37,667 nucleotides of DNA, from positions 1 to 37,667 of the forward strand of contig REDS01000110.1 of NCBI GenBank assembly GCA_007693395.1. The letters run 5' to 3'. The stretch is from Balneolaceae bacterium. Its GTDB lineage: Bacteria; Bacteroidota; Rhodothermia; Balneolales; Balneolaceae. A model generated the notes under the pieces. The model saw only the letters and a program-made list of their open reading frames with translations. It was not told the origin of the DNA and searched no databases. This document shows positions 1 to 37,667 of this stretch, one piece after another. A program made the position numbers and the translations under genes. The number at the start of each line of letters is the position of its first letter. Within the stretch, counting starts at the first letter, position 1.

Positions 1-331
1 CATCAATATGTTTTCTGGCACGGATTCTCTTTGCGTTTTCCCAGGCAAATGCCAGAGCTGAGATTATCACACCGACAAGAACAGCAAGTGCGAGGTTATG
101 GAGTACAACAGTTACAAACATTACAATAATATCCGTAAGCGGCACTTTTCCAATAATCTTAAGGCTGGCCCACTAAAAGGTTCCAATGGCAACTATAGTC
201 ATTAAACCAACCAGTGCAGTCATGGGTACTTGCTCGATAATAAACGCCCCAAAAAGAATGAACATCAATAGCACCACAGCTGCAATCAGAATATGCAATT
301 TAGCTGCGGGATTAGAAAACTGAGATAGCAT
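1..331 (-). pseudogene. SulP-family anion transporter, 3' remnant with in-frame stop
   Basis: Reading the minus strand from an ATG at 329-331 gives a continuous SulP-like stretch: a hydrophobic helix, the PMTALVG segment, then AIGTF, a TAG codon at 173-175, and WASLKIIGKVPL, further helices and the SALAFAWENAKRI signature before the window edge. In SulP transporters the residue at the TAG is normally glutamate (GTFEW), so GAG has changed to TAG. The fragment also lacks the N-terminal two thirds of the transport domain: the frame closes upstream at a stop inside the next gene, so it begins in the middle of the family. The frame after the stop is open to the left edge, where the STAS domain would follow. 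SulP proteins move sulfate, bicarbonate or other anions across the inner membrane; this copy should be non-functional. Family assignment is from recognised motifs. Confidence 0.75.
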
Positions 332-349
332 TTTTAGTATCTTAAGCAG

Positions 350-1909
350 ATGCAGAAAGAATATCAGTTACGGGTGCTTCCGCGCACTGCAGCAAAACCG
401 GATGAACTAAAATCGTACATCTCCAAAGAAAAGAATATCCCCCGGGATGAAATCCGCCATATAGAGATTCTTCGCCGGTCGATTGATGCACGTCAAAAAA
501 CAGTGATCATCAACCTGAAAGTGAATGTTTATGTAGGTGAGGATTATAATGAAGAGCCTATCAACCTGCCTGACTATCCAAATGTAAGCAACGCCAAAGA
601 GGTAGTGATAGTTGGTGCCGGGCCGGCAGGAATCTTTGCAGCACTTCAGCTAATTGAAGATGGATTAAAACCGGTAATTCTTGAACGCGGAAAAGATGTA
701 AAAAACCGGATTGCAGACCTGAAAGGCATCAACGTAAAACACATTGTAAACGAAGACTCTAACTACTGTTTTGGTGAAGGAGGTGCCGGAACCTATTCGG
801 ATGGAAAGCTCTATACCCGGTCAAAAAAGCGGGGTAATATCCAGCGAATTCTTGAGCTTTTTGTTGGTTTTGGAGCTGTAAGGGATATTTTAGTGGATGC
901 TCATCCTCATATTGGTACCAATAAACTGCCGCCAATTATCGCAACGATGAGAGAGTGCATTCTGGCAAGCGGCGGCAAGATACACTTCAACACGCGCGTT
1001 ACAGATTTTCTGATTGAGAGTGGACAAATAAAAGGTGTTAAAACATTAAGTAATGAAACATTTCGGGCTGATAATGTAATTCTGGCGACAGGCCATTCTG
1101 CGCGTGATGTATTTGAGCTGCTGCACCGAAAAGAGATAAAAATTGACCTGAAGCCACTCGCCATCGGAGTAAGGGTAGAGCATGCCCAATCGCTTATAGA
1201 CTCCATACAGTACAGTTGTGATGACAGAGGGCCGTATCTGCCGCCATCACTATATAGAATTGTTAAACAGGTTGGTGGGCGCGGGGTATACTCTTTCTGT
1301 ATGTGCCCGGGCGGGGTTATTGCACCGTGCGCCACAAAGCCGGGCGAGATTGTAACAAACGGATGGTCGTCATCACGAAGGGCGCGGGCAACGGCAAATT
1401 CTGGAATTGTTGTGGAATTGAGGCCGGATGATTTTAAGCCGTATGAAAAATTCGGTCCGCTTGCAGCTATGGAATATCAAAAAGCAATTGAACAAAAAGC
1501 GTGGGAAGCGGGTGGTAAAACACAAACCGCTCCGGCTCAACGATTGGTAGATTTTGTTGAAGGCAGAGTATCATCTGATTTGCCAAATACATCATACGCA
1601 CCGGGAATAACTCCGGTAGAGCTTTCCACGGTACTACCGCCAATCATCCACGAGGCATTGAAAAACGGATTTAAACAGTTTGATAAATCCATGAAGGGGT
1701 ACTTAACAAATGAAGCCGTGGTTCATGCCCCGGAAACCAGAACATCATCACCGGTAAGTATTCCCAGAGATTACAGAACGCTGGAACACCCTGAGGTATC
1801 TGGGTTATACCCTTGCGGGGAGGGTGCCGGATATTCCGGAGGCATTGTTTCTGCTGCGATGGATGGTATTAAATGCGCTAAAGCTGTTGCCGGATTACCA
1901 TTAAAGTAG
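350..1909 (+). CDS. FAD-dependent dehydrogenase, COG2509 family
   Basis: A 519-residue flavoprotein of the poorly characterised COG2509 family. Residues 1-70 form the small N-terminal domain typical of this family. A Rossmann dinucleotide-binding motif GAGPAG lies at 89-94, followed by the ILERG strand end at about 110-113. The FGEGGAGTYSDGK segment is at 141-153, and the C-terminal FAD motif PCGEGAGYSGG falls around 487-498, followed by a helix that closes the flavin site. The length is usual for the family. The physiological substrate is unknown. The ATG follows the decayed SulP start with no clear ribosome binding site. It stands alone: its left neighbour is a remnant on the opposite strand and its right neighbour is convergent. 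Cytoplasmic; redox function inferred only from the fold. Confidence 0.85.
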   Translation: MQKEYQLRVLPRTAAKPDELKSYISKEKNIPRDEIRHIEILRRSIDARQKTVIINLKVNVYVGEDYNEEPINLPDYPNVSNAKEVVIVGAGPAGIFAALQLIEDGLKPVILERGKDVKNRIADLKGINVKHIVNEDSNYCFGEGGAGTYSDGKLYTRSKKRGNIQRILELFVGFGAVRDILVDAHPHIGTNKLPPIIATMRECILASGGKIHFNTRVTDFLIESGQIKGVKTLSNETFRADNVILATGHSARDVFELLHRKEIKIDLKPLAIGVRVEHAQSLIDSIQYSCDDRGPYLPPSLYRIVKQVGGRGVYSFCMCPGGVIAPCATKPGEIVTNGWSSSRRARATANSGIVVELRPDDFKPYEKFGPLAAMEYQKAIEQKAWEAGGKTQTAPAQRLVDFVEGRVSSDLPNTSYAPGITPVELSTVLPPIIHEALKNGFKQFDKSMKGYLTNEAVVHAPETRTSSPVSIPRDYRTLEHPEVSGLYPCGEGAGYSGGIVSAAMDGIKCAKAVAGLPLK

Positions 1910-1963
1910 CATCATCTTTATGATACTTTACGTGTACGTTCTTTTTGAAATGGTGATTGATGC

Positions 1964-2572
1964 CTACGGAAACCATCCAAAACGAAGAGCCAGAACAGCC
2001 GAAAAACCAGAGAGATCAGAGTTTCCTGTTCCTTCAAGGTTAACATTATTAACATACCTGTAGTACACTCCGCCGCTTACCCTGAACCAGCCCGTCACAT
2101 TCAGGTGGATATTTGCTCCGGGTTGAAGAGAAAAAAAGCTGTCAGCAGTTCGGTCGAGCTCAATGTTTCTGTCTCTGTAGCGAACATCGCCACCGCCTAC
2201 TGTAGCCTGGATGCCATAGTGAACTAATTTGTACGATCTGTTGAGATATTCCAGTTCAAAGCCACCGTAATTCATTCGCATTTCAGGGGTATCTATGTTT
2301 GGAACCTGCCAGCCGGTTGCATCGAAACCTGAATCTGTTCGATAATTGCCAAGGCCAATATTTAGTGTGTGGCCTTCGCGGAACGTAATTGCCCATGCAG
2401 CTCTTGATCCTCTCAGGTAAACCATTTCGCTATTAATAGAAGTAACACCAAAAAGCAGAGCACCAAATCCGCCATGATGTACTTCACCGGAGATCAATGT
2501 TTCTGTTTGTTGAGCTGGACTGATAAATGGAAACGCAGAGAGTATCAAAAAAAAAAGTGTGAATCTTTTCAT
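1964..2572 (-). CDS. Putative outer-membrane beta-barrel protein, paralogue B
   Basis: A 202-residue exported protein. Residues 1-20 form a signal peptide (basic start, hydrophobic core, cleavage expected near SPAQQ). The mature part has alternating hydrophobic strands rich in glycine and aromatic residues (NYGGFELEYLNRSYKL, FRVSGGVYYRY) and ends in an aromatic-terminated strand (LRFGWFP), as in small outer-membrane barrels. It is clearly paralogous to the gene upstream: both start their mature chains with QQTETL, then HGGFG, and share the LNVTxxFRVS block. Its ATG (2570-2572) shares one base with the TGA of that gene (TGATG arrangement), so it is probably translated by reinitiation. I do not recognise a named family. 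A surface or structural role is an inference. Confidence 0.7.
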   Translation of the reverse strand: MKRFTLFFLILSAFPFISPAQQTETLISGEVHHGGFGALLFGVTSINSEMVYLRGSRAAWAITFREGHTLNIGLGNYRTDSGFDATGWQVPNIDTPEMRMNYGGFELEYLNRSYKLVHYGIQATVGGGDVRYRDRNIELDRTADSFFSLQPGANIHLNVTGWFRVSGGVYYRYVNNVNLEGTGNSDLSGFSAVLALRFGWFP

Positions 2573-3198
2573 CAGAAACCTCCAAACTTAATGGTGATGA
2601 TTGCATTAAAGCCCGAAAAGTCACTATCTGTAAAACCAAAACTGTTGATTCCACTGGTAAATCTGTACCCAAAACCGGCAGATACCCGGAAAAATGTTGT
2701 TACATTCAGCTCTGCATGAACAGCAGGTTCAAATACAAAATAGCTGTCTATCTCATCTTCAAAATTTTCGTAGTTGCTTTCACGAAGCCCAACTGCACCA
2801 GCACCGGTTAGGGAAGAAACCGTAAAATGCGCAAGTTTGTAGGAACGGTTGGTATATTCAAAAACAAACCCGCCATATCCTGAAAAGGCATAGTAATCAA
2901 CATCAGGAATACCAACTTGCGGTTCGGGAGCAAGGTGATTTGTAGCAAGGCCAAAACCGCCTCCGCCAAGTGAGATGGTATGCTTTTCACTTAGGTTGAT
3001 GATCCATCCGCCGCGGCCTCCTACCCAAACAGCACCTTGGCCGGCAAGATTGCCAATCTGTACTACAGGCCCGCCAAAACCGCCGTGGGTTACATCTCCA
3101 TCAAAGAGTGTTTCTGTTTGCTGGGCATTTGAAAGGTTTGGGATAATGGCAAAGAGCAGAAAGATTGATAAGGTGAGTAACGGCTTGAACGAGTCCAT
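2572..3198 (-). CDS. Putative outer-membrane beta-barrel protein, paralogue A
   Basis: A 208-residue exported protein, first gene of a two-gene tandem. The signal peptide spans about residues 1-25 and is cut near SNAQQ. The mature region carries short glycine-rich amphipathic strands (GGRGGWIINL, GYGGFVFEYTNRSYKLAHF, FFRVSAGFGYRF) and finishes with IITIKFGGF, consistent with a small barrel in the outer membrane. The downstream gene is a diverged duplicate, sharing QQTETL, HGGFG, the NRSYKL block and the LNVT-FRVS block. The stop codon overlaps the next start by one base. No Shine-Dalgarno site is visible before the ATG at 3196-3198. Function unknown. Confidence 0.7.
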   Translation of the reverse strand: MDSFKPLLTLSIFLLFAIIPNLSNAQQTETLFDGDVTHGGFGGPVVQIGNLAGQGAVWVGGRGGWIINLSEKHTISLGGGGFGLATNHLAPEPQVGIPDVDYYAFSGYGGFVFEYTNRSYKLAHFTVSSLTGAGAVGLRESNYENFEDEIDSYFVFEPAVHAELNVTTFFRVSAGFGYRFTSGINSFGFTDSDFSGFNAIITIKFGGF

Positions 3199-3273
3199 AA
3201 GAATAAATTTAGATTTAATTATCTAATTATCTCTTACGGATGCCTGGTAACACTGTTTCACAAATTTCTGACA

Positions 3274-3307
3274 TAAAAAAACCTGATTGTGATTACACAA
3301 TCAGGTT
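3274..3307 (-). terminator. Intrinsic terminator of the cca-ispE-glgP operon
   Basis: A perfect 12-bp inverted repeat (AACCTGATTGTG at 3280-3291 and CACAATCAGGTT at 3296-3307) with a 4-base loop. On the minus strand the hairpin is followed by six T residues (complement of 3274-3279). It lies 22 bases after the glycogen phosphorylase stop codon, so it is a textbook factor-independent terminator for the minus-strand operon. Confidence 0.9.
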
Positions 3308-3328
3308 TAGTATGCTTGCAATAAGTTG

Positions 3329-5788
3329 TTATTTTTTCACATCAACCTGCCAGATCTCTTCGGCATAATCGCGGATGGTACGGTCGGATGAAAACTTACC
3401 GACACGCGCTGTATTGAGAAGTGCCATTCGGTTCCAGGCATCCTGATCGCGATAGAGCTCGTCCACCTTCGCCTGCTCATTGCAGTAAGCTTCATAATCA
3501 GCCAGTACAAGGAAGTAATCGCCTTTATGCAGCAGCGAATCGATGATCGGGCTGTACAAACCGGCGTCACTGTTAAAGAAACCGTCTCTTACCTGATCCA
3601 GTACTTTCTTAAGATCACTGTTCTTCTCGTAATAATCCCACGGGTTGTATCCTTCTCTGCGGAGTGCGTCAACGTCTTCAACCGTGTTACCGAAAATGAA
3701 GACATTTTCATCGCCCACTTCTTCTTTAATCTCAACGTTAGCACCATCGAGCGTACCTATGGTAAGAGCACCGTTCAGGGCAAACTTCATGTTACCGGTA
3801 CCTGATGCCTCAAAACCGGCAGTTGAGATTTGTTCAGAAAGGTTCGCAGCGGGAATCATTTTTTCTGCAAGCGTAACACTGTAGTTCTCAAGGAAGATGA
3901 ACTTTAGCTTACCGTTTAAATCCGGATCTTTATTGATCTTTTCGCCAACATCATTCATCAGCTTGATAAATAGTTTGGCCATTGTGTAGCCGGGGGCTGC
4001 CTTGCCGGCAACAAGAATGGTACGCGGAACCACATCAAGGGATGGGTCTGCCTTGATTTTGTTGTATTGTGTAATGGCATAAAAGGTAAGCATTAGCTGG
4101 CGCTTGTACTCATGAATTCGCTTGATCTGGATATCAAACATCGAGTTAACATCAACCTTGATGTCGCGTTTTTGCTCAATGTAATCTACCATTTGCTGCT
4201 TATTCTTCTGTTTGATCTGAACATAGCGATCCATGAAATCCTTATCGTCAATAAACTCCTCGATTTTCCGGAGCTGGCCGAGATCCGTTACCCAGCCTTC
4301 GCCAATTTTGCTGGTAAGCAGATCGGCGAGTTCCCGATTACACTGACGCAGCCAGCGGCGCGGGGTAATACCGTTGGTTTTATTGGTGAATTTATCCGGA
4401 TAGATCTCATAAAAATCACGGAAGAGGGTTTTCTTGATAAGGTCACTGTGCAGAGCGGCAACTCCGTTTATTTTCCTTGAACCAACAATTCCGAGTGATG
4501 CCATGTGTACCACAGGATTCTCACCTTCACTTACAATAGAGAGGCGACTTATTTTTCCGCGATCATCACCAATTTTTAACTGCACATCCTGCAGGAATCG
4601 TCTGTTGATTTCATAAATGATTTGAAGGTGGCGGGGAAGCAGGTTTCTGAGCAGGGAGACCGGCCATTTTTCAAGGGCTTCCGGCAGCAGCGTATGGTTG
4701 GTGTACGCCATTGTTTTTTCGGTAATTTCCCAGGCCAGATCCCAATCCAGTCCTTCTTCATCAACCAGAACCCTCATCAATTCAGGAATGGCAAGGTTTG
4801 GATGTGTGTCATTACACTGGATGGCAACTTTATCGGGGAGTTTTCTCCAGTCGTCGTTGCTTTTCTTGAAGCGGCGTAAAATATCCTGCATGGAAGCTGA
4901 AACGAGAAAAAACTCTTGTTTGAGGCGGAGTTCCTGGCCAACAAAAACTTTGTCGTTAGGGTAAAGTACCCGAGAGATATTCTCGTTTAACTGGGTATCG
5001 CGAACTGCATCGATATACTGCCCCTGGTTAAAGCTCTTTAAATCTATCGAAGAAGATGATGTTGCTTTCCACAACCTAAGGTTATTTACAACATCATTTT
5101 TAAAGCCGGGGATTGGTGTATCGTAGGCAATGGCGAGCACATCGCGGGTGTCTTGCCATTTAAACCTGAGGTCACCATTCTCATCATGTGCAGCGTGTGA
5201 GTGGCCGTAAAAAGGCACATTATATTTGGTTTTCGGGCGTACAATATCCCAGGGATTTCCGTACCTCAGCCATAGGTCGGGCTTTTCTATTTGGTAGCCG
5301 TTTTCAATGGATTGATAGAAAATCCCGAAATCGTAACGAATGCCATAGCCTGTTGCAGGTATGCCAAGTGTAGCCATAGAATCGAGAAAGCAAGCGGCAA
5401 GCCGGCCAAGGCCTCCGTTACCTAAGCCCGCATCCCACTCAGAATTGCGAACTTCATCGTAATCCAAGCCTGCTTCTGCCATTGCTTCTGCGGCTACATC
5501 CTGCAAGCCGAGGTTCACGAGCATGTTATCCATCAGGCGCCCAATCAGGTACTCCATTGAGATGTAATAAACACGCTTCACATTGTTTTTATGATATCCC
5601 TGCTGTGTATCAATCCATCTGTCATGCAAACGATCCATCACCGAAAGAACTACGCTGCGATAGTTATCCCATTTGGTTTTCGAAAACTCATCTTTAGCGA
5701 GTGTATAGCGAAGGTGTTGTTTAATGTCTTCTCTGAAGGAGTCCACATCCATGCCACCGCGTGGATTTATTATTTTTGTCTTACTCAT
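3329..5788 (-). CDS. glgP: Glycogen/maltodextrin phosphorylase
   Basis: An 819-residue enzyme of GT35 type that releases glucose 1-phosphate from alpha-1,4-glucans using pyridoxal phosphate. The length matches bacterial phosphorylases. Family blocks appear in order: YYISMEYLIGR (74-84), GLGNGGLGRLAACF (121-134), the QCNDTHP segment (324-330), TNGITPRRW (471-479), KRIHEYKRQ (556-564), and the cofactor loop ASGTGNMKFALNGA, in which Lys668 should form the PLP Schiff base. It is the last gene of a minus-strand operon, 21 bases after ispE, and is followed by a strong terminator. Why a glucan-degrading enzyme travels with tRNA maturation and isoprenoid genes is not clear, but a SemiSWEET sugar carrier is in the same unit. 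Cytoplasmic. The ATG start at 5788 gives the expected N-terminus. Confidence 0.97.
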   Translation of the reverse strand: MSKTKIINPRGGMDVDSFREDIKQHLRYTLAKDEFSKTKWDNYRSVVLSVMDRLHDRWIDTQQGYHKNNVKRVYYISMEYLIGRLMDNMLVNLGLQDVAAEAMAEAGLDYDEVRNSEWDAGLGNGGLGRLAACFLDSMATLGIPATGYGIRYDFGIFYQSIENGYQIEKPDLWLRYGNPWDIVRPKTKYNVPFYGHSHAAHDENGDLRFKWQDTRDVLAIAYDTPIPGFKNDVVNNLRLWKATSSSSIDLKSFNQGQYIDAVRDTQLNENISRVLYPNDKVFVGQELRLKQEFFLVSASMQDILRRFKKSNDDWRKLPDKVAIQCNDTHPNLAIPELMRVLVDEEGLDWDLAWEITEKTMAYTNHTLLPEALEKWPVSLLRNLLPRHLQIIYEINRRFLQDVQLKIGDDRGKISRLSIVSEGENPVVHMASLGIVGSRKINGVAALHSDLIKKTLFRDFYEIYPDKFTNKTNGITPRRWLRQCNRELADLLTSKIGEGWVTDLGQLRKIEEFIDDKDFMDRYVQIKQKNKQQMVDYIEQKRDIKVDVNSMFDIQIKRIHEYKRQLMLTFYAITQYNKIKADPSLDVVPRTILVAGKAAPGYTMAKLFIKLMNDVGEKINKDPDLNGKLKFIFLENYSVTLAEKMIPAANLSEQISTAGFEASGTGNMKFALNGALTIGTLDGANVEIKEEVGDENVFIFGNTVEDVDALRREGYNPWDYYEKNSDLKKVLDQVRDGFFNSDAGLYSPIIDSLLHKGDYFLVLADYEAYCNEQAKVDELYRDQDAWNRMALLNTARVGKFSSDRTIRDYAEEIWQVDVKK

Positions 5789-5809
5789 AGTTTTTAATTG
5801 TTGGTAGAA

Positions 5810-6676
5810 TTAGTCTTTTCTGTAAATGCCCATATCCGGCTTAAAACCGGGGCGTGTTAAATTTATGGCAAACCCAAGCTTATGAAACGACTCATAAGCA
5901 TTAATTGCAACAAAATCCTGCTCAAAAATACCAAATATTGAAGAACCGCTTCCGCTCATACAAGCGTAGCTGGCACCAAAATCAAAAAGTTGATCTTTTA
6001 TGTTGCCAATAATTTCATAGGTTGCAATTACCGGAGGCTCCAGATTGTTCTGCAACAGATATTGCCACTGGTCTGGTTCTTCCTCGGTTAGGATGCTTTT
6101 TATTGAAAATTCTGGATTGGGATTAGGGTTGCATTTCTGATAAGCCTCAGCTGTAGATGATTCAAACCCGGGGTAAATCGTCAAAATCCATGCGTCAGGC
6201 TGAATATCCAGGGGTTCAACATCCTGGCCCAGACCGGTTCCTAACCCGGGTTTCCCTTTTATGAAAAAGGGGATATCAGCACCAAGATCTCTGCTAAGGT
6301 CAATTAGGTCGTCATCACTGAGGCCTGCACCCTCCATTTTATTCAGTATTCGGAAAGTGAGCGCTGCATTACTGCTGCCGCCGCCAAGCCCTGCGCCTGC
6401 CGGTATTTTTTTTGTGATATTAAACGCATACTGATTTTTCAGCCCAACATAGCGGCCAAAAGCCATATAAGCTTTGGTAATGAGATTACGCTCATCTACT
6501 GGTATTGCACTGTCTGACATGCTTAGCCGGTAGTTTTCTGATGGTTTCACTTCAAAGCGGTCGTTCCATTCAATAAAACAAAACCCTGTTTCTATACGAT
6601 GGTACCCGGTTGGGAGCCGCTCAAGAATATGTAGTCCAAGATTTATTTTTGCGTAGGAGTTGGCTATCCAGGTCAT
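5810..6676 (-). CDS. ispE: 4-diphosphocytidyl-2-C-methyl-D-erythritol kinase
   Basis: A 288-residue GHMP kinase that phosphorylates CDP-methylerythritol with ATP in the non-mevalonate isoprenoid pathway. The substrate-site lysine is in SYAKINLGL (Lys10). The glycine-rich ATP loop PAGAGLGGGSSNAA occupies 92-105. The catalytic aspartate is in LGADIPFF (Asp134). The C-terminal GHMP motif MSGSGSSIFG is also present. Size and motif order fit IspE exactly. It lies 8 bases after the SemiSWEET gene and 21 bases before glgP, so it is co-transcribed. Cytoplasmic and presumably essential if the organism relies on the MEP pathway. Confidence 0.96.
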   Translation of the reverse strand: MTWIANSYAKINLGLHILERLPTGYHRIETGFCFIEWNDRFEVKPSENYRLSMSDSAIPVDERNLITKAYMAFGRYVGLKNQYAFNITKKIPAGAGLGGGSSNAALTFRILNKMEGAGLSDDDLIDLSRDLGADIPFFIKGKPGLGTGLGQDVEPLDIQPDAWILTIYPGFESSTAEAYQKCNPNPNPEFSIKSILTEEEPDQWQYLLQNNLEPPVIATYEIIGNIKDQLFDFGASYACMSGSGSSIFGIFEQDFVAINAYESFHKLGFAINLTRPGFKPDMGIYRKD

Positions 6677-6684
6677 TTGAGGAA

Positions 6685-6942
6685 TTAATTTTTAAATCGC
6701 AGCTTAAAATAGAGAATACTGGAGGCCAATGTAAGCGATGCAATATTGGTTATTATAATTGGCAGATCAGAAATAAGTATACCGTAAGTAAGCCATAAAA
6801 CAATACCGGTACAAAATATGGAGTACATGCCAAGAGAGAGGTCTTTAGCCGATTTGGTTTTCCAGGTTTTTATAACCTGAGGCAGAAATGCAACCGTTGT
6901 GCAGAAGCCGGCAATAAGGCCAATAATTGTGTTTACTTCCAT
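6685..6942 (-). CDS. SemiSWEET sugar transporter (PQ-loop, MtN3 type)
   Basis: An 85-residue protein with three membrane helices (about 5-22, 38-56 and 60-80) and the PQ-loop dipeptide at 21-22 (FLPQVIKTW), followed by KTKSAKDLS. This is the single triple-helix repeat of bacterial SemiSWEETs, which dimerise to make a facilitative sugar pore in the inner membrane. The substrate cannot be read from sequence. It is embedded in an operon with 10 bases before it and 8 after it. Sharing a transcript with glycogen phosphorylase makes a sugar role reasonable. Length is typical of the family. Confidence 0.88.
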   Translation of the reverse strand: MEVNTIIGLIAGFCTTVAFLPQVIKTWKTKSAKDLSLGMYSIFCTGIVLWLTYGILISDLPIIITNIASLTLASSILYFKLRFKN

Positions 6943-6952
6943 ATTAGTAGGA

Positions 6953-8365
6953 TTAATTGTTTATAAACTGTTCTTTGATCTCTAAAAGATAGCTGTATGC
7001 TGCTTCACGGCTATTGTTGATTTCCCCATCGAAGATGGCATTCTTTATTTTTTCCTTCACCCTGCCGATGACGGGCCCCGGCTCCGTATCTAAAACTTTC
7101 ATGATATCCTCACCTGAAACAGGATTTTTCCAGTTTCTGATTTTGTCTTTCTCTTCAACCTCTCTGATTCGTTTTTCAACTCTGTCGAAGTTGTTTTGGA
7201 ATTTTTTCACCTTCCACTCATTTTTACTGGTAATATCAGCCCGGCAAAGAATCATCAGATCTTCAATTTCATCACCAGCTTCATAGATCAGGCGGCGTAT
7301 TGCACTGTCGCTCACTTCATCCGATACAAGTGCAATCGGGCGGAGGTGCAGGCGAACCAGTTTTTGCACGTATTTCATCCGGTCATCGAGGGGGAGCGTA
7401 AGCCTTCGGAAGATTTTTGGCACCCATTTTGCCCCGAGCGCATCGTGACCGTGGAATGTCCATCCGGCATGTTTATCAAAACGTTTTGTGGGAGGTTTAG
7501 CGATATCATGCATAATGGCCGCCCATCGTAACCAGAGATTATCGCTTACTTCAGCTACATTATCGAGAACTTCGAGCGTATGCCAGAAATTATCTTTGTG
7601 CCGCTGGCCATTTTTTTCATCAACCCCCAGAAGGTTTACCATTTCAGGGAAAAATTGCTTCAGAAGATCGGTTTCAAGCAATAGTGCAAATCCGGCTGAT
7701 GGTGTTGGTGCCATCACAATTTTGTTCAGTTCATCAAGAATTCTTTCCCGGGAGATTATGGATAAACGAGGAGCCATTTTTTGGATGGCTGCCACGGTAT
7801 TAACATCAATCCGAAAATTGAGCTGAGTTGCAAATCGCACTGCCCGCATCATTCTGAGGGGGTCATCATCAAAGGTTTTTTCCGGATCGATGGGGGTACG
7901 GATTACTTCTGAATGCAGATCTTTGATGCCGCCAAACGGATCGTGAAGAACCCCGAAAGAGCCGGGATTAAGACACCATGATAGCGCATTTATGGTAAGA
8001 TCCCTTCGAAGCTGATCATCTTTAAGGCTGCCATCTTCTACAATGGGTTTGCGTGATTCTCTTCTGTAACTCTCTTTTCTGGCACCTACAAATTCGAGGT
8101 CGAGTTTTTGATATTTTACCTGAGCTGTGCCAAACTGCTTAAAAACAGAGATTTTTGTATTTGGCAAGTTTTTGGCGAGCTCTTCAGCCAGGCGTATTCC
8201 GGAGCCAACCGTTACAAAGTCGATATCGGTACTTTGCTCTGCCGGTTTGTTAAGGTAGTAATCTCTCACATAACCGCCCACAACATACACCTTTTGACCA
8301 ATGCTCTCAGCAGTTTTGCCAATATATTCAAACAGATCTCTGTGCTTCTTTGGGATTTCGATCAA
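6953..8365 (-). CDS. cca: CCA-adding tRNA nucleotidyltransferase / poly(A) polymerase family with HD domain
   Basis: A 470-residue class II nucleotidyltransferase. The head domain has VVGGYVRDYYL (28-38) and the metal-binding DID (47-49) plus RRDLTINAL (120-128). The neck has DDPLRMMRAVRFA (168-180). A C-terminal HD domain contains WHTLEV (261-266), MHDIAKP (285-291) and HGHD (305-308). This order fits bacterial CCA-adding or poly(A) polymerase-type enzymes that build or repair the tRNA 3' end; the exact specificity is not resolvable here. First gene of the minus-strand operon. The assigned start is TTG at 8363-8365. A strong AGGAGG (8388-8393, minus strand) sits 22 bases upstream, too far for that start; an in-frame ATA would be better spaced, so the real start is uncertain by a few codons. 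Confidence 0.9.
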   Translation of the reverse strand: MIEIPKKHRDLFEYIGKTAESIGQKVYVVGGYVRDYYLNKPAEQSTDIDFVTVGSGIRLAEELAKNLPNTKISVFKQFGTAQVKYQKLDLEFVGARKESYRRESRKPIVEDGSLKDDQLRRDLTINALSWCLNPGSFGVLHDPFGGIKDLHSEVIRTPIDPEKTFDDDPLRMMRAVRFATQLNFRIDVNTVAAIQKMAPRLSIISRERILDELNKIVMAPTPSAGFALLLETDLLKQFFPEMVNLLGVDEKNGQRHKDNFWHTLEVLDNVAEVSDNLWLRWAAIMHDIAKPPTKRFDKHAGWTFHGHDALGAKWVPKIFRRLTLPLDDRMKYVQKLVRLHLRPIALVSDEVSDSAIRRLIYEAGDEIEDLMILCRADITSKNEWKVKKFQNNFDRVEKRIREVEEKDKIRNWKNPVSGEDIMKVLDTEPGPVIGRVKEKIKNAIFDGEINNSREAAYSYLLEIKEQFINN

Positions 8366-8403
8366 GGTATTCCGTGCTTTTATTTAGCCTCCTAAAATAA
8401 AAA

Positions 8404-8415
8404 CTATTCGAATAG
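8404..8415. promoter_or_regulatory. 12-bp perfect palindrome upstream of cca
   Basis: CTATTCGAATAG is its own reverse complement and lies about 39 bases before the cca start in the long gap between divergent transcription units. A further short inverted repeat (TCACA-N4-TGTGA, 8430-8443) follows. Either could be an operator for a dimeric regulator. There is no second copy that I noticed in the window, so this rests on symmetry and position alone. Confidence 0.25.
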
Positions 8416-8499
8416 CAATCAGCCTTATCTCACATATTTGTGATCAGGTAATTTCAGGCAAGAAATGAATTGATAATTTGGGAAAGCGGTGGAAAATAG

Positions 8500-8540
8500 A
8501 ACAGCCTCTCCACAGTAGTTGTGCCGTGAAAGAGGCTGTT
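8500..8540 (-). terminator. Hairpin, probable minus-strand terminator in the 8366-8797 gap
   Basis: Ten-base arms AACAGCCTCT (8500-8509) and AGAGGCTGTT (8531-8540) pair perfectly around a 21-base loop that holds a nested 4-bp stem (CACA/TGTG). It lies just past the stop of the minus-strand reading frame ending at 8558. It is followed on that strand by a short, imperfect T-rich stretch. A terminator between two divergently oriented genes makes sense only if a gene once ended there. Confidence 0.5.
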
Positions 8541-8557
8541 GTTGCTCTCTGAATAAA

Positions 8558-8812
8558 TTACAGTTGTGCATAGAGCATGCTTAATTTCATGTTTTCATTC
8601 TCAATACGTACAGAATCGATATGGTTTCTAACCGCAATTCTAAAGTAATGTTCCGGTTGAATAACCCAATTAGCATTCAGGACTTCTAAGTAGGGATATC
8701 TATTTCTGATTTTTATAACACAATGATGCGATCGAACCGGACAGGAAAATCTCTTATTTTGTAACTTATAAATAGCTATTAAAAAAAGACAAAAGATATG
8801 AAATTCATCCAT
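8558..8812 (-). pseudogene. Possible gene remnant, minus strand
   Basis: An 84-codon minus-strand frame whose last 50 or so codons have protein-like composition (LNANWVIQPEHYF, then RIAVRNHIDSVRI, then IENENMKLSMLYAQL). It ends 18 bases before a stem-loop that looks like its terminator. The first codons run into the promoter and start of the lipoprotein gene on the plus strand, so an intact gene is unlikely. I suspect the 3' end of a gene whose front was lost. No family recognised. It may also be a chance frame. Confidence 0.3.
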
Positions 8813-9571
8813 AGAGCCACTCTTTTATTTAGCATACCTTTACTTTTTACTGCTTGTTCACCGGAGTCGGTTCAGAGGTTACAGCACGATCACAATGAGG
8901 AGGATGTGAGAGTTTACAGAGGTATGGAATATGTATACAGTGATGCTGAAAGCTCCTCAGCGATCCTTGCTTACTACCGCCACATCGAAGGGAGAATTGT
9001 ACTGGATCTTGAAGTAATAAATTATGGCGATGAACCGATCCGATTTAGTACTGATGATATCTCATACAGTGCATATCAGTTTAGATTCCGTTATGATGAA
9101 AACCCTGATGATGGTGAATGGTATGAATTTTTGATTGCAGAGGGAGAAGCGCACAATCCTGAAGAGATGATTTTAAATATCGACAGGGAAACTTCGAGGG
9201 CAACAGCACGAAATCGAACAAATGTTGTACTTGAAAGCATTGCGGGAACAGCAAATGCCATTGATGATATCTCCAGTATTGGGAGCAGCTCATCATCAGA
9301 ACGGGCTGCGAGAGATGTTCGAAGAACGAGGCTGGCTAAGGAGCGTGCTGAGCGCAGAGAACAGTTCTATGCGCAGGCAGCAAACCTGAATGACATGCGG
9401 GCCTATTGGGAAACATCAGCAATAAGAACTACCGATCTGCTTCCCGGTGAAACTCTCGCAGGTGAAATCAGCATCACAAACATAAAAGAAGCCAGAATTT
9501 ACCTGCTGGATGTTCAGATTGGTAATGATCTCCACCGGTTCAGATTTTTTCAGCGTAGTTACGAACCGTAA
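8798..9571 (+). CDS. Putative lipoprotein of unknown function
   Basis: A 257-residue protein with a lipoprotein signal peptide: basic start, hydrophobic stretch 7-17, and lipobox LFTAC with Cys20 as the expected lipidation site. The mature part begins acidic and histidine-containing. It then has beta-rich segments (RIVLDLEVINYGDEPIRFS) resembling an immunoglobulin-like fold in which a strand meets a condition on exposed backbone, a charged helical linker rich in Arg, Ala and Glu around 175-200, and a second beta-rich part (LPGETLAGEISI, IYLLDVQIG). No named family recognised. It is likely anchored in a membrane facing the periplasm. An A/G-rich tract precedes the ATG. Its right neighbour is convergent, 36 bases away. 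Confidence 0.75.
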   Translation: MKFIHRATLLFSIPLLFTACSPESVQRLQHDHNEEDVRVYRGMEYVYSDAESSSAILAYYRHIEGRIVLDLEVINYGDEPIRFSTDDISYSAYQFRFRYDENPDDGEWYEFLIAEGEAHNPEEMILNIDRETSRATARNRTNVVLESIAGTANAIDDISSIGSSSSSERAARDVRRTRLAKERAERREQFYAQAANLNDMRAYWETSAIRTTDLLPGETLAGEISITNIKEARIYLLDVQIGNDLHRFRFFQRSYEP

Positions 9572-9607
9572 TTTGATACGGACGTAACCCACGCCGATCC
9601 AAGGGCT

Positions 9608-10606
9608 TTAATTTTGCTTCAAAATGGAGTGATCGCCAACATGAATTTCACCATGAGCCCGGCTCACTTCTGCATGGTTTCCGATTGAGGAGTTGTCCAG
9701 TTTGCTGTCTGCTATAGAAGCGTTGTGCTGAACAATGGAATTTTTGAGTGTACTGTTTTTGATTGTTGTGCCGGCCTCAATACTTACATAAGGGCCAATC
9801 TCACTGCCGGTAATAGTAACGCCTTCAGCGATAAAAACCGGTGGGTGTATTGTGGATCCTTCAAATTCTCCGAAACTGTGGTTCTCTTTTTCCAAAATAA
9901 CCGAGGTTGTATCCAGCCAAGCAGGTAGTGTGCCGCAATCGAGCCATTCATCAACAGTAGCTTTTTTAAACACTTTTCCATCCTTCAGGAGTCTGTCGAG
10001 AGCGTCTGTTAGCTGGTACTCATTTCCGTGCCCGGTAACATTATTATCTAGCAGATACTGAATCTCTTTTTTCAGATCCTCACCTTTTTTGAAATAGTAC
10101 ACACCAATTATCGCCAGGTTTGAAATTGGCTCACTTGGCTTTTCAACAAAATCAGTAATGGTATCGCCTTCGTGAACGGCAACCCCAAATCGGGATGGGT
10201 CTTCAACCTCTTTCAGCCAGATTACACTATCAGCATCTTCAACAGATACTTTCTCTTTTGAGTCGAAAAGAGTATCGGCAAATACGATGATTACTTCACC
10301 TTTTAGATCTTCATTGGCGCACGATACAGCATGTGCGGTACCGAGGGCTGTCTCCTGTACACGAAATGTTGCTTTTGCGTTGTGGCGGTTACTCATCTCT
10401 TCAAGTGTATTTTTGATATCCTTGCTAAAATCGGGGCCAAGAATGTATACCACTTCTGTAATGGTACGGTCGAGTGTTCGGGCAAATGTTTCGATAATTC
10501 TCTCGATAATCATGGTGCCGGCAACCGGTAAAAGAGGTTTTGGAGTGGTATGAGAATGAGGGCGTACTCTTGTACCGCGGCCTGCCATTGGGATAATTAA
10601 TTTCAT
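9608..10606 (-). CDS. Sugar-1-phosphate nucleotidylyltransferase with left-handed beta-helix tail
   Basis: A 332-residue enzyme of the NTP_transferase family. The N-terminal signature MAGRGTRVRP (7-16) and the TPKPLLPVAG block (21-30) bind the nucleotide and sugar phosphate. WLKEVEDPSRFGV and FVEKPSEP are the usual middle blocks. From about residue 240 the chain turns into hexapeptide-like repeats (IHPPVFIAEGVTI, IGPYVSIEAGTTI) that form a left-handed beta helix, as in glucose-1-phosphate thymidylyl- or mannose-1-phosphate guanylyltransferase-like proteins. It makes an NDP-sugar in the cytoplasm, but which sugar and which nucleotide cannot be decided from motifs. It is a single-gene unit, divergent from the Mur-ligase-like gene. 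Confidence 0.88.
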   Translation of the reverse strand: MKLIIPMAGRGTRVRPHSHTTPKPLLPVAGTMIIERIIETFARTLDRTITEVVYILGPDFSKDIKNTLEEMSNRHNAKATFRVQETALGTAHAVSCANEDLKGEVIIVFADTLFDSKEKVSVEDADSVIWLKEVEDPSRFGVAVHEGDTITDFVEKPSEPISNLAIIGVYYFKKGEDLKKEIQYLLDNNVTGHGNEYQLTDALDRLLKDGKVFKKATVDEWLDCGTLPAWLDTTSVILEKENHSFGEFEGSTIHPPVFIAEGVTITGSEIGPYVSIEAGTTIKNSTLKNSIVQHNASIADSKLDNSSIGNHAEVSRAHGEIHVGDHSILKQN

Positions 10607-10653
10607 GCTATAATTTTCTGGTTAGTTATTATTTGCAGATGATGTTACAGGGG

Positions 10654-10701
10654 AATCAACAAAAAGAAGTTTCTCTAACCGGGAACATCTTTTTGTTGAT
10701 T
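10654..10701. promoter_or_regulatory. Long hairpin between divergent genes
   Basis: A perfect 14-bp inverted repeat (AATCAACAAAAAGA at 10654-10667; TCTTTTTGTTGATT at 10688-10701) encloses a 20-base loop whose ends can pair five more bases (GTTTC with GGGAAC, one G-T pair) after a single mismatch. It lies 47 bases from the nucleotidyltransferase start and 116 from the Mur-ligase-like start. It could act as a leader structure for either gene, as a transcription barrier between them, or as a small mobile-repeat footprint. The sequence alone does not decide. Confidence 0.55.
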
Positions 10702-10817
10702 GTTTACTATCTTTTGGATCTTTGGTTGAATTAATTTTCCATCAGTATTAAGATAACAGATTGATTACTCAGATTCGACCTGCCTGCGGCTGAATTAACT
10801 CAAACAACAGTTTTACA

Positions 10818-12500
10818 TTGAATTCATACTCAGTTCTTACCAATGCCCTTCTGCTTTTAATGATCGCTGTATTTATTCGGCATTCGCTGCATAGATTACG
10901 CTTCTTCCTGCACATGTTTCAACAGCTTGGTTATAAAACCAACGAATTGAGGCAGTGGCTTTCTTCCAACCTTATTGCGAAAGTATTCACAATAGAGCAC
11001 CTGCTCTACAGTTTTCTTCTGCTGGCGATGTACTTTTTCCTGGCAGACCTGATTACGCTTACTACAGGTGCAATTACCATGAGCGTGTTTACCATTTTTT
11101 GGTTTTATGGCACATCGAAGTACACACCCGAAAAAGAGAAAAAACCGCTTGTTTATACACCACGCATGAAGAGGTTGGGAGGCACTCTTCTTCTGTTTTT
11201 TTTAGCGCTTTGGTTTTTCCTGTTAGACTCTGGCTTTGATTTACGCCAGGTACAAGATTTTTCTGAAGCGTTTATAATAGCAGACCCTTATTTCATCGCC
11301 TATGCACTGCTTTTTACAGATGTTTTTGTGCCATTCATTCTGTACGTTGGCGCCTGGCTCTTGAAGCCCGTTGAGGCAACCATTCAAAACGGATTTAAAC
11401 GTAAAGCCCGGAAAAAGCTGGCATCCATGCCGGATTTAAAAGTAGTTGCAATTACCGGAAGTTACGGCAAAACCAGTACCAAGTTTGTGATTAACGCTTT
11501 TCTGAAAGAGAGGATGAATGTTTGCGTAACTCCCGGCAGCTACAACACACCCATGGGTATTTGCAAAGTGATTAACAACGACTTGAATGCCCAGCACAAT
11601 GTATTAATACTTGAGATGGGTGCACGTTATGCGGGCAACATCAAAGAATTGTGCGATATAGCCCAGCCCGATATCGCCGTACTCACCAACATTGGTGTAG
11701 CTCACCTCGAAACGTTTGGATCGAAAGAAGTGATTATTATGGAAAAATCAACCCTTGCGAGAGAGCTAAAACCGGGGGGTACGCTTATTCTGAATGGCGA
11801 TGACCCAAATTTACGGCAACTGAGTAACATCGGAAGAGATGACATTAAAATTGTGCTCACAGGCGAAATCGGAACAGTAACTGCTACTCATGTTGAAGTG
11901 AATGCTGCAGGTACGGAGTTTTCACTGAACTGGCTAAATGAATCCGGAGAGATTAAGCAATCCGAAAAAATCAGAACCAAACTGCTTGGTGCTCATAACA
12001 TTCAGAACTTTCTGCTTGGTGCAGCAGTGGGTAGTGAGTTTGGTATTCGTCCGCAAACAATAGCACTCGCAGCTTCCGCCATAGAACCGGTAGAGCACAG
12101 GCTTCAGCTTAAAGAGCGAAACGGTATGCTTATAATTGATGATGCCTTCAACTCAAACCCTATTGGTGCCCGCAATGCAGTGGATATCCTTGTTTCTTTC
12201 AAGAAAGGGAGGAAAATTATTATCACTCCCGGCATGATTGAACTTGGTGACCTTGAGTATGAGGAGAACAGAAAATTTGGGGAGCATATCGGGCTTGCAA
12301 ATATTGATCTGGTGATTCTTGTAGGAAAAGAGCGCACAAGGCCAATTCTTGAGGGTATTACATCATCAATAAAAGGGAATAACAAAGAGGTTCAGATTGT
12401 GGATACCCTCTTTGAGGCGAACGATATATTGAACGATTACGCCCGGGCCGGCGATATTGTTCTTTATGAAAATGATTTGCCGGATACCTTTACGAACTAA
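10818..12500 (+). CDS. Membrane-anchored Mur ligase family protein (MurF-like)
   Basis: A 560-residue protein in two parts. Residues 1-190 hold about five hydrophobic segments (near 7-22, 56-72, 80-97, 121-137 and 157-182) with basic loops. From about 205 a Mur ligase begins: P-loop ITGSYGKTST (212-221), the substrate segment TPGSYNTPMG (238-247), the EMGARYAGNIKEL block, LTNIGVAHLE, then GAHNIQNFL, and the VEHRLQ and DDAFNSNP motifs of the ATP-binding and C-terminal domains. These are the MurF-type signatures (UDP-MurNAc-tripeptide plus D-Ala-D-Ala). The usual N-terminal UDP-binding Rossmann domain is absent and replaced by the membrane part. The start is TTG (10818-10820) with no clear ribosome binding site; the first methionine is at residue 16. 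It could be a true peptidoglycan enzyme or a ligase of another cell-surface amide bond. Confidence 0.8.
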   Translation: MNSYSVLTNALLLLMIAVFIRHSLHRLRFFLHMFQQLGYKTNELRQWLSSNLIAKVFTIEHLLYSFLLLAMYFFLADLITLTTGAITMSVFTIFWFYGTSKYTPEKEKKPLVYTPRMKRLGGTLLLFFLALWFFLLDSGFDLRQVQDFSEAFIIADPYFIAYALLFTDVFVPFILYVGAWLLKPVEATIQNGFKRKARKKLASMPDLKVVAITGSYGKTSTKFVINAFLKERMNVCVTPGSYNTPMGICKVINNDLNAQHNVLILEMGARYAGNIKELCDIAQPDIAVLTNIGVAHLETFGSKEVIIMEKSTLARELKPGGTLILNGDDPNLRQLSNIGRDDIKIVLTGEIGTVTATHVEVNAAGTEFSLNWLNESGEIKQSEKIRTKLLGAHNIQNFLLGAAVGSEFGIRPQTIALAASAIEPVEHRLQLKERNGMLIIDDAFNSNPIGARNAVDILVSFKKGRKIIITPGMIELGDLEYEENRKFGEHIGLANIDLVILVGKERTRPILEGITSSIKGNNKEVQIVDTLFEANDILNDYARAGDIVLYENDLPDTFTN

Positions 12501-12582
12501 CCTATTTAACCACATGATGATGTGAATTGGCGGCATTAAAGAAACAAATCTTTTAAGCGGCTGTTTTTTGCTTTATCAACAG

Positions 12583-12609
12583 AACCTGCCTGATAAAAAG
12601 CGGCAGGTT
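12583..12609 (+). terminator. Hairpin after the Mur-ligase-like gene
   Basis: Eight-base arms AACCTGCC (12583-12590) and GGCAGGTT (12602-12609) around an 11-base loop, 83 bases after the Mur-ligase-like stop and before the frameshifted lipoprotein gene. The following bases are A/T-rich (AAATATTTTCC) rather than a clean T tract. Probably a terminator for the upstream gene. Confidence 0.45.
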
Positions 12610-12620
12610 AAATATTTTCC

Positions 12621-12949
12621 ATTTTTAAAACAGGTGATAGGAAAAGATTTGTATTTATTCTCACAATTCTAAGTTTTTCAGTTGAAGTTAACGGCTGTGT
12701 GGTTTCCGGTGGTTCGGTAATTACACCAGAACCAATTGTTATTGGCGAACCTCCATCCCAAAAAGTTGTAAAAAAGAAAAAACAACACAATCCCGCCATG
12801 CTATGCGCATACCACCCGGCCATATGCCATCGCTCGGGATGTGCAGAATATGGTATTTAGACAGGCCTCCGGGCCATCAGCCACCGCAAGGTAATTACAG
12901 AACGTTGAGCCAATGGGTTCCATACAATAAAGTGTTGATTAGGAGATAG
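12621..12949 (+). pseudogene. Small lipoprotein gene broken by a frameshift
   Basis: Two frames together spell one plausible protein. The first (phase of 12645) reads RKRFVFILTILSF, a lipobox-like VNGC with Cys codon 12696-12698, VVSGGSVITPEPIV, and a lysine tract near 12763-12780, then runs out of sense to a stop at 12858-12860. The second (phase of 12824) reads RIPPGHMPSLGMCRIWY, then RPPGHQPPQ, and ends at 12947-12949; this proline/glycine-rich CRIW-type block is one I recall from short exported proteins of Bacteroidota and Proteobacteria. The switch must fall between about 12770 and 12805, next to A-runs. The first frame also has no ATG, GTG or TTG after its upstream stop (12609-12611), so a second lesion near the start is likely. 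A sequencing error in the A-run is the main alternative. Confidence 0.6.
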
Positions 12950-12958
12950 TCGTTACCT

Positions 12959-14056
12959 TTAAAATTTCAAAGGCAGTTCAAGTTGCTCGCCAATGGTACC
13001 GCCTTCGGTTAGGTTTAAACTCGAAACGGATATCCCAAGAAGGCGAACTTCCCGGCTTCCGGCTTCTGTTTCCCTGAGCAGTTTTTTTGCCACTTCGGCA
13101 ATCTCCTCCTTTTGATGTGTGAAATGGATGAGTGTTAGGCTGCGGGTAACAGTTTCGAAATTCTTGTAGCGTACTTTTAGTGTAACGGTTTTTCCCGCTG
13201 CCTGTAATTTTTCCATGGAATCAGCAATTTTTCCGGACAGATCATCCAGAAAGTCGTGTATCCATTGAAGGTCGGAGATATCTTCAGAAAATGTTCTCTC
13301 TTTACCAATAGACTTTCTGATGCGATGCGGTTTAACCATGCGCTTGTCTTGCCCGCGCACAATTCTGTAGTAATGATGCCCCGATTTACCAAACAGTTTT
13401 ACCAGTTCCACCTCACTTTTCTGCTTTAAATCTGCCCCGTTTTTAATGCCCAGGCTCTCCATCTTTGCCTGAGTTGCCTTGCCCACCCCATGAAATTTGC
13501 CGATTTCAAGTTTTTCAATAAATAGCTCTGCTTCTTCGGGTGTGATCACGCTCAAACCATCGGGCTTGTCGAGGTCGGAGGCTATTTTTGCAAGAAACTT
13601 ATTGAACGATACACCGGCTGATGCTGTAAGGCCGGTCTCTTTTTTTACCATTTTTTTTATGCGAACAGCGATAATGGTGGCTGATGGAATCTGAACATGA
13701 TTTTCGGTAACATCCAAATAAGCTTCATCAAGTGAGAGAGGTTCAACAAGATCGGTGAATTGATGGAAGATGTCCCTTATCTGGTTTGATACTTCTTTGT
13801 AAACATCAAAGCGGGGTTTCAAAAAAACGGCGTGGGGGCACAACTTTACCGCCCGGGAAGCGGGCATTGCTGAGTGGATTCCAAACCTGCGGGCCTCATA
13901 GCTGGCTGCCGCAACAACACCTCGTCCCTGAGGTGAGCCGCCAACCACTACAGGTCTGTTTTTAAATTCAGGAAAATCCCGCTGTTCAACCGATGCAAAA
14001 AAGGCATCCATATCAATATGAATGATTTTTCTGATGATTTCGGACGGTTTTCTCAT
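12959..14056 (-). CDS. dinB: DNA polymerase IV (Y-family translesion polymerase)
   Basis: Starting at the ATG at 14054-14056 gives 365 residues; an in-frame ATG at 14116 would add 20 residues of non-family sequence, so I prefer the shorter form. The palm begins with IIHIDMDAFFASVEQ (first catalytic Asp residues), then VVVGGSPQGRGVVAAASYEAR, and the second catalytic block SLDEAYLDV with its Asp-Glu pair. The thumb has helix-hairpin-helix elements (FHGVGKATQAKMESLGI), followed by the little-finger domain with IRKSIGKERTF. The C-terminus QLELPLKF resembles a beta-clamp-binding motif (QLxLF type). It copies past damaged template bases. No LexA-type operator was recognised in the 76 bases to the divergent gene. 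It converges on the frameshifted lipoprotein gene. Confidence 0.95.
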   Translation of the reverse strand: MRKPSEIIRKIIHIDMDAFFASVEQRDFPEFKNRPVVVGGSPQGRGVVAAASYEARRFGIHSAMPASRAVKLCPHAVFLKPRFDVYKEVSNQIRDIFHQFTDLVEPLSLDEAYLDVTENHVQIPSATIIAVRIKKMVKKETGLTASAGVSFNKFLAKIASDLDKPDGLSVITPEEAELFIEKLEIGKFHGVGKATQAKMESLGIKNGADLKQKSEVELVKLFGKSGHHYYRIVRGQDKRMVKPHRIRKSIGKERTFSEDISDLQWIHDFLDDLSGKIADSMEKLQAAGKTVTLKVRYKNFETVTRSLTLIHFTHQKEEIAEVAKKLLRETEAGSREVRLLGISVSSLNLTEGGTIGEQLELPLKF

Positions 14057-14132
14057 AAAAGCTGATTCAAAAAAGGGAAAAATTTGTATCTTAGCCCGCT
14101 GAATAAAGTACCACAATTAAAACTTTTGATTC

Positions 14133-14408
14133 ATGGAAGAATTAAACAGCGTAACAATTTACTGGTTAATCTCAATCGGCCTTTTTGTTGGGTTTATCAT
14201 TGATTTGATTATGATCAAACGAGGTATCGGCATGATTGGAAATGTGCTTTGGGGCGCTGCGGGATCAGTTATCATCGGGGTAATTTCTATTCAGTTAAAC
14301 CTATTTGCACCATTAGTTTATGCAGCTATTGGTTCCATTGCATTTCTATTTCTGATCAACGTTTTCAGTTTTCATGCAGACGATAAAGTGGATGCCAAAT
14401 CCGTTTGA
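14133..14408 (+). CDS. Small membrane protein, GlsB/YeaQ-like (transglycosylase-associated family)
   Basis: A 91-residue protein with three hydrophobic helices (about 8-25, 35-52 and 58-80). The middle region IMIKRGIGMIGNVLWGAAGSVIIG matches the pattern of the PF04226 transglycosylase-associated family (a basic residue, GxGMIGN, then a glycine-rich helix). Members are small inner-membrane proteins of unclear, often stress-linked, function. The charged tail HADDKVDAK is hydrophilic. It is divergent from dinB and 21 bases ahead of the 2H phosphoesterase gene, with which it may form an operon. Confidence 0.6.
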   Translation: MEELNSVTIYWLISIGLFVGFIIDLIMIKRGIGMIGNVLWGAAGSVIIGVISIQLNLFAPLVYAAIGSIAFLFLINVFSFHADDKVDAKSV

Positions 14409-14429
14409 CCCTGTAAACCGATTTGTTTT

Positions 14430-14957
14430 TTGAGTTTACCTCCACTTGACGGTTACACGCTATGGTTGCTGCCTGATGAAAAATCGGCCTCAAAACTCGG
14501 GCAGCCCATCGAAGAGATCAGCACAATTTTTGATTCGTATCCGTTCTATCCCCATATAACCATCGGGAGGGTACCGTACTCAGATCCGGTAAGGCTCTCA
14601 TCACTTCTGCCATCTATAGCTACCGGTATAAAGCCCCTCACCATAACACTCCATTCTGTAGAGTGCAGGGATAATCCCTATCAGAAATTGATATTCACAA
14701 TCAAAAATAAACTCCAATTTACTTTGGCCGCAGATGCTATTGACCGAATTTTTGAAGGTGATTTCGGCAAGAGAAGAGATCATCACATATCTGTTCTGTA
14801 TGCAAATATATCATGCGAAGAGTTTAAAGAGGATAAAGTAAACCTGAAGTGTTATCTCAGCAAATCATTTCTGTTCAATAAGATCGCGTTGGTTTGCCTG
14901 AAAGGGTCACCAGACAAATGGAGAATTGTTAAAGCCTGTGAATTGCAGACAGCGTGA
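14430..14957 (+). CDS. 2H phosphoesterase (cyclic phosphodiesterase / 2'-5' RNA ligase-like)
   Basis: A 175-residue protein with the two His-x-Thr/Ser motifs that define the 2H superfamily: PHITIG with His42 and HHISVLY with His119 and Ser121. About 75 residues separate them, as expected for two pseudo-symmetric lobes. The N-terminal segment GYTLWLLPDE is the usual first strand. Such enzymes open or form 2',3'-cyclic or 2'-5' phosphate bonds in RNA or nucleotides. The closest type appears to be plant/bacterial cyclic phosphodiesterase rather than ThpR, but that is a judgement from motif context. The start is TTG (14430-14432); no ATG is available nearby. Cytoplasmic. Confidence 0.75.
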   Translation: MSLPPLDGYTLWLLPDEKSASKLGQPIEEISTIFDSYPFYPHITIGRVPYSDPVRLSSLLPSIATGIKPLTITLHSVECRDNPYQKLIFTIKNKLQFTLAADAIDRIFEGDFGKRRDHHISVLYANISCEEFKEDKVNLKCYLSKSFLFNKIALVCLKGSPDKWRIVKACELQTA

Positions 14958-15020
14958 GTTTACATTTGGATGTATTTAGCATATTTACGACAATAAGGCT
15001 CCTAGCTACCATAACATAGA

Positions 15021-15027
15021 AAGGAGG
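15021..15027 (+). promoter_or_regulatory. Strong ribosome binding site of glutamate dehydrogenase
   Basis: AAGGAGG sits directly against the first ATG (15028) and three bases before a second ATG (15031). The spacing favours the second ATG or both. It is one of the few consensus Shine-Dalgarno sites in the window, suggesting high translation of this gene. Confidence 0.7.
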
Positions 15028-16434
15028 ATGATGAGCGACTATAAGTTTTATGAACAGGTAAATAAGGCATTTGATAAAGCCGCTGCCTACACACGATTTG
15101 ATAAGGGACTACTTGCACAGATGAAATCATGCAATGATGTATTGCATATTACATTTCCTTTAGAGAGAGACGACGGCAGTATTGAAGTAATTCATGCATG
15201 GCGGGTGGAGCACAGCCATCACAAACTACCAACAAAAGGGGGTATTCGTTATGCTATGACCGTTAATGAAGATGAAACCATGGCTCTTGCTGCCCTGATG
15301 ACCTACAAATGTGCGGTGGTGGATGTGCCCTTTGGGGGGGCGAAGGGAGGTATCAGAATTGATAAAAACAACTATTCTGATGAGGAACTGGAGCGAATCA
15401 CACGGAGATACACATTTCAGCTATACAAGAAAAATTTTATTGGCCCTGGCTCTGATGTGCCGGCGCCCGACTATGGCACAAGTGCCCGTGAGATGGGCTG
15501 GATACTGGACACGTTCAGGCAGATCAGCTCTGATATTGACGCTGAAGGATGTGTTACCGGGAAGCCGTTAAGCCAGGGAGGTATTCGCGGCAGGACTGAG
15601 GCAACAGGGCGTGGTGTGTTTTTTGGAATTGAAGAGGCTTGCTCAAACGCTGAGGATATGCAAGTACTTGGCCTTGAGCCCGGTATTGAAGGAAAAACAT
15701 TCATCGTCCAAGGGCTTGGTAATGTAGGCTACCACTCTGCAAAATATATGACTGAGGCCGGAGCCATCTTGATAGGCGTGGCTGAGATGGATGGCTCTAT
15801 TTACAACAGCAATGGCATAGACCTTGAAAAACTGATGGAGTACAAAAAAGAGACAGGTGGTGTAACCGGCTTTGAAGGCACGATAAAGCTCAAAGACAGT
15901 TGGGCTGTTCTTGAGGAGGAGTGTGATATTCTGATACCGGCTGCACTGGAAAACCAGCTGAACATGAAAAATGCCAAAATAATTAAAGCAAAAATTATTG
16001 GTGAAGCTGCGAATGGCCCAACCACATCAGATGCTCACGAAATCATAAAAAGCAGAGGGGCGCTAATTATACCGGATAACTATCTGAATGCTGGTGGTGT
16101 AACCGTCTCTTATTTTGAGTGGCTTAAAAACATTCAGCATGTCCGGTTTGGCAGAATGGGCAAACGTTTTGAGGAGGATAGTTTCAAGCGAATTCTTTCA
16201 GTGATTGAAACCATTTCTGACAGAAAATTCACCTCAAAAGAGCTCGAATCACTTGCGCGAGGGGCAGGCGAACGGGAGCTTGTTGATTCAGGGCTAAAGG
16301 ATACTATGGTAACCAGCTACAACGAGATTAATGAATTGAGGAAACTGCATGATGTTGATCTCCGAACAGCGGCCTTTATCAGTGCAATTAACAAAGTTGG
16401 CGGTATTTATGAGCAAATGGGAATATTTCCATAA
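15028..16434 (+). CDS. gdhA: Glu/Leu/Phe/Val-type amino acid dehydrogenase, probably glutamate dehydrogenase
   Basis: A 468-residue oxidoreductase. The substrate block KGGIRY (70-75), the catalytic-lysine motif PFGGAKGG (101-108) and GSDVPAPDYG (141-150) fit glutamate dehydrogenase, as does GGIRGRTEATGRG (184-196). The NAD(P) Rossmann motif is QGLGNVG (228-234), and AANGPTT with NAGGVTVSYFEW marks the C-terminal domain. It interconverts glutamate and 2-oxoglutarate plus ammonium in the cytoplasm. The block downstream (hutI, hutG) yields glutamate, so a catabolic role fits. Either ATG at 15028 or 15031 may start translation. Substrate choice within the Glu/Leu/Phe/Val family is inferred from motifs. 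Confidence 0.92.
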   Translation: MMSDYKFYEQVNKAFDKAAAYTRFDKGLLAQMKSCNDVLHITFPLERDDGSIEVIHAWRVEHSHHKLPTKGGIRYAMTVNEDETMALAALMTYKCAVVDVPFGGAKGGIRIDKNNYSDEELERITRRYTFQLYKKNFIGPGSDVPAPDYGTSAREMGWILDTFRQISSDIDAEGCVTGKPLSQGGIRGRTEATGRGVFFGIEEACSNAEDMQVLGLEPGIEGKTFIVQGLGNVGYHSAKYMTEAGAILIGVAEMDGSIYNSNGIDLEKLMEYKKETGGVTGFEGTIKLKDSWAVLEEECDILIPAALENQLNMKNAKIIKAKIIGEAANGPTTSDAHEIIKSRGALIIPDNYLNAGGVTVSYFEWLKNIQHVRFGRMGKRFEEDSFKRILSVIETISDRKFTSKELESLARGAGERELVDSGLKDTMVTSYNEINELRKLHDVDLRTAAFISAINKVGGIYEQMGIFP

Positions 16435-16446
16435 AATAGATTGCAT

Positions 16447-16477
16447 AAAAAAACCCTGCACGAGTCAACGTGCAGGG
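16447..16477. terminator. Hairpin after glutamate dehydrogenase
   Basis: A perfect 9-bp stem (CCCTGCACG at 16454-16462; CGTGCAGGG at 16469-16477) with a 6-base loop, 19 bases after the dehydrogenase stop. The seven-A run (16447-16453) lies on the 5' side, so the T tract that an intrinsic terminator needs is present only on the minus strand. On the plus strand it may still end or stabilise the dehydrogenase transcript. Confidence 0.6.
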
Positions 16478-16598
16478 CTCAATAGTATGCATATCTTTTA
16501 ACCAAAACATTTATATACAACTACGCCGTATTTGAGAGAAGGTTTCACATATTCTCATCTTTTTTTTAAAAAAACAGGTATCTAATCATTATCCCCGC

Positions 16599-17816
16599 AT
16601 GCAGGTATTAAAAAATATTTCCACCCTGTACACGTGCCGCAGGGAAGGCTTGCAGCAGAACGTTCATTCCATACAACATGCTGCCTTAGTTTGGGTTAAC
16701 GGCAAATTTAAGTGGGCAGGAAAGGAAGCAGATCTGCCCGCAGAGTTTCAATCAGCAGAAGCTGTTGATGCAAATGGCAACATAGTGGTGCCGGGCCTGA
16801 TCGATTGCCACACACATCTCTGTTTTGGCGGATGGCGGCCTGATGAATTTGAGATGCGAATCCGCGGGAAAAGTTATCTGGAAATTGCAAAAGCAGGTGG
16901 TGGTATTCTCTCAACGGTAGAACAGACCCGTGAGGCTACGTTTGAGGAGCTTTATGTAAAGTCTGCATCACTCCTTACAAAAATAATGGCACTTGGAGTT
17001 ACAACCATTGAGTGTAAAAGTGGCTACGGATTAACATTAAAGGATGAGATAAAACAGCTTCGGGTTTATAAAAAACTGCAGGAACAATTTCCTGTTGATT
17101 TGAAAACCACTTTTTTGGGAGCACACACAATCCCACCGGAATTTAAGTTAAACCGAAAAGGATACATTGATTTGATTGCAGATGTGATGATTCCGGCAGT
17201 AGCAGACGAGAAACTGGCTGATTTTTGCGATGTTTTTGTGGAAGAATCAGCTTTTACTGTTGATGAAGCCAGGAGAATTCTGGAAACAGGTAAAAAGTAT
17301 GGCCTTATCCCAAAACTTCATGCAGATCAGCTGAGTAGTGGATATGGAGCTGAATTATCTGCAGAGGTTGGAGCCATCAGTGCGGATCACCTTGAGCAGG
17401 TTTCTGACGAAGGCCTTAAAAAGATGGCAGAGCATGGGGTTACAGGTGTTACACTTCCGCTTGCATCACTTTATACCCAACAGCCATATTTAGATTGCCG
17501 GCGGCTTGTTAATGCAGATGTGCCTGTGGCTGTGGCTACCGATTTCAATCCCGGCTCAGCACCAAGTTACGATTTGCCCCTGGCTATGATGCTCACATGT
17601 AATCATGGCCGTCTCACACCCGCTGAAACATTAAAAGCTGCTACCATCTATGCGGCAAAGGCAATTGATATGGACGAAATTGCGGGATCCATTGAGCCGG
17701 GCAAAAAGGCTGACTTCTTGATTATCAATGCACCTGATGTCAATTTTTGGATGTACCATTTTGGCGGGAGTGAAATTGAGAGTATTTATATAAAAGGGGA
17801 GATCTTACGCGCCTAA
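16599..17816 (+). CDS. hutI: Imidazolonepropionase
   Basis: A 405-residue amidohydrolase that opens 4-imidazolone-5-propionate to N-formimidoyl-L-glutamate, the third step of histidine breakdown. The metal motif HTH is at 71-73 within GLIDCHTHLCFGG. The ECKSGYGL segment is at about 138-145. Further metal ligands are expected at the histidine of KLHADQLSSGYGAEL, at the ADHLEQ segment and at the aspartate of ATDFNPGS. The final SIEPGKKADFLI strand is standard for the family, as is the length. Downstream are a cation antiporter and hutG on the same strand; hutH and hutU are not in the window. Cytoplasmic. Confidence 0.96.
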   Translation: MQVLKNISTLYTCRREGLQQNVHSIQHAALVWVNGKFKWAGKEADLPAEFQSAEAVDANGNIVVPGLIDCHTHLCFGGWRPDEFEMRIRGKSYLEIAKAGGGILSTVEQTREATFEELYVKSASLLTKIMALGVTTIECKSGYGLTLKDEIKQLRVYKKLQEQFPVDLKTTFLGAHTIPPEFKLNRKGYIDLIADVMIPAVADEKLADFCDVFVEESAFTVDEARRILETGKKYGLIPKLHADQLSSGYGAELSAEVGAISADHLEQVSDEGLKKMAEHGVTGVTLPLASLYTQQPYLDCRRLVNADVPVAVATDFNPGSAPSYDLPLAMMLTCNHGRLTPAETLKAATIYAAKAIDMDEIAGSIEPGKKADFLIINAPDVNFWMYHFGGSEIESIYIKGEILRA

Positions 17817-17863
17817 AATGCTATTTTTTAAATGATTTTTTCACAGCTATAAAATAGGTTTCT

Positions 17864-18955
17864 GTGACAGCACCCACTATTTGGTTTATCGTTGGATTAA
17901 TTGCCCTTATCGGAGGGGCTGAAGTGTTGGTGAGGTCTGTTTCAAAACTTGCGGTAATTTCCGGTATCCCCAAGCTCGTTATAGGTTTAACCGTGGTTGC
18001 CTTTGGTACAAGCGCACCTGAACTTGCTATCAGTATTCAGGCAGGCATTGAGGGCAAAACCGATATCATGCTGGGAAATATAATTGGCAGTAATATTTCA
18101 AATACACTGCTCATCCTGGGACTTTCCGCTCTTTTTATACCACTCAAAGTGAATAAATATCTGATTAAATGGGATGTACCCATTATGATCGCCATCACAA
18201 TTCTTGTTTACGTTTTAGCACTGAGTGGATCCATTTCGTTTTTTGAGTGCCTGCTGCTAACCACCATTTTGATTATTTACCTGATCTATCTTGCCAGAAG
18301 AAGAGGCGGTTCAACACCTGAATCAATTGAAACTGTTGACCGATCGGTTTCCACAATTGTGATTAATCTGCTAATCACCATTGTTGGATTTATAGCGTTG
18401 ATTTCGGGTGCAAACTGGTTGATTGAAAGTGCTGTTATTTTTGCCGAAATGGCCGGAGTAAGTGAGTTGACTATAGGCCTGACCATCGTGGCAATCGGTA
18501 CATCCCTCCCTGAGATTGTGGTTGCTCTTGCCGCCGCAATGAAAGGTGAACGCGACATTGCAGTTGGCAGCGTAATTGGCAGTAATATTCTAAATCTCTT
18601 AGCGGTGCTGGGTGTTTCCGGTCTCTTTATTCCCGGTGCCATTCCGGTTCAGGATGTACTTGTTTCATTTGATTTGATTGTTTTGATAGCTGCCTCTGCA
18701 CTCTGTGTACCTATCTTTTACACCGGCTACAAAATTGTACGCTGGGAGGGAGCAATGTTTCTATTTTTCTACTTTGCTTATCTATTTTATCTCTATCTCG
18801 CATCCGCCAATCACGATTTTCTTACCGTATTTGTGAATATGCTTATCTACTTTATTATACCGGTGGTGATTTTAGCCGTACTTTTAAATACTGCATTAGA
18901 AGCTAAAAAGAGATTCCGTTTCAGAAATTTCAATCCAAACAATGGCGATGGATAA
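17864..18955 (+). CDS. Calcium/sodium antiporter, CaCA family (YrbG-like)
   Basis: A 363-residue membrane protein with ten or more helices built from two inverted repeats. The alpha motifs are GLTVVAFGTSAPEL with GNIIGSNISNTL in the first half, and GLTIVAIGTSLPEI with GSVIGSNILNLL in the second. This duplication is diagnostic for the Ca2+:cation antiporter superfamily, here closest to the bacterial YrbG group. It exchanges Ca2+ or Na+ with another cation at the inner membrane; the ion pair is not readable. The start is GTG (17864). It lies between hutI (47 bases before) and hutG, whose start overlaps its end by 14 bases, so it is probably translated from the hut transcript. Confidence 0.92.
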   Translation: MTAPTIWFIVGLIALIGGAEVLVRSVSKLAVISGIPKLVIGLTVVAFGTSAPELAISIQAGIEGKTDIMLGNIIGSNISNTLLILGLSALFIPLKVNKYLIKWDVPIMIAITILVYVLALSGSISFFECLLLTTILIIYLIYLARRRGGSTPESIETVDRSVSTIVINLLITIVGFIALISGANWLIESAVIFAEMAGVSELTIGLTIVAIGTSLPEIVVALAAAMKGERDIAVGSVIGSNILNLLAVLGVSGLFIPGAIPVQDVLVSFDLIVLIAASALCVPIFYTGYKIVRWEGAMFLFFYFAYLFYLYLASANHDFLTVFVNMLIYFIIPVVILAVLLNTALEAKKRFRFRNFNPNNGDG

Positions 18956-19829
18956 CGATCTGCGAGTAAGGGATTTTATTGGAAGGCTGCCTGAGGCTGA
19001 TTCGAAAATTCATGTCATTGAATTTCCATCAGATCATGGGGTATTTACCAATCGTGGCAGGCCGGGGGCATCAAAAGCACCACCGCTTATTCGTGCTGCA
19101 CTCGGCAATTTTACCCCCCATGCTGTTCACTATCAGAAACATACCGATACTCTGGAGCGAACCACTTTTGCAGGCACTGTTCCGTGTGAAAACGATGTAA
19201 AAAAAGATCAGCAACGTCTTGGAAATGAGATTTCTAAACGGCTTCAAACCGGAATTCTGCCAATTATTCTCGGAGGGGGACACGAAACGGCATTTGGTCA
19301 CTTTCTTGGATATGCATCATCCAAAAAGGAAGTATCCATCATTAATATTGATGCACACGCCGACGTTAGGCCGCTGAAAGATCGGATGCCCCACTCGGGA
19401 TCGCCGTTCAGGCAGGCTATAGAACACAGTTCAGGGTGTTGCAAGGGGTATCATGTTTTTGGGCTGAACCCATCAGCAGTTTCTTTTCAGCACTTCAACT
19501 TTGCAAAGAGCGCCGGCTCAGCTATACTTGAGGGTGATCTTACACCACACCTTTTTCGGGATCATGTAGAAAAACTGGACGGCCCGATAATGGTAACGAT
19601 GGATATGGATGTTGTAAATCAGGCAGAAGCACCCGGTGTTAGTGCGCCCAATGCATCAGGCATATCGAAAGAGCTGTGGCTTGAACTTGCTTTCGAGTTT
19701 GGGAAGTGCAGCAAGGTAGCATCGATTGACCTTTGTGAAGTAAACCCGCTTTTCGACAGAGATAACCAAACTGTAAAGCTTGCTGCACTTACAGTCTGGC
19801 ATTTTCTTCTCGGTTTTTCTCAGAGATAA
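18942..19829 (+). CDS. hutG: Formimidoylglutamase (arginase family)
   Basis: A 295-residue ureohydrolase-fold enzyme that hydrolyses N-formimidoyl-L-glutamate to glutamate and formamide. Manganese ligands are visible in GGGHE (His114 in 111-115), DAHAD (137-141) and MDMD (220-223). The APGVSAPN segment that follows, without the DP of arginases, is the formimidoylglutamase form. SPFRQA lies at 154-159. It overlaps the antiporter by 14 bases; a second ATG at 18948 would give a start two codons later. With hutI it makes glutamate, which the dehydrogenase upstream can oxidise. A plain arginase or agmatinase is less likely given the hutI neighbour. Confidence 0.9.
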   Translation: MAMDNDLRVRDFIGRLPEADSKIHVIEFPSDHGVFTNRGRPGASKAPPLIRAALGNFTPHAVHYQKHTDTLERTTFAGTVPCENDVKKDQQRLGNEISKRLQTGILPIILGGGHETAFGHFLGYASSKKEVSIINIDAHADVRPLKDRMPHSGSPFRQAIEHSSGCCKGYHVFGLNPSAVSFQHFNFAKSAGSAILEGDLTPHLFRDHVEKLDGPIMVTMDMDVVNQAEAPGVSAPNASGISKELWLELAFEFGKCSKVASIDLCEVNPLFDRDNQTVKLAALTVWHFLLGFSQR

Positions 19830-20304
19830 AACGTTGGTTCAAGTAAAAAACCAATCTTTCCCTGACTTCTGCACTTTTTTATTTTACAATTTTAAGTTAT
19901 TGATAATCAACGAGTTACGAGATTTAAAAGAATATTTCAGGTGTACTGAAACCACTTCAACCATCCAAAAAGGCAGAAAGTCCAACTCTGAAATTCACCG
20001 CCTTGACTTTTTGCTCCTTTTGGGTCAAGCCAAAAGGAGAGGGTTGCTATAGCACATCTCCATACGTGTAAATGGACTATTCAATCAAAAAAAGAGATTC
20101 CAGAATAGATGTCCCGATGCGGAAGACAGGAGGCTTTGAGAAAATTGCCGGGAAACAATGTCGTAAACCAATTATTTCAGGCAACGAGGACAACAATTTT
20201 CGAACATTCACGAAAATTAGTGAATTGATAGTATTCTACTTCGTGCCCTCGAGTCTTCATGGTAATATTTACGGTTGTAATAGTTTTGAGGATAATTTTT
20301 TCAC
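19830..20304. other. Non-coding gap with repeat-like sequence
   Basis: About 475 bases with no convincing gene between hutG and the secA terminator. Short frames exist on both strands, but none has family motifs, a start context or coding-like composition. The centre (20002-20039) is a structured repeat listed separately. The stretch 20070-20300 contains short frames on both strands of the kind that recur as spurious predictions, which makes a dispersed intergenic repeat possible. Confidence 0.5.
20002..20039. repeat. Structured intergenic repeat-like element
   Basis: CTCCTTTTGG (20014-20023) pairs perfectly with CCAAAAGGAG (20030-20039) around the loop GTCAAG. The loop is itself complementary to CTTGAC at 20002-20007. 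Similar CTTGAC...CCTTTTGG...GTCAAG...CCAAAAGG arrangements are familiar from intergenic regions of Bacteroidota and relatives, where they occur in many copies. Only one copy is present in this window, so the repeat status is inferred. Confidence 0.45.
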
Positions 20305-20340
20305 AGTCTCTTGAAGGGGGTACACTCTTCAAGAGAGACT
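20305..20340 (-). terminator. Hairpin after secA
   Basis: AGTCTCTTGAAG (20305-20316) pairs with CTTCAAGAG and ACT of 20327-20340, leaving a two-base bulge (AG). The loop is ten bases. It lies 21 bases past the secA stop on the minus strand and is followed there by GTGAAAAAATT rather than T residues, so it is a hairpin terminator of the non-canonical kind or an RNA-stability element. Confidence 0.6.
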
Positions 20341-20361
20341 TATCCCAAACTATCGATGAGA

Positions 20362-23300
20362 TTACTTCTCAACAAGTATCCAGCCGTCTTCATCTACCAT
20401 TTTTTTGGCGTATTTCCACTTAACTTTCTTTGTCTGATTGGTGCTCAGATTCTGCACTTTTACGAAATCATTGCGGCCGGGCTCCTCTTCAACGGTAACT
20501 GGCTGGCGTTTCTCGCCGGGAGCTGAGGGTTTTGCCTGATTTCCATTTTCACCGCTTTGTGCACCCCTGAAACCCATATTCGTTGAATCAGCATGCTGGG
20601 TTTGTGCTTTGGCCATATCGTATTTGCCCTGAGTTTTCTGTGCCTGCTGTGGTGCGCCAGACATTTCAGGTATCGCTTTCCATATAAGTGTGATGGTCTC
20701 TTTGTTGATCTCATCAAGCAAGCCCTTGAACATCTCAAATGCTTCGCGCTTATACTCAAGAAGCGGATCTTTTTGCCCGAATGATCGCAGGCCAATACCC
20801 TCTTTTACGGTATCGAGCTCGCGCAGGTGTTCCATCCACTTGTTATCGATCGTTGCAAGGATAGCCGTTCGTTCAAGCGCCCGGGCAACTTCACGGCCCT
20901 GATTCTTCTCAGCTCTGGCTACATCCACGATAATTCTCATTCTGCGTATACCGTCACTGAAAATTACCTGAATTTTGGTTGGCTTCTTCTCGGCATCAGA
21001 TGCTTGTATTTGCTGAATGATCCGATAAAGCGGTTCAGCTATGAGCCTCTCTTTCTTTCGGTACACTTCAAACGAGCGCTCGATGATGTGATCTGTCAGC
21101 CCGTCTTCGCCCCAGATTGCCCATTTATCGCGATCAATATCAATCTCTACAGCAAGAAGCCGCAGGATTTCATCACGAAGTTTTTCAAAATCACCGCTCG
21201 GGAAATACTCATAAACCACATTTTCAATCAGGTTTTCAATCATGTCGAAAATGTCGCTCTGAAGCTGATCGCCTTTAAGGGCATGTTTCCTTCTGGAGTA
21301 GATTACTTTTCGCTGATTGTTCAAAACATCATCAAACTCAAGCTGGCGCTTTCTGATGCTAAAGTTATTCTGCTCTACTTTTTTCTGTGCTCTTTCGAGT
21401 GATTTGGTAACCCATGGGTGCTGAATAACCTCGCCTTCGTCAAAGTTCAGTTTGTCCATGATGTTGGCAATACGGTCTGTACCGCCAAAGAGTGTCATCA
21501 GGTCGTCCTCAAGCGATACAAAGAACTGTGTTTCGCCGGGATCCCCCTGTCGCCCAGCCCGGCCACGCAGCTGGAGGTCAATCCTTCGGGATTCGTGACG
21601 CGCAGTGCCCAAAATAGCGAGGCCGCCATTGGCTTTTACTTCATCGGTAAGTTTAATATCGGTACCCCGGCCGGCCATGTTGGTAGCAACAGTAACGGCG
21701 CCCGGTCGCCCGGCTTGCGCAACAATTTCACTTTCGTGCGCGTGCTGCTTTGCATTCAATACATTATGCGGAATTTTTGCCCGCTTCAGCATCCGGCTTA
21801 TGCTCTCAGATACATCAACGCTGGTAGTACCAACCAGTACAGGCTGGCCTTTTTCGTGGTATTCACGAATCTTATCGATGGTTGCCTTGTATTTTTCGCG
21901 GCTGGTTCGAAAAATCAGATCCTCTTTGTCGTCCCGGATAATGGGCCGGTTGGTGGGGATAACGGTAACATCAAGGCTGTAAATCTCGTTGAATTCACCC
22001 TCTTCCGTTGCTGCAGTACCCGTCATGCCGGCAAGTTTGTGGTACATGCGGAAGTAATTTTGCAGCGTAATGGTAGCGTACGTTTGTGTAGCCGCTTCAA
22101 TCTTAACATTCTCCTTTGCTTCAATTGCCTGATGGAGGCCATCAGAATAGCGACGGCCGGAAAGAACCCGCCCGGTGTGCTCATCTACAATCTGCACTTT
22201 ACCATCCTGAACAATGTATTCCTCTTCCCTCTCGAAAAGTGTATAGGATTTCAGAAGCTGATTTATCGTATGGATACGATCACCGCGCTCAGCAAACAAT
22301 CGGTGCAGTTCGTTGAATCGTTTTTCGCGCTCCTGCTTAACCTCTTCCTTAATCTCTTCAATCTTTTTAGATTTATAGTCATCACTGAACTCGCTGTTCG
22401 CTTCAATTTCATCAATTTTCTCTTTTCTTAATGCGTCTGTCTCTTCTTCAATGATGGATGTTTCAAGCCCAAGGTCTGGAATCACAAAGAACTCATCTCC
22501 CTCTTTTTCAGTGGTGATGAAATCGCGGCCTTTATCGGTCATCTCTATCGACTTCTGCTTCAGGTTAACCGCATAGTAGAGATACTCATCAACAAAAGGC
22601 ATATTTTTGGCATTATCTGCCAGATATAAACTTTCGGTTTGCTGCACCAAACGCTGGTAGGAAGCTTCCTGCATCATCTTTCGGAACTTCTTGTTTTTTG
22701 GGAAGCCCCGTTCTGCACGGAAAAGAGCCAGCCCAGCGGCTTCGAAGTTTTCGGCTTCGTACTCTTTTTCTGCTTCACTAACCAACGAAGCAACAAGAGC
22801 TTTTTGAGCTTTCACAAGTGCTTCAACCCGTGGTTTCATCTCCTGATATTTCTGCTGTCCGGTTGATTGCGGCACCGGGCCTGAAATAATCAGCGGGGTA
22901 CGGGCTTCATCAATCAGAATAGAGTCCACCTCATCAATAATGGCAAAGTGGTGTTCTCGCTGCACCAGCTGCTCCTCTTCAACCACCATATTGTCGCGAA
23001 GATAATCGAAACCAAATTCGTTGTTGGTTCCGTAGGTTATATCAGCACGGTACGCTTTTCTGCGCGCTTCAGTGTTTGGGGAGTATCTGTCGATACAATC
23101 AACATGCAGGCCGTGAAAGTTAAATATTGGTTCGTTCCACTCTGCATCACGCTGTGCGAGGTAGGTGTTCACTGTAATAACGTGTACTCCGCGCCCGGCA
23201 AGTGCATTCAGGTATGATGGGAAAATAGCAGAGAGTGTTTTACCCTCTCCGGTTTTCATCTCGGCAATACTGCTTTTGTGCATGGCTACCGCACCAACAA

Positions 23301-23748
23301 GCTGTACATCATAAGGAATCATATCCCATATGATTTCATTACCGGCAACTTTCCACTTTTTGCCAACAAATCTGCGGCAGGTATCTTTTAAAACTGCGTA
23401 AGCTTCCGGCAGTATTTCATCCAGTGTATCTTCAAGAATATCAAGCCACTCTTGTTCGAGCTCGCTGAGCAGTTCAGAAAATTCTCTTCTCTCATCAAGT
23501 GTTATCGACTCGTCGTTGGAGTCCATCTTCTCTTTAATCTCAGCGATTTGATCGCTTACTTCCTGCGTTCTATCTTTAATAAGCTGCCTGAATTCAACAG
23601 TCTTTTGTTTGAGTTCTTCATCGGAGAGGGCCTTAATCTCATCTTCGAAGCTCTTAATTTCGTCGACAATGGGCCATAATTTCTTTAAATCTCTTGAACT
23701 TTTGGTGCCAAAAATTTTGGTAAGGAAACTGGATATCTGTTCTAACAT
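20362..23748 (-). CDS. secA: Protein translocase ATPase SecA
   Basis: A 1128-residue motor that drives preproteins through SecYEG at the inner membrane. Walker A is MKTGEGKT (164-171) and the DEAD-like box IDEVDSILIDEARTPLI is at 271-287. The GYTFDYLRD-type segment appears as FGFDYLRDN (246-253), and the second motor domain has GRAGRQGDPG near 790. It is about 230 residues longer than the E. coli protein. Extra charged, helix-rich sequence lies at about 60-105 and, mainly, at about 300-480, between the DEVD box and the VDEHTGR block. The C-terminus (VKWKYAKKMVDEDGW) lacks the Cys/His zinc site used for SecB and lipids. Long SecA proteins of this type are usual in Bacteroidota and relatives. 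Divergent from rpmH. Confidence 0.98.
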   Translation of the reverse strand: MLEQISSFLTKIFGTKSSRDLKKLWPIVDEIKSFEDEIKALSDEELKQKTVEFRQLIKDRTQEVSDQIAEIKEKMDSNDESITLDERREFSELLSELEQEWLDILEDTLDEILPEAYAVLKDTCRRFVGKKWKVAGNEIIWDMIPYDVQLVGAVAMHKSSIAEMKTGEGKTLSAIFPSYLNALAGRGVHVITVNTYLAQRDAEWNEPIFNFHGLHVDCIDRYSPNTEARRKAYRADITYGTNNEFGFDYLRDNMVVEEEQLVQREHHFAIIDEVDSILIDEARTPLIISGPVPQSTGQQKYQEMKPRVEALVKAQKALVASLVSEAEKEYEAENFEAAGLALFRAERGFPKNKKFRKMMQEASYQRLVQQTESLYLADNAKNMPFVDEYLYYAVNLKQKSIEMTDKGRDFITTEKEGDEFFVIPDLGLETSIIEEETDALRKEKIDEIEANSEFSDDYKSKKIEEIKEEVKQEREKRFNELHRLFAERGDRIHTINQLLKSYTLFEREEEYIVQDGKVQIVDEHTGRVLSGRRYSDGLHQAIEAKENVKIEAATQTYATITLQNYFRMYHKLAGMTGTAATEEGEFNEIYSLDVTVIPTNRPIIRDDKEDLIFRTSREKYKATIDKIREYHEKGQPVLVGTTSVDVSESISRMLKRAKIPHNVLNAKQHAHESEIVAQAGRPGAVTVATNMAGRGTDIKLTDEVKANGGLAILGTARHESRRIDLQLRGRAGRQGDPGETQFFVSLEDDLMTLFGGTDRIANIMDKLNFDEGEVIQHPWVTKSLERAQKKVEQNNFSIRKRQLEFDDVLNNQRKVIYSRRKHALKGDQLQSDIFDMIENLIENVVYEYFPSGDFEKLRDEILRLLAVEIDIDRDKWAIWGEDGLTDHIIERSFEVYRKKERLIAEPLYRIIQQIQASDAEKKPTKIQVIFSDGIRRMRIIVDVARAEKNQGREVARALERTAILATIDNKWMEHLRELDTVKEGIGLRSFGQKDPLLEYKREAFEMFKGLLDEINKETITLIWKAIPEMSGAPQQAQKTQGKYDMAKAQTQHADSTNMGFRGAQSGENGNQAKPSAPGEKRQPVTVEEEPGRNDFVKVQNLSTNQTKKVKWKYAKKMVDEDGWILVEK

Positions 23749-23799
23749 GAATAAAAAATCGTTTTTTGATTAGTTTAGTAAAATACGGCTAAAAAGTGC

Positions 23800-23822
23800 G
23801 CTGTTCAACAGATATGAACAGC
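23800..23822 (-). promoter_or_regulatory. Inverted repeat in the secA leader
   Basis: GCTGTTCA (23800-23807) and TGAACAGC (23815-23822) form a perfect 8-bp stem with a 7-base loop, 51 bases upstream of the secA start. It could be an operator or a leader hairpin. No short peptide resembling SecM precedes secA. Confidence 0.35.
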
Positions 23823-23940
23823 TGGTGAAGTTGCTAAACAATGCTGTTGCAAATAGAGTGCCACGCTTATCATTTGAAAAATTAACGCAATATTGGCAGA
23901 AAGATTGATTTGGCGGGCACTACTTTTAAAAAATTAAGCA

Positions 23941-23971
23941 TTCGGTTTTATGCTTTTTCTTCTTATTTTTG
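23941..23971 (+). promoter_or_regulatory. Candidate Bacteroidota-type promoter for rpmH-rnpA-yidC
   Basis: TATTTTTG (23964-23971) matches the TAnnTTTG -7 element of Bacteroidota, and TTCG (23941-23944), exactly 19 bases upstream, is one mismatch from the TTTG -33 element. The pair lies about 50 bases before rpmH. Such short motifs in A/T-rich DNA arise often by chance. Confidence 0.35.
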
Positions 23972-24020
23972 GAGTCTATCTAAAAAAACAGGTAAACGAA
24001 TTTATTTAATTTAACAGATC

Positions 24021-24176
24021 ATGAAACGTACATTTCAGCCAAGCAGGCGTAAGAGAGTTAATAAGCACGGCTTCAGAAAACGAATGAGCACCAAAGACGG
24101 CCAGGAAGTAATCAAGCGCCGCAGAAAAAAAGGAAGGCACAAGCTTACGGTTAGCGATGAGAGAGGAGGTAAGTAG
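24021..24176 (+). CDS. rpmH: 50S ribosomal protein L34
   Basis: A 51-residue, strongly basic protein: it opens with [19 protein letters not shown], then [20 protein letters not shown], the invariant L34 core that binds 23S rRNA. A six-residue tail (SDERGGK-like) extends the usual C-terminus. It starts at the ATG at 24021 and its last 20 bases overlap the start of rnpA, as in many bacteria where the two are co-transcribed. It is short enough to be missed by length-filtered gene finders. Confidence 0.97.
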
Positions 24177-24621
24177 ATCTGATCTACATACCACCGATTA
24201 CTCTCTTCCCCGATCAAAAATATTGCGTGGAAGGCGTAACTTTGAGCGCCTATTTGAAAAATCTACCGTGCTGAACACCGATTCCCTCCAATTTCGTTAC
24301 CGCATATACCAGGACCCCACAGAGGGTTGCCTTGTTGGTTTTATAGCTCCGAAAAAGAGAATAAAAAAAGCAGTAAAACGGAATAAAATTAAGCGGTTGA
24401 TGCGGGAATCTTACAGGCTGAACCAACATATTCTTCAGGACTTGTTCTCTCAACATAATATTGGCTTTCACGGAGCTTTTCTGGCCGGAAGCGATCAGCT
24501 TACCTTCGAAAGCACATCAAGCCAGGTAATTGAACTTCTACAGAAAACAAAAGAGAGGCTGATGAAGTATTCATCAGATAAGAAATCCGGCGGCAGGCTA
24601 CCTGATAATCACAAAGTTTAA
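24157..24621 (+). CDS. rnpA: Ribonuclease P protein component
   Basis: A 154-residue basic protein that binds the catalytic RNA of RNase P for tRNA 5' maturation. The family start [11 protein letters not shown], the [19 protein letters not shown] segment and the RNR-type signature [14 protein letters not shown] are all present. The C-terminal [11 protein letters not shown] tail is an extension. The only ATG is at 24157, inside rpmH, giving a 20-base overlap. A GAGAGGAGG tract lies just inside the frame, but no start codon follows at useful distance before the conserved region, so I keep the overlapping start. It is followed 13 bases later by yidC. Confidence 0.94.
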
Positions 24622-24634
24622 CTGAGACAGAATT

Positions 24635-26491
24635 TTGGACAGAAATACAGTTACAGGACTCCTACTCATTTTTGTTATTACCATTGCATGGGCCTGGTCT
24701 ACCATGCCAAGCCAGGAGGAGCTGGAGCGGCGGGAAGCTGAACGAATTGCCGCGCAGGACAGTATCGCTGCATTACAGGCGGAGCAACAAGCCACCCTGG
24801 AAGAACCTGATACTGTAGGTACAGAGCTGTCGCAACAAATCCGTGAAATTGGTGAGCAACCGGAACCCGGGCAGCAACCTGTACGTGCATTAGGTACCTT
24901 TGCAGAGGCTTCTTTTAGCGATACACTTACAACAGTTGTAAGAACACCTCTCTATGAAATGGAGCTCTCGAATGTGGGAGCCGGCCCTGTTAAGTACACC
25001 CTCCTCGAACACAAAACCTGGGATCAGTTCAATGTGCAGATGATTGCAGACACACTCCGTTCTGCATATTCATTAGGGTTTCTGTCGCATCAAAACTATA
25101 ACATCGAGACAAATGAGCTGGTTTTTGAACCACTTCATGAGCCTGGTATTTTTGAACTGGCTGAAGATGAAACGCTGAGCATCGCCTACATGCTCGCTCT
25201 GGATGATGAATCGGAAATTCGTTTTGTTTATACGTTTACCGGTGGCCAGTACGCTTACTCTATTGATGTAGAGATGGCTAATATGGAGTCATACATAAGT
25301 GGTACAAATGTGGATTTCGGATGGACAGCAGCACTCAATTTAACAGAAAGAGATTTTGTGCAGGATGCTCAAAATGCTTCTGCAAATGTGTTTTTGGGTG
25401 GCAGCATGGAGAAGCTCCAGATTGGAGAACAGGGTGCCGGCGAACAGCGGTTTAACGGAACTATTGACTGGGTTATGACCAAAACACGGTTTTTTGGGCA
25501 GTACATTAAACCGGTAACACATTCCAACGCAGCGATTTTATCCGGAGAGGTTGATGGAGACCCATCACTACCAGGTACCATACACCGGTATCAGGTAGCA
25601 GTACAGTCCAGCTTTGCACAAAACCCAACGTTAAGGTATGAGTTATACGCCGGGCCACTAAGATATTACGATCTTCGCGATTTTCACCCCAACGCTTATG
25701 ATGTAATTGAGATTGGCTACGCGCTGATCCGCTGGTTTGCCGATCCGCTGGTTCGATACCTTGTGATTCCATTCTTTGCGTTCGGCAGTATGTTTATCGA
25801 TAATTATGGGGTGTTGATTATTCTGTTTGGTGTCATCATCAAGCTGATTCTTTTCCCGCTTACACAGAAGAGCTTCAAGAGTATGGCCGCAATGAAAGAG
25901 CTGCAGCCACAGATGAAAGAGATTCAGGAAAAATATAAAGATGATCCGCAGAAGCAGCAGAAAGAGACCATTGCTCTGTACAAACGGGCAAAAGTAAATC
26001 CGTTGGGCGGATGTTTGCCGATGTTGCTTCAGTTCCCGATTCTTATTACGCTCTTTTTCTTCTTCCAGAACTCCATGCTGATTCGTCAGCAGTCGTTTCT
26101 CTGGGCGAGTGACTTATCTGCGCCTGATTATGTATTCAGCTTGCCATTCAGCATTCCGTTTTTGGGTGATCAGATTGCGGGCTTTGTACTGCTGATGTCG
26201 GCAGCAATGTTCCTTCAAACAAAGATTTCAGGTGGAATGAGTGGCGGTGCAGCGCCGAGTGGCGGGCCAAACATGAAGGTGTTTACCTACATTATACCGT
26301 TCATTCTTCTGTTTGTGTTTAACAACTTTGCATCCGGACTGAGCTTGTACTATCTGGTGTATAATGTTCTCTCTATTGCGCAGCAGGCAATTATCAATAA
26401 GCAGATGAGCAACAAAAAGCCGGAGCTGGCACCTGTTGAAGAGAAAGGGAAGAAAAAGTCACCATCAAGAAAGGGTAAAAAGAAAAAATAG
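24635..26491 (+). CDS. yidC: Membrane protein insertase YidC
   Basis: A 618-residue Oxa1/YidC insertase that places membrane proteins in the inner membrane with or without SecYEG. The first helix (residues about 7-21, TGLLLIFVITIAWAW) is followed by a charged helix and a large periplasmic beta domain (about 60-350). The conserved five-helix core begins near 390: LIILFGVIIKLILFPLT, the cytoplasmic hairpin MKELQPQMKEIQEKYKDDP, NPLGGCLPMLLQFPI, and later IPFILLFVFNNFASGLSLYY. A lysine-rich tail (KGKKKKSPSRKGKKKK) ends the protein, a possible ribosome-contacting extension. The start is TTG (24635). The small yidD gene that often sits between rnpA and yidC is absent. Confidence 0.97.
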   Translation: MDRNTVTGLLLIFVITIAWAWSTMPSQEELERREAERIAAQDSIAALQAEQQATLEEPDTVGTELSQQIREIGEQPEPGQQPVRALGTFAEASFSDTLTTVVRTPLYEMELSNVGAGPVKYTLLEHKTWDQFNVQMIADTLRSAYSLGFLSHQNYNIETNELVFEPLHEPGIFELAEDETLSIAYMLALDDESEIRFVYTFTGGQYAYSIDVEMANMESYISGTNVDFGWTAALNLTERDFVQDAQNASANVFLGGSMEKLQIGEQGAGEQRFNGTIDWVMTKTRFFGQYIKPVTHSNAAILSGEVDGDPSLPGTIHRYQVAVQSSFAQNPTLRYELYAGPLRYYDLRDFHPNAYDVIEIGYALIRWFADPLVRYLVIPFFAFGSMFIDNYGVLIILFGVIIKLILFPLTQKSFKSMAAMKELQPQMKEIQEKYKDDPQKQQKETIALYKRAKVNPLGGCLPMLLQFPILITLFFFFQNSMLIRQQSFLWASDLSAPDYVFSLPFSIPFLGDQIAGFVLLMSAAMFLQTKISGGMSGGAAPSGGPNMKVFTYIIPFILLFVFNNFASGLSLYYLVYNVLSIAQQAIINKQMSNKKPELAPVEEKGKKKSPSRKGKKKK

Positions 26492-26569
26492 CAGGTAATT
26501 CAGGGGTTCAGCATAAGGTTGAAATGAAATCTTTTCTGAGCCTTTGAACTTTGCTACTTTTACTGCCTG

Positions 26570-27484
26570 ATGAAGAGCCCTGCCCAAAATCATTTCCCTC
26601 ATTTTATTATAGAAAACGGCCTTAAATGGCTCTATAATCCTGTTTTGAAAAAGCGATTCAGAGACAGGCCCGAAGAGAGAGTCCGCCTTGCCTGGCTGGA
26701 GTACCTGCTCCATCAAACCGATGTAAAAAAATCGCGGATTGGGTTTGAGAACCCAGTGAAGATTCCGCAGGCCAAAAACGATCTCAGGGCAGACATCATC
26801 ATATATGATGATACGATGAAGCCATCCATTCTTATTGAGTGCAAAGCTGAAAATGTGCGGCTCAATACAACCGCTGCCGAACAAGCCGCCAGGTATAACC
26901 AGGCAATTGGTGCTGAATATCTGGTGCTCACAAACGGGGTTGAAGATTTATGGTTTCAGTGTAATGATGAAGGCACGTATCCGGTTTCATCCAGGTTTAA
27001 TCACTATGGCAACTTTGGTGCGGATAAAATGGCAGATTACTGGAAGAATCGCGGGTTTTTGAAATCATCCGAAAATCCGGAATTAACAGAATTTATCACT
27101 GACCTGCTGAACAAATTTTGGAATGATCAGATGATTGGCAACAGAAGATACCTGGCTTTTCAGGGGAGTATAGATGGACTGCCGATGAGCCATTACTATA
27201 AAATCATTGAGATCAATGATCAAACCAAGCTGGCAGTTACCATTGCAGGCAGCGGGAGTTCGGGTCAATATCTGCTGGCTATTCGAAATGAAGATGGCGC
27301 TGCAACAGGTATGATTAGTGTTGATCTTGAGATGATTTTATCAAATGAAAACCCGGCTATCACCATTTACAGCAAAGGCAACACAGAAGTAAGAGATGCA
27401 GATATGGAAAGCCTGTTTTCATATAAAAGCAAGAAGGGATATCTCAAAAAACTGCCTGAAACTCTCCTGAACTTTTTTGATTAA
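26570..27484 (+). CDS. Stand-alone type I restriction R-subunit N-terminal (HsdR_N) domain protein
   Basis: A 304-residue protein whose first 130 residues match the HSDR_N nuclease domain: the RVRLAWLEYLL helix (37-47), RADIIIYD with Asp75, and the PD-(D/E)xK half-motif ILIECKA with Glu90 and Lys92. A helix with Gln (EQAARYNQAIGA, about 105-116) completes the fold, and TNGVEDLWFQ follows. No helicase motor, specificity or methylase gene accompanies it. The rest (about 135-304) is beta-rich and unrecognised. Such orphan proteins are common in Bacteroidota and are probably housekeeping or repair proteins rather than restriction enzymes. The active-site residues look intact, so nuclease activity is possible. 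The upstream yidC is on the same strand, 78 bases away. Confidence 0.8.
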   Translation: MKSPAQNHFPHFIIENGLKWLYNPVLKKRFRDRPEERVRLAWLEYLLHQTDVKKSRIGFENPVKIPQAKNDLRADIIIYDDTMKPSILIECKAENVRLNTTAAEQAARYNQAIGAEYLVLTNGVEDLWFQCNDEGTYPVSSRFNHYGNFGADKMADYWKNRGFLKSSENPELTEFITDLLNKFWNDQMIGNRRYLAFQGSIDGLPMSHYYKIIEINDQTKLAVTIAGSGSSGQYLLAIRNEDGAATGMISVDLEMILSNENPAITIYSKGNTEVRDADMESLFSYKSKKGYLKKLPETLLNFFD

Positions 27485-27578
27485 CCAAATCAACTGCTAC
27501 ATTTCAGGAAAGAATTAAATCTGCAGAAGTAACCGAATATCGCACTGCATCAACGAATTATCTAAACAGGCGTACATT

Positions 27579-28925
27579 ATGTCATCAGCAAAAATTCATC
27601 GCGAAAAACTATTATCACTTTTTGAAGAGAATCAGGAAGGGCTAATTTATCTGAAGGGTGCAGAAATTATGTACCGTTACGGAACCGATTACGAATTTCC
27701 GTTTCGGCAGGAGAGTAATTTCTGGTATCTCACCGGTGTGAATGAACCAGATTACCATGCTGTGATAGATATAAAATCGGGCGAATTTCACCTTTTTAAC
27801 CCAAAAAGAGATGCTCAGTTTGCTGTTTGGCATGGTCGTATCAAAGAGAGTGCAGAAATTGAGGAGCTTTACAAGCCCGATCATCTTCATCTCGATAACG
27901 AGCTGCTTACCGTACTGAACAACAGAAAGCCCGAAATTATCTACTGTCTCGACGAAGAGCAGGCAGAGTTCATTGAAGATTTAAACCGCGAATTCAGGGT
28001 TGATACAGAGACCCTTGCAGACGCAATTACCTACTGCAGAAGCATTAAAACCGAGTATGAATTGAGCTGCATGAGTGAAGCAGCAAGGATAAATAATATT
28101 GCCCATATTGAAGTGATGAAGGCGTTGAGGCCGGGTATGAATGAGTTCGAAACAAAAGCCCTGTTCGATTATCATCAGAAAAAACACGGACTCTTGCAAC
28201 CTGCTTATTCAGGCATTCATGCCGGTGGTGTAAACAGTGCAATTTTACACTACACCGATAACAATCAACCTATAAAGGATGGCGATCTCTATTTGATTGA
28301 TGCCGGCTATGAGTACAACGGGTATGCATCAGACGTAACACGAACATTCCCTGTAAACGGACGATTTACTGGCGATCAGGCCGCAATTTATCAGGTTTGC
28401 CTTGATGCATTGAACAAAACCATTGATGCAGTTGCACCCGGTGTGAAAATGGAGGAGCTTCATCTTGCCGCTTGCAGAATTATTCTGCTGGGCTTAAAAG
28501 AAATCGGCATCGTAAAAGGTAATATCGAAAGCATGATGGAAGAGAATGTTTTCGCTCTATTTTTCCCGCACGGCCTTGGCCACTTTCTTGGCTTGGATAC
28601 GCACGATGTTGGAGGTTACCCAAAAGGCGTTGACAGAATTGACAGGCCGGGAATTCGTTTTCTGCGTGTTCGGAGAGAATTGATGCCCGGTATGGTAATT
28701 ACGATAGAACCCGGAATCTATTTTATTCCCGCACTGCTGAAACCTGCACTTGAAAATGCGGTCAAGGCACGCTTTCTGAACCGTGAAAAAATTGAATCTC
28801 TCTACAATTTTGGGGGAATTCGGATTGAGGATAATCTTGTGATAACAGAAGATGGCGTTGAAAATCTCACCGATGTACCTAAAGAGATAAAAGATATTGA
28901 AGAGATAATGAGCGGGCAAAGCTGA
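27579..28925 (+). CDS. pepP: Xaa-Pro aminopeptidase (aminopeptidase P, M24B)
   Basis: A 448-residue dinuclear metallopeptidase that removes the N-terminal residue before proline. The N-terminal AMP_N domain contains FPFRQESNFWYLTGVNEPD (about 40-58). The pita-bread domain holds the five metal ligands: the two aspartates of LIDAGYEYNGYASDVTRTF, the histidine of FFPHGLGHFLGLDTHDVGG, the glutamate of TIEPGIYF and the glutamate of GGIRIEDN. All are present and in order. A clean ATG starts at 27579. Cytoplasmic; it acts in peptide turnover and is followed 23 bases later by the DUF308-like membrane protein. Confidence 0.96.
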   Translation: MSSAKIHREKLLSLFEENQEGLIYLKGAEIMYRYGTDYEFPFRQESNFWYLTGVNEPDYHAVIDIKSGEFHLFNPKRDAQFAVWHGRIKESAEIEELYKPDHLHLDNELLTVLNNRKPEIIYCLDEEQAEFIEDLNREFRVDTETLADAITYCRSIKTEYELSCMSEAARINNIAHIEVMKALRPGMNEFETKALFDYHQKKHGLLQPAYSGIHAGGVNSAILHYTDNNQPIKDGDLYLIDAGYEYNGYASDVTRTFPVNGRFTGDQAAIYQVCLDALNKTIDAVAPGVKMEELHLAACRIILLGLKEIGIVKGNIESMMEENVFALFFPHGLGHFLGLDTHDVGGYPKGVDRIDRPGIRFLRVRRELMPGMVITIEPGIYFIPALLKPALENAVKARFLNREKIESLYNFGGIRIEDNLVITEDGVENLTDVPKEIKDIEEIMSGQS

Positions 28926-28948
28926 GAGTAAACCATTAATGAGATAAT

Positions 28949-29410
28949 ATGGCAACCTACTTTCAAATTAATATCAATTACCGTTCAAGGCAGCGCCAGT
29001 TACTGAATGCGGTACTTGCAATTATTACAGGGGTACTTACTTTAAGTTATCCCGGGTTTCTCTATCTGATTGCCGGCGGATACTTAATGGCGCTCGGCCT
29101 GCTGATGATCTATTTCCGTTTGCCGCCGGTTATTGCCGCACTGCCAATTATTACCGGCATTCTGATTTTTACCTTCCCCAATCTCATCCCATACACCTTT
29201 GCTGCATTTTTAGGCTTCTTCGGGTTGATTCTCCTCATGGCTCTTCAGTTCTCCATTATGGGATTTTTGACACTGATTATTGCCATTTTGATTGTGATGA
29301 ATCCCGATTCAGTTGCGCTTTTCATCGCCATTTTTCTGCTTCTTTACGGTGTTTCCAACATCATTAAAATTGTACAAAGCAGAAATAACAAGCAGTATCT
29401 CTCCGGTTGA
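28949..29410 (+). CDS. DUF308/HdeD-like membrane protein
   Basis: A 153-residue protein with about six closely spaced hydrophobic helices (near 20-35, 37-55, 58-75, 78-94, 97-115 and 117-135) and a short basic tail (QSRNNKQYL). The internal pattern of paired helices, each ending near a conserved proline (SYPGFLYLIAGG, TFPNLIPYTFAA, MNPDSVALFIAI), suits the DUF308/HdeD family, which was first linked to acid resistance in enterics. The family call is from pattern only. It may be co-transcribed with pepP. A 166-base gap, with no recognised element, separates it from the VTC gene. Confidence 0.65.
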   Translation: MATYFQININYRSRQRQLLNAVLAIITGVLTLSYPGFLYLIAGGYLMALGLLMIYFRLPPVIAALPIITGILIFTFPNLIPYTFAAFLGFFGLILLMALQFSIMGFLTLIIAILIVMNPDSVALFIAIFLLLYGVSNIIKIVQSRNNKQYLSG

Positions 29411-29576
29411 AGGGATCTTACTCCACTGTTAAGCATTCAAATCATTATATTGCAGGTTTAAATACCAAAAGAAACGGTTTCTTCTCATTTTCTATATCGT
29501 TATCCTAAAAAAGAAAAACCCGTTATATTTTTGATTGATTTTGCCTCAAAAAAAGATGTGGCTGTAAGTTGTACGC

Positions 29577-30329
29577 GTGATGATTGATAAAATTCAGAGA
29601 CAGAGGTTTGAACTCAAGTACAGAATATCTGAATCGAAAGCTTTACAGATTCGGCAGTTCGTTCAAACCTATCTTGAATGTGATTTGTATGGACAGACCC
29701 AACCGAACTTATCTTATCGGGTAAATAGCCTCTATCTCGACTCTCCCAACCTCAAAACCTACCGCGATACCATCAATGGCGATAGAAACCGCTTTAAACT
29801 GAGGTTGCGTTATTATAATGTGAACGAAGGTCCGGTCTATTTCGAGATTAAGCGCAGGCACAATAAAGTTATCCGAAAAGAGCGGGCAAGTGTACAGCGG
29901 GAACTGGTTGATGATCTTTTGAATGGCGGTGTGCCAACGCACAACCACCTTGTGCAAAAAACGCCCGGGCAGCTCCAATCACTATCCAATTTTATCTACC
30001 TGTACAATATGATTGGTGCCTCTCCAAAAGTACAGGTAACCTATTTGAGGGAAGCATACGAGAGGCCGAACGACAATTCAGCACGGGTTACCTTCGACAG
30101 AAATGTGCAAACATGCTCACGCTTAAAAAACAGCTACGGCCTGGACGTTCGGTACGATAATCCCGTAAGTGTGTTTGGAAATACAGTTATTTTAGAGCTG
30201 AAATTTACCGACAGATTCCCACACTGGATGCAGGAACTCATTCAGGTTTTTCATCTCAGGCAGCAGTCAGCTGCGAAATATGTGGATGGAATTATCAGAA
30301 TAAAAAACAAGCGATTAACAACTACCTAA
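29577..30329 (+). CDS. VTC-domain protein (polyphosphate polymerase-like)
   Basis: A 250-residue triphosphate-tunnel-type protein. The start QRFELKYRIS (about 9-18) supplies the first basic and acidic tunnel residues. YRVNSLYLDSPNLKTY (46-61), NRFKLRLRYY (70-79), YFEIKRRHNKVIRKERA (87-103), and late VTYLREAYE and VILELKFTDRFPHW blocks complete the VTC fold. In yeast Vtc4 this domain makes polyphosphate from ATP. Bacterial copies are uncharacterised and most often sit beside DUF4956 genes, as here. The tunnel residues look complete, so catalysis or polyanion binding is possible. It has no signal peptide or membrane helix, and is probably on the cytoplasmic face. First gene of a three-gene unit; the next starts 18 bases on. 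Confidence 0.85.
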   Translation: MMIDKIQRQRFELKYRISESKALQIRQFVQTYLECDLYGQTQPNLSYRVNSLYLDSPNLKTYRDTINGDRNRFKLRLRYYNVNEGPVYFEIKRRHNKVIRKERASVQRELVDDLLNGGVPTHNHLVQKTPGQLQSLSNFIYLYNMIGASPKVQVTYLREAYERPNDNSARVTFDRNVQTCSRLKNSYGLDVRYDNPVSVFGNTVILELKFTDRFPHWMQELIQVFHLRQQSAAKYVDGIIRIKNKRLTTT

Positions 30330-30347
30330 AAAAAGAATGTACACCAC

Positions 30348-31034
30348 ATGAACGATTGGTTACAATTTGGTGATACGGCGCCACTGCCAACGGATCTGCC
30401 CACATTGCTTTTAGGGCTTCTTCTGGCATTTATGTGCGGGCAGCTGCTTGCGTGGGTCTATATGTACACCCACAGCGGCCTTTCCTACTCCCGTAATTTT
30501 GTAAGTTCACTCATTATCATACCCATCACTGTGGCACTGGTTATGATGGTGTTAGATAACAACCTTGTAACTGCCTTCAGTCTTCTTGCAGTTTTTGCCA
30601 TCGTACGTTTCCGTAATATTCTTCGGGATACACTCGATACGGTGTACATTCTCTCCCTGATTGTTGTTGGTATGGCGTGTGGTACCCAAAAGTTTACTAC
30701 AGCTGTAATCGGAGTGCTTGTGGCAGCACTTGCCCTCATTTTTATCTGGTTTACCAACTTTGGTGCAAGACAGCGATACGACCTTATCTTAAACCTCAGC
30801 TGGGCACTGCCGCTATCTAAACTCGATGACCTTCAGAATTTTCTGAAGCGGCACACGCTGAAAACAAAGCTTGCATCGCAGCGATCGGGCGATGGCTCTG
30901 AGGATATTCACCTGTCGTACAGGCTTTTGATGCGTGATCCCGATCGGGTTGATTTACTGCTTGATGAGATTAAAACGATAGATGGTGTTTCTAATGTAAG
31001 TAGCCTTCGGGCAGAAGATGAATCGGAGATTTAA
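30348..31034 (+). CDS. DUF4956 membrane protein
   Basis: A 228-residue protein with four hydrophobic helices in the first 140 residues (about 20-40, 50-68, 70-85 and 98-138, the last probably double) and a soluble C-terminal region of roughly 85 residues (SKLDDLQNFLKRH to the end) shaped like a ferredoxin-like domain. The FAIVRFRNILRDTLDTVYIL segment (about 81-100) is the family hallmark, with arginines inside a membrane region. Function is unknown; partners of this family are VTC-domain proteins, as at 29577. It is followed after three bases by the HlyD-like adaptor, so all three are almost certainly one transcript. Confidence 0.85.
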   Translation: MNDWLQFGDTAPLPTDLPTLLLGLLLAFMCGQLLAWVYMYTHSGLSYSRNFVSSLIIIPITVALVMMVLDNNLVTAFSLLAVFAIVRFRNILRDTLDTVYILSLIVVGMACGTQKFTTAVIGVLVAALALIFIWFTNFGARQRYDLILNLSWALPLSKLDDLQNFLKRHTLKTKLASQRSGDGSEDIHLSYRLLMRDPDRVDLLLDEIKTIDGVSNVSSLRAEDESEI

Positions 31035-31037
31035 GCC

Positions 31038-32132
31038 ATGCAAAAAAACTACACACCGGTTCCAATTCCATTAAAGCAGCGCCTCAGAGAGATACGCGTG
31101 AGAGTTATACCGCTGGCTGTTTTTCTAATGGTTGGCGTTGCAGTTTTCTTCTTATGGGAAAATCAGGTAAGCTCACCTGCTATGATCGGGGAAGTTGTGG
31201 GAGATCGCTCAACAGTGGCAAGCCCGGCCAGCGGAATATTGATCAATTTCTACTATAACGATTTTGACCGGATAGAGGAGGGCCAGCTTATCGGGCAGAT
31301 TTACAGGCAGGATACCCTCTACGTAAATGCACAACTTTCACTTTTACGGGCTGAAAGCGATCTGATACGGGAAAGCATGGATATAGGTGCGGACGACATG
31401 CGAAACCGATCTAATCTTGAAGATCTGAAAATTGAAGAGTTAAACTCAAGAATTGCACTGGCAGCAACCCGGTTGAGAAAGCAGCAGGCAGACCTGAACT
31501 ACCGGCGTGCAGCTGAACTTTATGAACGGGATTTGATTGCCGAGCAGGAGTATGAACTTGCGAAGATGGAGTTGGAGCTTTTATCTGTTGAAGTAAGCGA
31601 AACAGAAGATTTGATTGAGTTTCTTGGAGAAAGAGTTAGGGAAAATGAGGAGTTTCAGCGATATGATACACGTGCTGACCGCGACCCGATACTTGCCGCA
31701 ATTCGTGTGCAGGAGCAAAAAATGGAGACACTGCTGGCAGAATCGGCGCCACTCCCAATTTACGCCCCTATCAGCGGTATTGTGAGTATGGTAAACCATA
31801 AAACCGGTGAGTATGTGGCTGCCGGAGACTCACTTTTACGGATTGAATCTGCTGAACCGGCTTACATTGTTGGTTATATGCGTCAGCCATTCACAGTTCA
31901 ACCTGAAGCCGGAATGGCTGTTGAAGTGCGTACAAGAAAACCTGGAAGAGCCTCATTTGAATCGAATATAGAGCAGTTGGGAGGGCATGCGCGTATGATT
32001 GACAGCCAGTTACAACGCCCCGGAGCAATTTATGAAAGTGGCTTGCCTGTAAAAATTCCTGTAAATCCTTCAGCAGATATCACGCTGACGCCGGGAGAAA
32101 TAGTAGATATCGTTTTACGCCCGGGCTGGTAA
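31038..32132 (+). CDS. HlyD-type membrane fusion protein
   Basis: A 364-residue periplasmic adaptor. A basic N-terminus and a single helix (about 24-41, VIPLAVFLMVGVAVFFLW) anchor it in the inner membrane. A split lipoyl/biotinyl domain follows: VASPASGILINFYYNDFDRIEEGQ (first half) and PLPIYAPISGIVSMVNHKTGEYV (second half). Between them lie long coiled-coil helices (about 100-235) rich in Glu, Leu and Arg, and a C-terminal beta-barrel ends the chain. No ABC, RND or MFS exporter and no outer-membrane channel are encoded next to it. The partner in the membrane is therefore plausibly the DUF4956 protein, an inference from the three-base spacing only. Confidence 0.85.
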   Translation: MQKNYTPVPIPLKQRLREIRVRVIPLAVFLMVGVAVFFLWENQVSSPAMIGEVVGDRSTVASPASGILINFYYNDFDRIEEGQLIGQIYRQDTLYVNAQLSLLRAESDLIRESMDIGADDMRNRSNLEDLKIEELNSRIALAATRLRKQQADLNYRRAAELYERDLIAEQEYELAKMELELLSVEVSETEDLIEFLGERVRENEEFQRYDTRADRDPILAAIRVQEQKMETLLAESAPLPIYAPISGIVSMVNHKTGEYVAAGDSLLRIESAEPAYIVGYMRQPFTVQPEAGMAVEVRTRKPGRASFESNIEQLGGHARMIDSQLQRPGAIYESGLPVKIPVNPSADITLTPGEIVDIVLRPGW

Positions 32133-32137
32133 ATTGG

Positions 32138-32905
32138 TCATCCACGAAGATCCCGCAAATACTCTTTAGCTTCCTCGAGAAAATCCGGGTCATCTATTAA
32201 TCGTGGCTCCAACTCAAGCAGCTCTTCAAGTACGGGGATAGCTCTGTCATCATGGCCCGATCTCATAAAGTGACGGGCTAAATCCAGCCTGATGATGATA
32301 CTTTTACCATCAAGGCTTTTAGCTTTCATTAAATACTCTTCAGCAAACTCATTTGTGCCATCGGGCAAACCACCGGAAATAAAGCGTGCTGCCACTCTTT
32401 CTGCACGGCTAACATTTGCAACTTCCGACTGCCACACACCATAAAGATGCCAGGATGGGGCGTGATCGGGCATGAGTTCCACGGCTTTTTTAGCGAGTTC
32501 ACCAATAATGTGGCCCAGCTCAATTCTTCGGTTTACACCAACATGGTCTGCCATTCGGCCTTTTGCAACTGCCATAACGTAATATGGGTGGCCGCTATCA
32601 CCATGCAGCTCCATTGCCTTTTCGGCAAGTTTCTGTGCACGTACATAGTATTCCACTTGCCTGTTTTCATCTTCAAACCGGAATCCAATAGTTGAGTGCA
32701 GCAGGCTTGCATTCCATAAGGCGTCGTAATGTTCAGGATTATCTTCAAGAACTTGCAAGTAGAGATCGAGCGCTCCCTCTTGGTTATGGGCTTCCATTAA
32801 TTCAGCGGCCTCGTGCAGAAGTTCATCAACAGATTGTGCAAATGCAGGTATTACAGCAAAGCAAGTGAAGAAGAATACTACTATCAGTTTGTTAAGCATG
32901 TGCAT
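32138..32905 (-). CDS. Exported TPR protein, RMDN-like
   Basis: A 255-residue protein with a signal peptide (about 1-23, cleaved near AFAQS) and several tetratricopeptide-type helix pairs over 25-250. The block HLYGVWQSEVANVSRAERVAA, then GGLPDGTNEFAEEYLMKAKSLD, resembles the TPR proteins related to eukaryotic RMDN (regulator of microtubule dynamics), whose bacterial members are uncharacterised periplasmic or envelope scaffolds. It converges on the HlyD-like gene, with only five bases between the stop codons and no hairpin visible, so transcripts probably overlap. Function unknown; binding to peptide or protein partners is the usual role of TPRs. Confidence 0.75.
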   Translation of the reverse strand: MHMLNKLIVVFFFTCFAVIPAFAQSVDELLHEAAELMEAHNQEGALDLYLQVLEDNPEHYDALWNASLLHSTIGFRFEDENRQVEYYVRAQKLAEKAMELHGDSGHPYYVMAVAKGRMADHVGVNRRIELGHIIGELAKKAVELMPDHAPSWHLYGVWQSEVANVSRAERVAARFISGGLPDGTNEFAEEYLMKAKSLDGKSIIIRLDLARHFMRSGHDDRAIPVLEELLELEPRLIDDPDFLEEAKEYLRDLRG

Positions 32906-33010
32906 ATAATCACGTATTGATTTATAACTCTTGCACTTATGGTAAGGCTTACAAGGGCCTAATCATTCCGCTTGAGCTACAGATACGAGAACATTGCTTC
33001 AAATTTATCC

Positions 33011-34390
33011 CTAAACCGTTTTAGAGTAAGCCGATTTGTGACGGGCTTTGGTCAGGTACTCATCAAAAACCATAGCAATATTTCTCAGGAACAGTCGCCC
33101 GATGGGGGTGATATTAAAACCGGTGGGCACCAGCACCAGAAGGCCATCCGCTTCAAGCTGTTTCAGTTGTTCAAGCTCTTCATAAAAATGATCGCGGAAT
33201 GAGATGCTCAGCTTATCGGAGATATCATCGAAATGAATCTCCCCACGACACATTACATGCATAATTACAGCTTTCCTGATTTTATCCTCAGCAGTAAGGC
33301 GGGCTATTTTTTTTACGGGCAGCTTGCCGCTATCCAAAGTATTGTAGTAGGTTGATAAATCCTTATCGTTCTGGATATAGAGATCAGGCCCCTGTGAGAT
33401 GGACGACATACCCAGTGCAATCATCTCCAGCTCGGCGTTGGTGCTATATCCCTGAAAGTTTCTTTGCAGGGTTCCCTCTTTTAGCGCAATACTCAGTTCA
33501 TCTGTATCCTTCGCAAAATGGTCCATCCCGATATAGCTGTAGCCGGAAGCGGGCAGTGTTTCGATAGCATGCACAAGCATTCCCAGTTTATCCGGGGTTG
33601 ATGGAAAGTCGGCCTCATTGAGCAATTTCTGGGAGGGCATTATTGATGGTATGTGAGCATAACTGTAGATAGCGAAACGATCGGGTGTAAGGGTTACAAC
33701 ATCATTAATGGTTTGTTTAAATGAGCTCAGATTCTGTTTTGGAAGGCCATAAATCAGGTCGAAATTGATGCTGTTTATACCATGTTTTCTAAGTTGTGCC
33801 GTTACTTCTTTGGTTACCTCAAATGGCTGAATTCTTCGAATAGCTTTTTGAACCTCCTCATTTGTATCCTGTACTCCGAGTGAAGCACGATTACAACCGA
33901 TCTCTTTCAATGCTATGATATGTTCTTCACTGCACGTTCTCGGGTCAATTTCTACGCTGAACTCTACATCACTATGCATACTGAAGTGATTATTAATCAG
34001 CTTACCAAGCCGCCTGATCTGCTCCGGATTCAGGAACGTAGGAGTGCCTCCTCCAAAATGGATCTGCTTCAGTTGCGCATTTGGATGGATGGTTTCGCTA
34101 ACAAGCTGCATCTCTTTTTCAAGATAATCGAGGTATACATCTCCTCGCCCCCGATCTTTTGTAATGATTTTGGTGCACCCGCAATACCAGCAGAGTGAAA
34201 AACAGAACGGAATGTGTATGTAGAGCGAAAGCGGATTGCTGCTTTCCCGTCTGCGTTCATAGTTCTTTTCAAGCTGAGTACCATCAAACTCTTCACTGAA
34301 CTGTACCGCTGTAGGGTAAGAGGTATACCTCGGGCCGGGTACATTGTATTTTCGTACCAAATCGAGAAGATCTTCTTTCAACAAATTCAC
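33011..34390 (-). CDS. hemN: Oxygen-independent coproporphyrinogen III oxidase
   Basis: A 459-residue radical SAM enzyme that decarboxylates coproporphyrinogen III to protoporphyrinogen IX without oxygen. The cluster motif CFSLCWYCGC places cysteines at 63, 67 and 70, and the fourth cysteine at 72 is the HemN-specific extra residue. PGPRYTSYPTA (18-28) is the HemN opening rather than that of HemW. Further blocks are GGGTPTFL, EIDPRTCSEEH, the SLGVQDTNEEVQKAI helix and the C-terminal HemN domain (VIMHVMCRGEIHF). Cytoplasmic. It lies 15 bases after an Rrf2 regulator on the same strand, so its expression is probably under iron-sulfur or NO sensing. Confidence 0.97.
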   Translation of the reverse strand: MNLLKEDLLDLVRKYNVPGPRYTSYPTAVQFSEEFDGTQLEKNYERRRESSNPLSLYIHIPFCFSLCWYCGCTKIITKDRGRGDVYLDYLEKEMQLVSETIHPNAQLKQIHFGGGTPTFLNPEQIRRLGKLINNHFSMHSDVEFSVEIDPRTCSEEHIIALKEIGCNRASLGVQDTNEEVQKAIRRIQPFEVTKEVTAQLRKHGINSINFDLIYGLPKQNLSSFKQTINDVVTLTPDRFAIYSYAHIPSIMPSQKLLNEADFPSTPDKLGMLVHAIETLPASGYSYIGMDHFAKDTDELSIALKEGTLQRNFQGYSTNAELEMIALGMSSISQGPDLYIQNDKDLSTYYNTLDSGKLPVKKIARLTAEDKIRKAVIMHVMCRGEIHFDDISDKLSISFRDHFYEELEQLKQLEADGLLVLVPTGFNITPIGRLFLRNIAMVFDEYLTKARHKSAYSKTV

Positions 34391-34405
34391 AACAAACAGA
34401 AAACT

Positions 34406-34867
34406 TTAGTTATCAAAAAGAATATCAAAACCACCCTCGGTTGTCAGGCGCAAATTTTCCAATTTACCTTTATGAACAAGTTCTGTGAGTGTGGTTTTCT
34501 CCAGCATCTCGTGGATGGCATCCCGTGTTTCTGCCCATTTATCGTGAAGCGGACATGGATTTTTCACCCCGCAACCCGGCAGCCCAAGTGCACATTCGGT
34601 GAGTAACTGCGGGCCGTCGATGGCAAGCACAATGTCAATCAGTTGTATTTCGGTTCCCTCCCTTGTAAGCCGAACACCGCCGTTTGGCCCCTTGAACGAT
34701 TCAAGGATTCCCTCAGCAGTAAGTTGCTGCAATATTTTTGTTAAAAAGTGGAATGAAATTTCGAGTTTATCACTCATCGTGCGGATGGGTATGAACTCTC
34801 CTTGATTTCTTGCCGCCAGGTATAGTGATGCCCTTAGCCCGTAGACACATGATTTTGATAATAGCAT
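34406..34867 (-). CDS. Rrf2-family transcriptional regulator with Fe-S cysteines
   Basis: A 153-residue winged-helix repressor-type protein. The DNA-binding part (about 1-65) contains YGLRASLYLAA, IPIRTMSDKLEISFHFLTKILQQL and the wing GPNGGVRLTR. Three cysteines in ECALGLPGCGVKNPC (92, 99 and 105), followed by PLHDKW, form the usual cluster-binding set of IscR/NsrR/RsrR-type regulators. The first spacing is six residues rather than the common five. It is directly upstream of hemN, 15 bases apart, and probably controls it and possibly the heme/respiratory genes further upstream. I could not find a convincing operator in the 141 bases before it. Which ligand (Fe-S status, NO, redox) it senses is not readable. 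Confidence 0.88.
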   Translation of the reverse strand: MLLSKSCVYGLRASLYLAARNQGEFIPIRTMSDKLEISFHFLTKILQQLTAEGILESFKGPNGGVRLTREGTEIQLIDIVLAIDGPQLLTECALGLPGCGVKNPCPLHDKWAETRDAIHEMLEKTTLTELVHKGKLENLRLTTEGGFDILFDN

Positions 34868-35008
34868 AGTTTTCTATTTATATTATTGAGACTCTTTTAT
34901 CTTAAAATACTGTTTTCCTTATATAACTACCACACTTTTTGTTTAAAAAATAAAGGCGTTTAGAATGTACGTACAGAGCCGGTACAAATGATTCTGCGCC
35001 AGTAGGAT

Positions 35009-35263
35009 TTAAAGATTTGAAAAAATAAAAGCCCCAAAGATGGCAACAATTATTCCATAAAATACTGCCATAATTGCAAGCCACAGCAGTGTAGCTTTAG
35101 CCCAGTTTGCTTTTGAAGGTTGAGAACCGCCCCCAAATGCCCAGACAAAAAGCATGATGAAGCCCAGAATTGGGATAGCTGCAATCAGTATGGTGATCAT
35201 CCAGTCACCTATTGAAATAACTTCCTGATTTTGAGTAACGGAGGGGTTATGCTGATTTTCCAT
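35009..35263 (-). CDS. Small two-helix membrane protein
   Basis: An 84-residue protein. A polar N-terminus (1-18) precedes a helix at about 21-45 (MITILIAAIPILGFIMLFVWAF), a short hydrophilic turn GGGSQPSKANWAKA, and a second helix at about 60-82. The ISIGDWMITILI opening and the WAFGGG-x-KANWAKA turn recur in short uncharacterised proteins of Bacteroidota that I recall only as hypothetical membrane proteins. No function assigned. It sits between the Rrf2-hemN pair and a truncated membrane protein. Its ATG is followed by a normal coding composition, so I consider it real. Confidence 0.65.
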   Translation of the reverse strand: MENQHNPSVTQNQEVISIGDWMITILIAAIPILGFIMLFVWAFGGGSQPSKANWAKATLLWLAIMAVFYGIIVAIFGAFIFSNL

Positions 35264-35397
35264 GATTTCAACGTTTTGTTAGGATAGAGGTTACTCTAAA
35301 ATCCAAAATAAGAACCAGCAACTCAATTACATTTTTCATTGTACTCCAAAGTTTTAACCGCTTAAAATTTGCAACAACTGTTACATCCGAAATGTTT

Positions 35398-35712
35398 TCA
35401 CAAGCAGCCAAACAGCGTGTACGAGAGAAACACGAGAATAAGCATGCTGTATAGGCAAGTTCCATATCTCCGGGAGAAATTTTCCTGTTCCTTTGAACCC
35501 GTTATAGCAGTTACCATCCAAACCATGATAGGGGGAACCACCCAGTTAAAGAACATCAGGTGGGAGTGTGCATGACGTATATTTGCAAACCCAAGAGAAT
35601 CTGGCAGTGGCCAAAACATGCCATAACGATATAAAAAACAGGTTAAGGCTGCTACAATGAAGCTAATCAGAGACAACTGCCATACACGTTTGTACAGATT
35701 TCCTTTCCTCAT
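35398..35712 (-). pseudogene. N-terminal fragment of a multi-pass membrane protein (HAHSHLMFF type)
   Basis: From the inner ATG at 35710-35712 (an upstream one at 35748 is also possible) about 104 residues run to a TGA at 35398-35400. Helices are near residues 10-27, 40-65 and 80-100. The IRHAHSHLMFFNWVVPP segment, with histidines around a membrane helix, recalls the opening of longer (about 400-residue) uncharacterised membrane proteins of Bacteroidota. After the stop no other frame continues the membrane pattern, so the rest looks deleted rather than frameshifted. It lies directly downstream of the heme A synthase gene, 26 or more bases from its stop. A genuine short protein cannot be excluded. 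Confidence 0.5.
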
Positions 35713-35774
35713 GATACTATGTTTCAGTCTGCGATATTTGCGGATCATCCGGGGAAGTTAGCATGAAATAGCAG

Positions 35775-36830
35775 TCATTTATTAGTTAAGCCTAATTCAA
35801 AGATTTGTTCTGTAAATTTTAACCTGTGAATGGCTGCAATAACCACTCCGAAAAGAATCATGGCCATAGCCTGGTGTAATACTCCCAGCCAAACAGGAAC
35901 GTGATAGACGAGTGTGAAAACCCCGATCAGGTATTGTGCCAGAATCAGTGTAAAGACAGCCAGTATCCACTTTTTGGTATAAAAGGTAGTATCGGTTTGA
36001 TAGGATCTCACCCACATACCTATCGCCAGCAGGCCAAGGAGTGTAGCAAGAAGGCGATGAATCCACTGAACGGTTACCATATTTTCAAAGAAGTTGATGG
36101 CAAAAGGCTGCATCAGCCAAAGCTCAGGGGGTATCCAAAACTGATACATTTTGGGAAATGTATTGTAAATATGTCCCGCATTTAGTCCCGCAACAAACGC
36201 ACCCCAAACAATCTGCAACGAGAGTATCACAAGGAAAAGCCAGAGCCATTTTCTTAACTCTTTGGCCCCGGCCCCCGGATAATGTCTTCGTTCTTTCAGG
36301 TCAAGTGCGAACCAAATACAACACCCAAATATTACGAAGGCAAGAGAAAGGTGAGCAGCAAGACGATAAGGGCTTACCCTGGGCACATCTGCAAGCCCGC
36401 TTTGCACCATGTACCATCCCAAAAAAGCCTGTGAAACACCAAGAACCAAGAGCAGTGAAGCCTTCAGCAGATTCTTCGCGTCTAACTTTCTTTTTACAAG
36501 GAAATAGCCGAACGGAATGATGAATACCAAACCAATTAACCGTCCGGCCATCCTATGTAGATATTCCCAGAAAAAGATAAACTGAAACTCGGCAAGGTTC
36601 ATGCCGCTATTTAATTGCTGGTATTCCGGAAAGTTCTTGTACTGATCAAATGCATCTTGCCACTGTGCATCTGTAATCGGGGGGATGGCTCCCATAATTG
36701 GCTTCCAGTCAGTCATCGAAAGGCCCGATCCGGTAAGCCGTGTAATGCCGCCTATTATCAAAAGTAAAAATACAAGAGTGGCACCGCTCCAGTACCAGAT
36801 GCGTATGTGCTTTTTGTCTGCAGATGTCAT
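35775..36830 (-). CDS. ctaA: Heme A synthase (COX15/CtaA family)
   Basis: A 351-residue inner-membrane enzyme that oxidises the C-8 methyl group of heme O to make heme A for aa3-type cytochrome oxidases. Eight helices are visible. The family opening GGITRLTGSGLSMTDWKP (27-44) is intact, as are the heme-ligand segments FFWEYLHRMAGR (first half), AAHLSLAF, and QWIHRLLATLLG and VLHQAMAM (second half). The tetra-histidine arrangement is complete. Length and order match the COX15 type rather than the shorter CtaA type. It lies five bases after the NosY-like fragment and belongs to a minus-strand run of respiratory genes. No cytochrome oxidase gene is in the window. Confidence 0.95.
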   Translation of the reverse strand: MTSADKKHIRIWYWSGATLVFLLLIIGGITRLTGSGLSMTDWKPIMGAIPPITDAQWQDAFDQYKNFPEYQQLNSGMNLAEFQFIFFWEYLHRMAGRLIGLVFIIPFGYFLVKRKLDAKNLLKASLLLVLGVSQAFLGWYMVQSGLADVPRVSPYRLAAHLSLAFVIFGCCIWFALDLKERRHYPGAGAKELRKWLWLFLVILSLQIVWGAFVAGLNAGHIYNTFPKMYQFWIPPELWLMQPFAINFFENMVTVQWIHRLLATLLGLLAIGMWVRSYQTDTTFYTKKWILAVFTLILAQYLIGVFTLVYHVPVWLGVLHQAMAMILFGVVIAAIHRLKFTEQIFELGLTNK

Positions 36831-36835
36831 GTTTT

Positions 36836-37312
36836 TCAGAAATCTTTTCTCTTAAATACTCTCAGTCCAATCCAGGTTGGTGTTGCCAGCCAACGTGTTA
36901 ATCTTCCGCTTGCCGTGATGATACCCATCTTTGAGCCGAAGAACCTGTTGAAAACGGCTCCCGTATATCCCATCAATACAGAGATATCAAACTCGGGCAT
37001 AACCATGATGGGGGCAAGATCAATCGGGTTGAGCATAGAAACTGCTATCACAAAACGTTCAAGCGGATATTGCCCAAACATGAACACCAGCATCAAGACC
37101 AGCCCATCATATAATATCGCCAAAAAGAGCCATACTACAATGGTGAATCCAAATCCTTTTATGCGATCGTCATAAAAAGCCAAACCAAACAGGAACCCGA
37201 GAGAGACGAAAATGAGAGTAAGTATGGCGTCAAGGCCAAACACCATCGAAGAGGCAGCCGCATCGGGCTTCGCAGTGTTTCGCTGTGCAGATACACGGCA
37301 CGTCATGATCAA
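36836..37312 (-). pseudogene. C-terminal fragment of a NosY-like ABC permease
   Basis: A 158-residue frame. Residues about 25-158 contain ABC-2 type helices with FYDDRIKGFGFTIVVWLF, AILYDG, LNPIDLAP, ISVLMGYTGAVF and the closing PTWIGLRVFKRKDF, the pattern of NosY, the membrane subunit of the NosDFY transporter required to mature nitrous oxide reductase. Full NosY proteins have about 270 residues; the first half is missing. The first 22 residues (MIMTCRVSAQRNTAKPDAA) are unlike any NosY and probably come from a rearrangement junction. A stretch near the C-terminus (IITASGRLTRW) is less hydrophobic than expected. No nosZ, nosD, nosF or nosL is in the window. Confidence 0.7.
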
Positions 37313-37328
37313 TTAAGAACGGAATATC

Positions 37329-37544
37329 TCATGCCAGAAAATTTTCATCGTTTCCGGCTGATTCCTGATCAAGCTTTCCCAATTCTGATATGTTCTCAGT
37401 CAGATCCAATTTTTTCTTCTCGCAAGCATTTTTATGAGAAATTCCGTCTCCGCTACAGAAGTCGGGCCCAAATTGCCTGAAAATTCCCGCTGCGTTATAA
37501 TTTTGTGCCACGATTTCGCCCACAAAAATATAAGGCGTCAGCAT
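37329..37544 (-). pseudogene. Lone ScdA/RIC N-terminal (DUF542) domain, altered
   Basis: A 71-residue frame reading VGEIVAQNYNAAGIFRQFG, then DFCSGDGISHKNACEKKKLDL. This matches the N-terminal domain of iron-sulfur cluster repair di-iron proteins (ScdA, YtfE, RIC), where the block normally reads DFCCGG and a distal ACE motif follows. Here the second cysteine is serine and the second glycine is aspartate. The hemerythrin-like di-iron domain that should follow is absent; the frame ends with an unrelated tail (SELGKLDQESAGNDENFLA). It is spaced 16 bases ahead of the NosY-like fragment. RIC proteins repair clusters damaged by NO or oxidation. A stand-alone DUF542 protein is the alternative, but the lost cysteine argues against it. 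Confidence 0.6.
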
Positions 37545-37667
37545 CGTATGTTATGCTGAGTCACTGTAGTATTTAGTATATGATTAAATGCAGTTTTATG
37601 TGTTAACTGTATTGGTTAGAAATTTTTTAGATATAAGACAACTTTATCTTTTTGTGACTTATTTCAT

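What the first reader, a model, noticed from the sequence alone, without database searches (positions are those of the whole stretch)
29577..32132. VTC - DUF4956 - HlyD adaptor: a possible uncharacterised envelope system
Three genes with gaps of 18 and 3 bases encode a polyphosphate-polymerase-fold protein, a membrane protein of unknown function and a periplasmic adaptor with a lipoyl domain and coiled coil. HlyD adaptors normally need an exporter, and none is encoded here. VTC and DUF4956 genes are often neighbours, but an adaptor as the third member suggests that DUF4956 could be a channel or transporter for a polyanion made or bound by the VTC domain. This is a hypothesis from gene order only.
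Basis: partly seen in the sequence, partly recalled or inferred. Interest (0 to 1): 0.65.

Follow-up and report, generated by a model that had tools for sequence, protein, structure and literature searches.

The report
MgtC-like protein with envelope adaptor
Three adjacent genes pair a likely polyphosphate-making enzyme, a membrane protein of unknown function and a protein that normally links pumps to outer-membrane channels; the trio recurs across several bacterial phyla and looks like an unstudied system for moving a polymer out of the cell without a classical pump.

Summary
In detail: VTC (29577-30329), DUF4956 (30348-31034) and a membrane-anchored adaptor (31038-32132) lie on one strand with gaps of 18 and 3 bases. 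The grouping is not local. Among 98 non-redundant DUF4956 loci, 79 carry VTC and 71 an adaptor. The tree has two superclades: one (78 loci) with an adaptor in 71, one (20 loci) with none, where a DUF2490 outer-membrane barrel often follows instead. One subclade lacks VTC and reads DUF4956-HlyD-TolC-like; a Hymenobacter plasmid reads adaptor-DUF4956-TolC. The Gram-positive loci examined lack the adaptor. DUF4956 is a distant MgtC relative (profile E 5e-11; predicted five membrane helices plus an ACT-like domain). The VTC tunnel residues are all kept. The adaptor's predicted fold is closest to EmrA, with the TolC-docking motif at the hairpin tip (R157, L161; Ala at the Ser site). CotH kinase genes often sit alongside, and 64 of 66 DUF4956-bearing genomes of the order encode CotH. 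Best reading: DUF4956 takes the place of the inner-membrane exporter, and VTC makes the cargo and drives it. Gene order and conservation support the assembly; transport and cargo are inferred.

The parts
29577..30329 (+). VTC / TTM-fold protein, 250 aa, no SPX and no membrane domain; candidate polyphosphate polymerase
   Evidence: Pfam VTC 3.2e-42 covering 10-239 of 250 aa, no other domain; profile matches Vtc4 structure 3g3q at 2.5e-20; R10 K14 R72 K74 R76 R78 E90 K92 K101 R158 R170 E207 K209 K234 invariant in 26 diverse members and present here
30348..31034 (+). DUF4956 membrane protein, 228 aa: predicted five membrane helices plus C-terminal ACT/ferredoxin-like domain (residues 142-228); MgtC-superfamily relative; proposed inner-membrane subunit
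   Evidence: Pfam DUF4956 1.4e-11; hhalign against MgtC prob 97, E 4.8e-11 over 192 columns, unrelated membrane family as control prob 0.3; AlphaFold2 mean pLDDT 76.6; R87 and R89 the only invariant residues of the superfamily alignment
31038..32132 (+). HlyD/EmrA-type periplasmic adaptor, 364 aa: N-terminal membrane helix 12-43, lipoyl halves, alpha-hairpin 119-206 with TolC-docking motif R157-L161-A168 at the tip
   Evidence: Pfam HlyD_D23 and HlyD_3; PDB profile best hit EmrA 4tko 3.4e-23; AlphaFold2 mean pLDDT 87.6 with the turn at 164-168; Foldseek best hit EmrA of EmrAB-TolC, E 1.4e-17; R157 in 49 of 50 aligned members
30330..30347 (+). 18-base gap between VTC and DUF4956, consistent with one transcript
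   Evidence: sequence; pattern scan found no clear excess of promoter- or terminator-like sites over shuffles
31035..31037 (+). 3-base gap between DUF4956 and adaptor
   Evidence: sequence

Best explanation
The three genes encode one envelope-spanning assembly. VTC, a cytosolic tunnel enzyme, makes a phosphate polymer (polyphosphate the leading candidate) from ATP. DUF4956, an MgtC-like membrane protein with a cytosolic ACT-like domain, is the inner-membrane subunit through which the polymer leaves. The HlyD/EmrA-type adaptor docks on DUF4956 and recruits a TolC-family channel, encoded in the same operon in some relatives and elsewhere in this genome. No classical pump is needed because polymerisation pushes the chain, as in the yeast VTC complex. 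Shown here: gene order, its conservation, fold kinship, kept catalytic residues and docking motif. Inferred: physical contact, passage through DUF4956, identity of the cargo, coupling to synthesis.
For: Adaptor in 71 of 78 loci of one DUF4956 superclade in three gene orders: VTC-DUF4956-HlyD, HlyD-VTC-DUF4956, DUF4956-HlyD-OMF. DUF4956 is beside an adaptor and a TolC-family gene without VTC in a Balneolales subclade (OEP match weak, 0.0019), in L199 (OEP 1e-34) and in a Hymenobacter plasmid annotated 'TolC family protein'; L213 has DUF4956-HlyD-OEP-VTC-CotH in a row. Where the adaptor is missing in diderms, a DUF2490 outer-membrane barrel often follows DUF4956; in five Gram-positive loci neither adaptor nor outer-membrane partner is seen. 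TolC-docking RLS motif: 16 of 18 HlyD-VTC-DUF4956 adaptors and 21 of 34 VTC-DUF4956-HlyD adaptors, against 1.9 and 5.5 in shuffles; function of the motif from PMC3391258. VTC tunnel intact. VTC lies directly upstream of DUF4956 in nearly every order genome that has it; one match ends at a contig edge. PPK1 is also present, so a storage polymerase already exists. Yeast VTC couples synthesis to translocation (PMC9911596).
Against: No activity, transport or interaction was measured or modelled. DUF4956's nearest characterised superfamily, MgtC, is known mainly as a regulator (own knowledge). About 20 DUF4956-bearing genomes of the order have no VTC, so a VTC product cannot be the only cargo. The window's own locus has no outer-membrane gene, and most VTC-DUF4956-HlyD loci lack one; the one such adjacency found (L110) may be the remnant of an RND pump operon. 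The adaptors of the DUF4956-HlyD-OMF subclade lack the strict docking motif (1 of 12). Loci were gathered by kinship to the window, so the frequencies are not unbiased.
Confidence: 0.45

Rival explanations
1. DUF4956 is an MgtC-like membrane regulator, not a conduit. Its ACT-like domain senses a ligand and controls VTC or a partner pump, and the adaptor serves an exporter encoded elsewhere.
For: MgtC kinship by profile comparison, ACT-like C-terminal domain including a match to the M. tuberculosis MgtC C-terminal domain 2lqj; no energised transporter domain.
Against: The DUF4956-adaptor pairing recurs in three gene orders and in operons that also hold a TolC-family gene but no other inner-membrane transporter. 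A regulator would not need to keep an adaptor beside it.
Confidence: 0.25
2. VTC in this subgroup is not a polyphosphate polymerase but a related triphosphate-using TTM enzyme. With CotH, the system decorates a secreted polysaccharide or protein with phosphate, and DUF4956 plus adaptor move that polymer or anchor the modifying complex.
For: CotH-VTC-DUF4956 genes sit with pel exopolysaccharide operons in Gram-positives (PMC7112168) and beside glycosyltransferase and acyltransferase genes on Planococcus and Pseudobutyrivibrio plasmids. CotH kinases, several with secretion tails, are in 29 of 98 operons and in 64 of 66 DUF4956 genomes of the order.
Against: The tunnel residues of yeast Vtc4, including those substituted to inactivate it (R264, R266, E426), have invariant counterparts. 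No conserved polysaccharide genes are seen beside the window's locus.
Confidence: 0.22
3. The adaptor is an independent gene of an ordinary efflux pump that happens to sit beside VTC-DUF4956.
For: Adaptors are common (11 HlyD_D23 matches here) and orphan adaptors exist.
Against: The adjacency is conserved across Balneolota, Verrucomicrobiota, one Hydrogenedentota genome and other lineages; adaptors of two gene-order groups are related by profile.
Confidence: 0.05

Closest known systems
Eukaryotic VTC complex (Vtc1/Vtc3/Vtc4)
   Same: TTM-fold tunnel enzyme with the same catalytic residues, tied to a membrane protein; there, synthesis is coupled to translocation through a membrane channel (PMC9911596)
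   Different: No SPX domain; the membrane part is a separate MgtC-like protein with a predicted ACT-like domain; an adaptor continues across the periplasm
EmrAB-TolC and other adaptor-based tripartite exporters
   Same: Adaptor with N-terminal membrane anchor, lipoyl halves, alpha-hairpin and TolC-docking motif; best structural match EmrA
   Different: No MFS, RND or ABC exporter in the operon; DUF4956 stands in that place; the outer-membrane channel is usually encoded elsewhere
MgtC/SapB family
   Same: Same membrane-helix plus ACT-like plan; profile match over 192 columns
   Different: Different conserved motif (G-x-x-G-x-x-x-I-x-R-F-R in DUF4956); operon partners VTC, HlyD and CotH
CotH-VTC-DUF4956 gene sets of Gram-positives (pel operons; Clostridium perfringens NELoc-2)
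   Same: VTC beside DUF4956 and CotH (PMC7112168; PMC2879425, where the 222-226 aa membrane neighbour called 'tubulin/FtsZ' is probably DUF4956)
   Different: No adaptor and no outer membrane

Membership tests
VTC/TTM polyphosphate polymerases | VTC domain over nearly the whole chain | tested here: met
   PF09359 145 bits against cut-off 23, residues 10-239
VTC/TTM polyphosphate polymerases | Basic tunnel residues and metal-binding glutamate | tested here: met
   K14, R76, R78, K92, R158, R170, E207, K209, K234 invariant and aligned to Vtc4
VTC/TTM polyphosphate polymerases | Makes polyphosphate from ATP | not testable with these tools
   needs an enzyme assay
Eukaryotic VTC complex | SPX domain and fused membrane domain on VTC subunits | tested here: not met
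   only the VTC domain found in 250 aa
Adaptor-based tripartite exporter | Periplasmic adaptor of the HlyD/EmrA type | tested here: met
Adaptor-based tripartite exporter | TolC-docking RLS motif at the hairpin tip | tested here: inconclusive
   R157 and L161 kept at the predicted tip, but Ala replaces Ser at 168, a change that leaves some MacA activity (PMC3391258); the strict motif is common in the family
Adaptor-based tripartite exporter | Energised inner-membrane transporter (ABC, MFS or RND) in the system | tested here: not met
   none in the operon or its flanks; DUF4956 shows no such domain
Adaptor-based tripartite exporter | Dedicated outer-membrane factor | tested here: inconclusive
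   none in the window; six OEP proteins elsewhere in the genome; in-operon OEP in some relatives
MgtC superfamily | Profile similarity and membrane helices plus C-terminal ACT-like domain | tested here: met
   hhalign prob 97, E 4.8e-11; MgtC model hits two DUF4956 genes at 8e-4 to 9e-4, below its cut-off; model
MgtC family proper (PF02308) | Score over the Pfam cut-off | tested here: not met
   no match over cut-off in the window's genome or for L031's DUF4956 (13.8 against 31.4 bits)

The most novel reading that the evidence does not exclude
VTC, DUF4956 and the adaptor export polyphosphate so that secreted CotH kinases have a phosphate donor outside the cytosol, where ATP is lacking. This would be an extracellular phosphorylation system in bacteria with its own energy supply line. 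It would explain why CotH accompanies DUF4956 both in operons and in phylogenetic profile.
Probability: 0.1. Interest if true: 0.9.

Novelty: new variant of a known kind. Interest (0 to 1): 0.66.

Why it matters
DUF4956 is widespread and nameless; only three open-licence papers in the library mention it. If it is the membrane subunit of a polymerase-driven conduit, it would be the bacterial counterpart of the eukaryotic VTC translocase, would show how a phosphate polymer can leave a diderm cell, and would add an unexpected partner to adaptors thought to need a pump. Cultured species with the operon (Gracilimonas mengyeensis, Rhodohalobacter sulfatireducens) make it directly testable.

Tried and rejected
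Considered an ordinary pump adaptor beside unrelated genes: rejected because the pairing is conserved across phyla. Looked for a VTC gene elsewhere in genomes whose DUF4956 operon lacks it: none found. Took the OMF next to VTC in L110 as proof of a dedicated channel: dropped, because its orthologue in this genome follows an RND pump fragment and neighbouring genomes show the pump operon next door. Sequence search of DUF4956 against the PDB gave nothing significant. Foldseek and VIA-align covered only the ACT-like domain, a common fold, so they say little about the membrane part. The profile of the TolC-like protein of the DUF4956-HlyD-OMF subclade found no solved structure, so its naming rests on a below-cut-off OEP match, its length, a putative signal peptide and its position. 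Five of eight adaptors of other groups tested had no Pfam hit at 0.01; for the HlyD-VTC-DUF4956 group the identity rests on profile matches. A first script timed out. Literature searches for bacterial VTC work with DUF4956 found no functional study.

Full report
Observation. Pfam confirms VTC, DUF4956 and HlyD. No exporter is encoded next to them; the genes downstream run the other way. DUF4956 and VTC each occur once in this genome. The window comes from an uncultured Balneolaceae-type genome, judged by its nearest named relatives.

Conservation. In 116 genomes of the order, 66 have DUF4956 and 46 have VTC; 45 have both, and in the listed matches VTC sits directly upstream of DUF4956, with the one exception of a VTC gene ending at a contig edge. 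Related loci from named genomes show VTC-DUF4956-HlyD in Balneolota, in many Verrucomicrobiota and in one Hydrogenedentota genome. A wider sample of the phylum added two more orders: HlyD-VTC-DUF4956 and DUF4956-HlyD-OMF. After clustering at 85% identity there are 98 loci: VTC in 79, adaptor in 71, both in 56, neither in 4; CotH in 29, a TolC-like gene in 14, DUF2490 in 10. The labels come from profiles trained on these loci and were spot-checked with Pfam and, for the adaptors of the HlyD-VTC-DUF4956 group, by profile comparison with the window's group (prob 99, E 1e-19) and with AcrA/MacA structures.

Tree. A quick tree of the 98 DUF4956 proteins splits them in two. In one part (20 loci) no adaptor was found, and a DUF2490 beta-barrel often follows DUF4956. 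In the other (78 loci) 71 have the adaptor. Gene-order groups are clustered on the tree (16 changes against 53 in shuffles). This is a short search with some long branches, so only the deep split and the clustering are used. The loci were collected by kinship to the window; the percentages are not those of all bacteria.

Outer-membrane partners and cell plan. A Balneolales subclade without VTC has DUF4956-HlyD followed by a 410-441 aa protein with a putative signal peptide and a weak OEP match (0.0019 in one member, none in another). In L199 and L213 the gene in that role is a clear OEP. L213 reads DUF4956-HlyD-OEP-VTC-CotH. On a Hymenobacter volaticus plasmid the order is adaptor (annotated hypothetical)-DUF4956-TolC family protein. 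In Gram-positives, VTC-DUF4956-CotH or CotH-VTC-DUF4956 occur without adaptor (Planococcus, Pseudobutyrivibrio), and no adaptor was seen in Paenibacillus, Acetoanaerobium or Nonomuraea loci. This is what one expects if the adaptor and barrel carry the system across an outer membrane, but the Gram-positive sample is small.

The adaptor. Its profile is closest to EmrA (3.4e-23). The AlphaFold2 model (mean pLDDT 87.6) has a membrane helix 12-43, lipoyl halves and a hairpin whose turn is at 164-168; the best fold match is EmrA of EmrAB-TolC. The published TolC-docking motif R-x3-L-x6-S (PMC3391258) falls on R157-L161-A168, at that turn. R157 is kept in 49 of 50 members and L161 in 41; position 168 is Ser in 32, Ala in 10 and Thr in 3. 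In MacA a Ser to Ala change leaves some activity. The strict motif is found in 16 of 18 HlyD-VTC-DUF4956 adaptors (1.9 expected from shuffles) and 21 of 34 VTC-DUF4956-HlyD adaptors (5.5 expected; three of the 21 hits lie off the usual position), but in 1 of 12 of the DUF4956-HlyD-OMF group. The window's own adaptor does not pass the strict pattern because of the alanine.

DUF4956. The model (mean pLDDT 76.6) shows five membrane helices and a C-terminal beta-alpha-beta-beta-alpha-beta domain like ACT domains, including the M. tuberculosis MgtC C-terminal domain among many other hits. Profile comparison with MgtC gives prob 97, E 4.8e-11 over 192 columns; an unrelated membrane family as control gives prob 0.3 with DUF4956 and 0.2 with MgtC. 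It does not pass the MgtC Pfam cut-off. R87 and R89, at the end of the third helix, are the only residues invariant in the wide alignment; by the positive-inside rule they face the cytosol (inference).

VTC. The profile matches yeast Vtc4 (3g3q, 2.5e-20). The basic tunnel residues and the metal-binding glutamate are invariant in 26 diverse members, including the counterparts of R264, R266 and E426, whose substitution inactivates yeast VTC (PMC9911596). There is no SPX domain. PPK1 is present in the window's genome and most relatives, so VTC is not needed for storage polyphosphate.

CotH. CotH kinases are in 29 of 98 operons. In the order, 64 of 66 DUF4956 genomes have CotH against 13 of 50 others (not corrected for phylogeny). 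Several carry LTD and secretion-tail domains. The CotH-VTC-DUF4956 link is already on record for Gram-positive pel operons (PMC7112168) and is visible in Clostridium perfringens NELoc-2 (PMC2879425).

Mechanism. Best-supported reading: DUF4956 stands where the inner-membrane exporter of an adaptor system would stand, VTC makes the cargo and, as in yeast, pushes it, and the adaptor carries it towards a TolC-type channel. The assembly is supported by gene order, conservation and motifs. Passage, cargo and coupling are inferred. Main rivals: DUF4956 as an MgtC-like regulator; VTC as another TTM enzyme in a polymer-decoration system with CotH. Loci without VTC show that VTC is optional, so DUF4956 with adaptor is the more general unit.

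Noticed in passing
L086 8001-16142 (same place as L060): Two VTC-DUF4956-HlyD cassettes in tandem with a CotH gene between them.
   Followed up: no
L031-L048 (DUF4956-HlyD-OMF subclade): In most members a YceI-like gene and a DUF6580 gene precede DUF4956, and an SDR gene follows the TolC-like gene; the reason is unknown.
   Followed up: partly
L132, L136, L147 upstream of VTC: A short (about 240 aa) adaptor relative is encoded divergently from VTC-DUF4956 instead of after it; it seems to lack the long hairpin.
   Followed up: partly
window 26570-27484: Stand-alone protein with a type I restriction HsdR N-terminal domain and no restriction partners seen nearby.
   Followed up: no
window 32138-32905, - strand: Putative exported TPR protein whose best Pfam match is RMD1-3, named for microtubule regulators (2.5e-10); convergent with the adaptor gene.
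   Followed up: no
PMC2879425, CP4_0461 and CP4_0464: C. perfringens membrane proteins of 222-226 aa annotated tubulin/FtsZ next to VTC genes; position and size suggest misannotated DUF4956.
   Followed up: no
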